DNA from: Bryobacteraceae bacterium
Lineage (GTDB): Bacteria > Acidobacteriota > Terriglobia > Bryobacterales > Bryobacteraceae
Assembly: GCA_019748195.1 (NCBI GenBank)
Contig: JAIEPW010000011.1
Span: 62,001 to 126,000, forward strand
Direction: 5' to 3'
Length of the DNA: 64,000 nucleotides
Program-made: the position numbers and the translations under genes
The notes under the pieces: generated by a model
Databases searched by the model: none
What the model was told of the DNA's origin: nothing
The model's input: the letters and a program-made list of their open reading frames with translations, nothing else
Shown: in pieces, positions 1 through 64,000 of the stretch
How the letters are laid out: every line of letters begins with the position of its first letter
Numbering within the stretch: position 1 is the stretch's first letter

Positions 1-2
1 TG

Positions 3-59
3 GGAGAGACGGCGATTACGCGGGAAGTCGCATCGGGCATGAGGAAACAGCTATTCTAA
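3..59 (+). CDS. possible C-terminal tail of an upstream gene (partial)
   Basis: The third forward frame is open from the window edge to a TAA at 57-59, giving about 18 residues ending in KQLF. It ends 17 bp before the dUTPase start, the spacing expected of an upstream gene in the same operon. Too little is visible to name a product, and chance openness over 57 bases is quite possible. Confidence 0.3.
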
Positions 60-76
60 CCGGGAATCGCCACGCC

Positions 77-508
77 ATGAAAATCCGTATCAAACGTTTG
101 TCGCCGGATGCGTTTCCGCCGCAGTATGCTCATGGGCCGGAGGAGGACGCCGGCATGGACTTGCGATCGATTGAAAGCGTCCTGTTGGTTCCCGGGGTCC
201 CGTACGCGGTGCAGACCGGTTTGTCGCTGGAGCTGCCGCCGGGGTTCGAGGCGCAGATCCGGCCGCGGTCGGGGATGGCGCTGAAGCATGCGATCACGGT
301 GCCGAACTCGCCCGGCACGATCGATCCGGCATACCGGGGCGAAGTGAAAGTGATTTTGCTGAACCTGGGCAAGTCGAATTATCAGATCGAGAAGGGCGAC
401 CGCATCGCGCAGATGGTGATCGCGCGGTACGAACCGGTGGAATTGGTGGAGGGGGAGTTGTCGGAGTCGGAGCGGGGCGAGGGCGGATTCGGCTCCAGCG
501 GACGCTAG
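77..508 (+). CDS. dut: deoxyuridine 5'-triphosphate nucleotidohydrolase (dUTPase)
   Basis: Hydrolyses dUTP to dUMP and pyrophosphate, keeping uracil out of DNA and supplying dUMP for thymidylate synthesis; cytoplasmic homotrimer. All five motifs of the trimeric family are visible in 143 residues: AGMDLRS (25-31), PRSGMALK (63-70), [10 protein letters not shown] (80-89, with Asp83 as the expected catalytic base), [10 protein letters not shown] (106-115) and the glycine-rich GGFGSSG tail (136-142). Length is normal for the family. The frame is open further upstream, but the ATG at 77 gives the canonical N-terminus. moaA follows 36 bp downstream on the same strand. Confidence 0.97.
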
Positions 509-544
509 CGGGGAGGCGGATACGCTATCCTGAAAGGTCCCGCC

Positions 545-1537
545 ATGGAGCCCCTGGTCGACCAATTCGGCCGCCTGCACGACAATCTTCGGATCAGCGT
601 AACGGACCGGTGTAACATCCGCTGCTTCTACTGCATGCCGGAGACCGGAGTGAAGTTCCAGCCTCGCGAGGAGATTCTGTCTTTCGAGGAGATCGAGCGG
701 TTTGTGCGGGTGGCGGTGTCACTGGGCGTTCGCAAGATCCGGTTGACCGGCGGGGAGCCGCTGGTGCGCAAGGATCTGGCGGAGTTGATCGGGAGGCTGG
801 CGGCGATTCCGGGGGTAGAGGACATCGCGCTGACGACCAACGGCGTGTTGCTGCAGGAGCAGGCGGCGGCGTTGTACGCGGCGGGGTTGCGACGGCTGAA
901 TGTTCACCTGGACACGCTGAGCCGGGAGAAGTTCCTGAAGATCACGCGGCGGGATGAGTTCGATCGCGTGCTGGAAGGGATCCGCACGGCCAGGGAGATG
1001 GGCTTCGGGCCGATCAAGATTAATGTAGTGGCGGTGAAGGGGCTGATCGACGAGGATGTGGTTCCGATGGCGCGTTTCGGGCGCGAGAACGGTTTTGAGA
1101 TCCGCTACATCGAGTTCATGCCGTTGGATTCGCAGAACCTGTGGGACCGGAGCCGGGTGCTGCTGGCGGACGATATGGTGCGGATGCTGAGCGAGGAGAT
1201 CGCGCCGCTGGAGGAGATTCCGGACGGGGATCCGCGGGCTCCGGCGACGGAGTACCGATTCACGGACGGCATCGGGCGGGTGGGGTTCATCGCGAGTGTA
1301 AGCCGGCCCTTCTGCCTGAACTGCAACCGGATCCGGCTGACGTCGGACGGCAAGCTGCGGTACTGCCTGTTCGCGATCGAGGAGACGGACGTGAAGGGTC
1401 TGCTGCGCGGCGGCGCGCCGGATGAGCAGATCGCCCGGACAATCCGCGATAATGTTCGGGCAAAGTGGTTGGGGCACGAGATCAATTCGCAGCGCTTCGT
1501 GGCTCCTCCGCGACCCATGTATGCAATCGGTGGATAA
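545..1537 (+). CDS. moaA: GTP 3',8-cyclase MoaA (molybdenum cofactor biosynthesis)
   Basis: Radical SAM enzyme that converts GTP to 3',8-cyclo-7,8-dihydro-GTP, the first step of molybdopterin synthesis. The N-terminal [4Fe-4S] motif C-x3-C-x2-C is at residues 23-30 (CNIRCFYC), followed by the TGGEPL glycine-rich SAM motif. The second, C-terminal cluster ligands appear as FCLNC followed by RYC. The protein ends in a double glycine, which is functionally required in known MoaA. At 330 residues it is full length. An AAAGG sequence precedes the ATG. No other moa/mog genes are in the window, so the pathway must be completed elsewhere. The next gene starts inside its last 17 bases. Confidence 0.97.
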   Translation: MEPLVDQFGRLHDNLRISVTDRCNIRCFYCMPETGVKFQPREEILSFEEIERFVRVAVSLGVRKIRLTGGEPLVRKDLAELIGRLAAIPGVEDIALTTNGVLLQEQAAALYAAGLRRLNVHLDTLSREKFLKITRRDEFDRVLEGIRTAREMGFGPIKINVVAVKGLIDEDVVPMARFGRENGFEIRYIEFMPLDSQNLWDRSRVLLADDMVRMLSEEIAPLEEIPDGDPRAPATEYRFTDGIGRVGFIASVSRPFCLNCNRIRLTSDGKLRYCLFAIEETDVKGLLRGGAPDEQIARTIRDNVRAKWLGHEINSQRFVAPPRPMYAIGG

Positions 1538-2330
1538 AGCAAGCTCAATCAAGATTCATGAACTGCACGAGCTGGCGCAGTTGAAGCCCGTGGAGGGCCT
1601 GCAGCGCGAGGTTTGGGGCGACATCGGCGTGATTCCCGCGATGGAGATGGTGGCCGTGGCTGCCGCCGGAGGATGCATCCTGGGAGCGTTCGACAATCAC
1701 GAGATGGTCGGTTTCAGCTACGGCTTTCCGGGGTTTGAACACGGCGAGGTATCGCTGCACTCCCACATGACCGCGGTGGTGGAGAAGTATCGCGATTCGA
1801 GCGTGGGGCACAAGCTGAAGCTGGTGCAGAAGGCGCGCACCCTGGCTCGCGGGATTCATCGCATCACCTGGACGTTCGACCCGTTGCAAAGCCGCAACGC
1901 GCACTTCAATTTTCACAAGCTGGGCGTGATCTGCGACCGGTATTTCGTGAACTTTTACGGCGAGGATACGGTGTTGTTTCTGGAAGGCGTCGGTACGGAC
2001 CGCTTCTGGGTGACGTGGCGTCTGGACGAAAATCCGGCCGTGATACCGGCCAAGCTGGACATCGAGCCGCTGGTGGCAATGAAAGATTCCGGAGAGCCGG
2101 TACGGAGCAACAAGCCGTTCTCCGGCCTGTATCAGTTGATCGAGATTCCGGCCGACGTGAACGAACTGCAGAAGCACCATCCGGATTTCATCCGGCCGTG
2201 GCGGGAAGCGACGCGTTGGGCATTCGTGGAAGCGCTGAAGGCCGGCTACGTAGTGGTGGGTTTCCAGGGTCCGCGGGAGCGCGGACATCACGCGGGTGCG
2301 TACGTGCTTCACTCCCCGAACACGCGATAA
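1521..2330 (+). CDS. predicted GNAT-type acetyltransferase (COG3375-like)
   Basis: A 269-residue soluble protein. The N-terminal half resembles a GNAT acyl-CoA-binding core: a GAFDNHEMVGFSYGF strand pair, then HSHMTAVVEKYRDSSVG, which fits the loop-helix motif, then WTFDPLQSRNAHFN with the conserved Asn of predicted COG3375 acetyltransferases. Substrate is unknown. The frame is open upstream into moaA; ATG 1521 (17 bp overlap with moaA) was chosen, with GTG 1530 as an alternative. It overlaps the 3' end of the convergent membrane glycosyltransferase by 22 bp. The family is moderately certain, the function is not. Confidence 0.8.
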   Translation: MQSVDKASSIKIHELHELAQLKPVEGLQREVWGDIGVIPAMEMVAVAAAGGCILGAFDNHEMVGFSYGFPGFEHGEVSLHSHMTAVVEKYRDSSVGHKLKLVQKARTLARGIHRITWTFDPLQSRNAHFNFHKLGVICDRYFVNFYGEDTVLFLEGVGTDRFWVTWRLDENPAVIPAKLDIEPLVAMKDSGEPVRSNKPFSGLYQLIEIPADVNELQKHHPDFIRPWREATRWAFVEALKAGYVVVGFQGPRERGHHAGAYVLHSPNTR

Positions 2331-3961
2331 TCGCCGCGGATCAATGGCCGCAACTCAGGCTTGGGCTCGTCCGGTTCGTAGATCCAGAGGGAGCGGCCCG
2401 CGAAATACTTGAGTAACCGGGCGTCGCGCTGGGGTCCGAGGGAGGTCGCCCAAACGATCCGCGAACCGTCGATGTCCGCCTTGTTGTATGCGAATTCATC
2501 ATGGAAGACGTGCCGGGGAGAATAGCGAAGCAGGACCAGGTGTTGTCCGGGCTTGGCCAGGAGTTGCCGCTCCACATGGGCCCGCCCCCGGGCGAACAGA
2601 CCGTTCCAGTAAGCGGTCTGGCTGAATCGCACGATCTGCAGTCCATCCAGGAGCGCGAAGACGATGCAGAAGGCCGCCAACCGGCGGTCCAGGCGGGACA
2701 GCCCCAGGGCCGCGATGGACAGGAACATCGCCGTGTAAGGGCCGAAGTAGTGGGGAAAGAAAAACGCGTAAACGGTGCTGCCGGCCCAGGCGACAAGCCA
2801 GAAAATCCAGGGCAGATGTTCGAGGCCGCGGGCCCGGCGCAGGTAGACGAACAACGGGATCAGCAGCGGCAGTCCGATGAAGAACCTCCAGCTTTCGAAG
2901 AGCCGTTTGATGGCCTGGCCGGTGAACTTCACCGGGTCAAGGAGCAGTGACTTGTTCGCCAACTGCCAGAGGTAGTTGTCGCGAAGAGCGGGAGTCTTGA
3001 AAGAGTCCGGCGGCGGCATGGGCTGCCACAGAAACGTGGCAGGGTAGCCGTACTGGCGCTGGCCGGCCTGGTAAGGCATCCGCAGCGGATCCCCGGTTAC
3101 ACGCCAATTGAAGTAGGCGCTGAAGGCGAACGCGGCCAGGACTACCGCACCGGCGGGAAGCAGCAGGCTGCGGAGGATTGCCGGCTTGCGGGCGGCCCAG
3201 AAGATGCTCGCGCCGGCCAGCGGCAAGGCCAGGACCGCGGATTCGTAAGGACGGGATAGCCAGCAAATGGACCACCCTGCCGCGCCTGCCAGGGCGTAGC
3301 GGACGTCCAAGGTGCGCACCAGACGGGGAATGGAGCCGAAGAGCAGCCCGCTTCCGATGCCCGCGACGGCTCCGCCCCAATAGCTGTTCAGCCAGGAAGT
3401 GGAAACGCCGTACACGATCCCGCAGAGTAAAGAAGCGGCCGCGGCCCATTCGCGCGGCGCCCAGCCGTACGCCGCCCAGGCAGCGGCCGCGCACATCAGC
3501 GCGAAGCATAGCAGCACGCCCGCCCAGGGATGCCCGAACAGAAGAATCCCCAACGCGAGCCCCGCTCCGGGACCGGGCGGATACATCGAGGCGTAGGTGG
3601 GGTTCTGCAGCACGTGCGGGACCTCGAAATGATCGCTCATGGGATGCGGCGGGTTCGCCAGACGGCCCGCCAGCATCGTGTCGGCGACAAGCAGGTGGGA
3701 GAATTCGTCGTGCACAAAGGGGACCGGCGGGGGAACCAGAGGAAGAACGGCGAGCCGAATCACCACCGGGAGCAATGCGGCGATGAGGATGACCAACGGC
3801 ATATTGGCCGCAAACCGTCGCCAGAAATCCCAGGACCGGACGCCGCGAAAGACGACGAAGGCGATCGACGCCGCCAATAGCGCTTCCAATTGGCGGAAGC
3901 CGTCCAGCTCCCCGCCAACCATCCGGATCAGACTCTCGATTCCGCTTCCGATGCTGCCCAT
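2309..3961 (-). CDS. GT-C type membrane glycosyltransferase-like protein
   Basis: A 550-residue protein with about ten hydrophobic segments and a first periplasmic loop carrying HDEFSHLLVADTM, which matches the acidic-residue signature of GT-C polyprenyl-phosphate-dependent glycosyltransferases. A PTYASMYPPGPG segment follows, as in several bacterial family members. Such enzymes transfer a sugar from a lipid-phosphate donor to an envelope acceptor on the outer face of the inner membrane. The C-terminal 90 residues look soluble. It is a stand-alone gene, convergent with the acetyltransferase. No donor or acceptor can be predicted. Confidence 0.75.
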   Translation of the reverse strand: MGSIGSGIESLIRMVGGELDGFRQLEALLAASIAFVVFRGVRSWDFWRRFAANMPLVILIAALLPVVIRLAVLPLVPPPVPFVHDEFSHLLVADTMLAGRLANPPHPMSDHFEVPHVLQNPTYASMYPPGPGAGLALGILLFGHPWAGVLLCFALMCAAAAWAAYGWAPREWAAAASLLCGIVYGVSTSWLNSYWGGAVAGIGSGLLFGSIPRLVRTLDVRYALAGAAGWSICWLSRPYESAVLALPLAGASIFWAARKPAILRSLLLPAGAVVLAAFAFSAYFNWRVTGDPLRMPYQAGQRQYGYPATFLWQPMPPPDSFKTPALRDNYLWQLANKSLLLDPVKFTGQAIKRLFESWRFFIGLPLLIPLFVYLRRARGLEHLPWIFWLVAWAGSTVYAFFFPHYFGPYTAMFLSIAALGLSRLDRRLAAFCIVFALLDGLQIVRFSQTAYWNGLFARGRAHVERQLLAKPGQHLVLLRYSPRHVFHDEFAYNKADIDGSRIVWATSLGPQRDARLLKYFAGRSLWIYEPDEPKPELRPLIRGDYRVFGE

Positions 3962-4054
3962 GGACGTACGAATCGCGAACGGACCCGGGAGGACACCGGG
4001 TCAGCTTATCGATGGTAGCAAGCTTCGCTTCCCGCCCAAGAACCTCCCGATGTT

Positions 4055-4384
4055 ATGATCCGTCGAATAGTGAACTACGCTCTGCAAAAGGCCGCGGAGA
4101 TCGAGGCGGAACTGAAACGAATCGGGCTATGGAGTTCCGATCCGATCCCGGAGGACGCCTATACGTATCGGGGCGCGTTCGCAATGGACACGATGAGTTT
4201 CGAGCAATGGCTGCAGTTCGTTCTGCTGCCGTCGCTGCGGGAGATCGCGGCGGAGAACGGACGGTTCCCGAAAGCAACTGGCTTCGGGCAGCGGGCGATT
4301 ATTGAATTCGACGGACTCGACAATGGCGATCGTCTGATCGAACTGCTGGGCGAGTTGGAAGCTTGGGTGGAAGCGCAGCCTTAA
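4055..4384 (+). CDS. YqcC family protein (DUF446)
   Basis: A 109-residue soluble helical protein resembling YqcC/DUF446: an N-terminal KAAEIEAELKRIGLW segment, a central MDTMSFEQWLQFVLLP core with the conserved F-x-QWLQ pattern, and a terminal helix. The biochemical role of the family is unknown; in enterobacteria it sits beside the tRNA pseudouridine synthase TruC, but no such gene is adjacent here. The start may be ATG 4055 or GTG 4070. Its last 4 bases overlap the end of the convergent FAD oxidase gene. Confidence 0.75.
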   Translation: MIRRIVNYALQKAAEIEAELKRIGLWSSDPIPEDAYTYRGAFAMDTMSFEQWLQFVLLPSLREIAAENGRFPKATGFGQRAIIEFDGLDNGDRLIELLGELEAWVEAQP

Positions 4385-5736
4385 CCCGGAATCGCGGCTT
4401 GTGGAACGCGGGCTTCGAACAGCGTACCCGGCCCCAAAATCCAATTCGGATCCAAGCGGCGCTTCACGGAGTGCATGGCGTCCAGCTCGGCATCGGAATA
4501 CATCAGGCGCAGCAGGTGGGCCTTGCGCTTGCCGAGGCCGTGTTCGGCGGAGACGGTGCCGCCGAAGCGGACGGCTTTCTCGGCGAATTCCCACATGGTT
4601 CGCTGCGCGAGGTCGAAGTGGGCTTGGGTTTCCGGCATGGCATTGACATGAACGTGTCCGTCGCCGATATGACCGTAGATCACGTACAAGCCGGGAAGCC
4701 GCTGGTCCATAACCGCGCGGTAGTGGCGGATCATCTCCCGGTTCTTCTCGACCGGCACCGCGTAGTCGGAGCCGACCTTCATGAATCCGTTTCTTCGCAC
4801 GCGATTGTGAACGGATTCGGGCATGGAATGGCGGAATTTGCGAAAACGCTCGCGATCGGCATCGGAAGCGGCGATCCAGGAGTCGGCCAGCAGAGCGCCG
4901 CTCGATTCCAGGCGCTGCTGCCATTGCTCGAACTCGTCATCGGAGCTGAGTTCGTGTTCGATCAGGAGCGCGGCCTCGTGCTTCTCGCCGATGAGGTGGA
5001 GGGCGCCGCGATCGCAGTACTCGAGCATGCGCAGCCCTTTGACGGGTCTCCAAAGATCCACGGCCTCGAGCGCCTGAGCGTCGGAGGGGAAGAAGATGAC
5101 GCCGGTCAGCAATTCGCCGGGAGCCGGAAGGAGCCGCACTTCGGCCCGCGTGATCACGCCGAGCGTGCCTTCGGAACCGCTGAAGAGATCCACCCAATCC
5201 ATTCCAGGCCGCAGCCGGTAGCCGGCGGAATTCTTCGTGGTTTGGGGGAGCGGCAGGGCAGGGAGCGCGAAGTCGACCGGATCGCCGCGCCGGACCTCGA
5301 TCACGCGGCCGTCCGCGAGCGCGACCCGCAGCGCGAGAACATGGCGCGCGGTGGAGCCGTAGCGGAAGCTGCGGGACCCGCTGGCGTTGGTGGCGATCGC
5401 GCCGCCCAGCGACGCCATCCACTCCGTCGGGTCGGGAGCGAAGAACTGGCCTGTCTCTCTGGCTCGCGCCTGCAGATCGGCCAGCCGCGCGCCCGGCCCG
5501 CACACGGCCGATCCCTCGCGGATTTCGATGGCCGCGAGCTTTTCAGTAGAGATCGCCCAGCCACCCTTGGCAACAGATCCGCCGGTTAATCCGGTGAGCC
5601 CGCCGACAATGGTCACCGGAGTCGAGGCGGCGTTCGCCTGGCGCAGGATCGCGGCGAGTTCCGATTCGTTTTCCGGTTTCCAAAGCTGGTCCGCCCAGCC
5701 CTTGAAGCCGGAGGCGTCTTCATAATCGATGCGCAA
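4381..5736 (-). CDS. FAD-linked oxidase, GlcD / D-2-hydroxyacid dehydrogenase type
   Basis: A 451-residue PCMH-type flavoprotein. The N-terminal FAD-binding domain holds the GGLTGLTGG pyrophosphate-binding loop and LGGAIATNASGS. The C-terminal cap has the VSAEHGLGKRK motif typical of glycolate oxidase subunit D and D-lactate dehydrogenases. It probably oxidises a D-2-hydroxy acid such as glycolate or D-lactate, passing electrons to an unidentified acceptor; no GlcE/GlcF subunits are nearby. It lies 27 bp downstream of the isomerase gene and is the last gene of an operon that begins with the Oar receptor, which suggests a role in sugar-acid catabolism. Confidence 0.9.
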   Translation of the reverse strand: MRIDYEDASGFKGWADQLWKPENESELAAILRQANAASTPVTIVGGLTGLTGGSVAKGGWAISTEKLAAIEIREGSAVCGPGARLADLQARARETGQFFAPDPTEWMASLGGAIATNASGSRSFRYGSTARHVLALRVALADGRVIEVRRGDPVDFALPALPLPQTTKNSAGYRLRPGMDWVDLFSGSEGTLGVITRAEVRLLPAPGELLTGVIFFPSDAQALEAVDLWRPVKGLRMLEYCDRGALHLIGEKHEAALLIEHELSSDDEFEQWQQRLESSGALLADSWIAASDADRERFRKFRHSMPESVHNRVRRNGFMKVGSDYAVPVEKNREMIRHYRAVMDQRLPGLYVIYGHIGDGHVHVNAMPETQAHFDLAQRTMWEFAEKAVRFGGTVSAEHGLGKRKAHLLRLMYSDAELDAMHSVKRRLDPNWILGPGTLFEARVPQAAIPG

Positions 5737-5763
5737 GATGTCCCCTCTCCCGATTATAAGTTG

Positions 5764-6600
5764 CTAGACGCCGAAAACCTTCCGAATGTGATGGCGGGAG
5801 GGCTGAACGGCACTTTCTTCCGGTTTGGGTTCGTTGGGACGCTCCTCCTCGTCGATCAGCCATCCGGCCCAGCGGGCTTGCCGGATCGCGGCGGCCAGGT
5901 CGCGCAGCGGGACGGTTCCTTGCCCCAGCGGAACGGACTTGCCGTCGCGGTAGTCGCGGAGGTGGATGCCCGCGATGCGAGCGGCATGGCGCCGCAGGAA
6001 GGCGGGCAGGGCGCAGCCGGCAAGCCAGGCGTGACCGCTGTCCCACAGCAGCATCATGTTGTCAGGGTCGGTGCCTTGCAGGAGGCCTTCGATCTCGGCG
6101 GCGTTGTTGACGAACTCCGGCTGGTGGTTGTGATAGGCGATGCGAATGCCCTCCGCGCGGCAGCGCCTGCCGGCCTCATTCAAGAAGCGCACCTTGGCCT
6201 GGAGTTGATCGGGCGCAAAGCGGCCATCGGCGGCCAGTCCCTTGTGGCTGGTAACCAGGTACTGCGCACCCACGGACGCGGCGCCCGCGGCGTCGCGCAC
6301 CACGACATCGGACCGGAAGGGTTCGGCGAGGCTGTAGTGCGCGCCGATCGCGGTAAGGCCGAGATCGGCGAACTTGCGGCGCGCCTCCGCGGGGCGGGGG
6401 AACTCGCTTCGCAGGAAACGGATATTGGTTTCGAATCCGTCGAAATCGAGCTTGCGAACGCGTTCCAGGACGGAAAGCAGGGAGGCGAAGTTGCCTTCCT
6501 CGATTTCCCAGGCGTTGGTTTGCACGCCGGGACGCGGGCCTCGCGTTTGCGCGCACGCGAGTCCTGCGCCGCACCACAGTAGCGACCGGCGGGTGAGCAT
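5764..6600 (-). CDS. sugar phosphate isomerase/epimerase-like TIM-barrel protein, secreted
   Basis: A 278-residue xylose-isomerase-like TIM barrel (AP endonuclease 2 fold). An N-terminal MLTRRSLLWCGAGLAC segment looks like a short Tat or lipoprotein signal. Landmarks are FDGFETN after the second strand, the IAYHNHQPEF metal-binding motif, LLWDSGHAWLAG and the terminal GWLIDEEE. These patterns match IolE/IolI-like sugar isomerases. Its ATG overlaps the TGA of the receptor gene by one base (TGATG), so translation is probably coupled. It is a paralogue of the gene at 14579-15436, sharing the QTNAW and EEERxN segments. Substrate unknown. Confidence 0.85.
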   Translation of the reverse strand: MLTRRSLLWCGAGLACAQTRGPRPGVQTNAWEIEEGNFASLLSVLERVRKLDFDGFETNIRFLRSEFPRPAEARRKFADLGLTAIGAHYSLAEPFRSDVVVRDAAGAASVGAQYLVTSHKGLAADGRFAPDQLQAKVRFLNEAGRRCRAEGIRIAYHNHQPEFVNNAAEIEGLLQGTDPDNMMLLWDSGHAWLAGCALPAFLRRHAARIAGIHLRDYRDGKSVPLGQGTVPLRDLAAAIRQARWAGWLIDEEERPNEPKPEESAVQPSRHHIRKVFGV

Positions 6601-9600
6601 CAGAACAGCAACTTCAGGCCGAACTGGAAGACGCGGGGATCGTCTGCGCCGGTGATGCGGCCGAACGTGCCCGCGGCGCGGTTTCCATTCGGATTCTGGA
6701 AGTTCGCGCGGTTGGCGACGTTGAACGACTCGGCCCGGAATTGTACCCGGAACCGCTCGGTGATCGGGATGTTGCGAAATACCGAAAGATCCAGCGTGGC
6801 GGCGCCGGGGCCGCGAAGCGAATTACGTCCCACGTTTCCGAAGGTCCCGGCAGTTGCTTGCCGGAACGCATCGATGTTGAACCAGCGCAGAACGGGATCC
6901 ACTCCGTCGGGCCGCGTGGGATCGCCGATCTGGTCGGCGAAGGAATTCGGCATGCCGGCGAAGGCGCGATCCGCGCCACTGGTGACCGTAAAGGGCAGGC
7001 CGCTGCGGGCAATGAAGATGCCGTTGATCTGCCAATCGTTGACGATGGCTTTCACGAATCCGTTGCCGTTCTCGATCTTGGGGATGTCATAGACGAACGA
7101 TATGGTGCCGCGATGCGTGGTGTCGAAATCGCCTACACCGCGCGATTGCCTCAGGTTGAAGGGATTCAACGGCCAGCTTCCGTCGCCTTCCACGGTGCTG
7201 GACGAATTGTCGATCACCTTGGACCACACGTAGTTGCCGAGCAGCAGCAGTCCGCGGCGCATGCGCTTGCTCACGTTGAACTGCAGCGCGTGGTAATTGG
7301 AGGACTGGAAGTTCGAAGCGAACTCCATCGACCCGATGCCGGGATACAGGCGCCGGGCATTCACGTTCGCCGCGGTGGCGCCTGGGCCTGGGACCGCCGG
7401 GTTCAACTGGCGCGCCGCCAGAATCTTGACGCCCAGGTTGCCGACGTAAGCAATGGACGTCAGCAGGTCCCCGCCCCACTGGCGCTCCAGCGTCAGGTTC
7501 CAGTTCTGGGTGTACCCGGAACGAGTGGCGGGCTCCAGCGCGCCGCCCGTCACGGGCAGGATGAAGCGATAGTTGGCGAATCGATCCGGAGTCACGCGAG
7601 CCTGCGGGAACGGATTGCCGCCGGGGTAGTTCGAGTATGGATTGGCAAAGCTGGCCGGATTGGGATTGATGATGGTGAGCGCGGCGGGCTGGGTGCTGAC
7701 CGTACGGGTGTACAAAGTAAGCGCGGGATCGATGTAGAACCATCCGTATCCGCCGCGGATAATCGTCTTGGCGGCGCCGGTAACGTCGTAAGCGAACCCG
7801 AAGCGGGGCGCGAAGTTGTTCCAGTCGCGCTTGAAGACCGACGGCGGAATCCCCTGGTCGCCGGGATACACCAGACCGCGAGGCGCGTTCGGGGCGACGG
7901 TGGACTGCTGTCCGGGCACAAAGCCCACCAGGTTGAACTTCAAATCGTAGGGCGGCAGCCAGGGTTCATAGCGGATGCCCAGGTTCAGGGTCAGCCGCCG
8001 GTTCACCTTCCAGTCGTCCTGAAAGAAGAAGTGATACTTCTTCTCGCGAAGATCATTGGTGCGTCCGGCGTCCTGTTCCGTGCGCTGCGGCAGCCCCAGA
8101 AGGAAGTCGGCCAGCGCGAAGCCGGATCCGGGAACCGCGGCCGAGCGCGTGCGGGAGCCGTCGAAAAACCAGGTGCCTGGCGTGAACGACGCGTCCAACG
8201 TGTACATTCGATCCGCCTGCAGATCGAATCCGTACTGCATTGTGTGGCGGCCCTTCACTTGGACAAAGGCGAAGTGATAATCGAACGTCGTTGGAATCTG
8301 GATCAGCGCGCCGCCGGAGAACAGGTTGAAGAAACCGGGGATCATCACGCGGACACCCGGAAACACGCTCAAGGGCCCGCCGCCCAGCGGGACATTGGCT
8401 CCGAGATCCTGCAGCGTTTCCAGCCCGGGCGCCTGCGGCTCCTGCGTGCGCGCGAACCGTCCGAAGTTGCCGGTGAAAGTAAATGTCAGATTCGGCGTGA
8501 ACACGTGCGTGTCGCGAAGCGTCAGCGACTGGTTGCGGAACGTGTTCGCCGCGAAGAAGCCCAGGGGAGCATTGAAGGGACGCTGAAAATCGTAATCGTC
8601 GAGGAAGTAGCGCCCGCTCAAGCGATTCTTGTCATTGAACTGATGGTCGATCTTGACCAGGTGCTGGTGATCGTCGATGTTGCGGTTCTGCGCGGATACA
8701 TAAAGATTGCCGCGATTCGGCAGGGGGATCCATTTGTTCATCACCGTCAGCGCCAGGCGGTCCAACTGGGCCTCTGGGATGCGATTCCCTGGGAAAGCCT
8801 GCCCGGTCGCCGGGTTGATGACCGCGTTTGAGACATCAGAAAAGTCGCCGCGCCGCTGCTGCGCGGTCAGGGTCTGGAACGAAACCGGGCTCGGCGTGGA
8901 GCGCTGGATGGTGCCCTGGTAGGAGTAGAAGAAGAAAGTCCGGTCCTTGACGATGGGCCCGCCGAACGTGCCGCCGAACTGATTCAGCTTGAAGGGGGGC
9001 CGCTCGATCTGGAAAAAATTGCGGGCGTTCAGCCTGGTGTTGCGCAGAAACTCGAAGGCGCTTCCGTGAAACTGGTTGGTTCCGGATCGCGTGGTCATTT
9101 CGATGACCGCGCCGGCGCCTGAGTTGCGCGCGCCGTAGTTGGAGGACTGCACCGTGAACTCCTCCAGGGTATCGGGGTTGGGCATGATGGGCGCCGATCC
9201 AAAGAAGCGATTGGTGTAGTTGCCGCCGTCGAGCCGGAAGTTGTTCTGCGTGGCGCGCAGGCCGTTCACGGTCAAGCCCCGATTGTCCTGCTGCCCGGCG
9301 ATGGTGCCCGCGTCAGTGAGTTGCGCGCCGGCGGTCAGTGTCACCAGTTGCAGCGGGTTGCGTCCGTTCAACGGAAGCTCCTGCATTTGCCGCGCGGCGA
9401 CAGTGGTCTGAACCGTCGAGGACTCCGTCTGCACGCTGAGGGCGTCCGCGGTAACTTCCACCGACTCGGTGACCGCGCCGACCTTCAACACCAGCCGGAG
9501 GGATAATACCTGGTTGGTCTGCAGATCGATATCGCGATTTACCAGCTTTTGGAAACCGTTCGCGGTGACGCTGACTTCATAGCGGCCGATGGGCAGCTCC

Positions 9601-9800
9601 GGGCACTGGAAGATGCCGTCGGCGCCGGTAGTCGCCGCGATCCGGAACTCGGTAGCCATGTTGCGGCAAAGCACCGAGGCGCCCGAAACCACCGCCTCCG
9701 ACGCATCCACCACGGTTCCGCCGATTCGCCCATTCGCCTGAGCCATCAACCCGGCGGGAAGAAGAAGCACGCCGCACGTCAGCCACCTGAAAGTCGTCAC
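6600..9800 (-). CDS. Oar-like TonB-dependent receptor with N-terminal carboxypeptidase-regulatory domain
   Basis: A 1066-residue outer-membrane protein typical of acidobacteria. It has a signal peptide (MTTFRWLTCGVLLLPAGLMA), an Ig-like CarboxypepD_reg domain with GRIGGTVVDASEAVVSGA (about residues 24-105), a TonB plug-like region with LPLNGRNPLQLVTLTAGA, and a long beta-barrel ending in FQFGLKLLF with a terminal Phe. Family members are presumed to take up or bind large oligosaccharides or peptides. It is the first gene of an operon with the isomerase and FAD oxidase, and diverges from the MFS gene across 95 bp containing an inverted repeat. The ligand is inferred only from neighbours. Confidence 0.92.
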   Translation of the reverse strand: MTTFRWLTCGVLLLPAGLMAQANGRIGGTVVDASEAVVSGASVLCRNMATEFRIAATTGADGIFQCPELPIGRYEVSVTANGFQKLVNRDIDLQTNQVLSLRLVLKVGAVTESVEVTADALSVQTESSTVQTTVAARQMQELPLNGRNPLQLVTLTAGAQLTDAGTIAGQQDNRGLTVNGLRATQNNFRLDGGNYTNRFFGSAPIMPNPDTLEEFTVQSSNYGARNSGAGAVIEMTTRSGTNQFHGSAFEFLRNTRLNARNFFQIERPPFKLNQFGGTFGGPIVKDRTFFFYSYQGTIQRSTPSPVSFQTLTAQQRRGDFSDVSNAVINPATGQAFPGNRIPEAQLDRLALTVMNKWIPLPNRGNLYVSAQNRNIDDHQHLVKIDHQFNDKNRLSGRYFLDDYDFQRPFNAPLGFFAANTFRNQSLTLRDTHVFTPNLTFTFTGNFGRFARTQEPQAPGLETLQDLGANVPLGGGPLSVFPGVRVMIPGFFNLFSGGALIQIPTTFDYHFAFVQVKGRHTMQYGFDLQADRMYTLDASFTPGTWFFDGSRTRSAAVPGSGFALADFLLGLPQRTEQDAGRTNDLREKKYHFFFQDDWKVNRRLTLNLGIRYEPWLPPYDLKFNLVGFVPGQQSTVAPNAPRGLVYPGDQGIPPSVFKRDWNNFAPRFGFAYDVTGAAKTIIRGGYGWFYIDPALTLYTRTVSTQPAALTIINPNPASFANPYSNYPGGNPFPQARVTPDRFANYRFILPVTGGALEPATRSGYTQNWNLTLERQWGGDLLTSIAYVGNLGVKILAARQLNPAVPGPGATAANVNARRLYPGIGSMEFASNFQSSNYHALQFNVSKRMRRGLLLLGNYVWSKVIDNSSSTVEGDGSWPLNPFNLRQSRGVGDFDTTHRGTISFVYDIPKIENGNGFVKAIVNDWQINGIFIARSGLPFTVTSGADRAFAGMPNSFADQIGDPTRPDGVDPVLRWFNIDAFRQATAGTFGNVGRNSLRGPGAATLDLSVFRNIPITERFRVQFRAESFNVANRANFQNPNGNRAAGTFGRITGADDPRVFQFGLKLLF

Positions 9801-9831
9801 CAGAACCCCCTAGGTTCGTCGCAATCTCGTG

Positions 9832-9859
9832 AAACTGCTTTGATCTTCAATAGCAGTTT
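9832..9859. promoter_or_regulatory. perfect 8-bp inverted repeat in a divergent promoter, candidate operator
   Basis: AAACTGCT (9832-9839) and AGCAGTTT (9852-9859) form a perfect inverted repeat separated by 12 bases. It sits between the divergent Oar receptor and MFS transporter genes, about 32 bp from the receptor start and 37 bp from the MFS start. The position fits a dimeric repressor or activator controlling both transcripts. No regulator gene is adjacent. Confidence 0.45.
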
Positions 9860-9895
9860 GCCGCCCTGGAGTCAAACAAAAGCTTTCGATGGTTT

Positions 9896-11185
9896 ATGAT
9901 TGGCGCTGGTCTCTTCATGAGCGCTCCCCTCCCCGGCTCACCAGTCATGCCACCCGTTTACCGTCAAGTTCGCTGGTGGGTGCTGGCCCTACTGTTCCTG
10001 GTCACGGTGATCAACTTCGTGGACCGCCAGGCGCTTTCGATCGTGGCCCCGATCCTGCGAGAGAAGCTGAACCTGAGCGTTCAGGACTACAGCCAGATTG
10101 TCGCCGGCTTCGCCTTTGGGATGCTGGTGGGCGAGTTCCCGATGGGCTGGCTGATGGATCGCTTCGGCGTCCGCCTGATCCTGCCGTTCGCGGTGGTGTG
10201 GTGGTCCATCGGGAACGGTCTGCATGCCCTGGGGGCCACCAAGTGGCAGTTCGCGGCGTTGCGCTTCTGGCTGGGGACCGGCGAGTGCGCCAATTTCTCG
10301 GGCGGCGTCAAGGTCGTCCAGCAGTGGTTCCCGCCCAAGGAACGAGCCTTCGCGGCGGGAGTATTCAACGGCGGAGCAACCATCGGCAGCATCATCGCGC
10401 CGCCGCTGCTGGTATTGATCACGACGCAACTGGGCTGGCAGATGGCGTTCATTCTGCCCAGCGCTTTCGGCGTCCTATGGGTCATTGCCTGGCGCGCCGT
10501 GTATCGCGAACCTCAAAGGCACCCGCATCTGAGCTCGGCCGAAGCGGCGTACATCACCGCCGGAACCCCAACCGATGAAGCCGAGCCTTCCAATCTGGAA
10601 TTGCTGCGCCGTAAGGACGTGTGGGCGCTGATGCTATGCCGCATGATCGCCGGACCGGTGCCGCAGTTCTACCTGTTCTGGCTGCCTGAGTATCTGTATC
10701 GGGAGCGCGGTCTGAGCCTTACCTCGATCGGTCTGTTCGCCTGGATCCCCTTCCTTTTTGGCGATCTTGGCAGCGTCGGCGGGGGATGGCTGGCCGGCAA
10801 GCTGATCCAGCGGGGCTGGACGGTAAGCAACGCGCGCAAGTTCGTCATGTGGGCCGGCGCGATCTGCTGCCTCTTCGGCTTCGGAGTCACCGCGGCGGGC
10901 ACCGCGGCGTCCGCCATCGCGCTGATCTGCGTGGTGCTGCTAGGGCACTACGCATTCTCGGCGAACATGTTCGCGCGCGTCTCGGACCTTACCCCTTCCG
11001 CGGCGGTCAGCCGCGTCACCGGGCTGACTGGCGTGTCGCAGCACATCAGCAATTCCGGATTCCAACTACTGATCGGCTGGCTGGTGACGTACTTCGGCTA
11101 CGGCCAGGTGTTCGCGATCACGGCGGTGGCGCCGGCCATTGCCGTGGCGATTCTGTTCGGCCTCACGAAGCATCGCCGGGAATAA
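9896..11185 (+). CDS. MFS transporter, anion:cation symporter (hexuronate-like) family
   Basis: A 429-residue inner-membrane protein with twelve predicted hydrophobic segments. NFVDRQALSIVAPILR in the first helix and PMGWLMDRFGVR in the 2-3 loop are MFS signatures; the pattern of the first half resembles ExuT/ACS-family sugar-acid symporters. It likely imports an organic anion such as a hexuronate or related acid, which suits the neighbouring sugar-acid genes. ATG 9896 is the first start; ATG 9917 or 9947 are alternatives because the segment between is poorly hydrophobic. Its 3' end overlaps the convergent oxidoreductase by 23 bp. Confidence 0.88.
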   Translation: MIGAGLFMSAPLPGSPVMPPVYRQVRWWVLALLFLVTVINFVDRQALSIVAPILREKLNLSVQDYSQIVAGFAFGMLVGEFPMGWLMDRFGVRLILPFAVVWWSIGNGLHALGATKWQFAALRFWLGTGECANFSGGVKVVQQWFPPKERAFAAGVFNGGATIGSIIAPPLLVLITTQLGWQMAFILPSAFGVLWVIAWRAVYREPQRHPHLSSAEAAYITAGTPTDEAEPSNLELLRRKDVWALMLCRMIAGPVPQFYLFWLPEYLYRERGLSLTSIGLFAWIPFLFGDLGSVGGGWLAGKLIQRGWTVSNARKFVMWAGAICCLFGFGVTAAGTAASAIALICVVLLGHYAFSANMFARVSDLTPSAAVSRVTGLTGVSQHISNSGFQLLIGWLVTYFGYGQVFAITAVAPAIAVAILFGLTKHRRE

Positions 11186-12191
11186 TGCGATCGAGAACCC
11201 GCTGCGCCTCCAGACCGTCGCCAAAACCTGGAGACAACGGATCGCCCTTCTTCAGCGCGATCAGGAACTGGCGCAGCGTCGCGATGAAGGTGTGCTCGTA
11301 ACCGGCGGGGTGACCCGGCTTCCAGAATTCCGTGGGCGCGATCCGGCGGCGAATTCCGGATCCGTCGCTCTCGGCGTAGGTCAGTGCGTTGAAATCCTCC
11401 AGGTCGAAACGCAGCATGCCCTTGGAGCCTTGGATCTCGAAGAAGTTCCGGTTGCGGTACCCGGTAGCGTATCGCGAGGCTTCCAGGGTCCCGATGCTGC
11501 CATTGGCAAATCGCACGGCGGCCGCAGCCGCGTCGTCCACATCGCGACCCGGCGCGAAAGTGGCATGGAGTGACCGGATCTCGGCGATGGGGCCGTTCAG
11601 CCACAGAGCGGCGTCGATGGAATGGCTCATCAGGTCCAGTGCGACGCCGCCTCCGGCGATGGCGCGATCGGTCTTCCAGGACGCGGGGCGCGAGGAATCG
11701 ATCCCCCACTCCTGCAGGTACTGCGCGCGGAAGTGATACACCCGCCCCACGAGACCCTCGTCGATCATCTTGCGCGCGAGCTGCACCGCCGGCGCCTGCC
11801 GGTAGTTGAACCAGACGCCGTTGGGGACGCCGGCGGCGGTGAGAACCATGCGCTCGGCATCGGCTAACGAAACCGCCAGCGGCTTCTCGACCAGCACGAT
11901 CTTGCCCGCCTGCGCGGCGGCGATCGCAATCTCGGCGTGCCGCGCGTTGGGCAACGCGATGTCCACAATGTCGATATCCGGGCGGGCGATCACCGCGCGC
12001 CAATCCGTGGATACCTCTCGCCACCCCCACTGGGCCGCCGCGGCTTGGAGCTTCGCCAGATCCCGCCCGCACAGGACCGCCATCTCCAGCTCGTACGGCA
12101 ACTTGAAGAAGAACGGGGCTTGCCGGTAGGCGTTGGAATGCGCGCGGCCCATGAAACCCGCCCCCAGCAAGGCTACTCGCAGCTTGTTCAT
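11163..12191 (-). CDS. Gfo/Idh/MocA family oxidoreductase (cytoplasmic)
   Basis: A 342-residue NAD(P)-dependent sugar or inositol dehydrogenase-like protein. The Rossmann motif LLGAGFMGRAHSNAY is at residues 8-22, and the EKPLAVSLADAERM segment carries the conserved EKP lysine. WKTDRAIAGGGVALDLMSHSID matches the C-terminal dimerisation and substrate domain. No signal peptide is present, unlike the paralogue at 15439. ATG 12191 overlaps the TGA of the upstream DUF4380-like gene (ATGA), indicating a two-gene operon. The longer frame upstream lies inside that neighbour and was not used. Substrate unknown. Confidence 0.9.
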   Translation of the reverse strand: MNKLRVALLGAGFMGRAHSNAYRQAPFFFKLPYELEMAVLCGRDLAKLQAAAAQWGWREVSTDWRAVIARPDIDIVDIALPNARHAEIAIAAAQAGKIVLVEKPLAVSLADAERMVLTAAGVPNGVWFNYRQAPAVQLARKMIDEGLVGRVYHFRAQYLQEWGIDSSRPASWKTDRAIAGGGVALDLMSHSIDAALWLNGPIAEIRSLHATFAPGRDVDDAAAAAVRFANGSIGTLEASRYATGYRNRNFFEIQGSKGMLRFDLEDFNALTYAESDGSGIRRRIAPTEFWKPGHPAGYEHTFIATLRQFLIALKKGDPLSPGFGDGLEAQRVLDRIIPGDAS

Positions 12192-13084
12192 AGCAGCGGC
12201 GCGATCACGCGATCCAGTTCCTCGTCCGTCCATTCCGCGAGCGCCACGCCGCGATGCAGGCTCCAACGCTCTTCGTGCGTCACCGATTCGCCCGGCGCGA
12301 GCGTCACCAGCGGTCCCAGTGTCTCCAGTTCCAGCATGTGCTGGTTAGTGAACACCTCAAAGGAGCAGCCCATGTCGGGATAGGTGGCGCCCGACACTCC
12401 GGTGGACCGCTTGATGAACAGATGATCGGCGAGTAGATACGCGCCCCAGGTTTGCTCCAGAAAGCCGCCGGCTTTATTCGGGCCGCGCTCCGGATCTTGT
12501 TGCAGTGCATAGTACTTACGCAGCAGGCGCCAGCGGGGGTCCGTCAGGTCTGTGTAAGGCCACAAGATCAACGCGCCGTTGGGCAGCAGGTCGCGCGGGT
12601 GTTCGCCCTTGGGCGGGAACGCCGAAATCCCCCAGCCACCGGGCGCCATCTGCGTCAGCGCCCAGGGCGCCAGCAGCATGGACGACGGTCCAGAATTGGT
12701 CACCTGATGACGGATTCCGACCGCCGCGCCTCGCATCGCGATCGTCATCTGCTTCACCAGGCCGCTGGCCGGTTCTAGAGTTCCGGTGGCGACGACGGAA
12801 TCGGCTTGCACGTCCACTTGGACGGGCGCGGTATCGTTCACCCACGTGATATCCGGTATTTCAGGCGCCACCCACAGCCGGTGTCCTCCGCGGATCCGGG
12901 CGGCCGGCGCTTCGGGAGGGTCGGGGGCGAAGATTTTGAACAGGTTAGGCCCGTTGACAAAGCCAAAACGCATTACTCTGGGACCAAAACCTCGCGGGAC
13001 TACGAGGTCCACAACGCCGTTCTCGATTCGCACGCAATCCGGCCAATGTTCAAAACGGGTGGTTTCGGCCACCAGTCTGGTCAT
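12188..13084 (-). CDS. DUF4380-like protein (aldose-epimerase-like beta fold)
   Basis: A 298-residue protein that begins with a short helix, then IENGVVDLVVPRGFGPRVMRFG, a pattern seen in DUF4380 proteins and reminiscent of galactose mutarotases. QVTNSGPSSMLLAPWALTQMAPGG and later beta-rich segments fit a beta-sandwich carbohydrate-binding fold. No signal peptide is seen. ATG 13084 was preferred; ATG 13138 would add 18 residues and overlap the divergent aldehyde dehydrogenase start. It is translationally coupled to the Gfo/Idh gene. A mutarotase or sugar-binding role is inference only. Confidence 0.7.
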   Translation of the reverse strand: MTRLVAETTRFEHWPDCVRIENGVVDLVVPRGFGPRVMRFGFVNGPNLFKIFAPDPPEAPAARIRGGHRLWVAPEIPDITWVNDTAPVQVDVQADSVVATGTLEPASGLVKQMTIAMRGAAVGIRHQVTNSGPSSMLLAPWALTQMAPGGWGISAFPPKGEHPRDLLPNGALILWPYTDLTDPRWRLLRKYYALQQDPERGPNKAGGFLEQTWGAYLLADHLFIKRSTGVSGATYPDMGCSFEVFTNQHMLELETLGPLVTLAPGESVTHEERWSLHRGVALAEWTDEELDRVIAPLL

Positions 13085-13136
13085 GGCCGCCACTATAGCA
13101 TCGGGATCGGGTGTACCCTGGAGGTCACTGGGAAAC

Positions 13137-14576
13137 ATGGCAATCGCGGCGCAAGTGGATCGGCATCCGCTGTTCATCGGCGGAGAATGGGTGGAAAGCG
13201 GGCGCCTGTTCGAGGTCAAGCTTCCGTTTGACGGCGCCCTGGTGGCGCAGGTGCATGAGGCGGACGAAGCTCTGCTGGAACGCGCGATCGCCTCCGCCCG
13301 CGAAGGCGCGTCCGCGATGGCCAAGCTCAGCAACTTCGAGCGCGCCGAGTTGTTGATGCGCATCCACGATGTTGTAAGGCGGGACCTTGCGGAGTTCGGG
13401 CGGTTGGTTTGCCTGGAGACCGGCAAGCCCATAAGAGAAGCGCGAGTGGAAGCGGAGCGATCCCTGCAGACGCTGATCGCGTCCGCGCACGAAGCGCGCC
13501 AGTTGCACGGCGAGGTGGTCCCTATCGACGCCGCGCCCATCGGCAAGGGCCGCATGGCGATGACAGTCCGGGAGCCGGTGGGCGTGATCGGGGCGATCAC
13601 CCCGTTCAACGTGCCCATGAATCTGGCGCTTCACAAGATCGGCCCGGCGCTGGCGGCGGGCAACGCAGTGGTGCACAAGCCCGCGGAGAAGACGCCGCTC
13701 AGCGCGCTGCGATTGGCGAGGGCCATCGAAGAAGCGGGCGCGCCGCGCGGCGCGTATAACCTGGTGAACGGATATGGTCCCGTCCTGGGACCACGGATGG
13801 CCACGCATCCGGGGATCGACATGCTCACGTTCACGGGCAGCGCCGCGGTGGGCAAGTCGCTGAAGGCCGCCGCCGGGATGAAGAAGGTCACGCTGGAGCT
13901 CGGCAACAATTCCGCGGCCATCCTGGAGCCGGACACGGACCTGGACTGGGCGGTGCCGCGCTGCGCCGCGGGAGCGTTCGCGCACAGCGGGCAGGTATGC
14001 ATTTCGGTGCAGCGGATTTACGTTCATGAGTCGATCTCGGCTGCGTTTCTGGATCGATACCGGCAGGCCGCGGAAGCCATGAAGCTGGGGCATCCGCTGG
14101 AGGAGTCCACCGAGATCTCGTCGCTGATCAACGAAGCCGCCGCGGAGCGTGTGAAAAGCTGGATCGACGAGGCAGCGCGGTCGGGAGCGAAGGTGGTTAC
14201 CGGCGGTACGCGATCCCGCGCCACGATTCCGCCTACGATCGTGACCGGCGTACCTGACAGCGGGCGCCTGTCGTGTGATGAAGTGTTCGGGCCGGTGGTG
14301 GTGGTACACACGTATCGCGACCTGGAAGACGCGATCGCGCGAACGAATGCCGGGCCTTACGGCCTGCAGGCGGGCATCTTCACGCGCGACATCGAGCGCG
14401 CCTTCCGCGCCGCGCGGGCGCTGCGCTACGGCGGCGTTCTGATCAACGACGTCCCCATGTTCCGGGCCGACCATATGCCGTATGGCGGCGTGAAGGAGAG
14501 CGGCACGGGACGCGAAGGGCCCAAGTACGCGATCGAGGAAATGAGCGAGCTGAAAATCATCGTATGGAAAGTGTGA
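13137..14576 (+). CDS. NAD(P)-dependent aldehyde dehydrogenase
   Basis: A 479-residue class I/II ALDH-superfamily enzyme oxidising an aldehyde to the acid. Catalytic residues are placed as expected: Asn158 in ITPFNVP, Lys181 in VVHKPAEKTP, Glu254 in LELGNN, and nucleophile Cys288 in HSGQVC. The FTGSAAVGK nucleotide-binding loop is at 232-240. The usual ELGGN is ELGNN here. Overall patterns resemble lactaldehyde or glyceraldehyde dehydrogenases rather than CoA-acylating MmsA. ATG 13137 follows GGAGG at 13120-13124; the open frame upstream overlaps the divergent DUF4380 gene and is not coding. It heads an apparent operon running to the transaldolase at 18144. Confidence 0.93.
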   Translation: MAIAAQVDRHPLFIGGEWVESGRLFEVKLPFDGALVAQVHEADEALLERAIASAREGASAMAKLSNFERAELLMRIHDVVRRDLAEFGRLVCLETGKPIREARVEAERSLQTLIASAHEARQLHGEVVPIDAAPIGKGRMAMTVREPVGVIGAITPFNVPMNLALHKIGPALAAGNAVVHKPAEKTPLSALRLARAIEEAGAPRGAYNLVNGYGPVLGPRMATHPGIDMLTFTGSAAVGKSLKAAAGMKKVTLELGNNSAAILEPDTDLDWAVPRCAAGAFAHSGQVCISVQRIYVHESISAAFLDRYRQAAEAMKLGHPLEESTEISSLINEAAAERVKSWIDEAARSGAKVVTGGTRSRATIPPTIVTGVPDSGRLSCDEVFGPVVVVHTYRDLEDAIARTNAGPYGLQAGIFTRDIERAFRAARALRYGGVLINDVPMFRADHMPYGGVKESGTGREGPKYAIEEMSELKIIVWKV

Positions 14577-14578
14577 AG

Positions 14579-15436
14579 ATGACGCGACGAACCGCGATCG
14601 CCGCGCTCACCGCGGCCGGATCCACGCTTCAGGCGGCGGGCGGCGCCAAACCTGGATGCCAGACGAACGCATGGAAAATCAATCCGGCCAACTTCGATGA
14701 GCTGCTGGCCGTGCTCGCAAAGGTTCGGAACTTCGGTTATCAGGGCTTCGAAACCTCGTTCCGGAACGTGCAATCCCAGTTCGCCGATCCCGCCGGCGCG
14801 AAGCAGCAGTTCGCCAAGCTTGGTTTGAAGTTCTTGAACATCCATGTCTTCCTGAACGAATACGATCCCGCCACGCGCATTGCCCCGCCCGACCTGATCG
14901 AGAGAGTGGCGCGGGGCGGCGCGGCATTGCAAGCCGAGCGGCTGGTGCTGAGCGGGGGGCCGTGCGGGGAAAATGGCAAGTTCAACGCCCGGGCTGCGGC
15001 CGCCAAGTCGGCGGCGCTCAACAAAGCCGGCGAGCTGTGCCGCGGGCTGGGAATCCGCGCGGCGTATCACAACCATGGGCCTGAGTTCGCGGACGGCGGG
15101 CGGGAGATGCTCGCGCTGGCCCGTGATACGGATCCGAAGCTGGTGGATTTCGTCATCGACGCGGGGCACGGGATGAAAGCCGGCGGCGACGTCCTCGGGT
15201 TCTTTCGCGCGAATCACAAGCGGATCGCCGGGATGCATGTGCGCGACTTCCGCGGCGAGGAGCAGTTGCCGCTTGGCCAGGGTTCGTTGGACTACCAGCC
15301 GCTGGCCAAGGCGATCGGCGCGGCGAAATGGCAGGGCTGGCTGATCAATGAGGAAGAGCGCCTGAACGACGTCAAGCCCGGCGATTCGGCCATCGGGCCG
15401 GCGCGGGAATCCATGAAGCGGATCTTTGGGGTTTAA
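14579..15436 (+). CDS. Tat-signalled TIM-barrel sugar isomerase/epimerase (IolE/IolI-like)
   Basis: A 285-residue xylose-isomerase-like TIM barrel. The N-terminus MTRRTAIAALTAAGS is a twin-arginine type signal. FGYQGFETSF, IRAAYHNHGPEF and VDFVIDAGHGMKAGG mark the metal-binding barrel, and it ends GWLINEEERLN. The start at 14579 lies 2 bp after the ALDH stop and places the RR near the N-terminus; ATG 14564 is an alternative. It is a paralogue of the gene at 5764-6600. Between an ALDH and a Gfo/Idh oxidoreductase it probably isomerises or dehydrates a keto-sugar or keto-inositol; the substrate is not determinable. Confidence 0.87.
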   Translation: MTRRTAIAALTAAGSTLQAAGGAKPGCQTNAWKINPANFDELLAVLAKVRNFGYQGFETSFRNVQSQFADPAGAKQQFAKLGLKFLNIHVFLNEYDPATRIAPPDLIERVARGGAALQAERLVLSGGPCGENGKFNARAAAAKSAALNKAGELCRGLGIRAAYHNHGPEFADGGREMLALARDTDPKLVDFVIDAGHGMKAGGDVLGFFRANHKRIAGMHVRDFRGEEQLPLGQGSLDYQPLAKAIGAAKWQGWLINEEERLNDVKPGDSAIGPARESMKRIFGV

Positions 15437-15438
15437 AC

Positions 15439-16614
15439 ATGAAACGGCGCGATTTCGTTCGCGCGGCCGCGATCACGGCCGCCTCCTATTCTCGGATTTT
15501 GGGCGCAAATGACCGCCTGGGCATGGCCCTGATCGGCACGGGACGCCGCGGCCGCGAAGTGATGCGAGCCCTATTGGAGACCCGCCAGGTGGATCTGGTG
15601 GGCCTCTGCGACATCTACGACGTGCAACTGGAGCGCGCGCGGCAGATGCTCGGCAAGGCGCAGCACGAATCCGGAAGGCACGAGGAGATTCTGGCGCGTC
15701 CCGGCGTGGACGCGGTGCTGATCGCCACCCCAGACCACTGGCACCTGGATATGGCGCTGGATGCGCTGAAGGCTCGCAAGCACGTGCTGCTGGAAAAGCC
15801 GGCCGTGCATCAGCATGAGGAGGGCGCGGAGCTGTATCGCGCGGCGAAGCTCAGCGATCGGATGGTGATGGTGGGCACGCAGCAGCGCTCCGGACCTCAC
15901 TACAAGCGGGCTAAGGAGGAGATCTTCGCCCAGAACAAGCTGGGCAAGATTCTCTTTGTCCGAACCGCCTGGCATGATTTCGGCTGGCAGGCTCGCCAGA
16001 TTCCGGATGAACCCAAGCCGGCGAATCTCGACTGGGTGCGCTTCCTGGGCAAGACCCCGTACTTCGAGTACAAGAAAGCGCGCTACGATTCCTGGCGATA
16101 TTTCCCGGAGTATGGCGGTGGGATTCTGTGCGACATTTTGAACCACTGGGCTGACGTAGCGGTGTGGATGATGAACGACGCGACGCCCGTGGACGCGGTG
16201 GCCACCGGAGGCATCTATCACGCGCGCGACGGACGGGTGAATCCGGACACGGCCAACGCCATCATTCGCTACTCCAGCGGCTGGAATCTCTCGTTCGAGT
16301 CTACCGTGTGGCCGCTCGAGAATCCGCGGCCCAGCGTCGAATTCCTGGGCACGGAAGGCACGCTGGACATCGCGCGCAGCGATTACATCTTCAAGCCAAG
16401 GAAGGCGCAGCCGGTGCAGGTGAAGGCCGAAGGCCCCCTGGAGCTAGCGCAGGCTCGCAATTTCGTGGACGCCTGCCTGAAGGGGGCCAAGCTGAACTCC
16501 GATGTGACCACGGGGCTCGCCGGGCTGCTGCCGTGCCACATGGCGCGCGCCGCGTACTGGACCGGAAAGCGCATGCGCTACGATGCCGAACGCAACCAGA
16601 TCGTGACAAGCTGA
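15439..16614 (+). CDS. Tat-exported Gfo/Idh/MocA family oxidoreductase
   Basis: A 391-residue NAD(P)-binding oxidoreductase with a twin-arginine signal (MKRRDFVRAAAITAAS) and the Rossmann motif ALIGTGRRGREV. HVLLEKPAVH carries the EKP lysine, and DILNHWADVAVWMMND provides the second-domain histidine pattern of the family. Tat-exported members are common in acidobacteria and planctomycetes and are thought to carry their nucleotide tightly bound in the periplasm. It lies 2 bp after the TIM-barrel gene, so the two proteins likely act on the same pathway and in the same compartment. Confidence 0.9.
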   Translation: MKRRDFVRAAAITAASYSRILGANDRLGMALIGTGRRGREVMRALLETRQVDLVGLCDIYDVQLERARQMLGKAQHESGRHEEILARPGVDAVLIATPDHWHLDMALDALKARKHVLLEKPAVHQHEEGAELYRAAKLSDRMVMVGTQQRSGPHYKRAKEEIFAQNKLGKILFVRTAWHDFGWQARQIPDEPKPANLDWVRFLGKTPYFEYKKARYDSWRYFPEYGGGILCDILNHWADVAVWMMNDATPVDAVATGGIYHARDGRVNPDTANAIIRYSSGWNLSFESTVWPLENPRPSVEFLGTEGTLDIARSDYIFKPRKAQPVQVKAEGPLELAQARNFVDACLKGAKLNSDVTTGLAGLLPCHMARAAYWTGKRMRYDAERNQIVTS

Positions 16615-16635
16615 GAGGAAGGAAAGATAACGCAA

Positions 16636-17448
16636 ATGTCTACAGTCCTGAACCCTGCTCCGGCGGAATCCGCCGGGTCTGAGTCGGCCGTGCGGCCCGC
16701 GGTGCTGGTGCGCGCCACCGATGCCGGCGTCACCTTCCGGCAGAGATTCACGCCCGCGACATCCAACCTGCGATTTCTGAGTTGCGGCGAATTCACGCTG
16801 CCGCCGCGATCCGAATCGCAGAGCTACTGCCTTCCCCGGCAGGAGAGCCTGCTATTCCAGTGGGAGGAGACATCGATCGTCGCCGTGAACGGCAGATCGT
16901 ATTCGCTCGCCCCATACGACACGCTGTACATTCCGCGCGGGGCGGAGTTCACGCTCGCCAACCCGGACCATGCCGCGACGGCGAAACTGATTCAGACCTC
17001 GGCCCCGGCGGAGAACATCCACCCGGTGCATCATTCCATTTGGAAGGAGATCTCGCGCCGGGAGGACCGGATCCGCCACCTGAAGGGCAAAGACGTCTTC
17101 CTGATGTTCGACGTCGGCGAGCCGGCGGACAAGCTGGTGGCCGGATACACCTTCTTTCAGCCTTACCAGCGTTCCTGGCCGCCGCACAATCACACCGACC
17201 AGGAAGAGGTCTACATCTTCATCAACGGCAAGGGCTCGATGGAGGTCTACGAATCGCCTGAAACGCTCAGTTTCGTCCATAGCGTCGACCGCGGCGACAT
17301 GGTGACCATCCCGTTCCTGAATTACCACCCGGTGTTCAGCCAGAAGGATCCGCTGGAGTTTATCTGGTGCATCGCCGGCGAACGCTACTGGGTTGGCGAC
17401 AAGAACAAGGACTTCATGAAGGGCGACACCGGCCCGATTACGACGTAG
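16636..17448 (+). CDS. KduI/IolB-like two-domain cupin isomerase
   Basis: A 270-residue bicupin without signal peptide. The C-terminal cupin shows the metal ligands PPHNHTDQEEVYIF and YHPVFS, as in IolB (5-deoxy-glucuronate isomerase) and KduI (5-keto-4-deoxyuronate isomerase). These enzymes open or isomerise deoxy-uronic acids during inositol or pectin breakdown. About 25 residues of Ala/Ser-rich N-terminus precede the first cupin. A GAGAGGAAGG sequence at 16612-16622 serves as ribosome site. With neighbouring IolE-like and IolG-like genes this points to inositol- or uronate-type catabolism, though iolC and iolD are missing. Confidence 0.82.
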   Translation: MSTVLNPAPAESAGSESAVRPAVLVRATDAGVTFRQRFTPATSNLRFLSCGEFTLPPRSESQSYCLPRQESLLFQWEETSIVAVNGRSYSLAPYDTLYIPRGAEFTLANPDHAATAKLIQTSAPAENIHPVHHSIWKEISRREDRIRHLKGKDVFLMFDVGEPADKLVAGYTFFQPYQRSWPPHNHTDQEEVYIFINGKGSMEVYESPETLSFVHSVDRGDMVTIPFLNYHPVFSQKDPLEFIWCIAGERYWVGDKNKDFMKGDTGPITT

Positions 17449-17469
17449 AAGGAAGAGGAACGCGCACCC

Positions 17470-18144
17470 GTGCAGCTATTTATCGACACCGCTCTCATTG
17501 ATCAGATCAGGACCGCCTGGAGCTGGGGAATTCTGGACGGCGTCACCACCAATCCAACCCACATCGCCAACTCCGGCCGCGATTTCGAGGAAGTGGTCCG
17601 CGAGATCTTCACAATCGTGGACGGGCCTATCAGTGTGGAAACGATCAGCCAGGACGCCGAAACCATCATTGAGGAGGCTCGCGCGGTGGCGGCGCTCCAT
17701 AAGAACGCAGTCGCGAAGATCGGCATCTCGGTGGAGGGATTGAAAGCCGTCAAGGTGCTCTCCGCCGAAGGCATCAAGACCAACGTCACGCTCTGCTTCA
17801 GCCCGCTGCAGGCGTTTGTCGCGGCCAAGAACGGCGCGACGTATATCAGCCCGTTCATCAACCGCAAGGATGTGATCGGCGACGACGGCATGGAGATGAT
17901 TCGCCAGATCCGGCACATTTACGACAACTACGGCTACACCACCAAGATCCTGGCGGCGAGCATCCGCACGCCTCGCCAGGTTCTGGACTGCCTCCTGGCC
18001 GGCGCCGACGTCGCCACGATGCCGTTCGACATCCTGCAAGCGCTTTATCATCACCCCATGACCGACCAGGGAATGGAAATGTTTTTGAACGATTGGAAGC
18101 GGGTACCCCCCACCCGGTTGTTCGATCTGAAGGCGGCGAAGTAA
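17470..18144 (+). CDS. transaldolase-like protein (fructose-6-phosphate aldolase / TalC class)
   Basis: A 224-residue class I aldolase of the small transaldolase family. LFIDTALIDQIRTAW and DGVTTNPTHIA are the N-terminal signature; AKIGISVEGLKAV holds the expected Schiff-base lysine; SPFINRKDV and ILAASIRTPRQV match the C-terminal motifs. Such enzymes cleave or form ketose phosphates by aldol chemistry with dihydroxyacetone or its transfer. The start is GTG 17470 behind a GAAGGAAGAGG ribosome site. As last gene of the operon it could supply the C-C cleavage step of the pathway, in place of the IolJ-type aldolase of classical inositol degradation (inference). Confidence 0.9.
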   Translation: MQLFIDTALIDQIRTAWSWGILDGVTTNPTHIANSGRDFEEVVREIFTIVDGPISVETISQDAETIIEEARAVAALHKNAVAKIGISVEGLKAVKVLSAEGIKTNVTLCFSPLQAFVAAKNGATYISPFINRKDVIGDDGMEMIRQIRHIYDNYGYTTKILAASIRTPRQVLDCLLAGADVATMPFDILQALYHHPMTDQGMEMFLNDWKRVPPTRLFDLKAAK

Positions 18145-18174
18145 GTGCGATAAACTCTCCCCAAGGCGGCAGTC

Positions 18175-18747
18175 TTGGGCACTCCCGGCGAAGTTACGCA
18201 GCTTTTACAGCATCTCCAGGCGGGGGACCAGTCCGCGATGGAGAAGCTTGCCCCCCTGGTTTACAGCGAGTTGCGAAGGATCGCCGCGGGTTTCCTGCGA
18301 AGGGAGCGGTCCGATCACACGCTGCAGCCCACCGCCCTGGTTCACGAGGCGTACCTGAAGCTCGCGGCGGAGTCCGGGCTATCCCTGGAGTCGAAATCGC
18401 ATCTTCTGGGGATCGCCGCGCGGGCGATGCGGCAGATCCTGGTGGATCACTCCCGCCGCCACAAGGCCCAGAAGCGCGGCGGCGGCATGAAGATCGAGCT
18501 GGATGAGAATACGCCGGCCGCGGCGGACGATCTCCCCGAAATTCTGTCCCTTGACACAGCACTGAAACAGCTTGCCGAACTCGACCCTCGCAAGTCGGAA
18601 GTGATTGAGCTCAAGTACTTTGGCGGCATGACCACGGAGGAGATCTCCGTACACCTGGGAGTTTCCACCGCCACCGTCACCCGGGACCTGCGCATGGCCC
18701 AAAGCTGGATTCGCCGCGCGATGCGGGGCGAAGCCGCCGCTGGATGA
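18175..18747 (+). CDS. ECF RNA polymerase sigma factor (TIGR02999-type)
   Basis: A 190-residue sigma-70 family member of the acidobacterial/planctomycete subgroup: VTQLLQHLQAGD at the start of region 2, ELRRIAAGFLRRER, the signature TLQPTALVHEAYLKL, and a region 4 with ELKYFGGMTTEEISVHLGVS followed by TVTRDLRMAQSWIRR. The start is TTG 18175, which gives the family's normal N-terminus. The Ser/Thr kinase begins 6 bp downstream, an arrangement repeatedly seen for this subgroup, suggesting kinase-linked control rather than an anti-sigma factor. Confidence 0.92.
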   Translation: MGTPGEVTQLLQHLQAGDQSAMEKLAPLVYSELRRIAAGFLRRERSDHTLQPTALVHEAYLKLAAESGLSLESKSHLLGIAARAMRQILVDHSRRHKAQKRGGGMKIELDENTPAAADDLPEILSLDTALKQLAELDPRKSEVIELKYFGGMTTEEISVHLGVSTATVTRDLRMAQSWIRRAMRGEAAAG

Positions 18748-18753
18748 AACGCC

Positions 18754-21531
18754 ATGACCCCTGAACGGTTCCAGCGAACGGAAGAAATCTTCCAGGCGGC
18801 GATCGATCTCGACGGACCGGCGCGCAAGGCGTTTCTGGACGAGAAATGCGGGGAGGATGCGCGGCTTCGCGCGGACGTCGAGTCCCTGCTGAACGAAAGC
18901 GGCGTGAATGAGACGCTGCTGGCGGGCGCCGTGCTGCGCGCCGCGCAGAGCCTGGAGAGCGCGCAATCCACTCGCGACATCGGGCAGCGAATCGGCAATT
19001 ATCGCCTGATCCGCGAAATCGGCCGCGGCGGCATGGGCGCGGTGTATCAGGCCATCCGCGCCGACGACGAGTTCCTCCAATCGGTAGCCATCAAGCTGCT
19101 GCAGCGAGGCCTGGAGGATGATTTCCTGCTCGCTCGCTTCCGCGCGGAGCGGCAGATCCTGGCCACGTTGCAGCATCCCAACATCGCGCAGCTCCTGGAC
19201 GGGGGAACCGCGAGTGACGGGCGTCCCTACCTGGTGATCGAATACATCGAGGGCGAGCCGCTGCTGCCCTACTGCCGCAAGCGCAACCTGAACATCCGGG
19301 AGCGGCTGGAGCTCTTCCGGTCCGTTTGCAGCGCGGTTCACTATGCCCATCAGAAGCTGGTGATCCACCGCGACATCAAGCCCGGTAACGTTCTGGTGAA
19401 CGGCGAGGGCGTGCCCAAGCTCCTTGACTTCGGAATCGCCAAGCTGCTGGCGCCGGAGCTCATCGCGGGCGAGATGCCCAAAACGCTCACGGATGTCCGG
19501 CTGATGACGCCCGGTTACGCCAGCCCGGAACAGATCCGCGGCGAACTTCTGACCACCTCCACCGACGTCTATTCTCTCGGCGTCGTGCTTTACGAGCTTC
19601 TCAGCGATCAGCGTCCCTTTCCTCTCGAGGGCAAGTCGAGCCACGAGCTCGAACTGGCGGTCTGCTCCACTGAAGCGCGCCCGCCCAGCAGCGCCGCCAG
19701 CGATGAGACACTGCGCAAGCAGATCGGCGGGGAGTTGGACACCATCGTGCTGATGGCGATGCACAAGGAGCCGGAGCGCCGGTATCCTTCCGCCCAGGCG
19801 CTGGCCGACGATCTGCTCCGCTACTTAAGGGGCGAGCCGGTCAGCGCCCGCAAGGATACGCTTCTCTATCGCACCGGCAAGCTGATCCGGCGCAATCCTC
19901 TGGCCTTCGCCACGCTCGCGCTGCTGATCGTGAGCCTCATCGGCGGAATGGCAACCACGCTGTACCAGGCTCGCCGGGCCGAACAGCGCTTCGCGCAGGT
20001 GCGCAAGCTCGCCAACTCCTTCCTGTTCGATTTTCATGACCGCATCCGCGACCTGCCCGGCTCCACCGAGGCTCGCGCGTATGTGCTGCAGCAGGCCGTT
20101 CAGTATCTCGATAGCCTGGCGGCGGAAGCCGGGCGCGACCTGAGCCTGAAGCAGGAACTCGCGGAAGCATATGTCCGCGTGGGCGACGCCCTCGGGGATC
20201 CTCGAGGCGCGAACCTCGGAAAGAGCAGGGAGGCGCGGGAGAGCTATCAGAAAGCGATCCGGCTGGGCGCTGACATCAGCGCCGCGCTCCCCACCAATCA
20301 CGCCGCTCTGCGGGTCTACAGCGACGCGCTGGCGCGTCACGGCGACATCCTCTCCAGCACCGGCAAGAGCATGGACGGTCAAGCCGACCTGCTCAAGTCC
20401 GTTCAGGTGGCCGAAGATCTGAATCGCCTGCCGAATCCTTCCGCCAAGGACGTCACGATCCTGGTGAGCGCGTTGAATCGCACCGGCGATCACCGGGAGG
20501 ATCAGGACCCGGAGGAGGCCATGCGCCTGTATCAGCGCGCCGCTCAGAAGATGGAGGATTTGCTCGCCCGGGAACCGCTGGACGAGCACCGCCTGCGGGT
20601 GGTGCAGACTTACGATCGCATCGCGCGCGCCGCCCACGCGCTGGGCGATGCCGCCACCAGCATCGCCAATTACCGCCGCGCCATCCCCATCGTCGAGGAG
20701 TTGTCCCGGCGAAATCCGAATAACACGCGCTACCAGCGCCAGGTTTCCACTACATACGGGATGATGGCCAACTACCTGGGCAATCCTGATTACCTGCACA
20801 CCGGACAGCGCGCGGCGATGCTCGCGAATCAACGGAAGTCGCTCGACATCCTCTTGCAGATGCACAAGGCGGACCCGAACGACCGGCTCATCGAGATGGA
20901 TGTCGCCCTGCGGCGAGAGAAGATCGCTCGCGCTCTGGTCGAGACCGATCCCGCCGCGGCCCTCAGGGAGGCCGGTCTCTGCGTGGAAATCACCGCGCGG
21001 CTCTGGAAGGAAGCGCCTGCGAACGTGCGTTATCGCCGGGCTCATTCCAACTGCAGAGCCGAGTACGCCAAGGCGCAACTCGCGGCCGGCGCGCCCGCCC
21101 AGGCGATCGAAGTGCTGACGCAGTCCCTGACGGAGAACGAGCAGATGTTACGCGGCGATCCCAGCCACCTGGGCTTCGGTGAAGCCGTGGTTTCCACCCA
21201 TATGCGGTTGTGCGAGGCATATACCGATCTGAAGCAATACGCGCGCGCCGCGTCGCACTGCGAACAGGCGACGGCGGGCGCCGGGAAGTACGCCGCACAG
21301 CGGCCCCGCGATCTATACTTCATTCGCGACGCCGGCAATACCCATGAAGTCGCGGCGCGGCTCGCCGCCGCCTCGGGAAACCGGGAGCAATGCCGGTTGC
21401 ACTTACGAAAGGCTCGCGAGGCCTGGTTGCGCTTCAGCTCCATCGCCAAATCCTCGGTGCTGGGCAGGGAAGGACTGGAACGCGTCGACGCGGCCGAACG
21501 CAGGATAGCCCTTCAGTTGACCGGAAGGTAG
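18754..21531 (+). CDS. Ser/Thr protein kinase with transmembrane helix and helical-repeat C-terminus
   Basis: A 925-residue PknB-type kinase. The Gly-rich loop IGRGGMGAVY is at 89-98, Lys114 lies in VAIKLL, Asp207 in HRDIKPGN, Asp225 in LDFGIAK, and the APE-like segment is YASPEQI. All catalytic residues are present. A short N-terminal helical region (1-75) precedes the kinase. One transmembrane helix lies at about 383-403; the remaining 520 residues form TPR-like helical repeats probably facing the periplasm as a sensor or binding module. It is cotranscribed with the ECF sigma factor. Its 3' end overlaps glpD by 19 bp tail to tail. Confidence 0.92.
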   Translation: MTPERFQRTEEIFQAAIDLDGPARKAFLDEKCGEDARLRADVESLLNESGVNETLLAGAVLRAAQSLESAQSTRDIGQRIGNYRLIREIGRGGMGAVYQAIRADDEFLQSVAIKLLQRGLEDDFLLARFRAERQILATLQHPNIAQLLDGGTASDGRPYLVIEYIEGEPLLPYCRKRNLNIRERLELFRSVCSAVHYAHQKLVIHRDIKPGNVLVNGEGVPKLLDFGIAKLLAPELIAGEMPKTLTDVRLMTPGYASPEQIRGELLTTSTDVYSLGVVLYELLSDQRPFPLEGKSSHELELAVCSTEARPPSSAASDETLRKQIGGELDTIVLMAMHKEPERRYPSAQALADDLLRYLRGEPVSARKDTLLYRTGKLIRRNPLAFATLALLIVSLIGGMATTLYQARRAEQRFAQVRKLANSFLFDFHDRIRDLPGSTEARAYVLQQAVQYLDSLAAEAGRDLSLKQELAEAYVRVGDALGDPRGANLGKSREARESYQKAIRLGADISAALPTNHAALRVYSDALARHGDILSSTGKSMDGQADLLKSVQVAEDLNRLPNPSAKDVTILVSALNRTGDHREDQDPEEAMRLYQRAAQKMEDLLAREPLDEHRLRVVQTYDRIARAAHALGDAATSIANYRRAIPIVEELSRRNPNNTRYQRQVSTTYGMMANYLGNPDYLHTGQRAAMLANQRKSLDILLQMHKADPNDRLIEMDVALRREKIARALVETDPAAALREAGLCVEITARLWKEAPANVRYRRAHSNCRAEYAKAQLAAGAPAQAIEVLTQSLTENEQMLRGDPSHLGFGEAVVSTHMRLCEAYTDLKQYARAASHCEQATAGAGKYAAQRPRDLYFIRDAGNTHEVAARLAAASGNREQCRLHLRKAREAWLRFSSIAKSSVLGREGLERVDAAERRIALQLTGR

Positions 21532-23047
21532 TTTCGGGCCGTTTCCAGGAACCGCTCGACCTCGGCCGCTCGCCAATCGTCGCCCCGCCCCAGCTCCGCC
21601 GCCATCAACTCCGCCACGCGCGGGGCCATCGCGATCGCCGCCCGGGCATTCAGAAACAACGCCCGCAGCCGGCGTGCCAGCACATCCTCAAGCGTCCGCG
21701 CCATCTCTTCACGAACTGCCCAAACCACTTCCGCCTCGCGGTAAGGCAAATCCGGATGCAGAGTATCCGGCCAACGTTCCAGCAGTTCCTGCAAACACAC
21801 GGCGTCGGAGCCGTAGACGGCGAGCGCGCCCAACGCGGAGGCATCCTCGTAGTGCCCGTGAATTCGCATTTCACGCGTTACCGAGCCTCGCGCCGCCAGT
21901 CCCGCCACCTGCGCGGCACGATTCACGCAATCCTCCGCCATGTGCCGGTAGGTGGTCCACTTGCCGCCGGTGATCGTCACCAGGCGGCCTTCCACCAGGA
22001 TCGTGTGGTCCCGCGACAATGCGGCCGTGTTTCCGGCGCTTCCCGCCTTCACCAGCGGCCTTACGCCCGCGAATACGCTCAGGATGTCCTCCCGCCGGGG
22101 CGGGCGCGCGAGATAGCCCGCCGCGGTTTCCAGAATGAAGTCGATTTCTTCCTCCAGCGCGCGCGCCTCCAGTTCGGGCTGGCCGATCGGCGTATCGGTG
22201 GTGCCGACGAGTGTGTGCCCATGCCACGGAATCGCGAACAGGACCCGCCCATCCGGCGTATGCGGCACCAGAATGGCAGTGTCACTCCGCAGGAACGAGG
22301 CGTCGAAGACCAGGTGCGCGCCTTGGCTGGCGGCAATCAGCGGCGCGGCCTGCGGATCGCCCATCCGGCGCACTGCGTCCGAAAACGCCCCGGTAGCGTT
22401 CACGGTCACGCGAGACCGGATCTCCCACTCTCCGCCGGACTCCGCGTCCACCGCCGCCACTCCGCCCTTGGCTAACAGCGCGGCGGCGCGCACGTAATTC
22501 GCCAGTACCGCTCCGCGATCCACGGCCGTCCTGGCCAGATGAATCAACAGGCGGCTGTCGTCGAACTGCCCGTCGAAATAGACCACTCCGCCGCGCAAGC
22601 CGTCCTGCTTCAGGTTTGGCAGGCGCTGGAGCGTTTCCTCTCGCGACAGCAGCCGCGATGCGCCAAATCCGTACTTGCCCGCCAGCAGGTCGTAGATCTT
22701 CAGCCCGATTCCGTAAAACGGCCCCTCCCACCAGTCATAGGTAGGAACCACGAACGCGCGATCGTGGACCAGATGCGGCGCGTTGCGGCGCAGCAACCCT
22801 CGCTCCCGGAGCGCCTCCACCACCAGGCCGATGTCGCCGCGTTCCAGATAGCGGACGCCGCCATGAACCAGCTTGGTGCTGCGGGACGAAGTTCCCTTGC
22901 CGAAATCGCACTGTTCGATGAGCGCTACGGCGTAACCTCGCGAGGCTGCATCCACGGCGACCCCTACGCCGGTGGCGCCGCCGCCGATCACCACCACATC
23001 CCACGGCTCCTTGCGCTCGCGCAGGCGCGTGATCATTTCCTCTCGCT

Positions 23048-23051
<4 letters not shown>
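21513..23051 (-). CDS. glpD: aerobic glycerol-3-phosphate dehydrogenase
   Basis: A 512-residue FAD-dependent, membrane-associated enzyme oxidising sn-glycerol-3-phosphate to dihydroxyacetone phosphate and reducing quinone. [21 protein letters not shown] is the dinucleotide-binding site (split here for the reader: GGGATG core), and [13 protein letters not shown] followed by RYLE is the GlpD signature. The DAO and C-terminal DAO_C domains are both present. The start GTG 23051 overlaps the glpK TGA (GTGA); ATG 23036 is an alternative five codons in. It follows glpK in an operon, giving a complete glycerol-to-DHAP route once glycerol is inside the cell. Confidence 0.95.
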
Positions 23052-24534
<1,483 letters not shown>

Positions 24535-24538
<4 letters not shown>

Positions 24539-24962
24539 TTCGCTCCTAAGGGTGCTTCGATGTCGCGGCTGACTTCCTGAACGGTCCGCGTGGCGTCCAG
24601 GCGATGGATCAGTTTGCCGTAGTGTTCCACGATCGCGTCGGTTTCGGCGTGATCGTCCGCGATGCGGCGTTCGATGGTCCCGGCTTTGTCATCGGCCCGC
24701 CCGCGAGCCTGCAGCCGCTGCTTCGCAACCGCGCCCCACACGTCCAGCAGAATCACCATGGGCATCGGATAGCCCCGGGACTTTATCAGTTTTTCAAAAC
24801 ATTCCGCTCGCGCCGCCTCCGCGCCCAGCCCTCTGGTGGTCTTGGTCTTCCGCCAACCCAGCGCTTTCCGAGTTACCGCGGACGCGGAGAGGGGTGGGAT
24901 GCCGTACTTTTTTCTCACGATCTCCGCCTGAGAATCAGCGTGAACACAATCCGCTTGGCCAT
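24535..24962 (-). pseudogene. degenerate adenylate kinase remnant (P-loop lost, frameshifted)
   Basis: From ATG 24962 the frame reads MAKRIVFTL, then shifts and stops (TGA) after 15 codons. In the next frame ADSQAEIVRKKYGIPPLS continues, matching the segment right after the adenylate kinase P-loop, and an open frame runs from GTG 24918 to 24535 (127 residues). Its C-terminal part [18 protein letters not shown] is the short LID and RRxxxH-like region, ending [14 protein letters not shown] as in adenylate kinase. The GxPGxGKGT P-loop and most of the NMP-binding region are missing. It therefore cannot bind ATP in the usual way. The surviving frame still overlaps glpK by 4 bp. Confidence 0.75.
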
Positions 24963-24978
24963 CCCGCCATTCTACTCA

Positions 24979-25024
24979 GGCAGGGTACCCCGCTGGCGAT
25001 TTTTCTTGGCGATTCCACCCTGCC
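24979..25024. repeat. 8-bp inverted repeat upstream of the glp region
   Basis: GGCAGGGT (24979-24986) and ACCCTGCC (25017-25024) are perfect inverted arms around a 30-base loop that itself contains TGGCGATT twice. It lies in the 128-bp gap between the HD gene and the degenerate kinase frame. There is no T-run after it on the minus strand, so a terminator is unlikely; a regulatory hairpin for the glp transcript is possible. Confidence 0.25.
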
Positions 25025-25090
25025 GGCTGGTTCCTCGCGCCGCGCGCGCGAATAACACCTCCCGGTTCCGTTTGGACTGGGACGCCTCTT

Positions 25091-25660
25091 CTAGCCCGCG
25101 AAGGTTCCCTTCACTCCCAGTTCCTCGGCGCGCGCCTTCATCGCCTCGATACAAAAGGCGATGTGCTCCTCCAGCTCCACACCCAACTCCGCCGCGCCTT
25201 GCACGATATCGTCGCGGCTGACGCTGCGGGCGAACGCCTTGTCCTTCATCTTCTTCCGCACCCCCGCGACGTCCACCTCGAAGATCGACCGCGATGGCTT
25301 GACGTAGGAGATCGCGGTCAGGAACCCTGCCAGCTCGTCGCAGGCGAACAGCGTCTTTTCGAGCGCGGTTTCCCGCGGAATGCTCAGGTGGTTGGCGTGC
25401 GACAGAATCGCCCGCCGGATCTCGTCGTCCACGCCGCGCTCCTTCAAGATCGGCTCGCCGTTCTGGGGGTGCCCCTCCAGCGTCGGGTGAATCTCCCAAT
25501 CGAAGTCGTGCAGCAGCGCGGCGATTCCCCATCGCGCTTCATCCTGTCCGTGCTTGCGCGCGTACGCCTGAACGCATGCCTCCACCGCCAGCGCGTGCCG
25601 CCGCAAGCTGTCTGACTTGGTGAACTCGCACAATATCTCCCACGCCCTTGCTCGATCCAT
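25091..25660 (-). CDS. HD-domain phosphohydrolase-like protein
   Basis: A 189-residue protein with the metal-binding HD signature: His22 in RRHALAVE, His51-Asp52 in ALLHDFDWE, then the EGHPQNG segment and SHANHL. The conserved set resembles small HDIG-type hydrolases that act on nucleotides or other phosphate esters. Full length for the subgroup, soluble and probably monocistronic. Its start region faces the thioesterase gene on the opposite strand, 31 bp away, so a shared divergent promoter is likely. The substrate cannot be predicted. Confidence 0.85.
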   Translation of the reverse strand: MDRARAWEILCEFTKSDSLRRHALAVEACVQAYARKHGQDEARWGIAALLHDFDWEIHPTLEGHPQNGEPILKERGVDDEIRRAILSHANHLSIPRETALEKTLFACDELAGFLTAISYVKPSRSIFEVDVAGVRKKMKDKAFARSVSRDDIVQGAAELGVELEEHIAFCIEAMKARAEELGVKGTFAG

Positions 25661-25691
25661 AGCTGTTATCGTAGTCGGTTACCCCTCGCCT

Positions 25692-26099
25692 ATGAAGTCC
25701 GCCCGCACGGAACTCGAAGAACTGATGCGCACCATCCCGTTCAATGAGGCGCTGGGGATGAAGGTCGTGGAATGCGGCAAGGACTCGGTCACCCTCTCCT
25801 GTAAGCTTCGCGAAGACCTTCGGAACGTGGCCGGCGTGCTGCACGGCGGCGTCACCGCCAGCGTCGCCGATGCCGCCGTCCGCTTCGCCATCGCCTACAA
25901 GCATGGCCGCCAGCGGAAGGCGGCCACCGTCGAGCTGAAGGTCAACTATTTCCTTCCCATCTCCCACGGCAACCTCTTCGCCGAAGCCCGCCTGATCCGC
26001 GACGGAGCCAAGATCTGCGTGGGCGAGGTGAAGCTCTACGACGACCAGAAGCGCCTGGCCGGCGCCGCCCTGATCACGTACATGCTGTTGCCCGCCTAA
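25692..26099 (+). CDS. PaaI-type hotdog-fold thioesterase
   Basis: A 135-residue single hotdog domain hydrolysing acyl- or aryl-CoA thioesters. FNEALGMKVVECGKDSV begins the fold, and VLHGGVTASVADAAV is the HGG motif helix that carries the catalytic Asp/Glu position of PaaI/YigI-like enzymes. ATG 25692 gives the standard N-terminus; the frame extends further upstream but that segment lies in the divergent promoter. Its end overlaps the response regulator gene by 4 bp tail to tail. Specific acyl group unknown. Confidence 0.88.
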   Translation: MKSARTELEELMRTIPFNEALGMKVVECGKDSVTLSCKLREDLRNVAGVLHGGVTASVADAAVRFAIAYKHGRQRKAATVELKVNYFLPISHGNLFAEARLIRDGAKICVGEVKLYDDQKRLAGAALITYMLLPA

Positions 26100-26833
26100 T
26101 CTTTTTCGCCGAGAAGCGTCCTCAGCCGCGCCATGCCCGCGCGGCTGACGCGAATCTGAGTACCATCCGCCAGCACCACCACCCGCGAATCGCGCGTGTA
26201 CGGCTCGATCCGCGCGATCCGCTCAATGTTCACGATGTGCGAACGGTGGATGCGGACAAACTTCTCCGGATCCAGCTCCTGCTCCAGGCTGGAAATCGTC
26301 TGCTGCTTCAAGTACGTTTTCTTCTCGCTTCGCAGCGCGACATAGTCGTCCTGCGCTTCCACGGCGTCCAGCTTCTCCACCGGAATGATATGGACGCGGC
26401 TGCCGTCCTTCACCACCAGCCGCGCGGCGAACGTTCCCGCCGGGCGGGCCGCCTGCGCCAGTTCCGCCGCCGGCGTCCGCTCCCCCAGCCTCTGCCGCGC
26501 CCGTTGCACCGCTTTCAGAAAACGTTCCTGACTGAACGGCTTCAGCAGGTAATCCACCGCGTGCGCGTCGAACGCCTTCATCGCGTACTCGTCGTATGCG
26601 GTGACAAAGATCACCGGAATCTCCCGCCCGATCAGGTCCAGCACCTCAAAACCGGAAAGCTTCGGCATCTGCACGTCCAGAAACACAAGCTCCGGCTGCA
26701 ATTCGCCGATCGCCTTCACCGCCTCGAACCCGTTGGCGCACTCCGCCGCGATCTCCGCGCCTTCCACGGCCTGCAGAAACTCGCGGATCAACACCCGTGC
26801 CAGTTCCTCATCGTCGGCAATGATCACTTTCAT
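26096..26833 (-). CDS. LytTR-family response regulator
   Basis: A 245-residue two-component response regulator. The receiver domain (1-120) has the acidic pocket ADDEE, phospho-acceptor Asp53 in FLDVQMP, and the conserved Lys in LLKPFS. The LytTR DNA-binding domain (about 140-240) shows VEAQDDYVALR and FVRIHRSHIVNI. LytTR proteins bind paired direct repeats upstream of envelope or quorum genes. Its start overlaps the stop of the sensor kinase by 4 bp, so it is the last gene of a four-gene operon starting at 28812. Confidence 0.94.
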   Translation of the reverse strand: MKVIIADDEELARVLIREFLQAVEGAEIAAECANGFEAVKAIGELQPELVFLDVQMPKLSGFEVLDLIGREIPVIFVTAYDEYAMKAFDAHAVDYLLKPFSQERFLKAVQRARQRLGERTPAAELAQAARPAGTFAARLVVKDGSRVHIIPVEKLDAVEAQDDYVALRSEKKTYLKQQTISSLEQELDPEKFVRIHRSHIVNIERIARIEPYTRDSRVVVLADGTQIRVSRAGMARLRTLLGEKD

Positions 26834-27879
26834 CGCGAACGCTCCTCCCCGCGGTACGGAAACTCGAGCTCCACCCGGAACTCACCCTCCCGTGAGATCG
26901 TGGAAAAGCGCGCCAGCTTCCCGTAGCGCGCCTCCAGACGGCCTTTCACGTTGCGCAGCCCCAGTCCGTTGCGCCGCGCCGCGGCGCCTTCCGCGTCGAA
27001 CGGGTTCTCCACCGCAACCTGCATCGCGTCCCCGCTCACGCGCGCCCGCAGGCGAATCTCCCCCCCATCCGGCAAAGTCGAGATTCCGTGCTTCACCGCG
27101 TTCTCGATCAGCGGCTGCAGCAGCAGAGGCGGCATGCGGCAGGCATCGCATCCGGGCTCCATCTCGAAATCCAGGCGCAGGCGTCCGCCGAAGCGCACTT
27201 TCTCCACCTCCAGGTATGCTGTTACCAGTTCGATCTCCTCGCGCCAGGTCACCGAGGTCCGCTCCCCCAATCCCAATGAAGTGCGCAGGAACTCCGCCAG
27301 CCGGATGCACATCTCCCGCGCGCGAGCCGCATCGACGGCGGTCAGCGCGCTGATCGAGTTCAGGCTGTTGAACAGGAAATGCGGATTTACCTGCGCCTTC
27401 AACGCCCGCAACTCCGCGTCCCGCGCCAGCACCTCCGCCCGCCGCGACGCCGCCATCGCCGCCAGAACATAGTGCACCACCACTGCGATCGCGTAAAACA
27501 GTATGCCCAGGGCTACGACAACCCCCAGCCGGCCCGAAAAGCGCACCTCGATCCCCGGAAACAGCCGCCCCAGCAATCCGGGTCGCGCCAGAAACAGCGC
27601 CAGCGCGCCCCACAGGAGCGCTGCCAGCACCGCCGCGCCCCCGTGGTTCAGAATCAGCTTCCAGATGGGAGTCGCCTGCAGCGGCAGAAAGCGGCATTGA
27701 TACTGCGGCGACAGGCACACGAACGCGTAAAACAGGCACAACGGACCAGCCATCCCGGCGCATTCCCACGCCGTCAACCCGCCGGGAGCCCAGAACAGAT
27801 ACCCAAGCAGGATTGCCGGCGTCAGCCAGCACGCCAGGTATAGGAGCAGCCGCTTCGGATCTGCCAGTACCGGATGCAT
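26830..27879 (-). CDS. LytS/YehU-type sensor histidine kinase
   Basis: A 349-residue membrane kinase. Four hydrophobic segments occupy roughly residues 1-150 (for instance ACWLTPAILLGYLFWAP and LGVVVALGILFYAIAVVV). The His_kinase domain has the phosphorylation motif NPHFLFNSLNSI, and the ATPase domain has LLLQPLIENAVKHGI and LGLRNVKGRLEARYG. No large sensory domain is present, so signal input is probably within the membrane or from the adjacent LiaF-like proteins. It is cotranscribed with its regulator. Confidence 0.93.
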   Translation of the reverse strand: MHPVLADPKRLLLYLACWLTPAILLGYLFWAPGGLTAWECAGMAGPLCLFYAFVCLSPQYQCRFLPLQATPIWKLILNHGGAAVLAALLWGALALFLARPGLLGRLFPGIEVRFSGRLGVVVALGILFYAIAVVVHYVLAAMAASRRAEVLARDAELRALKAQVNPHFLFNSLNSISALTAVDAARAREMCIRLAEFLRTSLGLGERTSVTWREEIELVTAYLEVEKVRFGGRLRLDFEMEPGCDACRMPPLLLQPLIENAVKHGISTLPDGGEIRLRARVSGDAMQVAVENPFDAEGAAARRNGLGLRNVKGRLEARYGKLARFSTISREGEFRVELEFPYRGEERSR

Positions 27880-27888
27880 GTCCCGCCG

Positions 27889-28614
27889 CTAGTTGTCGAT
27901 CTCCACGCCGCCGAAGGCGGCGATTCCGGTGATGATCAGTTCATACTGCGGCGCCGATTCGCCTTCCGGATGGGACGTCTTGTCCTCGAAGCCACCGAAA
28001 ACCGATGTGCCGCGCAGCGTCACCGTCCAGTTTTCTGGAATCCGGAGTTGGACTCCGCCGAACATGGCGGTGGTGTCCAGCACGATCCGGCTCGAGCGCA
28101 TCCCCGCTTTCCGCAGGTCCACATCAATTCCCCCGAAAATCGCCGTCAGCGCCCCGCCGCGGAAGTCCGTGGACGAGTTTCGCAGCTTGCTGCCGCTGAA
28201 CACCGCCCACTGGTTCACTACCTGGCTGACGTCCCCCGGCGCTTCCACCTCCTTCCGCCGCGCGATCGCGCGGTACAGCAGCACCAGGCCGAACCCGATC
28301 AGCACGATCGGAAACAGGTACTCGCTGTCCAGCCAGATCCACCCGAAGTTGCGAGCCAGCCAGATCCCGCCGACAACCGTCAGAAAGCCGCCGAACACAC
28401 GCCCGGTGCTGTCGAAGGAATCCACGATCTTGGCGATTCCGATTCCCACGAATATCAGCGGCCACAGTTTCCAGACCGACTGGAAGCTGAAGTAATCCAT
28501 CCGGTCCAAGAGCAGCAGTACGCCGGCGAGAATCGTGATGACGCCGAAGATGATTCCGTGCGTGCTGCCCTGGGACCGCCGCACCACGCGATTGCCTCCA
28601 AGTTCCGAATCCAT
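27889..28614 (-). CDS. LiaF-like membrane protein (DUF5668 with adhesin-like C-terminus)
   Basis: A 241-residue protein. The N-terminal half has paired hydrophobic helices (IIFGVITILAGVLLLLDR, LWPLIFVGIGIAKIVD, GGFLTVVGGIWLAR) of the LiaI-LiaF-like DUF5668 type. The C-terminal half is beta-rich with repeats of the form AxFGGxxxxL (TAIFGGIDVDL, TAMFGGVQLRI, TSVFGGFED, AAFGGVEID), the pattern of the cell-wall-active antibiotic response domain. LiaF inhibits the LiaRS system in Firmicutes; here a LytS/LytTR pair follows 9 bp downstream, so an analogous envelope-stress modulator is inferred. Confidence 0.85.
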   Translation of the reverse strand: MDSELGGNRVVRRSQGSTHGIIFGVITILAGVLLLLDRMDYFSFQSVWKLWPLIFVGIGIAKIVDSFDSTGRVFGGFLTVVGGIWLARNFGWIWLDSEYLFPIVLIGFGLVLLYRAIARRKEVEAPGDVSQVVNQWAVFSGSKLRNSSTDFRGGALTAIFGGIDVDLRKAGMRSSRIVLDTTAMFGGVQLRIPENWTVTLRGTSVFGGFEDKTSHPEGESAPQYELIITGIAAFGGVEIDN

Positions 28615-28812
28615 TTAGCGGTCTCCTACCCGGTTCTCGTAAGCGTCGATCAAGCCCGACAGCCCCGCTCCGATCAGCGCCAAGGGCCAGAGCTGCCACA
28701 GCCGTATGTCCAGTAGCTCAAGCCGGTCCAACAATAACAAAGTCCCGGCTACGATCAGCAGCAGTCCCAGCACGGCGTTGTGCGATCCCCGGTTGCAGTC
28801 ATCTCGCTTCAC
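28615..28812 (-). CDS. small LiaI/LiaF-like (DUF5668) membrane protein
   Basis: A 65-residue protein with two hydrophobic helices (NAVLGLLLIVAGTLLLLDR and LWQLWPLALIGAGLSGLID), closely paralleling the first 65 residues of the gene downstream. It therefore looks like a duplicated membrane half without the beta domain. The start GTG 28812 has a GAGAGAGG ribosome site five bases upstream; ATG 28860 would add 16 residues without a better site. Its stop abuts the next ATG (TAA then ATG). It is the first gene of the LytS/LytTR operon. Confidence 0.7.
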   Translation of the reverse strand: MKRDDCNRGSHNAVLGLLLIVAGTLLLLDRLELLDIRLWQLWPLALIGAGLSGLIDAYENRVGDR

Positions 28813-28931
28813 GGTTGCCTCTCTCGATCCCAGTTTCCATGCATTCCCAATGTCGGGCATTCCCGGATCGGCAAATCGCGGCGGATTACCGGCGAGCGGC
28901 GTACGCCCCGGATCTTCGCTAAAATGACGGA

Positions 28932-29267
28932 TTGCAGCGCCCTTCTTCGTCATCCGCGGGAACCTTCGCCGCGCCGCTGGCCGCGCTCGGCGGACTGCTT
29001 GCCGCCTCCGCTTGCTGCCTTCCGGTCGGAACCATGTTCCTGGCCGCCGGCAGCGCCGGAGCGGCCGCTTTTCTGCGGGACCTGCGGCCGTATCTGATGG
29101 TCCTCTCCGTCGCCTTGATTTGCTTCGGATTCTGGCAAGCCTCCCGCGCGAAACGATGCGGGGCCAAGCCCAACTACGCCAGCCACATGCTGCTCTGGAT
29201 CGCAGCCTTTTTCGTCGGACTTTCCCTACTGTTCCCCCAGGCCTTCGCGGACCTGCTTGCAGGCTGA
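28932..29267 (+). CDS. MerT-like mercuric transport family membrane protein
   Basis: A 111-residue membrane protein with three to four hydrophobic segments. The first helix contains LLAASACCLPVG, the paired-cysteine motif found in helix 1 of MerT, and GAAAFLRDLRPYLMVLSVALI follows as in that family. MerT brings Hg(II) across the inner membrane through cysteine exchange. The start is TTG 28932, as no ATG in this frame precedes the first helix. The candidate selenoprotein begins 4 bp downstream. No MerA, MerP or MerR gene is visible, so the real substrate is uncertain. Confidence 0.72.
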   Translation: MQRPSSSSAGTFAAPLAALGGLLAASACCLPVGTMFLAAGSAGAAAFLRDLRPYLMVLSVALICFGFWQASRAKRCGAKPNYASHMLLWIAAFFVGLSLLFPQAFADLLAG

Positions 29268-29271
29268 CAAG

Positions 29272-29913
29272 ATGAGCAAAAAACTGTACCTCATCATGGT
29301 TGCCGCGGGCGTGGTCCTGGGCTTCATCTATTTCCGGTACGGCACCAACTACACGCCTCCTGGCCAGCCTCCGCTGCTGGCCCTGGAACGCACCGACTAC
29401 ACCAAGCTGATTGACTCCTTCAATGCGGCGGCGGATTCCACCCGCGTCCTGGCGCTGCTCTCCCCCACTTGAACAACATGCTTGCAGGGGGCCTCTGCGA
29501 TCGACGCCAGCTTGAAGAAGTTTCCATCCAATCCGATCAAGTTAATCGTCGTGTGGGAACCGGTGATCGAAAGCGATCGCGCCGCGCCTACCACGCCGAT
29601 CCTGAAGCGTATCTCCGATCCGCGCGCCGCTCAGTTCTGGGACCCGGAACGCTTCATCTCCCGCATGCTGGGGGAAAAGGATGAGGAGACCATCGTCTGG
29701 GACCAGGTCTTCGTCTACCCTCCCGGCGGGAAGTGGACCCACGCTCCTCCGCAGCATCTGTACACCGGACGCCCCATCGTTAAGATCATTCCCAAACTCG
29801 AGGCCGCCCTTGCCGGACCCGCCGCCTTCCTCCGGTACAATCAACCCCATGCGAGTCCTGCTGCTGTTGCTCGGTTCGGCGATCCTGCTCCCGTCGCAAA
29901 CCCTCACCGCTGA
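29272..29913 (+). CDS. candidate thioredoxin-like selenoprotein (in-frame UGA in a UxxC motif)
   Basis: One frame runs from ATG 29272 to 29913, interrupted only by TGA at 29470-29472. Codons 1-66 encode a membrane-anchored start (LYLIMVAAGVVLGFIYF) and end VLALLSPT; after the TGA come Thr, Thr, Cys70, then LQGASAIDASLKK and a further 140 residues. Reading TGA as selenocysteine gives U67-T-T-C70, exactly where a thioredoxin-fold CxxC is expected after a beta strand. A stem-loop with a G-rich apex follows the TGA at a SECIS-like distance. Total 213 residues. It lies 4 bp after the MerT-like gene and overlaps the serine hydrolase start by 65 bp. The alternative is a nonsense mutation. Confidence 0.78.
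29482..29500 (+). promoter_or_regulatory. candidate bacterial SECIS-like stem-loop
   Basis: TTGCAG (29482-29487) pairs with CTGCGA (29495-29500) with one G-U wobble, plus a possible G-U closing pair, leaving an apical loop GGGCC. The loop starts about 16 bases after the TGA at 29470-29472. Bacterial SECIS elements lie inside the coding region just 3' of the UGA and have G in the first apical positions, which fits. The stem is short and was judged by eye only. Confidence 0.5.
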
Positions 29914-30859
29914 CCTGGATCGCGTGCTGGAAGAGTCGTTGTCCTCGGTGGACGGCGGCGCCAGCCTGCTGCTGTATCACAAGGGCCAACCCGTTTACCG
30001 CAAATCTGTCGGCAAGTTCCAACTCGCCACCGAGGTCCCCATCGCGTCCTCGAGTAAATGGCTCTCTGCCGCCGTTATTCTCGCCTTGATCGATGAAGGC
30101 AGGCTCTCGCTCGATGACCCGGCGGCGAAGTTCGTTCCCGAAGCCAAACCCGGCATCACCCTGCGGCAGTTGTTCGCGCACACTTCCGGCATCGCCGGAC
30201 AGCACCCGTGCCTCAACCGCCGCGACACCACGCTCGGTGGTTGCGCGCTTGAGATCGCGACCGCGCCGCTGAAATCCGAGCCCGGCGCCGCGTTCCGCTA
30301 CGGCGGCGCCTCCATGCAACTGGCCGGACGCATGGCGGAAATCGCCTCCGGAAAGGACTGGAACTCGCTCTTCCGCCAGAAGATCGCGGCGCCGCTGGGC
30401 CTGGAGAAGACGCGATTCGCGGATCAGAACCCCCGTGTCGCCGGCGGCGCGGTCTCCACGTTGGACGAATTCGGCGCGTTCGTCCTCATGATTCGGAACA
30501 ACGGCATGCATCAGGGCCGGCAGGTGCTTTCGCCGAAAGCAGTCGCGCTGCAGCGCCAGGATCAGACGCGGGGGGCAAGCCTAGAAGAAACTCCTTACAG
30601 CACCTTCGGTCCCTTGCACCCTGTCATGCCCGCGATGCGCTACGGCGTCGGCGTCTGGCTCGAGCGGCAGAATGCCGCCACCGGAGAAGGGATCGAGATC
30701 TCCAGCCAGGGCGCCTTTGGGTTCAGCCCGTGGCTCGACCGCGAGCGCGACATCGCCGGTGTGCTGCTGCTCCAGACCCGCCTGTCCAAGGCGATGCCGC
30801 TCTACTTGAAGCTGAAGGAAACCATCCGCGCTCACGTGCCCGCCGCGCCCGCCCGTTAG
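29849..30859 (+). CDS. serine hydrolase, class C beta-lactamase-related family
   Basis: A 336-residue secreted protein with signal peptide (MRVLLLLLGSAILLPSQT). The active-site S-x-x-K is in IASSSKWLSAAV, the LFAHTSGIAG segment matches the family, and the Tyr motif appears as YGGASMQ where Y-x-N is usual. These enzymes cover penicillin-binding proteins, esterases and D-aminopeptidases, so the substrate is open. The start at 29849 overlaps the end of the upstream candidate selenoprotein frame by 65 bp. The 3' end overlaps glycosyltransferase 9 by 4 bp tail to tail. Confidence 0.88.
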   Translation: MRVLLLLLGSAILLPSQTLTADLDRVLEESLSSVDGGASLLLYHKGQPVYRKSVGKFQLATEVPIASSSKWLSAAVILALIDEGRLSLDDPAAKFVPEAKPGITLRQLFAHTSGIAGQHPCLNRRDTTLGGCALEIATAPLKSEPGAAFRYGGASMQLAGRMAEIASGKDWNSLFRQKIAAPLGLEKTRFADQNPRVAGGAVSTLDEFGAFVLMIRNNGMHQGRQVLSPKAVALQRQDQTRGASLEETPYSTFGPLHPVMPAMRYGVGVWLERQNAATGEGIEISSQGAFGFSPWLDRERDIAGVLLLQTRLSKAMPLYLKLKETIRAHVPAAPAR

Positions 30860-31779
30860 CTTTCGCGCGGTCCCTTTCCGGCTGCCGCCACCGTGCCGAT
30901 CTCCTCGATCACCCGCTCGACGCTGATATCGCCGCCCTCCGGCGACACCGCCGCGCCGCTCGTCCGCCACGGCGCCCAGATCTCCGGATCCGAGTTCGGA
31001 AACAGGACAACCACCGGCACTCCGAATGCCGCCGCGACATGCGCGGGACCGCTGTCGTTGCCCACGAACAGGCTCGCGCCGCTCATCAGCGCCTTCACTT
31101 CGCCCAGCGGCTGCGCGAACACTTCACGTCCTTCCAATACCGTGACATCGTCGTCCGGACCCGCCAGGAAAACGCTCTCCAGCCCCATCGCGCCCCGCAG
31201 AAAATCGGCAACCTCGAAGAATCGTTCCACCGGCCAGGCTTTTTCCTCCGCGGAGGCGAACGCGTGAATCACGGCGTATGGCTCGCGCATCGGCGGTGGG
31301 CTCGCGACGCCCAGCCTCGCTCTCGGAATCTCCGACACCGGCACGCCCAGATGGAACACCGCCGAGGCCAGATGCTCCGCTGTATGGACCCGCCGCTCGA
31401 CGCCCAGAATCTCCTGCGCGGTTGGGATCTTCAGGTTGTACGCCGCCGACCAGAAGTGATGGGCGAATCCCGCCCGCCATTCCGCCAGCGATCCTACCGT
31501 CAAAGCCATGCTGAGTGACCCTCCGTGCAGATTCAGGGCGAGGAGCGGCTTCCATGTCGCCACCGCCGAAACGACGGGGTCCAGAATCGCCTGCACGTCG
31601 GAATTGTTCTCGAAAATCGACCGAAACCGTTCTTCCACCACCACCGCCACCCGAAGATCCGGGCGGTGTTGCTTCAGCAGCCGCAGCGCCGGCGTGGTAA
31701 GCACGCAGTCACCCATCGAGCGCAGCCGGATGACGACGATCCGCGCGCCGAACGGCAGCCGCTCGAGCGTGGTGGGCAT
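30856..31779 (-). CDS. glycosyltransferase family 9 (heptosyltransferase-like)
   Basis: A 307-residue cytoplasmic GT-B enzyme related to WaaC/WaaF. IVVIRLRSMGDCVLTTPAL is the N-terminal signature with the acceptor-side loop, and LFVGNDSGPAHVAAAFGVPVVVLF is the donor-binding motif typical of family 9. It likely adds a heptose or similar sugar to a lipopolysaccharide core. The Trm112-like gene lies 15 bp upstream on the same strand and probably shares the transcript. Confidence 0.92.
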   Translation of the reverse strand: MPTTLERLPFGARIVVIRLRSMGDCVLTTPALRLLKQHRPDLRVAVVVEERFRSIFENNSDVQAILDPVVSAVATWKPLLALNLHGGSLSMALTVGSLAEWRAGFAHHFWSAAYNLKIPTAQEILGVERRVHTAEHLASAVFHLGVPVSEIPRARLGVASPPPMREPYAVIHAFASAEEKAWPVERFFEVADFLRGAMGLESVFLAGPDDDVTVLEGREVFAQPLGEVKALMSGASLFVGNDSGPAHVAAAFGVPVVVLFPNSDPEIWAPWRTSGAAVSPEGGDISVERVIEEIGTVAAAGKGPRES

Positions 31780-31794
31780 TGCGGGGGGCAGAGC

Positions 31795-31965
31795 TTATTC
31801 TTCGATCCGGGCCTCATCCACCAGCATCACCGGAATATCGTCCCGAATCGGGTATACACGCCGGCATTCGGCGCACTTCAACCCGCTTTCATCCTGCTTC
31901 ATCTCCACCGGCGCCTTGCACACCGGACACACCAGGATGTCGAGAAGATCCTTGCTGATAGCCAT
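31795..31965 (-). CDS. Trm112 family zinc-ribbon protein
   Basis: A 56-residue protein read directly from the minus strand: [19 protein letters not shown], then a short linker, [12 protein letters not shown] and [10 protein letters not shown]. The two Cys pairs (13/16 and 31/34) form a zinc ribbon, and the [10 protein letters not shown]...YPIxDDIPVML pattern is diagnostic of Trm112/YcaR proteins. In eukaryotes and archaea Trm112 activates methyltransferases; in bacteria the gene is usually beside lipopolysaccharide or cell-envelope genes, as here. Role in this organism unknown. Confidence 0.92.
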
Positions 31966-31997
31966 TCGAAGCTCTAGACCGCTAGTTTAACACCGTC

Positions 31998-32034
31998 AGA
32001 AAAGCAGAAGGCCGCCGGACGGGGGCGGCCTTCT
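31998..32034 (-). terminator. intrinsic terminator downstream of the coiled-coil gene
   Basis: An 11-bp perfect stem (32006-32016 with 32024-32034) with a 7-base loop is followed, on the minus strand, by GCTTTTC. It lies 26 bp after the stop of the coiled-coil protein at 32060. GC-rich stem plus short T-run fit a Rho-independent terminator for that transcript. Confidence 0.7.
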
Positions 32035-32059
32035 TCCGATCTCCTGTCGATCCGCGTTC

Positions 32060-32932
32060 TTACTCGGAAGCGCCGCGGCTCATCTGGACCTTGGGAGTGG
32101 ACAGGTAGCCCACCACGCGATCCTTGTGAACCTCGTTCACCACCAGCTCATACGGGAACCGGCCCTTGGCCATGTAGAACTGCACCGGTTCGTTGACGCC
32201 GCGGTTCTTTTTCTCGATCTTGCGGTCGTCCGCGACAACATCCAAAGTAAACCGGCCATCCTTGGCGTCGGTCTTCTTCAGCATCAACGCGACATTGGAG
32301 ACATTCAGCGCCTTCTTGTTCTTGTAGAGGGTGAACTCGTAATAGTTCCGCTCTCCCAGCGAGCGCAGGCCGTTGATCTCCTTCGAATTGGTAGCGATCA
32401 GGCCGCTCATCACGCCCATGTCGCCCACCACTTTCTTCAACTCCGTGCTGGTCTTCTCCAGATCGCTCTTGGTGGAGGCCACCTCCGTCCGCACCGCGTT
32501 CACGTCGTTCGCCACGCCCGTGAACTTGGTGTCCGATTCCTGCTTGACCGCATTGATCTGGCTGGCGATCTCCTCAGCTTTTTCCGATTGTGCCTTCGTC
32601 TCCGCCACCAGCTTCCGTTCCCAAGCTTGCGAACTCTTGGCGACTTCACTGCGCGCGCGTCCAATCGCCTGGCTCGCCGTCTTCTTGGCCTGATCCACTT
32701 CCGCGGTCAGCGTTGCGATCGTCTTCTGATTCTCGGCGGCGATGTTTTCCCGGAGCTTCGATACTTCCGTGGTCACCCAGCGTTGCGACTGCTGGTTTTC
32801 GGCCTGAACACTGGCAACCGAACCGCGGAGCGATTCAAGCTGATTCATCATCATCACCTGCGAGATGATCAGGGCGATGATTCCGATGCCCAGCACGGCT
32901 GCGAGGATGGAAAGCTTTTTTGGATCGTTCAT
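32060..32932 (-). CDS. membrane-anchored coiled-coil protein (paralogue A)
   Basis: A 290-residue protein with one N-terminal transmembrane helix (LSILAAVLGIGIIALIISQ), then a long coiled coil rich in Ala, Glu, Lys and Gln (about residues 30-165), and a C-terminal globular beta-rich part with VALMLKKTD, VADDRKIEKKN and EPVQFYMAKG. It shares the MGVMSGLIATNSKEIN motif and C-terminal layout with the neighbour at 32995-33852. No known family was recognised. Topology suggests the coil and C-domain lie in the periplasm. An intrinsic terminator follows. Confidence 0.85.
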   Translation of the reverse strand: MNDPKKLSILAAVLGIGIIALIISQVMMMNQLESLRGSVASVQAENQQSQRWVTTEVSKLRENIAAENQKTIATLTAEVDQAKKTASQAIGRARSEVAKSSQAWERKLVAETKAQSEKAEEIASQINAVKQESDTKFTGVANDVNAVRTEVASTKSDLEKTSTELKKVVGDMGVMSGLIATNSKEINGLRSLGERNYYEFTLYKNKKALNVSNVALMLKKTDAKDGRFTLDVVADDRKIEKKNRGVNEPVQFYMAKGRFPYELVVNEVHKDRVVGYLSTPKVQMSRGASE

Positions 32933-32994
32933 GGAAACCGTCTCCTTCAGAGTACTAGAACTACGACCTAGTATACCCTAGTTGACGGAGATTT

Positions 32995-33852
32995 CTACCG
33001 GCTTGCTTGCAAGCGGGGAGCCGATACGTAACCGACTACACGATCCTTGCCGATGTCGTTGACCACAATCTCCAGAGGCTGACGCGTGTTGGACAGGTAG
33101 AACTGCACCGGTTCGTTGCGGGTTTTGTCACGCTTCTCAATCTTGCGATCCTCCACCCACAGCTCCAGGGTGTAGCGATTCCGGGACGGATCCGTTTTCT
33201 TCAGCACCAGTCCGATGCCCGCCACCGGCGTCGGTTGCGATCCGCGAGTGAGCGAAAATTCCAGATAGTCGCGCTCTCCGAGTGCTCGTAAAGCATTGAT
33301 TTGCTTGGAATTGGTCGCGATCAGTCCGCTCATGACGCCCATGTCGCCCATCATCTTGCGCAGGTCCGCTACGGTCTGGTTTAAGTCTGCTTTCGCACTC
33401 GCAACATCCGATCGCACACTGCTGACCTCGCCCGTTACTTCGTTCAACTTGGACCCGGTCTGATGGGCCGCCTCTTTCAGGTCCGCGATCTGCCCGCCCA
33501 GTTGCGCGGCGCGTTCCCGCTGTGCCTGCTCCAACCGGCTTTCCAGGTCCTTGGTGGTCTTCAACGCCGCTGTCTGGGCGGTCACCACCACTTCGGTGGC
33601 CTTGTCCTTGGCCTGGTTTACTTCCGCCCGCAAGGCTTCCATGTGCTTGAGGCTCTTGGTGGTTTCGCCGCTCACGGCGGCTCGCGCCCGGTTCACCTCG
33701 GTCGCTACCCATTCGCGATTCTTGGCCTGATCCAGGGAGACGTTCGCGATCTGCGCTTCCAGCCGCCAAATACGTGTCATGGCAACCACTTGGATCGCGA
33801 TCATCGCGGCTACACCTACCAGCAGCACGCCTGTCCAGCTCTTTGGAAACAT
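32995..33852 (-). CDS. membrane-anchored coiled-coil protein (paralogue B)
   Basis: A 285-residue paralogue of the downstream gene with identical architecture: N-terminal helix (WTGVLLVGVAAMIAIQVVAM), a long coiled coil, then LVLKKTDPSRNRY, VEDRKIEKRD and NEPVQFYLS. The shared GDMGVMSGLIATNSKQIN segment joins coil to globular domain. ATG 33852 puts the helix at the N-terminus; an extended frame upstream to 33999 has no membrane or family character. It is 62 bp from paralogue A, so the pair arose by tandem duplication and may form a hetero-oligomer. Function unknown. Confidence 0.83.
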   Translation of the reverse strand: MFPKSWTGVLLVGVAAMIAIQVVAMTRIWRLEAQIANVSLDQAKNREWVATEVNRARAAVSGETTKSLKHMEALRAEVNQAKDKATEVVVTAQTAALKTTKDLESRLEQAQRERAAQLGGQIADLKEAAHQTGSKLNEVTGEVSSVRSDVASAKADLNQTVADLRKMMGDMGVMSGLIATNSKQINALRALGERDYLEFSLTRGSQPTPVAGIGLVLKKTDPSRNRYTLELWVEDRKIEKRDKTRNEPVQFYLSNTRQPLEIVVNDIGKDRVVGYVSAPRLQASR

Positions 33853-33980
33853 GTCGATACTCCGGGTCGATCTCAAAGCGATCGCAAAATGTAAGCTCCA
33901 TTCTAAGAGCGGACCGCCGTCGGGAACATCGGGATTGCCTACTGCTTTTGCGGTGCGAATGCACCTAGGCCAAGGGGGTA

Positions 33981-34014
33981 CTGGCGCAAGCAAAATCAAC
34001 CGCTTGCGCGCCAG
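33981..34014. repeat. imperfect 11-bp inverted repeat between two minus-strand genes
   Basis: CTGGCGCAAGC (33981-33991) pairs with GCTTGCGCGCCAG (34002-34014) with a 2-base bulge and a 10-base loop. It lies just downstream of the DsbA-like gene stop (34032). There is no T-run on the minus strand, so it may be a Rho-assisted terminator or an RNA-stabilising hairpin rather than a standard intrinsic terminator. Confidence 0.4.
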
Positions 34015-34031
34015 TTCTAAGGTGGTATTGC

Positions 34032-34604
34032 TTAGCGGCTTACAGCGCCTACCTCGCGCTCGATCGCCTTGGTGATCTCCGCCAGGCTGATCGCTTCGAT
34101 GAACGGCTCGCCATTCACCAGAACCGTGGGCGTTCGCGAGATTCCCCGCGCGACACCCTCCTGGTAATCGGCCTCCACCAACCCGGCGATCTTGCTATCC
34201 TGCAGAGCCGCCAATAGCTTTTCCCCATCCAATTGCTGCGATTTCGCCCACGTCCCGATCCTGGAAGCGAAGTTCTCCAACGTAATCGACTTCATGTTGG
34301 CGAGCAGAAACTGCCGCAGCCGCACCGCCGCCTTGGGATCCGTCTCGCCCAATCCGCGGGCCACAAGGGCCGCCTGGCGAGCCCAGTTGTGTTTCGCCAG
34401 CGGAAAATCGCGATGCTCAAACGCCACCCGCGTCCCGAACATGGGCAGCAGGTGCTTGTCCATCATGGCCCGGAATACGGCGCAATCGCTGCACTGCAGA
34501 TCCTCGTAAATCACCACGCGGACCGTGCTTTGCGGATTGCCCTCCACCAGCGGATCGCCGGCGAGCAGGACGCCCCCCAGCAGGACGGAAATCAGGAGCT
34601 TCAT
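34032..34604 (-). CDS. DsbA-like thiol:disulfide oxidoreductase, secreted
   Basis: A 190-residue thioredoxin-fold protein with signal peptide (MKLLISVLLGGVLLAG). The active-site C-x-x-C is CSDC (38-41), followed by FRAMMDKHLLP; HRDFPLAKHNWARQAA is the helical insertion typical of DsbA/Thioredoxin_4 members, and SRTPTVLVNGEP carries the cis-proline loop. It probably forms or isomerises periplasmic disulfides. AAGGAG lies three bases before the ATG. It is the last gene behind the DUF697-like and nuclease-like genes. Confidence 0.9.
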   Translation of the reverse strand: MKLLISVLLGGVLLAGDPLVEGNPQSTVRVVIYEDLQCSDCAVFRAMMDKHLLPMFGTRVAFEHRDFPLAKHNWARQAALVARGLGETDPKAAVRLRQFLLANMKSITLENFASRIGTWAKSQQLDGEKLLAALQDSKIAGLVEADYQEGVARGISRTPTVLVNGEPFIEAISLAEITKAIEREVGAVSR

Positions 34605-34627
34605 CTCTCCTTCAGAATACCGGACTC

Positions 34628-35503
34628 TCAGGCGCTCTTCGACTTGCGGAACTGCGCGAGCAGCGCCGCCGCGACTTCCTTGCCCTTGAGAAACGCCTCC
34701 TCGTAGGCGTTCCGGCGCTCTCCCCGGCTCAGCCGGTAGCCCACGCCATACAGTTTGTCCAGATACTGGCCCACCACGAACGTGCCCGCGTAAGCGACCG
34801 CGGCCTTGGGAACCAGCCCTCCGCCCATCGGGATCTTCCCCACCAGTTGCCGCGCCAGCGCGCGCCATCCGAACGCGCCGGCCACCACCGCGCCGATCTC
34901 GTTCCGCTGCTCGCGGTAGCCTACGGGGCAATCGCTGGCGGCCGCGATCAGAAACGCCATTCGCGTCTGATTCACGGTGAGAAAAGCCGTGTCGGAGGCG
35001 AACTGGCCCACCGCCCACGGCAAGGTCAGCATGCTGGGCACGATGTCCGGCAGCGCCGTGGCCAGGCTGAACAGCGCGTTTTCCTTCGACACCGCATGGA
35101 TGGTGTCCGCCACCACCATTTCCCGAAACGGCGGAAACAGCCGGGCCAGGGCGATCGCCAGGTCCGGATGCGCATCCAGGATCGAACGCAGAGTGGTGCG
35201 CGGATCGGCCGGGTTCCAGGTGAACGCGCTTTCCGGCTGGATCAGCTCCGTATCCCAGATCTCGATAGCGGGCCGCGCGCCCGGCTCCGGCTTTCCCAAC
35301 TCGATCCTCTGCGCGCTCGCTTTGCGGCGCGCCGGCGACATCACCGCGGGACAAAGGAACGTCGCGATTTGCCGCGCCGCTTCCGGCGTCGCGCCCACGA
35401 TGCGGATGCGCGCCTCCCGCTCCGCCAGTTCGCGCACCTCGGCCGGATTCAGATGCTGTACTGCCTCGCGGATCTGCGCCACCGGGCTAATGGATTTCTT
35501 CAT
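34628..35503 (-). CDS. uncharacterised protein with DUF697-like C-terminal region
   Basis: A 291-residue protein. The N-terminus is helical and charged with a GATPEAARQIA segment; later LPDIVPSMLTLPWAVGQ, QTRMAFLIAAAS and AAVAYAGTFVVGQYLD are hydrophobic helices similar in layout to DUF697/YcjF-like proteins. It is probably membrane-associated. ATG 35503 overlaps the stop of the nuclease-like gene (ATGA), so the two are translationally coupled. Function unknown; family assignment tentative. Confidence 0.7.
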   Translation of the reverse strand: MKKSISPVAQIREAVQHLNPAEVRELAEREARIRIVGATPEAARQIATFLCPAVMSPARRKASAQRIELGKPEPGARPAIEIWDTELIQPESAFTWNPADPRTTLRSILDAHPDLAIALARLFPPFREMVVADTIHAVSKENALFSLATALPDIVPSMLTLPWAVGQFASDTAFLTVNQTRMAFLIAAASDCPVGYREQRNEIGAVVAGAFGWRALARQLVGKIPMGGGLVPKAAVAYAGTFVVGQYLDKLYGVGYRLSRGERRNAYEEAFLKGKEVAAALLAQFRKSKSA

Positions 35504-36957
35504 CTCTCGCGACGCATCACCACCTTCAGCGTCTTCTGCCATTCTACGCCCAGCCCGTATCGCTCCACCGGAACCTCGGGAGAGAAGTAGCGCAGAATCG
35601 TGGAGGTTGTCGGATGAAACTCCAGCGCCGGACACACCAGCAGCAGGCGCGGCGGCAGGCGATTCAAGACCACGCCCGGAAAATAGCCGTTGCGCCGGAA
35701 GTCATCCGCTTCCAGGTGCCAGCGGACGCGCATCCAGTAATCCAGCGCTTGCAGCGGCAGATGCAGGTCGGAGGTGGCCTTCAACTCGATTACCGCGGCT
35801 CTGCCGTCGCGCCCCGCCGCCAGAAGATCAATTACTCCGCGATCGCCTCCCGCCAGGGCGGGAACCTGACCATAAACCGGCTCCGGGAGCAGATCCGCGT
35901 CGATTTCCTCCAGATGCGCCCGGACCTGTGATTCCAGCCACGCCTCCGGATGGCGGGAATGCAAGGGGTGCCGCCGCTCTCCAGGCTGGCCCCGGACGCG
36001 CCGCAGCTCCGCCGCCAGCAGCGCGCCGGCCGAAGCGCTCCGCGTTCGCTCGCCGTCGATCCCATACTCGAAGCCGCTTCCCGAATCGCGGGCAAACTCG
36101 AGACCCCGCACCAGTAAACTCACTGAGCCGTCGCGGTTCTCGCGCCGTTCGACACCTTCCATCGGGATCTCCGGTTCGCGCCCGGAAACCGTCCGCCGCG
36201 CCGGCTCGATCGCCGTGTCCAGGTTGCCCACATCGGCCGCATCCAGCATTTCCGAACTGCCGCCGTCGCACACGCCCATGATCCACAGCCGGGTTCCCGC
36301 CAGAAAGCGGGCGCGGAGACAGGTGTTGCGGCTTCTCTCACGCGGCACCGCGACCAACAACCCCTCCACCGGCAGATGAGGCTCGCGCTTTCTCACATGC
36401 TCCAGCCAGATCAGGCCGATGCTCAGTACGCCGTCCACATTGCTCGCCCCGGCCGGTGCACAGATCGCCGCAAGCGCGGCTTTGCCGCGCAGCAGCAGCG
36501 CTCGCGGATAGGCGTCGCTGAGCGAGTGCTCCAGGTCCTTGCCGGCGGTGATCTCCCGCAGGGCCCACCCCGGAAACTGGCGCCGCAACAGCACCCGGAA
36601 CGCCTCCAGCGCCTTCAGCCTCTGCGTACGCAACGCGGCGTCATGATTGCCGGGCCACGCCCAGTCCAACACCGCCGCCAATCCGGGTTTGCGGCCGAAC
36701 CGTTCCACTTGCAGGTCCAGCCGGCCCTTTCTGCGGGACACGATCCCCGAGACTCTGCGGAGCAAGTTCCGATCCCCCTCCCAGGCCTCCAGGATCACCA
36801 TGCCCCCCCGCATTTCAATCTGGTAATGCCCCGTCCGCAGCCGGATGGGATCCTCTCCCGGTTCCACCAGCGCGGGCTCCCGGCTCTCGGCGATCAACTG
36901 CCGGATGGCCTCAAGCGTATCCTCCGCCGGCGCGCTTTCCTTTTCCCGCACTCGCAT
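35500..36957 (-). CDS. uncharacterised protein with PD-(D/E)XK nuclease-like C-terminus
   Basis: A 485-residue soluble protein. The last third shows the elements of a RecB-like nuclease fold: GVIDLLAAG (Asp377), AVIELKATSD (Glu391, Lys393) and the Q-x3-Y motif in LPLQALDYW (Gln403, Tyr407). The N-terminal two-thirds are not recognised. The combination of GxxD, ExK and QxxxY makes a metal-dependent DNase activity plausible but unproven. It heads an operon with the DUF697-like protein and the DsbA-like protein. It diverges from the yggS gene, 53 bp away. Confidence 0.72.
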   Translation of the reverse strand: MRVREKESAPAEDTLEAIRQLIAESREPALVEPGEDPIRLRTGHYQIEMRGGMVILEAWEGDRNLLRRVSGIVSRRKGRLDLQVERFGRKPGLAAVLDWAWPGNHDAALRTQRLKALEAFRVLLRRQFPGWALREITAGKDLEHSLSDAYPRALLLRGKAALAAICAPAGASNVDGVLSIGLIWLEHVRKREPHLPVEGLLVAVPRERSRNTCLRARFLAGTRLWIMGVCDGGSSEMLDAADVGNLDTAIEPARRTVSGREPEIPMEGVERRENRDGSVSLLVRGLEFARDSGSGFEYGIDGERTRSASAGALLAAELRRVRGQPGERRHPLHSRHPEAWLESQVRAHLEEIDADLLPEPVYGQVPALAGGDRGVIDLLAAGRDGRAAVIELKATSDLHLPLQALDYWMRVRWHLEADDFRRNGYFPGVVLNRLPPRLLLVCPALEFHPTTSTILRYFSPEVPVERYGLGVEWQKTLKVVMRRER

Positions 36958-37010
36958 TCTTCCAATTAGTGCGCGCTCCCGGCCCGGAATCTCGTACCCT
37001 GTTCAAAGAA

Positions 37011-37670
37011 ATGCAAGCCCGCCTGAACGAAGTCCGGGAGCGGATCGCGAACGCTTGTGCGCGCGGCGGCCGCTCCGAAAGTGAAATCACCCTGGTCGCC
37101 GTCACCAAGACCTTCCCGGCGGAGGCCGTGCGCGAGGCATACGATCTCGGCTTGCGCGACTTCGGCGAAAACTACGTCCAGGAGTTCGAGACCAAGCGCC
37201 CCCCGCTGGGCGATCTGCCCGGCGCGCGTTTTCACCTGATCGGCCACCTGCAATCCAACAAGTCGCGCAAGGCTTGCGATCTCTTTCAGGTGATCCAGAC
37301 CGTGGATTCCATCAAGCTCGCGCGCCGGCTGAACGAGGCTGCGACTTTGCTGGAAGTCATGATCGAGGTGAAACTCTCCCCGGAAGAGGCCAAGGCGGGC
37401 GCGGCGCCGGAACAACTAGGAGCCTTGATCACAGGCATTCGCGAGTGCTCTCATCTGAAGCTCACCGGGCTGATGACCATGCCCCCCTGGTCCGATGATG
37501 CCGAACGCTCCCGGCCTTATTTCCGGCGCCTGCGCGAGCTGGCTCAGGTTCACGGCCTGCCGAACCTTTCCATGGGCATGTCGCATGACCTCGAAACCGC
37601 CGTCGAGGAAGGCGCCACGCACGTCCGGGTGGGCACCGCGCTGTTCGGGAAGCGCGTCCGCAAGCCATGA
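37011..37670 (+). CDS. YggS family pyridoxal-phosphate homeostasis protein
   Basis: A 219-residue PLP-binding TIM-barrel protein of the YggS/PROSC family, which has no known catalytic activity but buffers pyridoxal phosphate. ITLVAVTKTF contains the PLP lysine, FGENYVQEF follows, then FHLIGHLQSNK, and LSMGMSHDLETAVEEGATHVRVGTALFG is the phosphate-binding end. ATG 37011 gives the normal N-terminus; GTG 36969 would add 14 residues. Its TGA overlaps the ATG of the glycosyltransferase (ATGA). It is not in the usual proC or cell-division context. Confidence 0.93.
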   Translation: MQARLNEVRERIANACARGGRSESEITLVAVTKTFPAEAVREAYDLGLRDFGENYVQEFETKRPPLGDLPGARFHLIGHLQSNKSRKACDLFQVIQTVDSIKLARRLNEAATLLEVMIEVKLSPEEAKAGAAPEQLGALITGIRECSHLKLTGLMTMPPWSDDAERSRPYFRRLRELAQVHGLPNLSMGMSHDLETAVEEGATHVRVGTALFGKRVRKP

Positions 37671-38752
37671 CACTGGGCTACTTCGCCCCGCTTCCTCCCG
37701 CCCCCACCGGCGTCGCGGATTACGCCGAGGCGCTGCTCGGCGAGCTGCGCAAGCTCGGCGATGTGGCGGTCAACGAGCCCGGCGATGTTGCGCTGTACCA
37801 TGCGGGCAATAACCGGCTGCACGCTTCGATCTACCGGCTCGCGATCGGAACGCCCGGCGTGGTCCTGCTTCACGACGCCGTCCTGACCCACCTGTTGCTT
37901 GGAGTTCTTCCCGAAGCGGAGTGGATCGAGGAATTCGTTTACAACTACGGCGAATGGAATCGCGCCCTGGCGTGCGATCTGTGGCGGAATCGCGCCGGCG
38001 CCGCCGCCGACCCGCGGTACTTCCGCTACCCCATGCTCAAACGCCTGGTGCGCGCTTCGCGCGCGGTGATCGTTCACAATCCCGCCGCCGCCGCGCGCGT
38101 AAGGGACCATCACCCGGCGGCCGTGATTCACCAGGTAAACCATTTCTTCGCTGCGCCGCCGCCGCCCGATTCCGAAGGCGTCCGCGAAAGCCTCGCGATC
38201 GGACCGCGCACGTTCCTCGCGGGCGTATTCGGCCATCTTCGCGAATCGAAACGTCTCCCCTCCGTGCTGCGGGCTGTGCAACGATGCCGCGAGCGGGGCG
38301 GCGACATCGCCCTGCTGCTGGCCGGCGAGATCGCTTCACCCGATCTGCTGCGCTCGGTTCAGCCCTGGCTCGCCGAAACCTGGGTAAGGCGCACCGGCTT
38401 CCTGAGCGAAGCCGATTTCTGGCGTCATGCCGCGGCGGTGGATGCCTGCGTAAACCTGCGTTATCCCGGCGCGGGCGAAACTTCGGGGATCGGCGTACGG
38501 CTGATGGGGATCGGAAAGCCCGTGATTGCCACCACCGGCGATGAAGTCGCCTCCATTCCGGACGCCGCCCTTCTCCGCGTAGCCCCAGGAGCAGCCGAGA
38601 TCGACGAGCTCAGCGATCTGCTGCTGTGGCTCGCCGGATCGCCCGCCGCAACAAAACGAATCGGCGATTCCGCCCGCGATTGGATCGCCTCCGAGTGCAA
38701 TATCCAGGCCGCCGCCTCCCGGATCTGGCAGATCGCGACGAAAAGCAGGTAA
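37667..38752 (+). CDS. glycosyltransferase family 4-like protein
   Basis: A 361-residue GT-B glycosyltransferase. LGYFAPLPPAPTGVADYAEALLGEL is the N-terminal acceptor domain signature seen in family 4 enzymes. FLAGVFGHLRESKRLPSVLRAV begins the donor domain, and LRYPGAGETSGIGVRLMGIGKPVIAT is the E-x7-E-like sugar-nucleotide site. No signal or membrane segment. It is translationally coupled to yggS, probably for expression convenience. Donor and acceptor are unknown; an envelope polysaccharide is likely. Confidence 0.85.
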   Translation: MTLGYFAPLPPAPTGVADYAEALLGELRKLGDVAVNEPGDVALYHAGNNRLHASIYRLAIGTPGVVLLHDAVLTHLLLGVLPEAEWIEEFVYNYGEWNRALACDLWRNRAGAAADPRYFRYPMLKRLVRASRAVIVHNPAAAARVRDHHPAAVIHQVNHFFAAPPPPDSEGVRESLAIGPRTFLAGVFGHLRESKRLPSVLRAVQRCRERGGDIALLLAGEIASPDLLRSVQPWLAETWVRRTGFLSEADFWRHAAAVDACVNLRYPGAGETSGIGVRLMGIGKPVIATTGDEVASIPDAALLRVAPGAAEIDELSDLLLWLAGSPAATKRIGDSARDWIASECNIQAAASRIWQIATKSR

Positions 38753-38847
38753 CCCGGGGCGAAACCCACGGTAAATTCTGTGAACCCCAAACGTCTCGGG
38801 GTCGTAACTATCTGACGACAGATCACGCGAGCAAGGAGCCCCGCCCT

Positions 38848-39564
38848 ATGACGCCAGCAACCGGGAAGACATTGATTCACCTGGAGAACGTCTCCAAGAT
38901 CTTCGCAACCGATGAGATGGAAACCCATGCATTGCAAGGGGTTCACCTGGATGTTCGGCAGGGAGAGTTCCTCTCCATTTCCGGTCCGTCGGGATGCGGC
39001 AAGTCCACTCTGCTGGCGATTCTGGGCCTGCTGGATTCGCCCTCCAACGGCAATTACGTCCTGAACGGCACTCCGGTGCAGGACCTGAAACTGGGCCAGC
39101 GAGCTCGCATCCGCAACCGTGAAATCGGCTTCATTTTCCAGGCATTCAACCTCATTGGGGATCTGAATGTGTATGAAAACGTGGAGCTTCCGTTGACGTA
39201 TCGGGGCATGGGCGGGGCCGAGCGCAAAAAGAAGGTGCATGAAGCCCTGGAACGCGTCGGAATGTCGCACCGGGTGAAGCACTACCCGTCGCAACTGTCT
39301 GGCGGCCAGCAGCAGCGTGTCGCCGTGGCGCGCGCCCTGGCGGGCGATCCGGCCATTTTGCTGGCGGATGAACCTACCGGCAACCTTGACTCGGCCAACG
39401 GCGAACAGGTGATGGAACTGCTCCACGAGCTCCATCGCACGGGCTCGACAATCTGCATGGTGACGCACGATCCGCGGTACGCCAAGGCCGCCGATCGCGT
39501 GATTCAGCTTTTCGATGGGCGGATTGTGGAAGAACAGCAGTCCGCCGCGGCACGGGCGAATTAA
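38848..39564 (+). CDS. ABC transporter ATP-binding protein, MacB/LolD type
   Basis: A 238-residue ATPase. Walker [10 protein letters not shown], the Q-loop in [11 protein letters not shown], signature [15 protein letters not shown], Walker [13 protein letters not shown] and the switch MVTHD are all intact. The sequence pattern fits the type VII (MacB/LolD/FtsE) class that drives periplasmic extrusion or lipoprotein release. AAGGAG at 38833-38838 is a good ribosome site for ATG 38848; the open frame before it overlaps the glycosyltransferase. No FtsX-type permease lies beside it. Confidence 0.93.
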
Positions 39565-39617
39565 GATTCACCGGCTTGCGCCATAGGCTTCGCCGTTCCA
39601 GAGAGCGGGTTTTCCGC

Positions 39618-39664
39618 GATTCGCGGACGAGTGTCACCGGATCTGGGACGACGGAGTCCGCGAA
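39618..39664. repeat. 10-bp inverted repeat in the ABC ATPase / response regulator gap
   Basis: ATTCGCGGAC (39618-39627) and GTCCGCGAAT (39655-39664) are perfect inverted arms separated by 27 bases, within the 229-bp gap that otherwise holds no gene. It is 54 bp past the ATPase stop. No T-run follows. It may end or protect the ATPase mRNA, or be an old mobile-element edge. Confidence 0.35.
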
Positions 39665-39735
39665 TGGCCGGCAGCGGTCATGCTGTTGGTCGTTGCGCGT
39701 CGGCCTAACACGCGCGGCCCCTCCCGCAATCCAGG

Positions 39736-39767
39736 AAAAAAAGGCGCCCGGGTCAACCCCGGACGCC
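39736..39767 (-). terminator. intrinsic terminator after the NarL-type response regulator
   Basis: A GC-rich hairpin, 39743-39752 with 39758-39767 (one C-A mismatch, 5-base loop), is followed on the minus strand by seven T residues (A-run at 39736-39742). It lies 26 bp after the response regulator stop and closes that transcript. Confidence 0.85.
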
Positions 39768-39793
39768 CTGGTATTGGATCCGCTTGGGGGGGA

Positions 39794-40462
39794 TCAGGGT
39801 ACAAGATTGGGGATCTTGATGATTTTCTTTTGAATCGCGTACTGCACCAGTTGCGCTTTGTTGTGGATATCCAGCTTGCGCATCAGGTTGAACTTGTGCG
39901 CTTCCACGGTCTTCACGCTGAGATTCAGATCGCAGGCGATTTCCTTGACGGAGTTGCCTTCGGCGAGCATCTTGAGAACTTCGCGCTCACGCGTGGTAAG
40001 TGTTGCGAAGCGCGGCAGGCGGTTGGCGGACTTGATCCGGCTGCGGAAGTCGTCCACAAGCTGCGAGAGCATCCGGGGCGACAGATAGCTTCCGCCGCGG
40101 CAGATGTCGCGGATAGCGGCTACCAGTTGCTGCGAGGGACTGTCCTTAAGAACGTAGCCGGAGGCGCCCACCTCCATCCCTTCCACGAGATAATCCTCGT
40201 CGTCGTACATGGTCAGGAACAGCACCTTGGTTTCCGGGCGGTTCTTCTTAATCTGCCGGGTCGCCTCGAAGCTGCTGAGCCCAGGCATGCCGATATCCAT
40301 CAGCACGACGTCAGGCCGGACTTCGTTCGCCTTGTCCACCGCGTCGCCGCCGTTTGCGGCTTCGCCTACCACTTCCATATCCTGCTCCGCCGAAATCAAG
40401 GTCTTGATCCCCTGGCGGAAAAGGGTGTGGTCATCCGCTAGCATCATTCGAATCTTGGCCAT
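39794..40462 (-). CDS. NarL/FixJ-type response regulator
   Basis: A 222-residue regulator. The receiver has ADDHTLF, phospho-acceptor Asp56 in VVLMDIGMP and a Lys in YVLKDSPS. The LuxR-type helix-turn-helix covers LTTREREVLKMLAEGNSVKEIA to VEAHKFNLMRKLDI. It binds DNA as a phosphorylation-dependent dimer. The sensor kinase lies 45 bp upstream on the same strand, so they form a two-component operon, ended by the terminator at 39736. The stimulus is unknown. Confidence 0.95.
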   Translation of the reverse strand: MAKIRMMLADDHTLFRQGIKTLISAEQDMEVVGEAANGGDAVDKANEVRPDVVLMDIGMPGLSSFEATRQIKKNRPETKVLFLTMYDDEDYLVEGMEVGASGYVLKDSPSQQLVAAIRDICRGGSYLSPRMLSQLVDDFRSRIKSANRLPRFATLTTREREVLKMLAEGNSVKEIACDLNLSVKTVEAHKFNLMRKLDIHNKAQLVQYAIQKKIIKIPNLVP

Positions 40463-40507
40463 AAGTGTTTGCCCGTTTTTCCTCTCCCCTTCCGGGGTGG
40501 AGGAGTC

Positions 40508-42124
40508 TCAAATCTGGTGCCGCATGCGAGCCGGCAGTTCGATCTGGATCTTGGTCCCCCGTTCGCGTTTGCTTCCTTCCGGACAGCTTCGAATGGAGAA
40601 GGTTCCCCCAAGCAGCGCCACCCGTTCCCGCATTCCGGAAAGCCCGAAGGACTCCCGTTTTGCAAAGGCTTCCTCCACATTGAAGCCAACGCCGTTGTCT
40701 TCGACGTTTAACTTCAAGATTCCATCGGCGGTACTGAGAGAAATGTTTACGGTGGACGCCTGAGAATGCTTGCCGATGTTATTGAAGCACTCCTGCACCA
40801 GCCGGTAAACGATAATTTCCGTCTGTTGAGATACATGCAGCGATTTCGGAGCCTGCAGCTTGATCCGGCACCCGGGGTGTAACCTGACAAACCGGCTCAC
40901 CAGTTGCCGCAGCGCGGCACACAGTCCCAACTGTTCCAGCACAGCGGGACTCAGCGCGGAAATCAGGCGGCGCATCTCGAGAATCGTGCGCTCCGTCAGG
41001 TCGCGAGCTTCGGCCAGCTTCTGCCTCCAGGACGACTCCTCTTCCGGCAGCTCCTGCTCCAGCATCTCCATCTGCAGCCGGATGCAGAGCAACGATTGCC
41101 CGGCTTCATCGTGCAACTCGCGCGAAATGCGGCGGCGCTCCATCTCTTCCACGTGCAGCATATGCTCGGCGAGCTTGCGAACCTGCTCCTCGCGAGCCGC
41201 CAGATTTTCCATCAGCCGCGCCTTCTGCGCGGCCATCAGGCATCGTTCCGCCGCCGCCGCCAGAAGCTCCTGTTCACGGGGCAGCCATTCGTAAACCCTG
41301 GAAAACGCAAATTGCATCACCCCGGAGGTTTTCCCGTCCGCCGTGAGGGGGATCGACCAGCAGGACTGGTAGCGATGCGCCCACGCGGGGTCCATCAGGA
41401 CATCCTTGCTCGACCCGTTTTCCACATAGGTGGGCTTCGAGATCAGCCGCTTGCGCCCGGCTGAGTTCGACACCAGCGGCGGCGCGGTCAGATCCGGAAC
41501 CCGCGCCTTCGGCTCCCAGACCGTTTCCGCTTCGTTCAGCAGATAAAGCCGGCCGGCGTCCGCCTGGCATACCTGAACCAGGCATTCCAGGAAGCGCCGT
41601 AGCAGCTCGTCGAGATTTTGTGATTCCAGCTCGACACGGAAAAGCTCGTAAAAGGCCTGCGTCTCCGCTTCCCGGACCTGATAGTAGGCGTTGTTCAGCG
41701 TGAGCACCACGCAGAAGTGCATCTGATCCCGAACCCATTGAAAATTCGACAGTTCCTCGGGGTCCAGTTGTTCCAGCTTGGGCATCAGCAGGCGATCGTA
41801 TTCCTGCAGGGCCTCGAGGATGGCGCTCGGCGGCAGATTCAACTTAGCCAGCCTCCGGCCGTTGTATTCCACCTGCTCGATGAACTTCAAAGCCGACCCG
41901 GCATGAACCAGGATGCGCGCGGCAGCGCCCAACGTGATCGACGCCAGGGCCCGCCGCTGCTTCGGCTCAAATCCCAGTTCCCGCAATCGAATCAAGAACT
42001 TACGTTCCAAACCGGCGGCGTGGGGGTCAAGCAGCAAGGCCATCCGGTGCAGGTGGACGCGCAACTGGTCGCTTAGAACATCCGCGGCGTCAGCCAGTTC
42101 CGGAGATAATTCGGTCTTAGGCAA
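40508..42124 (-). CDS. GAF-domain sensor histidine kinase (NarX/DegS class)
   Basis: A 538-residue cytoplasmic kinase. An N-terminal helical region (about 1-165) is followed by a GAF-like domain (about 180-325, with QADAGRLYLLNEAETVW), a coiled linker, the HisKA_3 phosphorylation motif ISRELHDEAGQSLLCIRLQ, and an HATPase domain with VQECFNNIGKHSQAS, VEDNGVGFN and FGLSGMRERVALLGG. No membrane segment is seen, so it likely senses an internal ligand through GAF. The cognate NarL-type regulator follows. Confidence 0.93.
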   Translation of the reverse strand: MPKTELSPELADAADVLSDQLRVHLHRMALLLDPHAAGLERKFLIRLRELGFEPKQRRALASITLGAAARILVHAGSALKFIEQVEYNGRRLAKLNLPPSAILEALQEYDRLLMPKLEQLDPEELSNFQWVRDQMHFCVVLTLNNAYYQVREAETQAFYELFRVELESQNLDELLRRFLECLVQVCQADAGRLYLLNEAETVWEPKARVPDLTAPPLVSNSAGRKRLISKPTYVENGSSKDVLMDPAWAHRYQSCWSIPLTADGKTSGVMQFAFSRVYEWLPREQELLAAAAERCLMAAQKARLMENLAAREEQVRKLAEHMLHVEEMERRRISRELHDEAGQSLLCIRLQMEMLEQELPEEESSWRQKLAEARDLTERTILEMRRLISALSPAVLEQLGLCAALRQLVSRFVRLHPGCRIKLQAPKSLHVSQQTEIIVYRLVQECFNNIGKHSQASTVNISLSTADGILKLNVEDNGVGFNVEEAFAKRESFGLSGMRERVALLGGTFSIRSCPEGSKRERGTKIQIELPARMRHQI

Positions 42125-42207
42125 GCTAAGTCTCTGATCGGGCGTCTAAGGCATTCTCTTTAGCTAAACCTACGGTGGCCGAGACTGCCCGCGGCCGGAA
42201 GGGCGAT

Positions 42208-43413
42208 TCAAGGGCGAAGGGCCAGGCGGGCGGCCAGATCCCGGTGCCCCTCGTCCCGGGCAACGCGAGCGGGCGTGCGCCCCTTCGCGTCCGCGGATTT
42301 GGGATCCGCCCCCTTCTGGAGCAGGAATTCCGCCATCTCCGCGCGCCCCCAAGAAGCCGCCAGATGCAGCGGGGTCATGCCCGATGCGTCGCGCGAGCCG
42401 ATCGCGGCGCCGCGCTCCAGCAGAAGCACGGCAACCGGAATCCTGCCCGCCAGGGCCGCGGAGGCGAGCGGCGTCATCCCGCTGCTGTCCCGCGCGTCCA
42501 CCGCGGACCCGCGATTCAGGAGCAGGGTGGCGAGCGCCACGTTGCCCTTCAACGCTGCTTCATGCAGCAATGTAGCCCCGTCGAAGCGGGCGTGGACCGC
42601 TTCCTCGCTCTCGTTCAAGAGCGCCGATACCAGTTGTGTTTGCCCCCGCATTACGGCATTCCGGATCGCCTCCAGGTCCTTCCGCGAGCCGGGCGCCAAC
42701 AGCCGGATCACGGCGTCCTGTTGCCCGCGCGAGGCCAGATCCAGGGGCGTGTCGCCGTTACGGTCCCTGACTGCGGTAGCGCCCATCGCCAGCAGAACCT
42801 TCACGCACTCCGGGCAGCCCGACACCGCCGCCCGATGCAGGGCGGTCTGCCCGCTAAGGGGGTCCGCCCAGTTCAGGTTGGCGCCGCGCAGGATCAGCGG
42901 GCGGATGGCGCCCGGCATCCCCCTTGACGCCGCGTACTCCAGGGGGCGCACGCCGCGGGACCCGGGCGCGTTGGGATCCGCCCCCGCATTCAGCAGAAGC
43001 TCCAGGCAATCCTGACGGGCGGAGCGAATGGCGGCTTCCAGGGGTGTCGCCCCGCCGCGATCCGGCGTCCGGAAATCGCCTCCCTTGTCCAGCAGAATTT
43101 TGAGAATCGCAGCACGGCCACTTTCCGCGGCCATCGCGACCGCGTTCTTGCCGGTATCGGGCGACTTCGCGCTCAGATCCGCGCCGGCGGCGATGAGCAG
43201 TTGAACCGCTTCCAGGGATCCGGCGTAGGTCGCCTCCTGCAGGGCGCTTAGCCCCCAGGGTCCGAATCCCCGGGCCAGGCTGCGATCCTGTTCCAGCAGA
43301 GCGGTTAGAGTACGCAAGTCCCCCGCGCGCGCCGCCTTGCACAACTCCGCCAGCGCATCCTGTCCGCGGGCAGGCACGGCGGCAAGCGCCATCAGGAGGA
43401 GGAAAGCACGCAC
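42208..43413 (-). CDS. secreted ankyrin-repeat protein
   Basis: A 401-residue protein with a signal peptide from GTG 43413 (VRAFLLLMALAAVPARG). About twelve ankyrin repeats fill the rest, with repeated TPLxxAA cores such as MTPLHLAASWGRAEMAEFL and TALHRAAVSGCPE. Ankyrin arrays mediate protein binding; secreted versions are often partners or inhibitors of other periplasmic proteins. The start lies 5 bp after the stop of the thioredoxin-like gene, so the two are co-expressed. The ATG at 43392 is an alternative but would cut the signal peptide. Confidence 0.85.
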   Translation of the reverse strand: MRAFLLLMALAAVPARGQDALAELCKAARAGDLRTLTALLEQDRSLARGFGPWGLSALQEATYAGSLEAVQLLIAAGADLSAKSPDTGKNAVAMAAESGRAAILKILLDKGGDFRTPDRGGATPLEAAIRSARQDCLELLLNAGADPNAPGSRGVRPLEYAASRGMPGAIRPLILRGANLNWADPLSGQTALHRAAVSGCPECVKVLLAMGATAVRDRNGDTPLDLASRGQQDAVIRLLAPGSRKDLEAIRNAVMRGQTQLVSALLNESEEAVHARFDGATLLHEAALKGNVALATLLLNRGSAVDARDSSGMTPLASAALAGRIPVAVLLLERGAAIGSRDASGMTPLHLAASWGRAEMAEFLLQKGADPKSADAKGRTPARVARDEGHRDLAARLALRP

Positions 43414-43418
43414 GGCGG

Positions 43419-43919
43419 CTACTTGCGGTTGATCAGCGGATCCAGTTGGGCGTTCAGATTGTCCATCTCCGGACCATGCCCAAAATCGCGAACGATGACG
43501 CCCTGGGGGTCGATCACGAACAGGTGCGGCGTATCGAATCCGGGATTGGTGGGCGAGGCCTTGAAGTACGACGCCGCCATCTGCCCCTGATCGATCAGGA
43601 TGGGGGAGGTGATGTTGTTCGCCTGCTGATATTTGGTGATCCGGTCCGGCGTGTCGATGTGCGCCAGCACCACCGTCAGCACGCGCACTTTGTCGCCGTA
43701 GCGCTGCTTGGCCTGCTCCAGAGCCTTCGACATCTTGGAACAGTGCGGACAATCGGTGCGGATGAAATCCAGCAGCACCCATTTGCCGCGGTAATCCTGC
43801 AGGTCATAGCGGTTGAACTTGATGTCGGGAAGTGAGAATCCCGGGGCGCGTCGTTTCGAAAGCTCGTCGGCGCCGAACGCCAGGAATACGGATAGAGCCA
43901 GTCCGGCAAGTAGTCTCAT
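43419..43919 (-). CDS. TlpA/ResA-like thioredoxin, secreted
   Basis: A 166-residue AhpC/TSA-Redoxin fold protein with signal peptide (MRLLAGLALSVFLAFGA). The redox motif is C57-P-H-C60 in FIRTDCPHCSKM. FSLPDIKFNRYDLQDYRGKWVLLDF and FDTPHLFVIDPQGVIVRDFG match the family, with the cis-Pro in TPHLF. It probably reduces or oxidises periplasmic thiols. ATG 43919 was chosen for the signal peptide. It is the first gene of a pair with the ankyrin protein. Confidence 0.9.
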   Translation of the reverse strand: MRLLAGLALSVFLAFGADELSKRRAPGFSLPDIKFNRYDLQDYRGKWVLLDFIRTDCPHCSKMSKALEQAKQRYGDKVRVLTVVLAHIDTPDRITKYQQANNITSPILIDQGQMAASYFKASPTNPGFDTPHLFVIDPQGVIVRDFGHGPEMDNLNAQLDPLINRK

Positions 43920-43975
43920 TTCTACCAAGCTATCACGCGCGCCGCCCCGGAACACGCTGATATGCTCGATACGAC

Positions 43976-45058
43976 ATGCTTCGTTCCCTCGCTTTGCTTT
44001 CGCTCAGCGCCGGGTGGGTGCTTCCCCAGGCGATGACCATCGAAGAGTACGACCCGAAATCCACTTTGGTGGTGCCTGGCCGTTCCGTCACCCGCTCAAA
44101 ATATCCGTTTGTCGATGTCCACTGGCACGCCACCCGAGTGTCCAAGCCCGCCGATGTGGATGACCTGATCGCCCAAATGGACAAGATCAACATGCGGGTG
44201 ATGGTGAACTTAAGCGGCGGCACCGGGGATCGCTTGAAGCAGGTGGTGCAACTGATGAAGGGCCGCCATCCGGAACGCTTCGTGATCTTCGCGAACTTCT
44301 CGTTCGACGGGCTGGATGAGCCCGGCTACGCCGCCAAACTCGCCCGGCAGTTGGAACAGGACGTCAAGAACGGAGCGCAGGGCCTGAAGATCTTCAAGAA
44401 TTTCGGCATGGATCTGAAAGACACCAACGGTCAGCGCGTCCGGGTTGACGATCCGCGCTTTGATGAAGCCTTCGAACTCTGCGGCAAACTCGGCATCCCG
44501 GTGCTGATCCACACCGCCGAGCCAAAACCGTTCTTTGACCCCATCGACAAGAAGAACGAGCGCTGGCTGGAGATGAAGCAGTTTCCGCAGCGGGCGCGTC
44601 CGCCGGAGCGCTATCCCTCCTGGGACGCGCTGATGGGCGAGTTGTGGACCCGCGTGGCGCGGCACCCGAGAACAAACTTCATTGCCGCGCACCTCGCCTG
44701 GCTCGGCGGCGATCTCGCCATGCTGAGTCGGATGATGGACAAGCACCCCAACCTCTACACCGAGATCGGCGCGGTGCTGGCGGAGATCGGCCGGCAGCCT
44801 CGCATGTTCCGGGAATGGATGGCGCGCTACGGCGACCGGGTCTGCTTCGGCAAGGACGCGGTAACCGAGTGGAGTGAATATCACGTCTACTTCCGCGTGC
44901 TCGAAACCGATGACGAATACTTCGATTACTACCGGAAGCGGCACGCCTTCTGGAAGATGTATGGGGCGAACCTGCCGGACGAATCGCTGAAGAAGCTGTA
45001 CTACAAGACGGCGCTGAAACTGATTCCGGGAATCAGCAAGTCCGGCTTCCCCCGGTAG
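43976..45058 (+). CDS. amidohydrolase 2 family TIM-barrel metal hydrolase, secreted
   Basis: A 360-residue protein with an N-terminal signal (MLRSLALLSLSAGWVLPQA). VDVHWHAT carries the first metal histidines, IPVLIHTAEP the next ligand, NFIAAHLAWLGGD the barrel histidine, and CFGKDAVTEW the last acidic residue, matching the amidohydrolase-2 (ACMSD-like) clan. Members hydrolyse or decarboxylate aromatic and cyclic compounds. Substrate unknown. It diverges from the thioredoxin-like gene (56 bp) and converges on the broken metallopeptidase. Confidence 0.87.
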   Translation: MLRSLALLSLSAGWVLPQAMTIEEYDPKSTLVVPGRSVTRSKYPFVDVHWHATRVSKPADVDDLIAQMDKINMRVMVNLSGGTGDRLKQVVQLMKGRHPERFVIFANFSFDGLDEPGYAAKLARQLEQDVKNGAQGLKIFKNFGMDLKDTNGQRVRVDDPRFDEAFELCGKLGIPVLIHTAEPKPFFDPIDKKNERWLEMKQFPQRARPPERYPSWDALMGELWTRVARHPRTNFIAAHLAWLGGDLAMLSRMMDKHPNLYTEIGAVLAEIGRQPRMFREWMARYGDRVCFGKDAVTEWSEYHVYFRVLETDDEYFDYYRKRHAFWKMYGANLPDESLKKLYYKTALKLIPGISKSGFPR

Positions 45059-45064
45059 CAGCGG

Positions 45065-46055
45065 TCATCGCGGGGGATCGGCCGGGGCCGCGGCGATCAG
45101 AGCCGCCAGCGCCTCGTCGCGGGAGCCCTTGCCCTCCAGGTAAGGCTGCCAGACTTGCCGCAGCACCGGCCTCAGGCGAGCCATGCCGCGATTCCAGATG
45201 CCTCCCGCCTCGGCCATGGGAACGTAGTCCGGGATCTGCTTGCGCACGGCTTCTCCCGCCGTGAAGAAGATCATCGCGTGGGACAAATTGCGCGTAACCC
45301 GCTTGCCGGCCTTGCGGCCCTCTTCGCGCAGGGCCGCGATCATCCGGTCGTCCCACTGGTGCATTCCTTCATGAAAGACAGTCTCCAGATTTTCCGTGGG
45401 GCTGGACGGAGGCCGGCTGGCCACCACCAGCAGGTTCCCGCTGGTCGAGTACGCGCCCGCCCAATTCGAGTAAGCGGATACATGCACGGCGAATCCGGCC
45501 GAGGGCCATTCCATGCCGTACGCCCGCGTGATGTAGGCGAGCACGGCACGCCCATGCCGGTCCACCTGCTCCTGCGTTTTCTGATGCCACTTCTGGTTCG
45601 CTTCGCGATGCGACGGCCACCAGACTTTGCGATACACCGCCGCGGCGCTTTCCAGCACCTTCGCCACCGCCGGGTCCACCGGTACGCCCTGGAGCGAAGC
45701 TGCATCGCCGGCGTCCGCGAGTGCCTTCGTGACGGTAAACATGGCTTCGTCGAAAATCGCGTCCTTGCGGCTCAGTCCGTTCGCGTAAGCCGCCACCGCG
45801 GCGCGCCACTGGCTGGCTTCTTCGGCCGTCATCGACGCCAGGGCCTTTTCGGCCTCGTCAGGCGCGCCCGACGCCGCTTCGCGGGCGGAATCGGGGGTCT
45901 TGTTTTCGGCCCGGCCCAGAAACATAGAGGAAGTGATGCAGATTCAGCCAGAATTCGCCGGTGTGGAACCGGAATATCGGCGACTGGGGCCATGCGGCTT
46001 GGGCGAGCATCGCCGCCGCAACGCAGAGCCGTGAGAGCACTCGGGATTGATACAT
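45065..46055 (-). pseudogene. secreted HExxH metallopeptidase-like gene with a one-base frameshift
   Basis: The start (ATG 46055, or 46076) gives a signal peptide and FRFHTGEFWLNLHHFLYV. At an AAA run (45920-45922, TTT on the coding strand) the frame changes: the upstream frame continues only as unrelated SGPGRKQD, while the +1 frame gives LGRAENKTPDSARE and continues 280 residues. Deleting one T restores FLYVLGRAEN. The downstream part carries ETVFHEGMHQWDD, an HExxH zinc motif. Either a real mutation or a sequencing error explains it; otherwise the protein would be a secreted zinc peptidase of unknown substrate. Confidence 0.72.
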
Positions 46056-46132
46056 AATCGCTGAAGTTAGACGCATTCCAATCCGCTCGGTTCCGCGGAG
46101 AAACACACCGCGCGGGCGAACGTCCAAACGAC

Positions 46133-46906
46133 ATGGCCTCGGAACAGCTCCCGGCCGGAGGCTTCTACGGCGTGAACCGGCGCCAATGGCGAGGGGAAGC
46201 CGCCGTGCTGACTGAAGTCCGCCATCGCGAACCCCGCCGGCTCCCGCGGCACACCCACGAGCGCGCCTTCCTGACCTTGCTGGTGGCGGGAAGCTATCGC
46301 GAACGGCTCGGATCTCGCGAAATCGAATTCCGGCCTCTCACCATGAGCTACCGCCCGGCCTGGCTGGAACACCAGGACGAGATTGGCGCCGGGGGCGCTC
46401 ATTTCCTGTTGGTGGAGACGGCCGGCTCCGGCCGCGAGCAGGAGCCGCGGATGTTGGGTCCCGCGGCGGTTCGCGCCGCCGCGCGCCTGTACGCCGCGCT
46501 TCCCCGCCGCGACCCGGACGAATTGGAGGTGTTGCTGGCGGAGTTGGGTGGGACGCTGAACTCTCCGGAATTCGCGGAGGCCGGGCGTCCCGCGTGGTTG
46601 ATGAGAGTCGAGGAACGGTTGCTGTCCTCGATCGACGGTGCGCCTCCGCTTCGCCTCGCCGCGTCGGAGGCGGGGGTCCACCCGATCCATGTGGCCCGCA
46701 CCTTTCGCCGCGTTCACGGGCTATCGATGACCCAATGGGTTCACCGCCAGCGGATCAGCCGCGCCTGTGACGCGCTGTCGAGGGATGTGGATCTTGCGCG
46801 GCTGAGCGCCGACCTCGGGTTTGCCGATCAGAGCCACTTCACTCGGGTCTTCCGGCGGGAAACCGGAATCACCCCTGCCGCGATGCGCAGGTTGCTGCGG
46901 TCCTAG
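46133..46906 (+). CDS. AraC-family transcriptional regulator
   Basis: A 257-residue regulator. The N-terminal half contains RHTHERAFLTLLVAGSYRE, a cupin-like sensing region. The C-terminal HTH domain has LAASEAGVHPIHVARTFRRV for the first helix-turn-helix and LARLSADLGFADQSHFTRVFRRETG for the second. It starts 77 bp from the metallopeptidase start on the opposite strand and may control it. Its end overlaps the DJ-1-like gene by 4 bp tail to tail. The effector is unknown. Confidence 0.92.
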   Translation: MASEQLPAGGFYGVNRRQWRGEAAVLTEVRHREPRRLPRHTHERAFLTLLVAGSYRERLGSREIEFRPLTMSYRPAWLEHQDEIGAGGAHFLLVETAGSGREQEPRMLGPAAVRAAARLYAALPRRDPDELEVLLAELGGTLNSPEFAEAGRPAWLMRVEERLLSSIDGAPPLRLAASEAGVHPIHVARTFRRVHGLSMTQWVHRQRISRACDALSRDVDLARLSADLGFADQSHFTRVFRRETGITPAAMRRLLRS

Positions 46907-47595
46907 TCCCGAATCCAGGCTTTGCTCTGGTATTCCATGTAATCAACCGTCGTTTGCGCCACAGCCCGCCCGAAATAGCGATCCACAACCCGAATCGCGA
47001 GGTCGATTCCGCTGGTCAGCCCGCCCGCCGAGCATAAGTCGCCATTCTCCACGAAGCGGAGCCCCCGCCGCAGCTTCACCCGCGGGAACTCCCCCGCGAA
47101 CCTGTCGAAGAAATCGTGGTGGGTTGTGGCGAGCTTGCCGTCCAACAGCCCGGTCTTCGCCAGCAGAAACGCACCTGTGCAGACGGACATCGTGACCTCC
47201 GCCTTTTGGGAGGCATGCCTCAGCCACTCGATCTTCGCGGGCGTGTGTCCGCCTTGAGCGGGAATGACAATTACCTTGGGCGGCGGCGCGCTCCCGAAAT
47301 CATGATCCGGGACGATCCGCATTCCGGCGCTGGCGCGAAGCGGTTCCGTTCGGTCGGACACGGTGTAGAGCTGAAACGCCATCCGATGCGCCGCCTCGGA
47401 ACCGGGGCGCTGAACGTCCTGGAAGACCTCCCACGGACCCGCGAAGTCGATCATGGTGGCTCCGGGTCCAAGAAGGAACGCCACCGGGATGCTGCCGCCG
47501 GCGGGAGGCGTGAGGCGGGCCGTGCTGGTCGCCGCCAGGCCCTGAAGAGCGGCGCTGGCTCCGGCAAGGGCGGGGAAGAAGGTTCGTCGGTTCAT
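46903..47595 (-). CDS. DJ-1/PfpI family protein, Tat-signalled
   Basis: A 230-residue class I glutamine-amidotransferase-like protein related to isonitrile hydratase and GlxA-type regulators' N-domains. The nucleophile-elbow cysteine is C139 in MSVCTGAFLLAKTG, and IPVAFLLGPGATMIDFAGPWEVF begins the fold. The N-terminus MNRRTFFPALAGASAAL looks like a Tat or Sec signal, so it is probably exported. Enzymatic activity unknown. Confidence 0.88.
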   Translation of the reverse strand: MNRRTFFPALAGASAALQGLAATSTARLTPPAGGSIPVAFLLGPGATMIDFAGPWEVFQDVQRPGSEAAHRMAFQLYTVSDRTEPLRASAGMRIVPDHDFGSAPPPKVIVIPAQGGHTPAKIEWLRHASQKAEVTMSVCTGAFLLAKTGLLDGKLATTHHDFFDRFAGEFPRVKLRRGLRFVENGDLCSAGGLTSGIDLAIRVVDRYFGRAVAQTTVDYMEYQSKAWIRD

Positions 47596-47650
47596 GACCC
47601 GATTGTGCGGCTTTCCCCGGGGAAAGTCTGGAACGCCGCCAACCGGGACT

Positions 47651-47878
47651 TCAATACGGCTTGGCGAGAGGTGTCAGCTCAAAACGTTCCGGATCCAACC
47701 CTCGCGACCGCAGCATCGCCACGCAATCTTCCGGCGTTCTGCCGATCGCCTCGATCAGTCGCAAGGCTAGGTTTTGGGGAGTGTAAATCTCCAGCGCGAT
47801 CCAGTGGCCCACCAGATCCCAGCGCTGCCGCAGAGTGAGCGAATCCGGCGAAGTGCCGATCAGGGACTCGAGCGTCAA
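47651..47878 (-). CDS. small uncharacterised protein at the end of the sigma/anti-sigma operon
   Basis: A 75-residue soluble protein with a LRQRWDLVGHWIALEIYTPQN core and a short C-terminus ending LAKPY. The start is TTG 47878, overlapping the stop of the upstream secreted protein (TTGA). This coupling supports reality despite small size. No family was recognised. Confidence 0.6.
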   Translation of the reverse strand: MTLESLIGTSPDSLTLRQRWDLVGHWIALEIYTPQNLALRLIEAIGRTPEDCVAMLRSRGLDPERFELTPLAKPY

Positions 47879-48972
47879 AACTTCTTCAGCTCCTCGATCA
47901 ATGCGTTCAGGCCCTTCTTGCGGTAAATCTGCGCCAGCCTCTGTTCTTCGGCGGAGGGTGGCAGCACCTTGGCCAGGCGGGGATCGCTGAGAATGGCTCG
48001 GCTGGGCACCCACATCGAGCCGTCCGCGAACTCCACGCTGGAGAGATAACCCCGCATGCCCTGAATCGCTGAAGCACGCGGGAACTTCAAGGACCCTTCC
48101 GGAACCACCTGCGACAGCTTTCCGGGCGCGATCGCGAGGTCGGCGGGCACCGAACCGGCCAGAAACTCGCGGCCGCGATCATCCTCGACAATCCAGCCGA
48201 CTTCCACGTGCTTCACCGGCCGCTCACTCTTATTGCGAATCTCCAGGCGCGGCGCGCGCGCCTCATTGCCGGCGAGCTTCGCGATCGTGTCCGTCGCATC
48301 CACCGGCGATTCCGGGAAGCGCAGGAACGCAAACCGCAGTTCCTTCTCCGGCTCGATATTGGTGGCGCGCGAGCGGACCACTTGAATGCCCATCTGCGGG
48401 CGGTCGGTTTCCTGCCGCAGGCTCGCCAGGATCTCCCGCTGCAGGCCGTCGCGTCCTGCTTGCTCCAGGATGCGGCGGAAGTGAACACGATCCCGGCGCG
48501 CTTCCAACTCCCACACCGTCATCGAACGGCGCGAATTCAACTTATTGGGCCCGTAAAAGCTCAGGTCTTCGAAAAGCACGCCTTCGATCCCGATCTCCAC
48601 CAGGACGCTCGCGCCCTGAGCGGCGGGCTTCAGCAGCCGCAAATCGATCCGGACCGGGAACGTCTCGCCAGGGCCGATGTCCAGGCTCGGCACCGAGACC
48701 GAAGCGCGGCCTCCCGGCGTCACTTCCTGCGCCGTCACCATCAGCGTGACGCCGCGAATCTTCTTTTGCGCCGAATTGCGCAGCGTCAGCGAGGAGTGGA
48801 GGTCCAGAACGATCGCTCCGCCCCGGGGCGTGGCGTTCGATTCGCCCCAATCTGCCGCCACCACGCCGACCGGCGAATCCTTCGGAAAGTCGATCTTGAG
48901 GCTTCCTCCCCGGTCCTGCGCCAGAAGCGCGGCGGAGACAGCCAGCACACACGCGGCGCTATTCCTGAACAT
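47875..48972 (-). CDS. uncharacterised secreted protein in an ECF sigma operon
   Basis: A 365-residue protein with signal peptide (MFRNSAACVLAVSAALLAQ). The body is beta-rich with VLDLHSSLTLRNSAQKKIRG and VPSLDIGPGETFPVRIDL, which resemble immunoglobulin-like strands. A short helical C-terminus, IYRKKGLNALIEELKKF, ends the protein. It overlaps the anti-sigma gene by 14 bp and follows it in the operon, so it may be the regulated output or a co-sensor. Family not recognised. Confidence 0.72.
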   Translation of the reverse strand: MFRNSAACVLAVSAALLAQDRGGSLKIDFPKDSPVGVVAADWGESNATPRGGAIVLDLHSSLTLRNSAQKKIRGVTLMVTAQEVTPGGRASVSVPSLDIGPGETFPVRIDLRLLKPAAQGASVLVEIGIEGVLFEDLSFYGPNKLNSRRSMTVWELEARRDRVHFRRILEQAGRDGLQREILASLRQETDRPQMGIQVVRSRATNIEPEKELRFAFLRFPESPVDATDTIAKLAGNEARAPRLEIRNKSERPVKHVEVGWIVEDDRGREFLAGSVPADLAIAPGKLSQVVPEGSLKFPRASAIQGMRGYLSSVEFADGSMWVPSRAILSDPRLAKVLPPSAEEQRLAQIYRKKGLNALIEELKKF

Positions 48973-49576
48973 ACACGCTTGTGATCGTCACCTGGCCGGT
49001 ATCGTTGTCGATGTACCGGGCCCGCGCCGATCCCTCCGTCTGCACCGAGACCGAAACGGGACGCAGGTTCGCGTTCCGAAGGGACATCGTGCTGCCGTTT
49101 TCCCGAACTTCCACGCCCGCCGAGGTTGCTTCAATCACCAACCCCGGTTCCAATTTCACCAAATGGGGTCCGGTTTCCCAGCGGGCTACTTTTCCGGCCG
49201 CCCGGAACAGGGATTGCGTCATCGCCGGCGACATGTTCAACCACCATGCGCTCGATATCAGAAACGCGGCGGCTCCCAACGCCACCGCGGGCTTCCACCC
49301 GAGCGGGGTGTCGCGCTTGGGCTTCTGGATGGCTTCCGAAGCCGCCAACCCAACCCGGATGTTGCCGGTCATTTCGCGAGCCAGCCGGTCCCAGTTCAAG
49401 TTCGCCGGCAACTCCTCCGCCGCGGACTTCAATTCCCGTCCAGCCGCGCGGAAGCTCTCCAATTCGGCCCGGCAGGCCTGGCAATTCCGGAGATGCAGGC
49501 GCGCGCGCAGGCTTCGGACGAAATCCAGGTCGCCTCCCGCGTGCAGAGCTAAGTCCCCAATTTTCACATGCTTCAT
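48959..49576 (-). CDS. zinc-finger anti-sigma factor
   Basis: A 205-residue membrane protein. The N-terminal anti-sigma zinc finger has H-x3-C-x2-C in HLRNCQACRAELESF. One transmembrane helix (PAVALGAAAFLISSAWWL) precedes a periplasmic beta-rich domain (about residues 115-205) with LVKLEPGLVIEATSAGVEV. It would hold the upstream ECF sigma factor inactive until a signal releases it. The start overlaps the sigma stop by 4 bp. The FecR-like periplasmic domain could bind a wall or surface ligand. Confidence 0.82.
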   Translation of the reverse strand: MKHVKIGDLALHAGGDLDFVRSLRARLHLRNCQACRAELESFRAAGRELKSAAEELPANLNWDRLAREMTGNIRVGLAASEAIQKPKRDTPLGWKPAVALGAAAFLISSAWWLNMSPAMTQSLFRAAGKVARWETGPHLVKLEPGLVIEATSAGVEVRENGSTMSLRNANLRPVSVSVQTEGSARARYIDNDTGQVTITSVYVQE

Positions 49577-50133
49577 GGGACCCTCCGGTCTTTGCGCCGG
49601 TCGAAGAACCGCCGCACCTTCACGCGCGCGTTGGAAATGTGCGACCGGACCGTAGCTTTCGAGCAGTTCAAATGGGCGGCCACTTCTTCCGCTTCCAGAC
49701 CTTCCACGTCGCGCAACAGCAGCGCCGTCCGCTCCCGCTCGGTGAGAACTTCCAATCCTGCTTCGAGATACGAGCGCCGCTCGGCCCGCAACACACGCTG
49801 CTCGGGGTTCTCGGCCGGTTCCCGCAAAGGCTCGCCGATCTCGTCAATCTCGCAGAAATCCACGCGGCCCGCCCGCCGGATAAAGTCAATCGCCGTATTG
49901 GTGGCAATCCGGCCCAGCCACTGCGAGGCTTTCTCTGGATCCTTCAGTTGCTCGGACCGCTGCAGCGCCTTGATAAACGCTTCCTGGGTCAGATCCTGGG
50001 CGTCGTCGACGTTGCGGACAATGCGGTAAATAATCAGGAAGACGCGGCGTAAGTTGTTCGCAATGAACAGGTTCTGCGCTTCCTGCTGGGATGCGGCGCC
50101 CGCCGGAGCGTCGATGCGTCCAGCTTCGCTCAT
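49573..50133 (-). CDS. ECF RNA polymerase sigma factor
   Basis: A 186-residue sigma factor. Region 2 shows LRRVFLIIYRIVRNVDDAQDLTQEAF with the core-binding and -10 recognition pattern, and WLGRIATNTAIDFIRR follows. Region 4 has LTERERTALLLRDVEGLEAEEVAAHLNCSKATVRSHISNAR. ATG 50133 is preferred over an upstream start at 50181. It heads the operon sigma / anti-sigma / secreted protein / small protein and probably autoregulates it. The 217 bp upstream hold no gene; a sigma-specific promoter would be expected there but is not obvious. Confidence 0.92.
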   Translation of the reverse strand: MSEAGRIDAPAGAASQQEAQNLFIANNLRRVFLIIYRIVRNVDDAQDLTQEAFIKALQRSEQLKDPEKASQWLGRIATNTAIDFIRRAGRVDFCEIDEIGEPLREPAENPEQRVLRAERRSYLEAGLEVLTERERTALLLRDVEGLEAEEVAAHLNCSKATVRSHISNARVKVRRFFDRRKDRRVP

Positions 50134-50350
50134 TGTCCCACCCAGAACCGCTTGTTCGGTGAACACGCCTTGCCCTCGCAATGGTTGACGCAGCGGCCGT
50201 CCAAACGTGCAGAGGGCATATCAGCTTCCATCATACTTGGACGCGCGGGCAGGCTAAGGGAGTCCACTTAGAGAGCACCATCGGCGGCCGGACACCAAAG
50301 GCTTAGTCTCAGCCCTTGCCCAAGACAAAACCGATGCGGTACAAACAGGT

Positions 50351-52042
50351 TTGCTCTCCCGCCCGATCGTTCCGCAACTGCTCCCGGTGCTGATGGCCGC
50401 TCTGTTTCTGATTCCAACCGCGGGCGGTCGCGCCATGCTGGAAACCGACGAGGCCACCTTCAGCGGCATCGCCCGGAACATGCTGGAGTCCGGCGATTGG
50501 GTAACTCCCTACATCAATGGCGTACGCCATTTCGACAAGCCGCCGTTTCTGTTCTGGGTAATGGCCGCCAGCTTCTCGCTTTTCGGCGTCAGCGAATTTG
50601 CCGCCCGGCTGCCCAACGCCCTGCTGCTGCTGGGAATCACGGTCCTGGTGACGCGGATGGCTTCGCGCGCCGCGGGCCCAGCGGCGGGACTCTACAGCGG
50701 CTTGGCGTTCTCCTGTTGCATCGGCGCCTATCTGTTTACCCGCGAGGCCCTGCACGATCCGGGTCTGATCTTCTTCCTGACGCTCGCGTTCTGGGCCTTC
50801 CTGCTGTGGTATGGCGATCCTCGCAAGCCGCGAGTCCCAGCCCTGATCTTCTACGCCTGCCTGGGGGCGGGCACTTTGACCAAGGGCCTGATCGCGATCC
50901 TGTTCCCCGTGGCGATCGTGGCGCTCTTCTTCGCCGTTTCGCGGCAGGCGCCGCGCCTCCGGGATCTGCACCTTGCCGCGGGGCTGGTGGTGCTGCTGGC
51001 GATCGCGGCGCCGTGGCACTGGCTGGTAGCCACGCGCAATCCTGGTTTCGCGGAGCACTATTTCCTGAACGAGCATGTCCGCCGCTTCTTGAACACGCGT
51101 CCCCAGCAGGATTTCGCGAGCGTGCCGCTGTCTGTCTTTCTCGGACTGCTTCCCGCGTGGTTGTTCCCATGGACCGCTTTTGTTCCCGCGGCGTTCGCGG
51201 GGGAAAAGCTGCAATCCGAACGCGCGCTGATTCGCCTGGCGCTGCTCTGGGCGGGTTTCGTGCTGCTTTTCTTCTCGATTTCCTCCGGCCGCCTGGAGCA
51301 TTATCTGTTCCCGGCGCTGCCCGCGATCGCCATCCTGATTGGGTGCGGCCTCCATCGAAACCGCGATGCCGCGGTGGTTCGCTACGGCTACGCCGCTCTT
51401 GCGATCCTCGGGTTGCTGCTGGCGTTGCTTGGGCTCGCGGGCGCGGCGCTGTACCGCGAGGAAATCATTGGCGCCCTTGCCGGAGATCCCGGAGGACGCC
51501 ATGTGCAGTCGGTGTTCTCGCCGGTGCTGGCCCTGCCGCCGGACGCGCTGGAGCGCCTAATGGCGCCAGCCGCCGCGACGATCGCCGGATTCGCCTTGTC
51601 GCTAACGGCGGCGTGGTGGTTGCGGCGATCGGTTTGGGCGGCGATCGCCCTGGCCGCCGGGGTGGGGATCTTCGGAATCGCGGCGCATGTCAGCCTGGGC
51701 ATTTGCGAGGATCTGGTCTCTTCCCGTTCCTTCGCCCGCGAGGTGGCGCGGCACGCGACTCCCGATACCCGGCTGCTGGTTCGCGGAAGCTTCGAAAGCG
51801 CGAATTCGATGTTGTTCTATCAGCCCCTGCCGCTCGAAGTCCTGGGGAAAGCTCCGACGCTGGACCTCGGCTTGACGTATCCCGGCGCGCCGCGACGCAA
51901 GGTCAGCATCGAGGAGGCGATCGCCGCGTGGAACTCGGATCAGGCGGTGATCCTGCTGACGCCGCGCGAACTGCAAAGCGAGTTTGGATCCGGCAAAGTG
52001 TTGCTGGAGCGCGCCGGACGGGTGTTGTTGCGCAACCGTTAG
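50351..52042 (+). CDS. ArnT-like (PMT_2) membrane glycosyltransferase
   Basis: A 563-residue GT-C protein. A first loop bears LETDEATFSGIARNMLESGDW, with the catalytic acidic residues of ArnT/PMT-2 enzymes, and HFDKPPFLFW follows. About eleven membrane helices are present, including LNEHVRRF and the HHRxxxxYLFP-like periplasmic region LEHYLFPALPA. Such enzymes move an aminoarabinose or other sugar from undecaprenyl phosphate to lipid A or a glycoprotein. TTG 50351 is the likely start; ATG 50393 would shorten the first helix. Confidence 0.82.
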   Translation: MLSRPIVPQLLPVLMAALFLIPTAGGRAMLETDEATFSGIARNMLESGDWVTPYINGVRHFDKPPFLFWVMAASFSLFGVSEFAARLPNALLLLGITVLVTRMASRAAGPAAGLYSGLAFSCCIGAYLFTREALHDPGLIFFLTLAFWAFLLWYGDPRKPRVPALIFYACLGAGTLTKGLIAILFPVAIVALFFAVSRQAPRLRDLHLAAGLVVLLAIAAPWHWLVATRNPGFAEHYFLNEHVRRFLNTRPQQDFASVPLSVFLGLLPAWLFPWTAFVPAAFAGEKLQSERALIRLALLWAGFVLLFFSISSGRLEHYLFPALPAIAILIGCGLHRNRDAAVVRYGYAALAILGLLLALLGLAGAALYREEIIGALAGDPGGRHVQSVFSPVLALPPDALERLMAPAAATIAGFALSLTAAWWLRRSVWAAIALAAGVGIFGIAAHVSLGICEDLVSSRSFAREVARHATPDTRLLVRGSFESANSMLFYQPLPLEVLGKAPTLDLGLTYPGAPRRKVSIEEAIAAWNSDQAVILLTPRELQSEFGSGKVLLERAGRVLLRNR

Positions 52043-53283
52043 CCGCCAGTGCGCGCGAGCTTGCGGTCCAGCAGGTCGCGATCGGACTGTGAACTCGCCT
52101 TGGCTTTGGCGGCGCCGAAGCAGCGCCGCGCTTCCTCGAGGTGACCCGCGCGGAAGTGCAATTCGCCCAGCGCCGCGTCGTAAAGGTGATAGCGCAGCAG
52201 CGCGGGATCGCCGGCGGCGGAGCGCAATTCCGATAATCCCGCCTCCGGACCGCGCAATTCCGCCACCGCGATCGCCCGATTCAGAACGAAGACGGCGGAA
52301 GGGTGCAGCGCGATCAGCGCGTCATAAAGCTGCACGATCACGCGCCAATTGGTCGCGGCGTATCGCGGCGCGAGGCAATGCTCGCGGGCGATGGCGGCTT
52401 CAAGGTGGAATCGCGAGATCGCCGCGCCGGCCGCGGAGATCGCCAGATGTTCGCAGGCGCGGTGAATGAGGCGCTGGTCCCACCGGCCGCGATCCTGATC
52501 CTCGAGCAGCACGGCGTTGCCCTGGACATCCTCGCGCGATTCCAGCCGGGCCGAGTGAAACAACATCAGCGCCATTAAGGCATGCGTCGCGGGGGTCTGG
52601 AATCGCGGCTGGGAGCAGAGCAGGTGACAGAGCCACACGGCATCTTCGCATAGCTCGCCGCGAATCGCACTGGCGCCCACGGACGCGCTGTAGCCTTCGT
52701 TAAAGAGCAGATAGAGCACCTGGTGCACGGCGTCCAGGCGCTCCACGAGTTCCTCGTCGGCGGGCGGCCGCAGCGCGACATTCTCCTCCTGGAGTCGCCG
52801 CCGCGCCCGCTGAATCCGTTTCCGCGCCGTGTCTTCCTTGAGCAGTAGCGCGCGCGCGATTTCCGTCGCTCCGAATCCGCACAACGCCTTCAAGGCGAAG
52901 GCGACCTGATCCTCTGGCAACAGGCAGGGATGACAGCAGGCGAACATCATGCGGAGCTGGCTGTCTTCGATCTCGGACTCGCCGAACTGCGCCTCGATCC
53001 GCAGCGCGGCGGGACTGCTGAGCGCCGCCGCCACCCGCTGCCCGGTCCTTTGTCGGCGAAGGGCGTCCAGGATCTTGTTACGCGCCACCCGATGCACCCA
53101 CCCGGCAGGGTTCGCAGGCGGACCCTGGTGCCGCCACGCCTGCAGAGCGTCCAGCAGCGTGGCTTGCACCATGTCCTCCACCAGTTCAAAGTGCCGCCAG
53201 CCGAAGATCCGGGTCAGGACCGGAACCAGGCGTCCGGCTTCGTGACGGAAGAAGTTTTCCACCAGCGGCGCGGCGTCGTTCAT
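52039..53283 (-). CDS. large ECF-type sigma factor with DUF6596-like C-terminal region
   Basis: A 414-residue sigma factor with an extra C-terminal domain. Region 2 has FELVEDMVQATLLDALQAWRHQG and WVHRVARNKILDALR. Region 4 spans LPEDQVAFALKALCGFGATEIARALLLKEDTARKRIQRARRRL. The remaining 240 residues (from VEARLDAVHQVLYLLFNEGYSA) are the helical tail typical of SigJ/ECF41-like relatives paired with YCII proteins. ATG 53283 overlaps the YCII stop (ATGA). The tail may replace an anti-sigma factor in control. Confidence 0.88.
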   Translation of the reverse strand: MNDAAPLVENFFRHEAGRLVPVLTRIFGWRHFELVEDMVQATLLDALQAWRHQGPPANPAGWVHRVARNKILDALRRQRTGQRVAAALSSPAALRIEAQFGESEIEDSQLRMMFACCHPCLLPEDQVAFALKALCGFGATEIARALLLKEDTARKRIQRARRRLQEENVALRPPADEELVERLDAVHQVLYLLFNEGYSASVGASAIRGELCEDAVWLCHLLCSQPRFQTPATHALMALMLFHSARLESREDVQGNAVLLEDQDRGRWDQRLIHRACEHLAISAAGAAISRFHLEAAIAREHCLAPRYAATNWRVIVQLYDALIALHPSAVFVLNRAIAVAELRGPEAGLSELRSAAGDPALLRYHLYDAALGELHFRAGHLEEARRCFGAAKAKASSQSDRDLLDRKLARTGG

Positions 53284-53636
53284 GGCGTGTTCCGCGAAAA
53301 GCCCCACAGCGGGCGGACTTCCACGGTACCGCCGAGATCGAGGGAGGGACAGCCCTTCGCCAATTCCGCGGCTTGATCGATGTTCTCCGCCTCCACGATG
53401 GTGAACCCGCCGACAACTTCCTTGGCTTCCATGAAAGGTCCGTCGGTCACCATTTTGGCCGGGTTCACTACCCGGGAATCGCCTCCCAAGCCGTCGCCCA
53501 CATCCGCGACCCAGCCTTTTTGAACGCCATCGCCCAGCCATTTCACCCAGCGGGTGTGGTTCTGCTGCATCTGCTCCGGGGTCATCTTGTAGTGCGCCTC
53601 GGGGGTGCTGCGGAAGAGGAAGAGAAACTTGGCCAT
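53280..53636 (-). CDS. YCII-related protein
   Basis: A 118-residue small ferredoxin-like fold protein: AKFLFLFRSTPEA, the VTDGPFMEAKEVVGGFTIVEA segment with the DGPF motif, and a C-terminal EVRPLWGF strand. YCII proteins often accompany this type of sigma factor. AAGGAG lies 7 bases before ATG 53636; ATG 53639 is also possible. The gene is translationally coupled to the sigma factor. Proposed roles include a ligand-sensing partner of the sigma factor, unproven. Confidence 0.88.
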   Translation of the reverse strand: MAKFLFLFRSTPEAHYKMTPEQMQQNHTRWVKWLGDGVQKGWVADVGDGLGGDSRVVNPAKMVTDGPFMEAKEVVGGFTIVEAENIDQAAELAKGCPSLDLGGTVEVRPLWGFSRNTP

Positions 53637-53703
53637 CATTTGGCTCCTTTCGAGGGTATGACGAATGAAGGCGAGGAAAAGGGACGGGAGTCCGATGCAA
53701 ACT

Positions 53704-53721
53704 AACGATTGTTTGATCGTT
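53704..53721. repeat. 6-bp inverted repeat upstream of the YCII/sigma operon
   Basis: AACGAT (53704-53709) and ATCGTT (53716-53721) are inverted arms with a 6-base loop. It lies in the 88-bp gap between the YCII start and the DUF5131 stop, so it could be an operator for the YCII/sigma transcript or mark the edge of the inserted pair. Confidence 0.3.
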
Positions 53722-53724
53722 GGG

Positions 53725-54534
53725 TCATCTTGTGAGCTGGACGAGCTCGGAGTTCTCGATCCGCGTTGCATGCCCCAGGCGCACCGGAGAGGGCAGCGGG
53801 GGATTTTGGACTCGCGTCGGATAGTCGTCGTGCGTTTTTCCGCCCAGCGTTCTGCCGGCAGCTTTCTTCCGCACGCCGCCCCACTGTTTGAAAAAGAACG
53901 GGACGTTCGCGGCGGCGCATTGCTCCCGAATCGATAGCACCCAGTGTTCCTTCATCGGCCGCGCACCCGGTCCGCTTTCGCCGCCCACGATGACCCATGC
54001 GATTCCGTCCAATGGCAGCTTGCCGAGATCCTCAAGGAGCGGCTCAACAGACAGAAACCGCACGGCGGCGGGCGTATTTTGAAGATCGCGAATTCGGGCC
54101 ATCCCGTACTTCCGGTCTTCCACCGATACGCCCCACCAGATATGGGCATCGGCTGCCACGCTTTGAAGGGGGCCGCAAAGGAGCTCGCGGAGCCTTTCGG
54201 ACCGCTTGGTGAGCACCTGATATGTGTGCCAATTTGCAAGCCGCATGGTTGCGGCGACCTTTTCGATGTAGGTCCGCGGGATGTCCTGGTGGAAAAGGTC
54301 GCTCATGGAATTCACGAAGATCATCTTGGGCTCACTCCACCGCAAAGGCTCGCTCAATTTGTGGGGGACAAGCATCAAGTCAAATCCTTGCTCGAATGGA
54401 TGCCCTTTGACGCCGCGGAATCGTTCAGCGAACCGTTCCGCGTAGCAGTGCTTGCAACCAGGACTGACCTTTGTACAGCCGCGAACCGGATTCCAGGTCG
54501 CGTCGGTCCATTCGATCTTGGAGTGCAGTGACAT
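53725..54534 (-). CDS. three-Cys-motif protein, DUF5131 (phage Gp37/Gp68) family
   Basis: A 269-residue protein. Cys20, Cys27 and Cys30 in VRGCTKVSPGCKHCYAERF form the C-x6-C-x2-C motif that defines the family and resembles an iron-sulfur or radical-SAM-like site. MIFVNSMSDLFH, VLTKRSERL and WVIVGGESGPGARPM are further family landmarks. Members occur in phages and mobile regions; function is not known. The TcmP-like partner lies directly upstream on the same strand (gap of 3 bp), as in many genomes. The end is C-terminal-rich in charged residues. Confidence 0.93.
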   Translation of the reverse strand: MSLHSKIEWTDATWNPVRGCTKVSPGCKHCYAERFAERFRGVKGHPFEQGFDLMLVPHKLSEPLRWSEPKMIFVNSMSDLFHQDIPRTYIEKVAATMRLANWHTYQVLTKRSERLRELLCGPLQSVAADAHIWWGVSVEDRKYGMARIRDLQNTPAAVRFLSVEPLLEDLGKLPLDGIAWVIVGGESGPGARPMKEHWVLSIREQCAAANVPFFFKQWGGVRKKAAGRTLGGKTHDDYPTRVQNPPLPSPVRLGHATRIENSELVQLTR

Positions 54535-54537
54535 CGC

Positions 54538-55392
54538 CTAATTGAACAGGCTCCTCTGATCCGTGCCGTACTCGATCACCTGGTCCCAGAACTTAAATGC
54601 CCTCTTGTTACGCGAAAACAGCGCAATGTAGTAGAGAGGTAGGTTTTTCTCAACGGAGCGGACCGACTTCATTCGATCTAGGGGAGTTTTTAGATACCCG
54701 AGCGACTCCATACTACGAGAGAACTCCTCGGCGAGGAAACGTCGGAAGTCGCGTCGCTGTGCCCCCGCCGCCCTCCATCGATCGCGCCATTGAGAATTTC
54801 CGAGCGCTTTGTCGATCTTCGGGGAGTCACCATCCACATAGTGGTCGTAGTTGCGGTTTGCATCCATGCCGATAGCGAGAAGGACCACGAAATCTATGTA
54901 CACCGCGGACAACCGGCGAAGCGTTTCGAACCTCACGCCAAAATCGAACGGGTCCACGACGCAAAGGCTCAATACCGTTCTGCCGGCAGCGCCCGCGGGG
55001 ATCAGGGCTACAATTTGCTCTACCTCCGAATCGCAATCGCCGGAAACGAAAGCAGCATCAGCGTCTGGACGGAGTCGCTCAACCCGCGACCTCAAGGCCG
55101 CGAGAAGATCCGGGCGTTCCTCGCAAAAAATGTACTTGTCGAACGCATCCGGGACCGTTAGCGCGATCAGTGGGGATCCCTTCAGGAATTTATTCGTTCC
55201 GTAGATTCGGCTGTGCCCTGCGCCGGCGTAGAGGTCGACGTAGACTCGCCGATCCCACTTGTTCTTCATTCCTGTGGAGAACAACTCCGCATAAAGGGCC
55301 AACAGGCGGTACTTATCGATGGCCCAGCCGCCCACTTCCGGGGTCGCCAACCCATCATCTTCAACGTAAGGATCGAACTGACCCGCCGCCAC
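54538..55392 (-). CDS. tcmP: three-Cys-motif partner protein (TcmP-like)
   Basis: A 284-residue protein recognised as TcmP, the family defined by frequent adjacency to the three-Cys-motif DUF5131 proteins. RVYVDLYAGAGHSRI is a methyltransferase-like glycine loop, FCEERPDLL and SGDCDSEV follow, and LCVVDPFDFGVRFETL is the family's DPF motif. The start is GTG 55392. Codon and base use are less GC-rich than the flanks, suggesting transfer. Molecular activity is unknown; a nucleotide- or nucleic-acid-modifying role for the pair is inference. Confidence 0.88.
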   Translation of the reverse strand: MAAGQFDPYVEDDGLATPEVGGWAIDKYRLLALYAELFSTGMKNKWDRRVYVDLYAGAGHSRIYGTNKFLKGSPLIALTVPDAFDKYIFCEERPDLLAALRSRVERLRPDADAAFVSGDCDSEVEQIVALIPAGAAGRTVLSLCVVDPFDFGVRFETLRRLSAVYIDFVVLLAIGMDANRNYDHYVDGDSPKIDKALGNSQWRDRWRAAGAQRRDFRRFLAEEFSRSMESLGYLKTPLDRMKSVRSVEKNLPLYYIALFSRNKRAFKFWDQVIEYGTDQRSLFN

Positions 55393-55488
55393 GGAAACAT
55401 TCTACGCTACTCTTGTGAGCCCGACAAAAGCCACCGGTTGGAGACCCGTCTTGCACGCTGGCACGCCTTTTCACGTCAGATAAATGAC

Positions 55489-56694
55489 ATGTCCGAGTGG
55501 GTGCTGAAGTATGCCGACGCGCGGGGGGAGATCCACCAGCAGGTGGCGACCGCCGAATCCGAGCGGGAGCTGCGCGAGCGGCTGACTCAGCAAGGCTATC
55601 TGATCTACTCGATCAAGCCCCGAACGGCTCTTCCCTTGGGCCTCTCATCCCAGTCCAAGAAACTGAATCTAGAGAAGTTCCTGGTTTTCAACCAGCAGTT
55701 TCTCACCCTGATCCGCGCCGGACTGCCGATTCTGAAGTCGCTCGACCTGCTGGCCGACCGGCTGACCGACCCCAAGCTCGGCAAGCACATCCAGGGCGTC
55801 CGGGACGAGGTGCGCAACGGCGCGCTGCTCTCGGAAGCCTTTGACCGGCAACGGGTTTTCCCTAAGATCTATGTCACCAGCGTGCTCGCCGGCGAACGCT
55901 CCGGCGCGCTGGCGGAGGTGATCGAACGCTACGTCACGTTCCAGCGGCTGGCCTTGTCAGTCCGAAAAAAACTATTGCTTTCTTTGCTTTACCCGGCCGT
56001 GTTGGTGTTTCTGGTGATCTGTCTGATCGTCTTCCTGGTCACTTATGTCGTCCCCAATTTCGCCAAGCTGTACGAAAGCATGCAGGCCAGCCTCCCCAAG
56101 CCGACCCTGATTCTGATCGCGATTGGAACGACGGCGCGCAGCTACATCGTCATCGGCTTCCTCCTACTAGTGGCGGGGGCGCTGTCATTCCGCTGGTGGT
56201 CCCGCACGAGCAACGGACGCGAGCGCGTGGACCGGATCAAGCTCCGGTTGCCGGTCTTCGGCCCCACCTGGATCAAGTACCAGGTGGCGCAGTTTTCGCG
56301 TGTGCTTTCGACGCTGCTGATCGGCGGGATTCCGCTGATGCAGGCGCTCGAGACCGCGGCGGAGTCACTGGGCAACGTTCTGCTGGAGAAAACGCTCGCC
56401 CGAGCGAGCGAGCGCGTGCGGGAAGGCCAGCCTCTTTCTTCGGCCCTCCGCGAAACCGGCGTGTTCCCGAGCCTTGCCCTGGACATGATCGAGGTCGGTG
56501 AGTCGACGGGCGCGCTCCCCGCGATGCTGAATTCGGTTGCCGAGTTCTACGAGGAGGACGTCAACACCACGGTGACCGCGACGCTGAGCCTGATCGAGCC
56601 CGCCATCATGATCTTCATGGGCGTGTTCGTGGCGTTCGTCCTGATCTCGCTTTACCTGCCGATTTTCAGCCTGGCCGACACCATGAACCAGTAA
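55489..56694 (+). CDS. type II secretion / type IV pilus inner-membrane platform protein (GspF/PilC)
   Basis: A 401-residue platform protein. Two copies of the T2SF domain are visible: the first begins FLVFNQQFLTLIRAGLPILKSLDLLAD, the second VAQFSRVLSTLLIGGIPLMQALETAAE. Three membrane segments occur, including LLYPAVLVFLVICLIVFLVTYVV and IMIFMGVFVAFVLISLYLPIF. ATG 55489 matches the family N-terminus; the open frame further upstream lies in the divergent TcmP region. It normally works with GspE/PilB and GspG/PilA, none of which is present here. Confidence 0.92.
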   Translation: MSEWVLKYADARGEIHQQVATAESERELRERLTQQGYLIYSIKPRTALPLGLSSQSKKLNLEKFLVFNQQFLTLIRAGLPILKSLDLLADRLTDPKLGKHIQGVRDEVRNGALLSEAFDRQRVFPKIYVTSVLAGERSGALAEVIERYVTFQRLALSVRKKLLLSLLYPAVLVFLVICLIVFLVTYVVPNFAKLYESMQASLPKPTLILIAIGTTARSYIVIGFLLLVAGALSFRWWSRTSNGRERVDRIKLRLPVFGPTWIKYQVAQFSRVLSTLLIGGIPLMQALETAAESLGNVLLEKTLARASERVREGQPLSSALRETGVFPSLALDMIEVGESTGALPAMLNSVAEFYEEDVNTTVTATLSLIEPAIMIFMGVFVAFVLISLYLPIFSLADTMNQ

Positions 56695-56697
56695 GCG

Positions 56698-57150
56698 TTA
56701 CTTGTGGAGCTTGGGCCAGTTGGACTCGGCGGAGCGGATGCGCTCGCCCATGTCCTTCTCCCACATCTTCTGCACGTCCTTGTTGTAGTTGACGTACAGT
56801 TTGCCGTCCACGATCTTCCACGCCCGCGGATCGGCATCCGCGGTGTAGTTCTTACTCACCGCCCAAGCGCAGTAGCCTCCGAATCGCGGAGCGTACTTCG
56901 CCGGGTTGGCCTGGAACTCGGCCAGATTCGCCGCCGATGAGAACTGCCAGGTCGCGCCCATCCAAGAGTGCTGGAATGACGGGTTTCCCTTCACCGCGGC
57001 GCCGTCCTTGAAATAGGCGACGGCGTCATAGCCCTTCAGCGCGAGCCCGTCCTTGCCTCGATTCACCACGTCCACCGGCTCCGTCCCCGCGAGCAGCAGG
57101 GCGCAGGACCAAAGGAGGCACGCGGCCTTGGTCATTTCACGTCTGGTCAT
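56698..57150 (-). CDS. YHS-domain secreted protein
   Basis: A 150-residue protein with signal peptide (MTKAACLLWSCALLLA after a short RR-containing start). The YHS-type core is LKGYDAVAYFKDGAAVKGNPSFQHSWMGATWQFSS, followed by YAPRFGGYCAWAVSKNY with a conserved Cys that may bind metal. Relatives include YHS proteins associated with copper or other metal handling. The ATG at 57150 is used; 57135 is an in-frame alternative that still keeps the signal. Convergent with gspF. Confidence 0.85.
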   Translation of the reverse strand: MTRREMTKAACLLWSCALLLAGTEPVDVVNRGKDGLALKGYDAVAYFKDGAAVKGNPSFQHSWMGATWQFSSAANLAEFQANPAKYAPRFGGYCAWAVSKNYTADADPRAWKIVDGKLYVNYNKDVQKMWEKDMGERIRSAESNWPKLHK

Positions 57151-57246
57151 GAATCCTGTATGAGGCCGGCGCCTGCGCTTATTCCGGTGGGAAACGGAAT
57201 AAGCGCGCGTCGCGCGCGGATCAGTCCGTTGTGGAAGAACGGATCC

Positions 57247-57471
57247 ATGAGAATTCTGCAGATGGGCCGGCCGGCATGCCACGATGTCGAACGTTTGCGC
57301 GACGCTTACGCCGACAACGAACTGCTGGCCGAAAACGCGCTCTGTATCGCTGAGCACCTCCTGCTCTGCGAGCCGTGCCGAGGCCTGGTGGACGAAACGA
57401 TCCGGTTGAAGATGCTGGTGCGGCGCGCCGTGCTCGGCGCGTCCGATCACACAATGGGAGAGCAGAGATGA
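57247..57471 (+). CDS. small zinc-finger (anti-sigma-like) protein
   Basis: A 74-residue protein with CHDVERLRDAYADNELL then HLLLCEPCRGLVD, the H-x3-C-x2-C pattern of anti-sigma zinc fingers (zf-HC2). There is no membrane helix, unlike most anti-sigma factors, so it may be a soluble regulator. ATG 57247 is chosen; an in-frame start at 57160 precedes it without clear support. Its stop overlaps the SDR start (ATGA). No sigma factor gene is adjacent. Confidence 0.75.
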   Translation: MRILQMGRPACHDVERLRDAYADNELLAENALCIAEHLLLCEPCRGLVDETIRLKMLVRRAVLGASDHTMGEQR

Positions 57472-58277
57472 GACTGGCGGGGAAGAACGTACTGATTACA
57501 GGAGCATCGTCGGGCATCGGCCAGGCGATCGCCGTGCGCTTCGCGCGGGAAGGCGCGAATGTCGCCATCAATTACCGTTCCGGGCCGGACCAGGCGGAAG
57601 CCACCCGTGTCCAGGTGAACGAAGCATGCATGGTCGCCCGCGCGGGGAATTGCCGGGACCTGATCGTGCAGGCCGACGTGTCCCGGGAAGATCAGGTGAA
57701 GGACATGTTCGCCGCCGTGGTGGAGTCCTTCGGGCGCATCGACATTCTGGTGAACAACGCGGGCATTCAGAAGCCGGCGCCGAGCCACGAAGTGGAGCTG
57801 AAGGACTTCGAGTCGGTCGTCGGCGTGAACCTTCGCGGCGCGTTCCTGTGCGCTCGCGAGGCGATCCGCCACTACCTGCGGCGCGGCGGCGGCGGCGTGA
57901 TCCTGAACAACTCCAGCGTCCACGAGGTGATCCCCAAGCCGAAGTATCTTCCGTATTCCATCAGCAAGGGCGGCATGGAGAACCTGACGAAGACTCTCGC
58001 GTTGGAGTACGCGGGCCGGGGCATCCGGGTGAACGCGGTCGGTCCCGGCGCGGTGGTAACCCCGATCAACAACGCCTGGATCAACGACCCCGAAGCCAAG
58101 GCCGCGGTCGAGAGCCACATCCCGATGGGCCGCGCGGCTTCCCCTGAGGAGATCGCTTCCGTATTCGTTTTCCTGGCTTCGGAGGAGGCGTCGTATATTA
58201 CCGGCCAGACGATCTTCGCTTGCGGCGGATTGACTCTGTATCCGGAGTTCCGCTCCGCCTGGTCGTCAGGGGAGTAA
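57468..58277 (+). CDS. short-chain dehydrogenase/reductase (glucose 1-dehydrogenase-like)
   Basis: A 269-residue classical SDR. The NAD(P) loop TGASSGIG is at 11-18, NNAG lies in ILVNNAGIQKP, Ser and the Y-x3-K catalytic pair are in NNSSVHEVIPKPKYLPYSISKGG, and VGPGAV marks the C-terminal loop. It probably oxidises a sugar such as glucose at C1 or reduces a ketone. It is translationally coupled to the zinc-finger gene. The ferric-reductase operon starts 24 bp downstream and may be co-transcribed. Confidence 0.92.
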   Translation: MRLAGKNVLITGASSGIGQAIAVRFAREGANVAINYRSGPDQAEATRVQVNEACMVARAGNCRDLIVQADVSREDQVKDMFAAVVESFGRIDILVNNAGIQKPAPSHEVELKDFESVVGVNLRGAFLCAREAIRHYLRRGGGGVILNNSSVHEVIPKPKYLPYSISKGGMENLTKTLALEYAGRGIRVNAVGPGAVVTPINNAWINDPEAKAAVESHIPMGRAASPEEIASVFVFLASEEASYITGQTIFACGGLTLYPEFRSAWSSGE

Positions 58278-58301
58278 AGTAATGAGCTGCTGGGGGAACA
58301 G

Positions 58302-58499
58302 ATGATCGCGGAGTGGGTGGTATACGGCGCTTTCGCGTATGCGGCGTGCGGATTGGTGTTCGCGATCGCCTTCCTGACGCGCGGCGTGGAACAACTGGAC
58401 CCACAGACCCGCGGCACAGGCATTGGATTCCGCCTGTTGCTGCTGCCGGGGACCGCCGCGTTGTGGCCGCTACTGCTCAGTAAGTGGATGCGGAGTTGA
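58302..58499 (+). CDS. small membrane protein of the ferric-reductase operon
   Basis: A 65-residue protein with two hydrophobic helices (VVYGAFAYAACGLVFAIAFL and FRLLLLPGTAALWPLLLSKW). It begins 24 bp after the SDR and ends 1 bp before a 31-residue membrane protein and the ferric-reductase-Rieske gene, so it is probably a subunit or assembly factor of that complex. No family was recognised. Confidence 0.7.
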   Translation: MIAEWVVYGAFAYAACGLVFAIAFLTRGVEQLDPQTRGTGIGFRLLLLPGTAALWPLLLSKWMRS

Positions 58500-58500
58500 T

Positions 58501-58596
58501 ATGGTGCAGCCCTTGCGCCGCTGCCACCTGCGGATCTGGATGGCGCTCGCGCTGTTGCTGCCGCTGCTGCTGATCGCGGGGGTGATGTCGCGATGA
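58501..58596 (+). CDS. 31-residue membrane microprotein
   Basis: An ATG-to-TGA frame of 31 codons, MVQPLRRCHLRIWMAL then a Leu-rich helix ending in VMSR. A single hydrophobic helix with positive N-terminus fits an inner-membrane microprotein. The stop overlaps the ATG of the next gene (ATGA), and the start lies 1 bp after the previous stop; this tight packing argues that it is translated. Role unknown, perhaps like the small X subunits of membrane oxidases. Confidence 0.6.
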   Translation: MVQPLRRCHLRIWMALALLLPLLLIAGVMSR

Positions 58597-59627
58597 GCCT
58601 GCACTACAAGGCGATTTTCTGGAACCCGGTGAAGAAGCAGTACGACCTGCTGCTCGCCGGCGGCGTCCTGCTGTACCTGGCTGCGTTTACCGTCGCCGGC
58701 GCGCTGCTGCACCCGGCGGCGACTATCGAGACGCTTCTCATCCGCGGGCTGGCCACCTGCGCCTTCCTGCTGCTGCACCTGATTCTCTGCATCGGGCCGC
58801 TGTGCCGCCTGAATCCACGCTTCCTGCCGTTGCTTTACAACCGCCGCCACCTTGGCGTCACGATGTTCCTGATCGCGCTGGCGCATGCGATCTTTTCGAT
58901 CGTCCAGTTTCACAGCCTGGGGGATACAAACCCTCTGGTGAGCCTGCTGACCGGCAACACGCGCTTCGAATCGATCCCGCAATTCCCGTTTGAGCTGCTG
59001 GGGCTGGCTGCGCTTGTGATCCTGTTCCTGATGGCTGCCACCAGTCACGACTTCTGGTTGAGCCTGCTGACCCCGCGCGTCTGGAAGCAGCTTCATATGG
59101 GCGTTTACCTCGCTTACGGGCTGCTGATCGGGCATGTGACGCTGGGTGCGCTGCAATCGGAAACCAACCCGCTATTCGTTGCCATCACCGCGGCCGGCAT
59201 CACCATCGTCACGGGCTTGCACCTCGCCGCCGGATGGAGGGAGCGGCGACTGGATCAGGCCTTCGACTGGAAGGTCAGCGGCGAGTTCGTGCCCGTCTGC
59301 CCGGCGGCGGAGATCCCGGCGAACCGGGCCAAGATGCTGAGCGCGGGCGGCGAGCGGATCGCGGTGTTCCGCTACGACAACAAGATCTCCGCGATCTCCA
59401 ACGTCTGCCAGCATCAGAACGGACCCCTGGGCGAGGGACGCATCGTGGACGGCTGCGTCGTGTGCCCGTGGCACGGGTATCAATACCTGCCGGATTCCGG
59501 GGCATCGCCGCCGCCGTTCCAGGAGAAAGTAGCGACGTACCGCACGCGAATCGACTCCGGTGTTGTGTACGTGGATCCGCGGCCATGCCCGCCCGGCACG
59601 CGGCTGGAACCATCGAGAATCGAATGA
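58593..59627 (+). CDS. ferric-reductase-like transmembrane / Rieske [2Fe-2S] fusion protein
   Basis: A 344-residue protein. Residues 1-225 hold six hydrophobic helices with histidines, the ferric-reductase (MsrQ/FRD-like) heme b layout (LHLILCIGPL, IALAHAIFSIVQFHS, KQLHMGVYLAYG). Residues 230-344 form a Rieske domain with Cys272-x-His274 and Cys291-x2-His294 (CQH and CPWH). Electrons would pass between membrane hemes and the iron-sulfur centre. The fusion is unusual but complete. The next gene overlaps by 4 bp. Confidence 0.88.
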   Translation: MSLHYKAIFWNPVKKQYDLLLAGGVLLYLAAFTVAGALLHPAATIETLLIRGLATCAFLLLHLILCIGPLCRLNPRFLPLLYNRRHLGVTMFLIALAHAIFSIVQFHSLGDTNPLVSLLTGNTRFESIPQFPFELLGLAALVILFLMAATSHDFWLSLLTPRVWKQLHMGVYLAYGLLIGHVTLGALQSETNPLFVAITAAGITIVTGLHLAAGWRERRLDQAFDWKVSGEFVPVCPAAEIPANRAKMLSAGGERIAVFRYDNKISAISNVCQHQNGPLGEGRIVDGCVVCPWHGYQYLPDSGASPPPFQEKVATYRTRIDSGVVYVDPRPCPPGTRLEPSRIE

Positions 59628-60268
59628 GAACCACTGTCGTATGCCTCCTGGGCTTCGGCGCGCTGCTGGCGATTCTGCTGGCCGCGGGCCAACGCCCCTT
59701 CGCGCCTTCGAAGTTCGAGTTCGGCGTGTTCCGGATTTACAACGGAATCGCGGAACAGACTCCCGTGCCTTCAATGATCAGCGGCGGGGAACGTTACCTG
59801 CTGGTGGGTCCAGGCAAGCGTGGCGCCACGGAGATGGCCCCGCCCGGGCGAGCGCTACCGGTGGAACTGCAGGGGTCGCTGATCGAGCGGGGATCCACGC
59901 GGATGCTGGAGGTACTGCCCGGAAGCTGGAAACCGGCCGGTCCAGAGGGCAGGTCGACACCAGCGGTCAGCGAAGGCGTGCACACCTTCACCGGCGAGAT
60001 CGTCGATTCCAAATGCTACCTGGGCGTGATGAACCCCGGAGAAGGCAAAGTGCACAGGCAATGCGCCGCGCGATGCATCAGCGGCGGCGTGCCCGCCGCG
60101 ATCGCGGCGAACGGAGGCTTGATTCTGCTGACCGGCCCCGACGATCGCCCGTTGAGCCGCGAGCTCTCCCCTTACGCCGGAGAGCGCGTGACTATCCGCG
60201 GGGAACTGATCCGCCTGGGGCAGCTCCAGATCCTGCGCGCCGACCCTGCCTCTATCACCCGGGAATAG
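59624..60268 (+). CDS. secreted or membrane-anchored protein of the ferric-reductase operon
   Basis: A 214-residue protein with an N-terminal signal or anchor (MRTTVVCLLGFGALLAILLAAG). The first half (about 25-115) is beta-rich; the second half has GEIVDSKCYLGVMNPGEG, HRQCAARCISGG and LTGPDDRPL. The three cysteines and one histidine could bind metal or heme. The SxCYLG...CAxxC pattern is reminiscent of small OB-fold domains found beside redox enzymes. ATG 59624 overlaps the fusion gene stop. It probably acts as the periplasmic partner of the Rieske protein. Confidence 0.72.
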   Translation: MRTTVVCLLGFGALLAILLAAGQRPFAPSKFEFGVFRIYNGIAEQTPVPSMISGGERYLLVGPGKRGATEMAPPGRALPVELQGSLIERGSTRMLEVLPGSWKPAGPEGRSTPAVSEGVHTFTGEIVDSKCYLGVMNPGEGKVHRQCAARCISGGVPAAIAANGGLILLTGPDDRPLSRELSPYAGERVTIRGELIRLGQLQILRADPASITRE

Positions 60269-60299
60269 CCGCGAGCCTCCAGCGGATTGCATTCCCGAT

Positions 60300-60707
60300 A
60301 TGGAGCAAGCCAAAACGACGGCTATCGCCAGTTGGATTCTGCGCGGCATCACCGCCGCGATTCTCCTGCAAACTCTTTTCTTCAAGTTCACCGGGGCGCG
60401 GGAATCGGTGTACATCTTTTCCACCCTGGGCATCGAGCCATGGGGGCGGATCGGCAGCGGCATCGCGGAGCTGATTGCGTCCATTCTGCTGTTGCTTCCC
60501 GGAACGGTCGTTTTCGGCGCGCTTCTGTCACTGGGCGTGATCAGCGGGGCGATCCTCAGCCACCTGACCAAACTCGGCATCGCACTGCCAGCAGTCGGCG
60601 ATCGGGGCGAGCTTTTCGCGCTGGCGCTGGTCGTATTCGCCTGCTCAGCCGGAGTACTCTTCCTGCATCGGCGGCAGATTCCGTTTGGCGGCTCGAGCTT
60701 CCGCTGA
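60300..60707 (+). CDS. DoxX-family membrane protein
   Basis: A 135-residue four-helix membrane protein. LRGITAAILLQTLFFKFTGA is the first helix with the DoxX Lys-Phe motif, and IAELIASILLLLPGTVVFGALL matches helix 2-3. DoxX proteins are linked to thiosulfate or thiol redox stress, but no catalytic residue is known. It begins 31 bp after the ferric-reductase operon. Its last 63 bp overlap the 3' end of the convergent DedA-ATP-grasp gene. Confidence 0.85.
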   Translation: MEQAKTTAIASWILRGITAAILLQTLFFKFTGARESVYIFSTLGIEPWGRIGSGIAELIASILLLLPGTVVFGALLSLGVISGAILSHLTKLGIALPAVGDRGELFALALVVFACSAGVLFLHRRQIPFGGSSFR

Positions 60708-62213
60708 GAACAAGAGATCCAGCAACTCCCGGACGCTCATCGGCGCGTGACCCAGCGCGCGGTTCTTCGCCCCGAACTCAAACGCCATTCGCCAGTGGCG
60801 CATCAGCGCCGCATAGGCGGCAACGATGCTGACCGCGGGATCGTAAATGTGCGCCGGCTCCGAGGACACGCCATTCAGCTCGATCACCCGGAACGAATGT
60901 CCCGCCTTCAGGGCTTCGATGGAGGGCGCGCGGATATCGAAGCGGCCCAGATAGAAGCCGGGATGCGCCTTCGCGGCGCGATCGATCGCGTGTTCCAGGG
61001 CTTGCGTCCAGATCGCAAAGCCGTCCAGGAACACGGTGCCCCGGCTGTGCGAGCCCACCTCGACAAGCTGCACGCTTTCGCCCGGCGCGGGAACCCGCCC
61101 CGAGTCTTGCCCGTGCACCTTCAGGTACCAGGAGCCCAGGCAAACCGCGCGATCGTCGTCCAAGATCAGCTCCGCCAGCGTCCGCTTGCCGTCGCCGGTG
61201 ACTGCCGGAAAGACCTTGCTGGTGATGGAGACGATGCGGCCCTTGGGCTCGTCCGGGTCGCGCGCGTATAGGATGCCGAATTCATGTCCGGGTGCGTATT
61301 CCTGGGCAATTACGTCCTCGGGATGCTCTCGCAGATAATCACGAAGCTCGGCAACATCGCGGATTACGCGCACCCCGGCGCCGCGCTCGCCGGTGTCGGG
61401 CTTGAGCACGATCGGAAAGCCGCCCAACTGCAGCGCGAGAGCCGCGCGTTCCGCGAAGCCGGCGGACGCGGGCAGCAGATGAAACGGCGGCACCAGACCG
61501 GGAACACAGGCGAGGCGCCGCAGAATTTCCGACTTGGATTCGCCAACCAGTCCTCCGGATTCGATTCCAGGGTTGGAAAGAGTAAACACGGTAGCGGAGC
61601 GGTGCTTCCAGCCGAGCCACAGGAAATAAGGCGTCAACGGAAGGTAGGCGGCCCAGCTCGGCCAGAACTCCCAGCGCAGCTTGCGCCTTAGGAATCCGAC
61701 CGCCCTTCGGCGCTTCTCCCACACCAGCAGCCACTGCGGCAGACGCAGCATCGCGTACAGGACCGCCAGGGCGAGCGGCAGCCCGGTCGCCGGAAGCAGC
61801 CGGTCTCCGAAAAGCGTTGCCGCGCCAACCAGAATCGGCGTCCAGGCGGCCGCCGCCAGCGCGAGGCTGCCCGCGAATCTGCCCAGAGGTACCTGAAGAA
61901 AACCGGCGGCCACATACACCGGCAATCGCAATCCGGGCGTGAAGCGGCTCAGGAACACGATGCGCACGCCGCGCCGTTGAATCCATCCGGAAGCGTTCTT
62001 CAAACGCGACTCCCGGACCAGCCTGCGTCCCAGCGCGCCGCCGGAGCGGCCCGCGAAGTAAAGCAGGAGATCGCGGGCGAAGATTCCGGCGAAGCACGCC
62101 GCCACGCCGGGAAGGAACCCGAGGTCGCCCCGCGCAATCATCACGCCGGCGGCGATGCAGGCCAGGTCCTCGGAAACCAACGTACTCAACGCCAATAGAA
62201 TCAGCGAAGGCAT
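60645..62213 (-). CDS. DedA/VTT membrane domain fused to an ATP-grasp domain
   Basis: A 522-residue protein with two parts. Residues 1-170 show DedA/SNARE-associated features: GIFARDLLLYFAGR and FLSRFTPGLRLPVYVAAGF with the conserved F-x-R-x3-G-R. After a hydrophobic linker, residues 250-510 form an ATP-grasp enzyme: GGFPIVLKPDTGERGAGVRVI, EDVIAQEYAPGHEFGILY and IELNGVSSEPAHIYDP, where the metal-binding E-x-N is visible. It may couple lipid transport to peptide or amino-acid ligation. ATG 62213 overlaps the upstream NRDE gene by 13 bp. Confidence 0.82.
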   Translation of the reverse strand: MPSLILLALSTLVSEDLACIAAGVMIARGDLGFLPGVAACFAGIFARDLLLYFAGRSGGALGRRLVRESRLKNASGWIQRRGVRIVFLSRFTPGLRLPVYVAAGFLQVPLGRFAGSLALAAAAWTPILVGAATLFGDRLLPATGLPLALAVLYAMLRLPQWLLVWEKRRRAVGFLRRKLRWEFWPSWAAYLPLTPYFLWLGWKHRSATVFTLSNPGIESGGLVGESKSEILRRLACVPGLVPPFHLLPASAGFAERAALALQLGGFPIVLKPDTGERGAGVRVIRDVAELRDYLREHPEDVIAQEYAPGHEFGILYARDPDEPKGRIVSITSKVFPAVTGDGKRTLAELILDDDRAVCLGSWYLKVHGQDSGRVPAPGESVQLVEVGSHSRGTVFLDGFAIWTQALEHAIDRAAKAHPGFYLGRFDIRAPSIEALKAGHSFRVIELNGVSSEPAHIYDPAVSIVAAYAALMRHWRMAFEFGAKNRALGHAPMSVRELLDLLFSAEARAAKRNLPPMQEEYSG

Positions 62214-62914
62214 GTTGTCGCCTCCGCGGCCCCGCGGCATGGAGGACCATCGGCATAGCGGAACGTGACGCCATCCAGGGTCGCGTGGATGTGGCTGAAG
62301 CTCACGGTTTCGGCGTCCTCGCGGTGCATGCAAGGAGAACGGAAAGACGGGCCTCCCGCGTGGCTGGCGTGATATCGCCGGATTTCCTCCACATTCTGCG
62401 AGTGTAGCCCCTCATAGAGACGCGCGCGATGCGTTCGCACGGTAGGGGGGTCCACAGAGGAGGAGATCAGTGGCGCGAACGGGTCGCCAAACGGGATGAG
62501 TGCGAGCTCGCTCCCGTCCCACTCGGCGACGGCGGCGGGAAGGCCGGGCTCGAGAATCGCCAGGGTGAACGGAGCGAACTCCGGCAACTCGCAACCCGCG
62601 ATCAGCCGCAAAGCGGCGTGGACGCCCGCCGCCCCGGCGATTCGCGGAATCAGGCAGCCACGGCTGCGGCGCGGCGCTATCTCGATGTCCGCGCGGCCGC
62701 CCGCGTTCGCGCCGTTGAGCAGGCAGAACGCCGTGGCGAACTCATTTACCGCGATCCACGCGCCGCCGTGATCGCCGTCAGCGGGCGCCAGGTAGCGGAC
62801 CCCGCCGCGGGTGAGTTCGCGCGGCGGCAGGGCGCGCCGGCGCGTTTTTTTCTCGTCGCGGTTGCTGAGCAGGTGGTAGCCGCCGGGCTCGTGAATCCAG
62901 CTCACCGTGCACAT
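62201..62914 (-). CDS. NRDE/TANGO2 family protein
   Basis: A 237-residue member of the NRDE family: the N-terminal Cys in MCTVSW (Ntn-hydrolase-like nucleophile after Met removal) and the diagnostic SNRDEKKTR motif, then GGAWIAVNEFATAFCLLN. TANGO2 relatives affect Golgi organisation or lipid metabolism in eukaryotes; the bacterial role is unknown. The gene is upstream of, and overlaps by 13 bp, the DedA-ATP-grasp gene, so the two form an operon. Confidence 0.88.
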   Translation of the reverse strand: MCTVSWIHEPGGYHLLSNRDEKKTRRRALPPRELTRGGVRYLAPADGDHGGAWIAVNEFATAFCLLNGANAGGRADIEIAPRRSRGCLIPRIAGAAGVHAALRLIAGCELPEFAPFTLAILEPGLPAAVAEWDGSELALIPFGDPFAPLISSSVDPPTVRTHRARLYEGLHSQNVEEIRRYHASHAGGPSFRSPCMHREDAETVSFSHIHATLDGVTFRYADGPPCRGAAEATTCLR

Positions 62915-62920
62915 GCGCGG

Positions 62921-63490
62921 CTATGCGGCGCTCGAAGCGGTCCACGGCCGCTTCTGGTGGTTGAGGGTGGAGGGCGCGACTCCAAACGAGAGATCCACCG
63001 GGACACCCTGCGCGCGAAGAGTCATGCTGATCAGCGCGAAATGGTGAATGGTGTGGCTGCTCAGAGTCTGCAGTTCGCGGCTGACCGAGGACGCGAGCCA
63101 GGCTCCGGTCATCCCCAATTCGCGGGCGCCTTCCATGCGAACCATCACGATGAAGTCCTCGTGCTCGTACTCGCCGCTATTCAAGCTGGCTATGATTTCC
63201 TGGATGCGCCGGGCCGCTTCCGCGCGCGAACGCTCGATCCCCGGATCGCGGCGCCGCGCGTCGTAATCGATGTGACCGGTGCGCATCCCGCACAGGAAGC
63301 AATCGTAGAACTCCAGGATGTGCCGGATGTGCGCTCCGGCGCGGTGCGGCTCCAGGCCGGCGGCCGTGCCGGTGTACGCATCGTCGGTGATCGAATCCAG
63401 CAGCCGCAGAGCCTGCCGCAGCCAGCGGGTATTAGTCTCAATCAGCAGGCGATGCCTGCCCTTTGGATGATCGGCGGACGGTGGATGCAT
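62921..63490 (-). CDS. DinB-like four-helix protein
   Basis: A 189-residue helical-bundle protein with HIRHILEFYDCFLCG in helix 2 and LSSHTIHHFALISMTLRAQG in the last helix, the histidine triad placement of DinB/YfiT metal-binding proteins. Members act as metal-dependent thiol S-transferases or are uncharacterised. No signal peptide. It lies 6 bp upstream of the NRDE gene and is likely the first gene of that operon. Confidence 0.78.
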   Translation of the reverse strand: MHPPSADHPKGRHRLLIETNTRWLRQALRLLDSITDDAYTGTAAGLEPHRAGAHIRHILEFYDCFLCGMRTGHIDYDARRRDPGIERSRAEAARRIQEIIASLNSGEYEHEDFIVMVRMEGARELGMTGAWLASSVSRELQTLSSHTIHHFALISMTLRAQGVPVDLSFGVAPSTLNHQKRPWTASSAA

Positions 63491-63588
63491 GGTGCGTATG
63501 AATTACGCTCCGTGCTGCTTTTATTCCGGCCTGGAGCAACCAGGGAACCGCGGAATAGACGGCGCGCGGCGATACATTCATCAGCCGT

Positions 63589-64000
63589 ATGCCAGCCATG
63601 CAAGCAGTAGCGGCCGCAAGACGGGAGAGCGTAGCCGGAGCCCGGGAGAGTTTTGCGGCCCACTGGCGGGAGTACCTGATCGAAGGCTGGGCGCTCGGAA
63701 CGTTCATGATCTCCGCCTGTGTGTTTGCCGTTCTCTTGGAGCATCCGGCCAGCCCCATCAACCACGCGATGGAGAATTCCCTTCTGCGCCGCGCCGGGGG
63801 AGGACTGGCGATGGGCCTCACCTCTATCGTCATCCTGCTTTCTCCCTGGGGCAAGCGTTCCGGCGCCCATCTGAACCCGGCGGTCACGCTGACCTTCTTC
63901 TCGCTGGGCAAGGTGGCGAAGTGGGATGCGGTGTTCTACGGCGCGTTCCAGGTCGCCGGCGGGATCGCGGGTGTGGCGCTGGCCGGCCTGCTGATCGGAC
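63589..64000 (+). CDS. MIP/aquaporin-family channel protein (partial, runs off the window)
   Basis: An open frame from ATG 63589 (or 63598) continues past the end of the window (137 codons visible). After a soluble N-terminus come LIEGWALGTFMISACVFAVLL (helix 1), GLAMGLTSIVILLSPWG (helix 2) and KRSGAHLNPAVTLTFFSLG, which contains the first NPA box of aquaporins and glycerol facilitators. Whether it carries water, glycerol or another neutral solute cannot be told from this half. The 98-bp upstream gap separates it from the divergent DinB-like gene. Confidence 0.85.
   Translation, partial: MPAMQAVAAARRESVAGARESFAAHWREYLIEGWALGTFMISACVFAVLLEHPASPINHAMENSLLRRAGGGLAMGLTSIVILLSPWGKRSGAHLNPAVTLTFFSLGKVAKWDAVFYGAFQVAGGIAGVALAGLLIG

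What the first reader, a model, noticed from the sequence alone, without database searches (positions are those of the whole stretch)
29272..29913. Thioredoxin-like gene with in-frame UGA at the first position of a UxxC motif: probable selenoprotein
The frame is open from 29272 to 29913 except for TGA at 29470-29472. The TGA is directly followed by Thr-Thr-Cys, giving U-T-T-C where a CxxC is expected after strand and loop (ALLSPT). The protein sequence before and after reads as one protein. A stem-loop at 29482-29500 with G-rich apex is placed where bacterial SECIS elements lie. Standard annotation would split it into two false genes or call it a pseudogene.
Basis: partly seen in the sequence, partly recalled or inferred. 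Interest (0 to 1): 0.85.

Follow-up and report, generated by a model that had tools for sequence, protein, structure and literature searches.

The report
MerT-linked selenocysteine thioredoxin of Acidobacteria
A bacterial gene that looks broken by a stop codon really encodes a membrane-anchored redox protein with the rare amino acid selenocysteine, and it sits beside (and in some relatives is fused to) a mercury-transporter-like protein, which hints at an undescribed way of handling toxic metals.

Summary
Observation and reading are both right. Window 29272-29913 is one gene whose in-frame UGA (29470-29472) is read as selenocysteine. The genome has selA, selB, selD and tRNA-Sec; its SelD has its own Sec-UGA. 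In a scan of named genomes driven by a pattern away from the site, 78 of 80 loci kept cover it and all 78 have UGA; distant relatives carry Cys (11 of 52 phylum matches). The hairpin 29482-29500 covaries and meets the published bacterial SECIS model, as do 110 of 122 Sec sequences but 0 of 11 Cys ones. Downstream coding is under purifying selection. AlphaFold2 gives a confident TlpA/ResA-like thioredoxin fold with a membrane anchor. No Pfam, NCBIfam or PDB-sequence family matches convincingly, and a 2026 catalogue of 119 families lists none I recognise as this one. Beyond the finding: the gene lies 4 nt after a MerT-like gene, as in 70 of 78 loci (9 fused); 40 of 78 have a MerR-type regulator nearby. 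The link is patchy in distant members (MerT-like in 12 of 52). Best reading: extracytoplasmic Sec-thioredoxin partner of a MerT-like carrier for soft metals. That function is inferred, not shown.

The parts
28932..29267 (+). MerT-like three-helix membrane protein, 111 aa (TTG start assumed); stops 4 nt before the selenoprotein gene
   Evidence: its 99-aa core matches NF033556 MerTP_fusion at 6e-8 (32.5 bits, cut-off 180), as do 26 of 27 family members (best 8.7e-10); Pfam MerT only at 0.046 for the whole protein
29013..29018 (+). Cys-Cys codons in the first membrane helix of the MerT-like protein
   Evidence: invariant in all 27 rows of A3; 68 of 71 rows, the other 3 have a gap there
29157..29159 (+). 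Cys codon in the positively charged (predicted cytoplasmic) loop between helices 2 and 3 of the MerT-like protein
29272..29913 (+). selenoprotein gene: membrane-anchored UxxC thioredoxin-like protein, 213 residues, terminal TGA at 29911-29913
29278..29340 (+). N-terminal helix (residues 3-23), membrane anchor
   Evidence: AF2 secondary structure; charge bias of family N-termini
29470..29472 (+). Sec-encoding UGA (residue 67)
   Evidence: TGA in 78 of the 78 loci that cover the site; in 41 of 52 phylum matches, the other 11 being Cys
29479..29481 (+). resolving Cys codon (residue 70) of UxxC
   Evidence: invariant in A1 and A2; TGA (a second Sec) in two distant homologues
29482..29500 (+). bacterial SECIS hairpin

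Best explanation
Shown by computation: 29272-29913 encodes one selenoprotein. SelB with Sec-tRNA(UCA) decodes UGA 29470-29472 with the help of the hairpin at 29482-29500 (machinery and hairpin shown; decoding itself inferred). The product is an N-terminally anchored thioredoxin-fold protein of the TlpA/ResA type whose active site is Sec-Thr-Thr-Cys. Inferred: the domain faces the periplasm and works with the MerT-like protein made just upstream, taking the place MerP has in mercury operons. The Sec/Cys pair binds or reduces a soft-metal (Hg(II)-like) thiol adduct and passes it to the Cys-Cys pair of the MerT-like carrier; in many relatives a MerR-type metal sensor gene nearby probably controls the pair.
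For: Sec machinery: tRNA-Sec 72.8 bits and ARAGORN tRNA-SeC(tca); selA 484.9, selB 361.3, selD 369 bits; SelD's own Sec in AAGUASK. tRNA-Sec in 46 of 49 genomes with a homologue. UGA in 78 of 78 covering loci of the 80 kept. Cys for Sec in 11 of 52 phylum matches. SECIS covariation 0.501 vs 0.220 shuffled, 0 of 500 shuffles as high, slid controls at most 0.176. bSECIS model met by 110 of 122 Sec, 0 of 11 Cys, 1 of 11 U-and-C-less sequences. Downstream dN/dS 0.03-0.31 in 21 of 22 hand-picked pairs, 0.43 in the other. Fold: pLDDT 91.5, DsbE/ResA-type matches, Z about 12. MerT-like partner in 70 of 78 loci, fused in 9; MerR-type regulator in 40 of 78; MerT homology. Topology by charge. The cis-proline that normally precedes the third strand is absent; Trp143-Asp144, invariant in A2, stands there (register inferred); [quoted passage not shown]
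Against: Metal function: no experiment. The MerR-type regulators tested (10) score below the cut-off of each metal-specific NCBIfam model and do not single out Hg over Zn/Cd/Cu. The window's own locus has no MerR-type match in the fetched 12.6 kb (L074); the best one is on another contig. MerA over its cut-off in only 4 of 49 genomes (35 of 49 have a match at E<=1e-100, 31 of them with no match over the cut-off) and none in this genome at that E-value, so not a classical Hg-reduction pathway. No MerT-like neighbour in 8 of 78 loci, L155 among them with only 215 bases held upstream, nor in L048, L068 and L069 of the set; and only 12 of the 52 phylum-wide matches have one on the same strand within the roughly 1.5 kb held (8 of 41 Sec, 4 of 11 Cys). 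Three U-bearing genomes gave no tRNA-Sec match (draft assemblies). 12 of 122 Sec sequences miss the bSECIS thresholds. One covariation measure, the number of pairs with a change on both sides, is not above shuffles (6 vs 5.0, 142 of 500).
Confidence: 0.5

Rival explanations
1. Same selenoprotein, but an electron relay: the MerT-like protein passes reducing equivalents across the membrane (cytoplasmic loop Cys, then Cys-Cys, then Sec-Cys), as DsbD/CcdA does (recalled), to an extracytoplasmic UxxC reductase of disulfides, peroxides or selenenyl adducts.
For: TlpA/ResA/DsbE-type fold, Cys pair in a membrane helix plus a cytoplasmic-side Cys, fusions, few MerA genes.
Against: The partner resembles MerT, and no CcdA/DsbD model is among its listed matches; metal-type MerR regulators sit near it in 40 of 78 loci.
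Confidence: 0.25
2. Same selenoprotein with a stand-alone redox function (TlpA-like reductase or peroxidase); the MerT-like gene is a lineage-specific neighbour.
For: 8 of 78 loci have no MerT-like match, and 40 of 52 phylum-wide matches have none on the same strand within about 1.5 kb; weak AhpC-TSA/Redoxin matches in one member each.
Against: 9 of 78 loci are fusions and 61 more are adjacent; two distant members are also in one frame with a MerT-like stretch (L167, L173, TGA read through there); degenerate homologues have neither U/C nor MerT (0 of 12).
Confidence: 0.2
3. The UGA is a true stop: truncated protein, pseudogene or sequencing error.
For: None beyond the presence of the stop codon.
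Against: UGA kept in 78 of 78 covering loci with SECIS covariation, Cys relatives, purifying selection downstream, complete Sec machinery.
Confidence: 0.02
4. UGA is reassigned to another residue genome-wide (alternative code).
For: None found.
Against: The MerT-like gene next door ends at TGA 29265-29267; tRNA-Sec(UCA) present; Sec/Cys exchange.
Confidence: 0.01

Closest known systems
NF045683 MerT/CopZ fusion-like heavy metal transport selenoprotein (NCBIfam)
   Same: A MerT-like membrane part joined to a selenoprotein module; 14 of 27 MerT-like proteins here match it (best 1.1e-6); the window member scores 14.2 bits against a cut-off of 375.
   Different: By its name its other module is CopZ-like; here it is a thioredoxin-fold UxxC domain with no match to that model, and most loci are two genes.
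MerT/MerP and MerTP mercury transporters (NF033556, PF02411)
   Same: Three-helix protein with Cys-Cys in helix 1 and Cys in the helix 2-3 loop (canonical layout recalled); C-terminal soluble domain in fusions; MerR-type regulators nearby.
   Different: Soluble partner is a Sec-thioredoxin, not the MerP domain; matches are weak (Pfam MerT in 7 and MerC in 12 of 27 members, best 6.2e-5 and 4.2e-4); MerA mostly missing.
TlpA/ResA/DsbE(CcmG) membrane-anchored thiol-disulfide oxidoreductases
   Same: N-terminal anchor and thioredoxin fold.
   Different: UxxC instead of CxxC; Trp-Asp where the cis-proline is expected (register inferred); no Pfam/NCBIfam thioredoxin-family match better than 0.03 in any of 37 members.
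Known UxxC thioredoxin-like selenoproteins (Trx, DsbG-like, SaoT NF040730, HUIPC NF047660, GOS_C NF045500, 'redoxin family' PF08534)
   Same: UxxC in a thioredoxin-like protein; listed in Table 1 of PMC13188914 (whole table seen).
   Different: None of the 37 members of A1 matches those NCBIfam models at E<=0.1 nor PF00085; Redoxin matched 1 of 37 at 0.077. Their representative sequences were not compared directly.

Membership tests
Bacterial selenoprotein | In-frame UGA conserved across species in one reading frame | tested here: met
   78 of the 78 covering loci among the 80 kept; 38 of 50 covering matches in the same family, the other 12 having neither Sec nor Cys
Bacterial selenoprotein | selA, selB, selC, selD in the genome | tested here: met
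Bacterial selenoprotein | bSECIS: loop 3-9 nt, stem 4-16 bp, G in first two loop positions, 16-37 nt spacing, MFE <= -7.5 (PMC13188914 Fig 2 legend) | tested here: met
   window: loop GGC, 8 bp, 17 nt, -8.8 kcal/mol; family 110 of 122 (own script); covariation
Bacterial selenoprotein | Cys-containing homologues at the Sec position | tested here: met
   11 of 52 phylum-wide matches, 0 of 11 passing the hairpin test; none among the closer relatives
Bacterial selenoprotein | Selenium shown in the protein (75Se, MS) | not testable with these tools
   needs experiment
Thioredoxin-fold, TlpA/ResA-like oxidoreductase | Thioredoxin fold with active site between strand and helix | tested here: met
Thioredoxin-fold, TlpA/ResA-like oxidoreductase | cis-proline before the third strand | tested here: not met
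   no Pro in residues 126-149 of the window protein, strand 145-149; Trp143-Asp144 invariant in A2; register inferred from secondary structure, hhalign covered only the active site
Thioredoxin-fold, TlpA/ResA-like oxidoreductase | Match to a Pfam or NCBIfam thioredoxin-family model | tested here: not met
   best AhpC-TSA 0.031, TrbB 0.046 and Redoxin 0.077, each in 1 of 37 members
MerT family (upstream partner) | Sequence match above curated cut-off | tested here: not met
   window member 32.5 bits against 180 for NF033556, 14.2 against 32.9 for Pfam MerT; bit scores of the other 26 members were not shown
MerT family (upstream partner) | Three helices, Cys-Cys in helix 1, Cys in helix 2-3 loop | tested here: met
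   helices read from the sequence, canonical MerT layout recalled
MerT family (upstream partner) | Hg(II) transport | not testable with these tools
   needs experiment
Classical mer operon | Mercuric reductase MerA present | tested here: not met
   4 of 49 genomes over the cut-off, none in this genome at E<=1e-100

The most novel reading that the evidence does not exclude
An undescribed selenium-dependent metal-handling module (MerT-like carrier plus extracytoplasmic Sec-thioredoxin, often with a MerR-type sensor) in which selenocysteine does the soft-metal chemistry that MerP's cysteines do in mercury operons, using a thioredoxin fold that has lost its metal-excluding cis-proline; the selenoprotein itself reaches across the phylum, with Cys and double-Sec (UxxU) versions.
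Probability: 0.4. Interest if true: 0.82.

Novelty: new variant of a known kind. Interest (0 to 1): 0.65.

Why it matters
It adds what looks like an uncatalogued selenoprotein family, present in 49 of 200 sampled genomes of the window's family, about a quarter of them with only Sec-less degenerate copies, that ordinary gene calling would cut in two. No Cys form was found among the closer relatives; [quoted passage not shown] It ties selenium to a MerT-type transporter by adjacency and fusion, which makes a Sec-metal function directly testable.

Tried and rejected
Single-protein scan of genome contigs found no relative; the alignment-based scan did: 85 relatives, of which the best 80 were kept. 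Pfam's Rubella capsid hit to P0001 (E 0.042) is taken as chance. Profile search of PDB sequences gave nothing. Rfam at gathering threshold on the window: none. hhalign to a TlpA-like protein near L085's gene aligned only the active-site stretch, probability 10.5%, so the cis-proline statement rests on secondary-structure register. Antisense ORFs formed clusters in the neighbour analysis and were judged artefacts. The tree labelled L197 as Sec although its site is Cys, so its Cys count is one too low; deep forks are weak and its bootstrap had not settled, so I use it only to say that Cys forms are scattered among Sec forms. Loci listed as 'fused' with a positive gap (L080, L124, L125, L140, L144) are not counted as fusions, because TGA was read through there. 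'86 of 86 TGA' is true by construction (only U-bearing loci entered) and is not used as evidence. No plasmid record matches. Considered and rejected: stop or pseudogene, sequencing error, code reassignment.

Statements on print rest on the listings (20 of 563 papers listed; 20 of 52; 10 of 10; 3 of 3; 1 of 1; 15 of 44). Papers seen: PMC13188914 (abstract, outline, passages, section 5, section 7 parts 1-2 of 3, which hold all of Table 1); PMC9312934, PMC2398784, PMC12013277, PMC1794560, PMC2757866 (passages only). The two Haft papers on new selenoproteins (2023, 2025) are not held; their family names were seen only in Table 1 of PMC13188914.

Full report
Observation. The frame 29272-29913 (+) is open apart from TGA at 29470-29472, and reads through as a 213-residue protein with ALLSPT-U-T-T-C. 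The window lies at G000:C153:62001-126000 of a 5.83-Mb, 154-contig genome, 99.67% complete.

Machinery. The genome has tRNA-Sec (Rfam 72.8 bits over a cut-off of 47; ARAGORN tRNA-SeC, anticodon tca), selA (484.9 bits), selB (361.3) and selD (369), all over their cut-offs. Its SelD itself has an in-frame TGA, HVKAAGUASKLSP, which fits the UxxK motif listed for SelD (Table 1 of PMC13188914). Of 49 genomes with a homologue of the window protein, 46 have tRNA-Sec over the cut-off; the three misses (G052, G076, G146) are draft assemblies that carry U-type genes.

Relatives. In the same family, 49 of 200 genomes have a homologue (51 matches). 38 of the 51 have TGA at the site, 12 have neither Sec nor Cys there, 1 is cut by a contig end. 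A second scan, of named genomes, driven by a pattern around VWEPVLxTD and not by the UGA site, found 85 relatives and kept 80 loci, mostly Acidobacteria by title, with a few titled Myxococcales, Anaeromyxobacter, Deltaproteobacteria, Eisenbacteria, Sumerlaeota and Acidimicrobiia; the two sets overlap. Of these 80, two are cut before the site, and the other 78 all have U-x-x-C. U67 and C70 are invariant among the 76 rows of A2. A profile search over 396 genomes of the phylum found 52 matches in 47 genomes; 41 have TGA (window included, two of them UxxU) and 11 have Cys in SP(T/S/N)CxxC. The tree needs at least seven changes for the ten Cys rows it was given (one further Cys row, L197, was mislabelled there).

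SECIS. From 158 U-bearing loci (copies between collections included), 122 distinct 39-base stretches were taken. The hairpin columns align without gaps. In 94 distinct rows, 88.4% of cells pair, 101 cells show changes on both sides, and the covariation score is 0.501 against 0.220 in shuffles (0 of 500 as high) and at most 0.176 when slid; the count of pairs with a change on both sides, 6, is not above shuffles (mean 5.0, 142 of 500). The clearest case couples the second base of the Arg/Gln codon to the third base of the Ser codon: G-C 57, A-U 26, other 3 of 86. Gly73 uses GGG in 83 of 86, while S64, P65 and T66 upstream each use at least four synonymous codons. The bSECIS model as printed in PMC13188914 (Fig. 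2 legend), coded in my own script, is met by the window (loop GGC, 8 bp, 17-nt spacing, -8.8 kcal/mol), by 110 of 122 Sec sequences, 0 of 11 Cys (four of them near-copies) and 1 of 11 U-and-C-less homologues, and by 85 of 1525 TGAs in the window. The window hairpin alone is not exceptional by energy (z -1.22).

Selection. In 22 hand-picked pairs, dN/dS downstream of the UGA is 0.03-0.31 in 21 and 0.43 in one (L095/L109, where L109 seems to have a frame break); upstream values are 0.11-0.66.

Fold. AlphaFold2 with A2 gives mean pLDDT 91.5 and pTM 0.82: an N-terminal helix (3-23), then a fold with U67 between a strand (57-63) and a helix (68-82). Foldseek and VIA-align 2 place it with DsbE, ResA, DipZ and related thioredoxin-fold proteins (Foldseek best E 3.8e-4, TM 0.42 by query and 0.62 by target length; Z 12.8 to 11.5 over the first ten rows). 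By sequence, Pfam and NCBIfam give only weak matches, each in one or two of 37 members, and the PDB none. The position that usually holds a cis-proline before the third strand is Trp143-Asp144, invariant in A2 (register inferred). [quoted passage not shown]

Partner genes. The MerT-like gene 28932-29267 ends 4 nt before the selenoprotein gene. A profile of it finds a MerT-like match in 70 of the 78 loci, within 90 nt upstream or fused; nine are true fusions into one frame (open frames printed for the matching loci). It is missing in the other 8, and in L048, L068 and L069 of the set. None of the 12 U-and-C-less loci has it within the roughly 1.4-1.5 kb held upstream. Among the 52 phylum-wide matches only 12 have a MerT-like match on the same strand within about 1.5 kb (8 of 41 Sec, the window included, and 4 of 11 Cys; one of the four lies downstream) and one more on the other strand, so the link is strong near the window and patchy far from it. 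Of 27 MerT-like proteins, 26 match NF033556 MerTP_fusion (best 8.7e-10) and 14 match NF045683, a MerT/CopZ fusion-like selenoprotein; the window member is far below both cut-offs. Charge bias puts the helix 2-3 loop in the cytoplasm (4.56 Lys/Arg per sequence) and the tail, hence the fused domain, outside; of 31 rows of the U domain that begin with Met, 28 have more positive charge before the helix than after. A MerR-type match lies within the held flank in 40 of 78 loci, nearly all within 1.5 kb on the same strand (L115 is opposite, L140 3.5 kb away, L128 1,534 bases; L108 and L131 are partial); ten tested match MerR, ZntR, CadR and CueR models, each below the cut-off of those models. Where the match is complete, three Cys stand at places that resemble the MerR-type metal ligands (ligand positions recalled; sequences). 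The window's genome has its closest such regulator on another contig, C94. MerA exceeds its cut-off in 4 of 49 genomes and is not found in this genome at E<=1e-100.

Interpretation. That this is a selenoprotein is as firm as sequence can make it (about 0.97). That it works with the MerT-like protein in the window's lineage is well supported by adjacency, fusion and joint loss. That the substrate is a soft metal is an inference from MerT homology, MerR-type regulators and the missing cis-proline (about 0.5); a transmembrane electron relay (0.25) and a stand-alone redox role (0.2) remain. Against the metal reading stand the lack of MerA, the lack of a regulator beside the window locus, and the many distant members without a MerT-like neighbour.

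Novelty. Table 1 of the 2026 review PMC13188914 (119 families; whole table seen) lists other UxxC thioredoxin-like selenoproteins and a Sec-containing mercuric transport protein, but none I could recognise as this family, and no selenoprotein model of NCBIfam release 20.0 matches any of 37 members at E<=0.1. In the listings seen of searches for selenoproteins with MerT, Acidobacteria, Acidobacteriota or Bryobacter I found no report of it. The 'redoxin family' entry (PF08534, HEU0032618.1) could not be compared, so identity with it is not excluded.

Noticed in passing
L204 (G448), L207 (G312): Two distant homologues carry TGA at both positions (SPTUPKU), a possible double-selenocysteine UxxU active site; their hairpins fail the bSECIS test.
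   Followed up: partly
L049, L051, L055-L057, L059, L060, L062, L070-L073: Degenerate homologues lost both Sec and Cys (Arg, Asp, Thr or other instead) and have no MerT-like match upstream, although their genomes keep tRNA-Sec.
   Followed up: partly
L018 (G000:C106): SelD of this genome is itself a selenoprotein (AAGUASK).
   Followed up: yes
L208 (G000:C94): A separate metal-type MerR gene next to a membrane protein with several Cys and a small CPAC thioredoxin-like stretch, without a match to the MerT-like or UxxC profiles (names from reading the sequence).
   Followed up: partly
L113 / L043: The record titled Acidimicrobiia bacterium (VFZE01000084.1, 16,810 bases) has the contig length of G031:C84, a genome placed in the window's own family, and the same MerT-like sequence: the title's taxon is probably wrong.
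   Followed up: no
L109, L143: Reading frame breaks downstream of the UGA (long frame in L109; second piece in another frame in L143): frameshifts or assembly errors.
   Followed up: no
window 26096-27879: LytTR-type response regulator and histidine kinase pair on the minus strand near the locus (names from reading the sequence).
   Followed up: no
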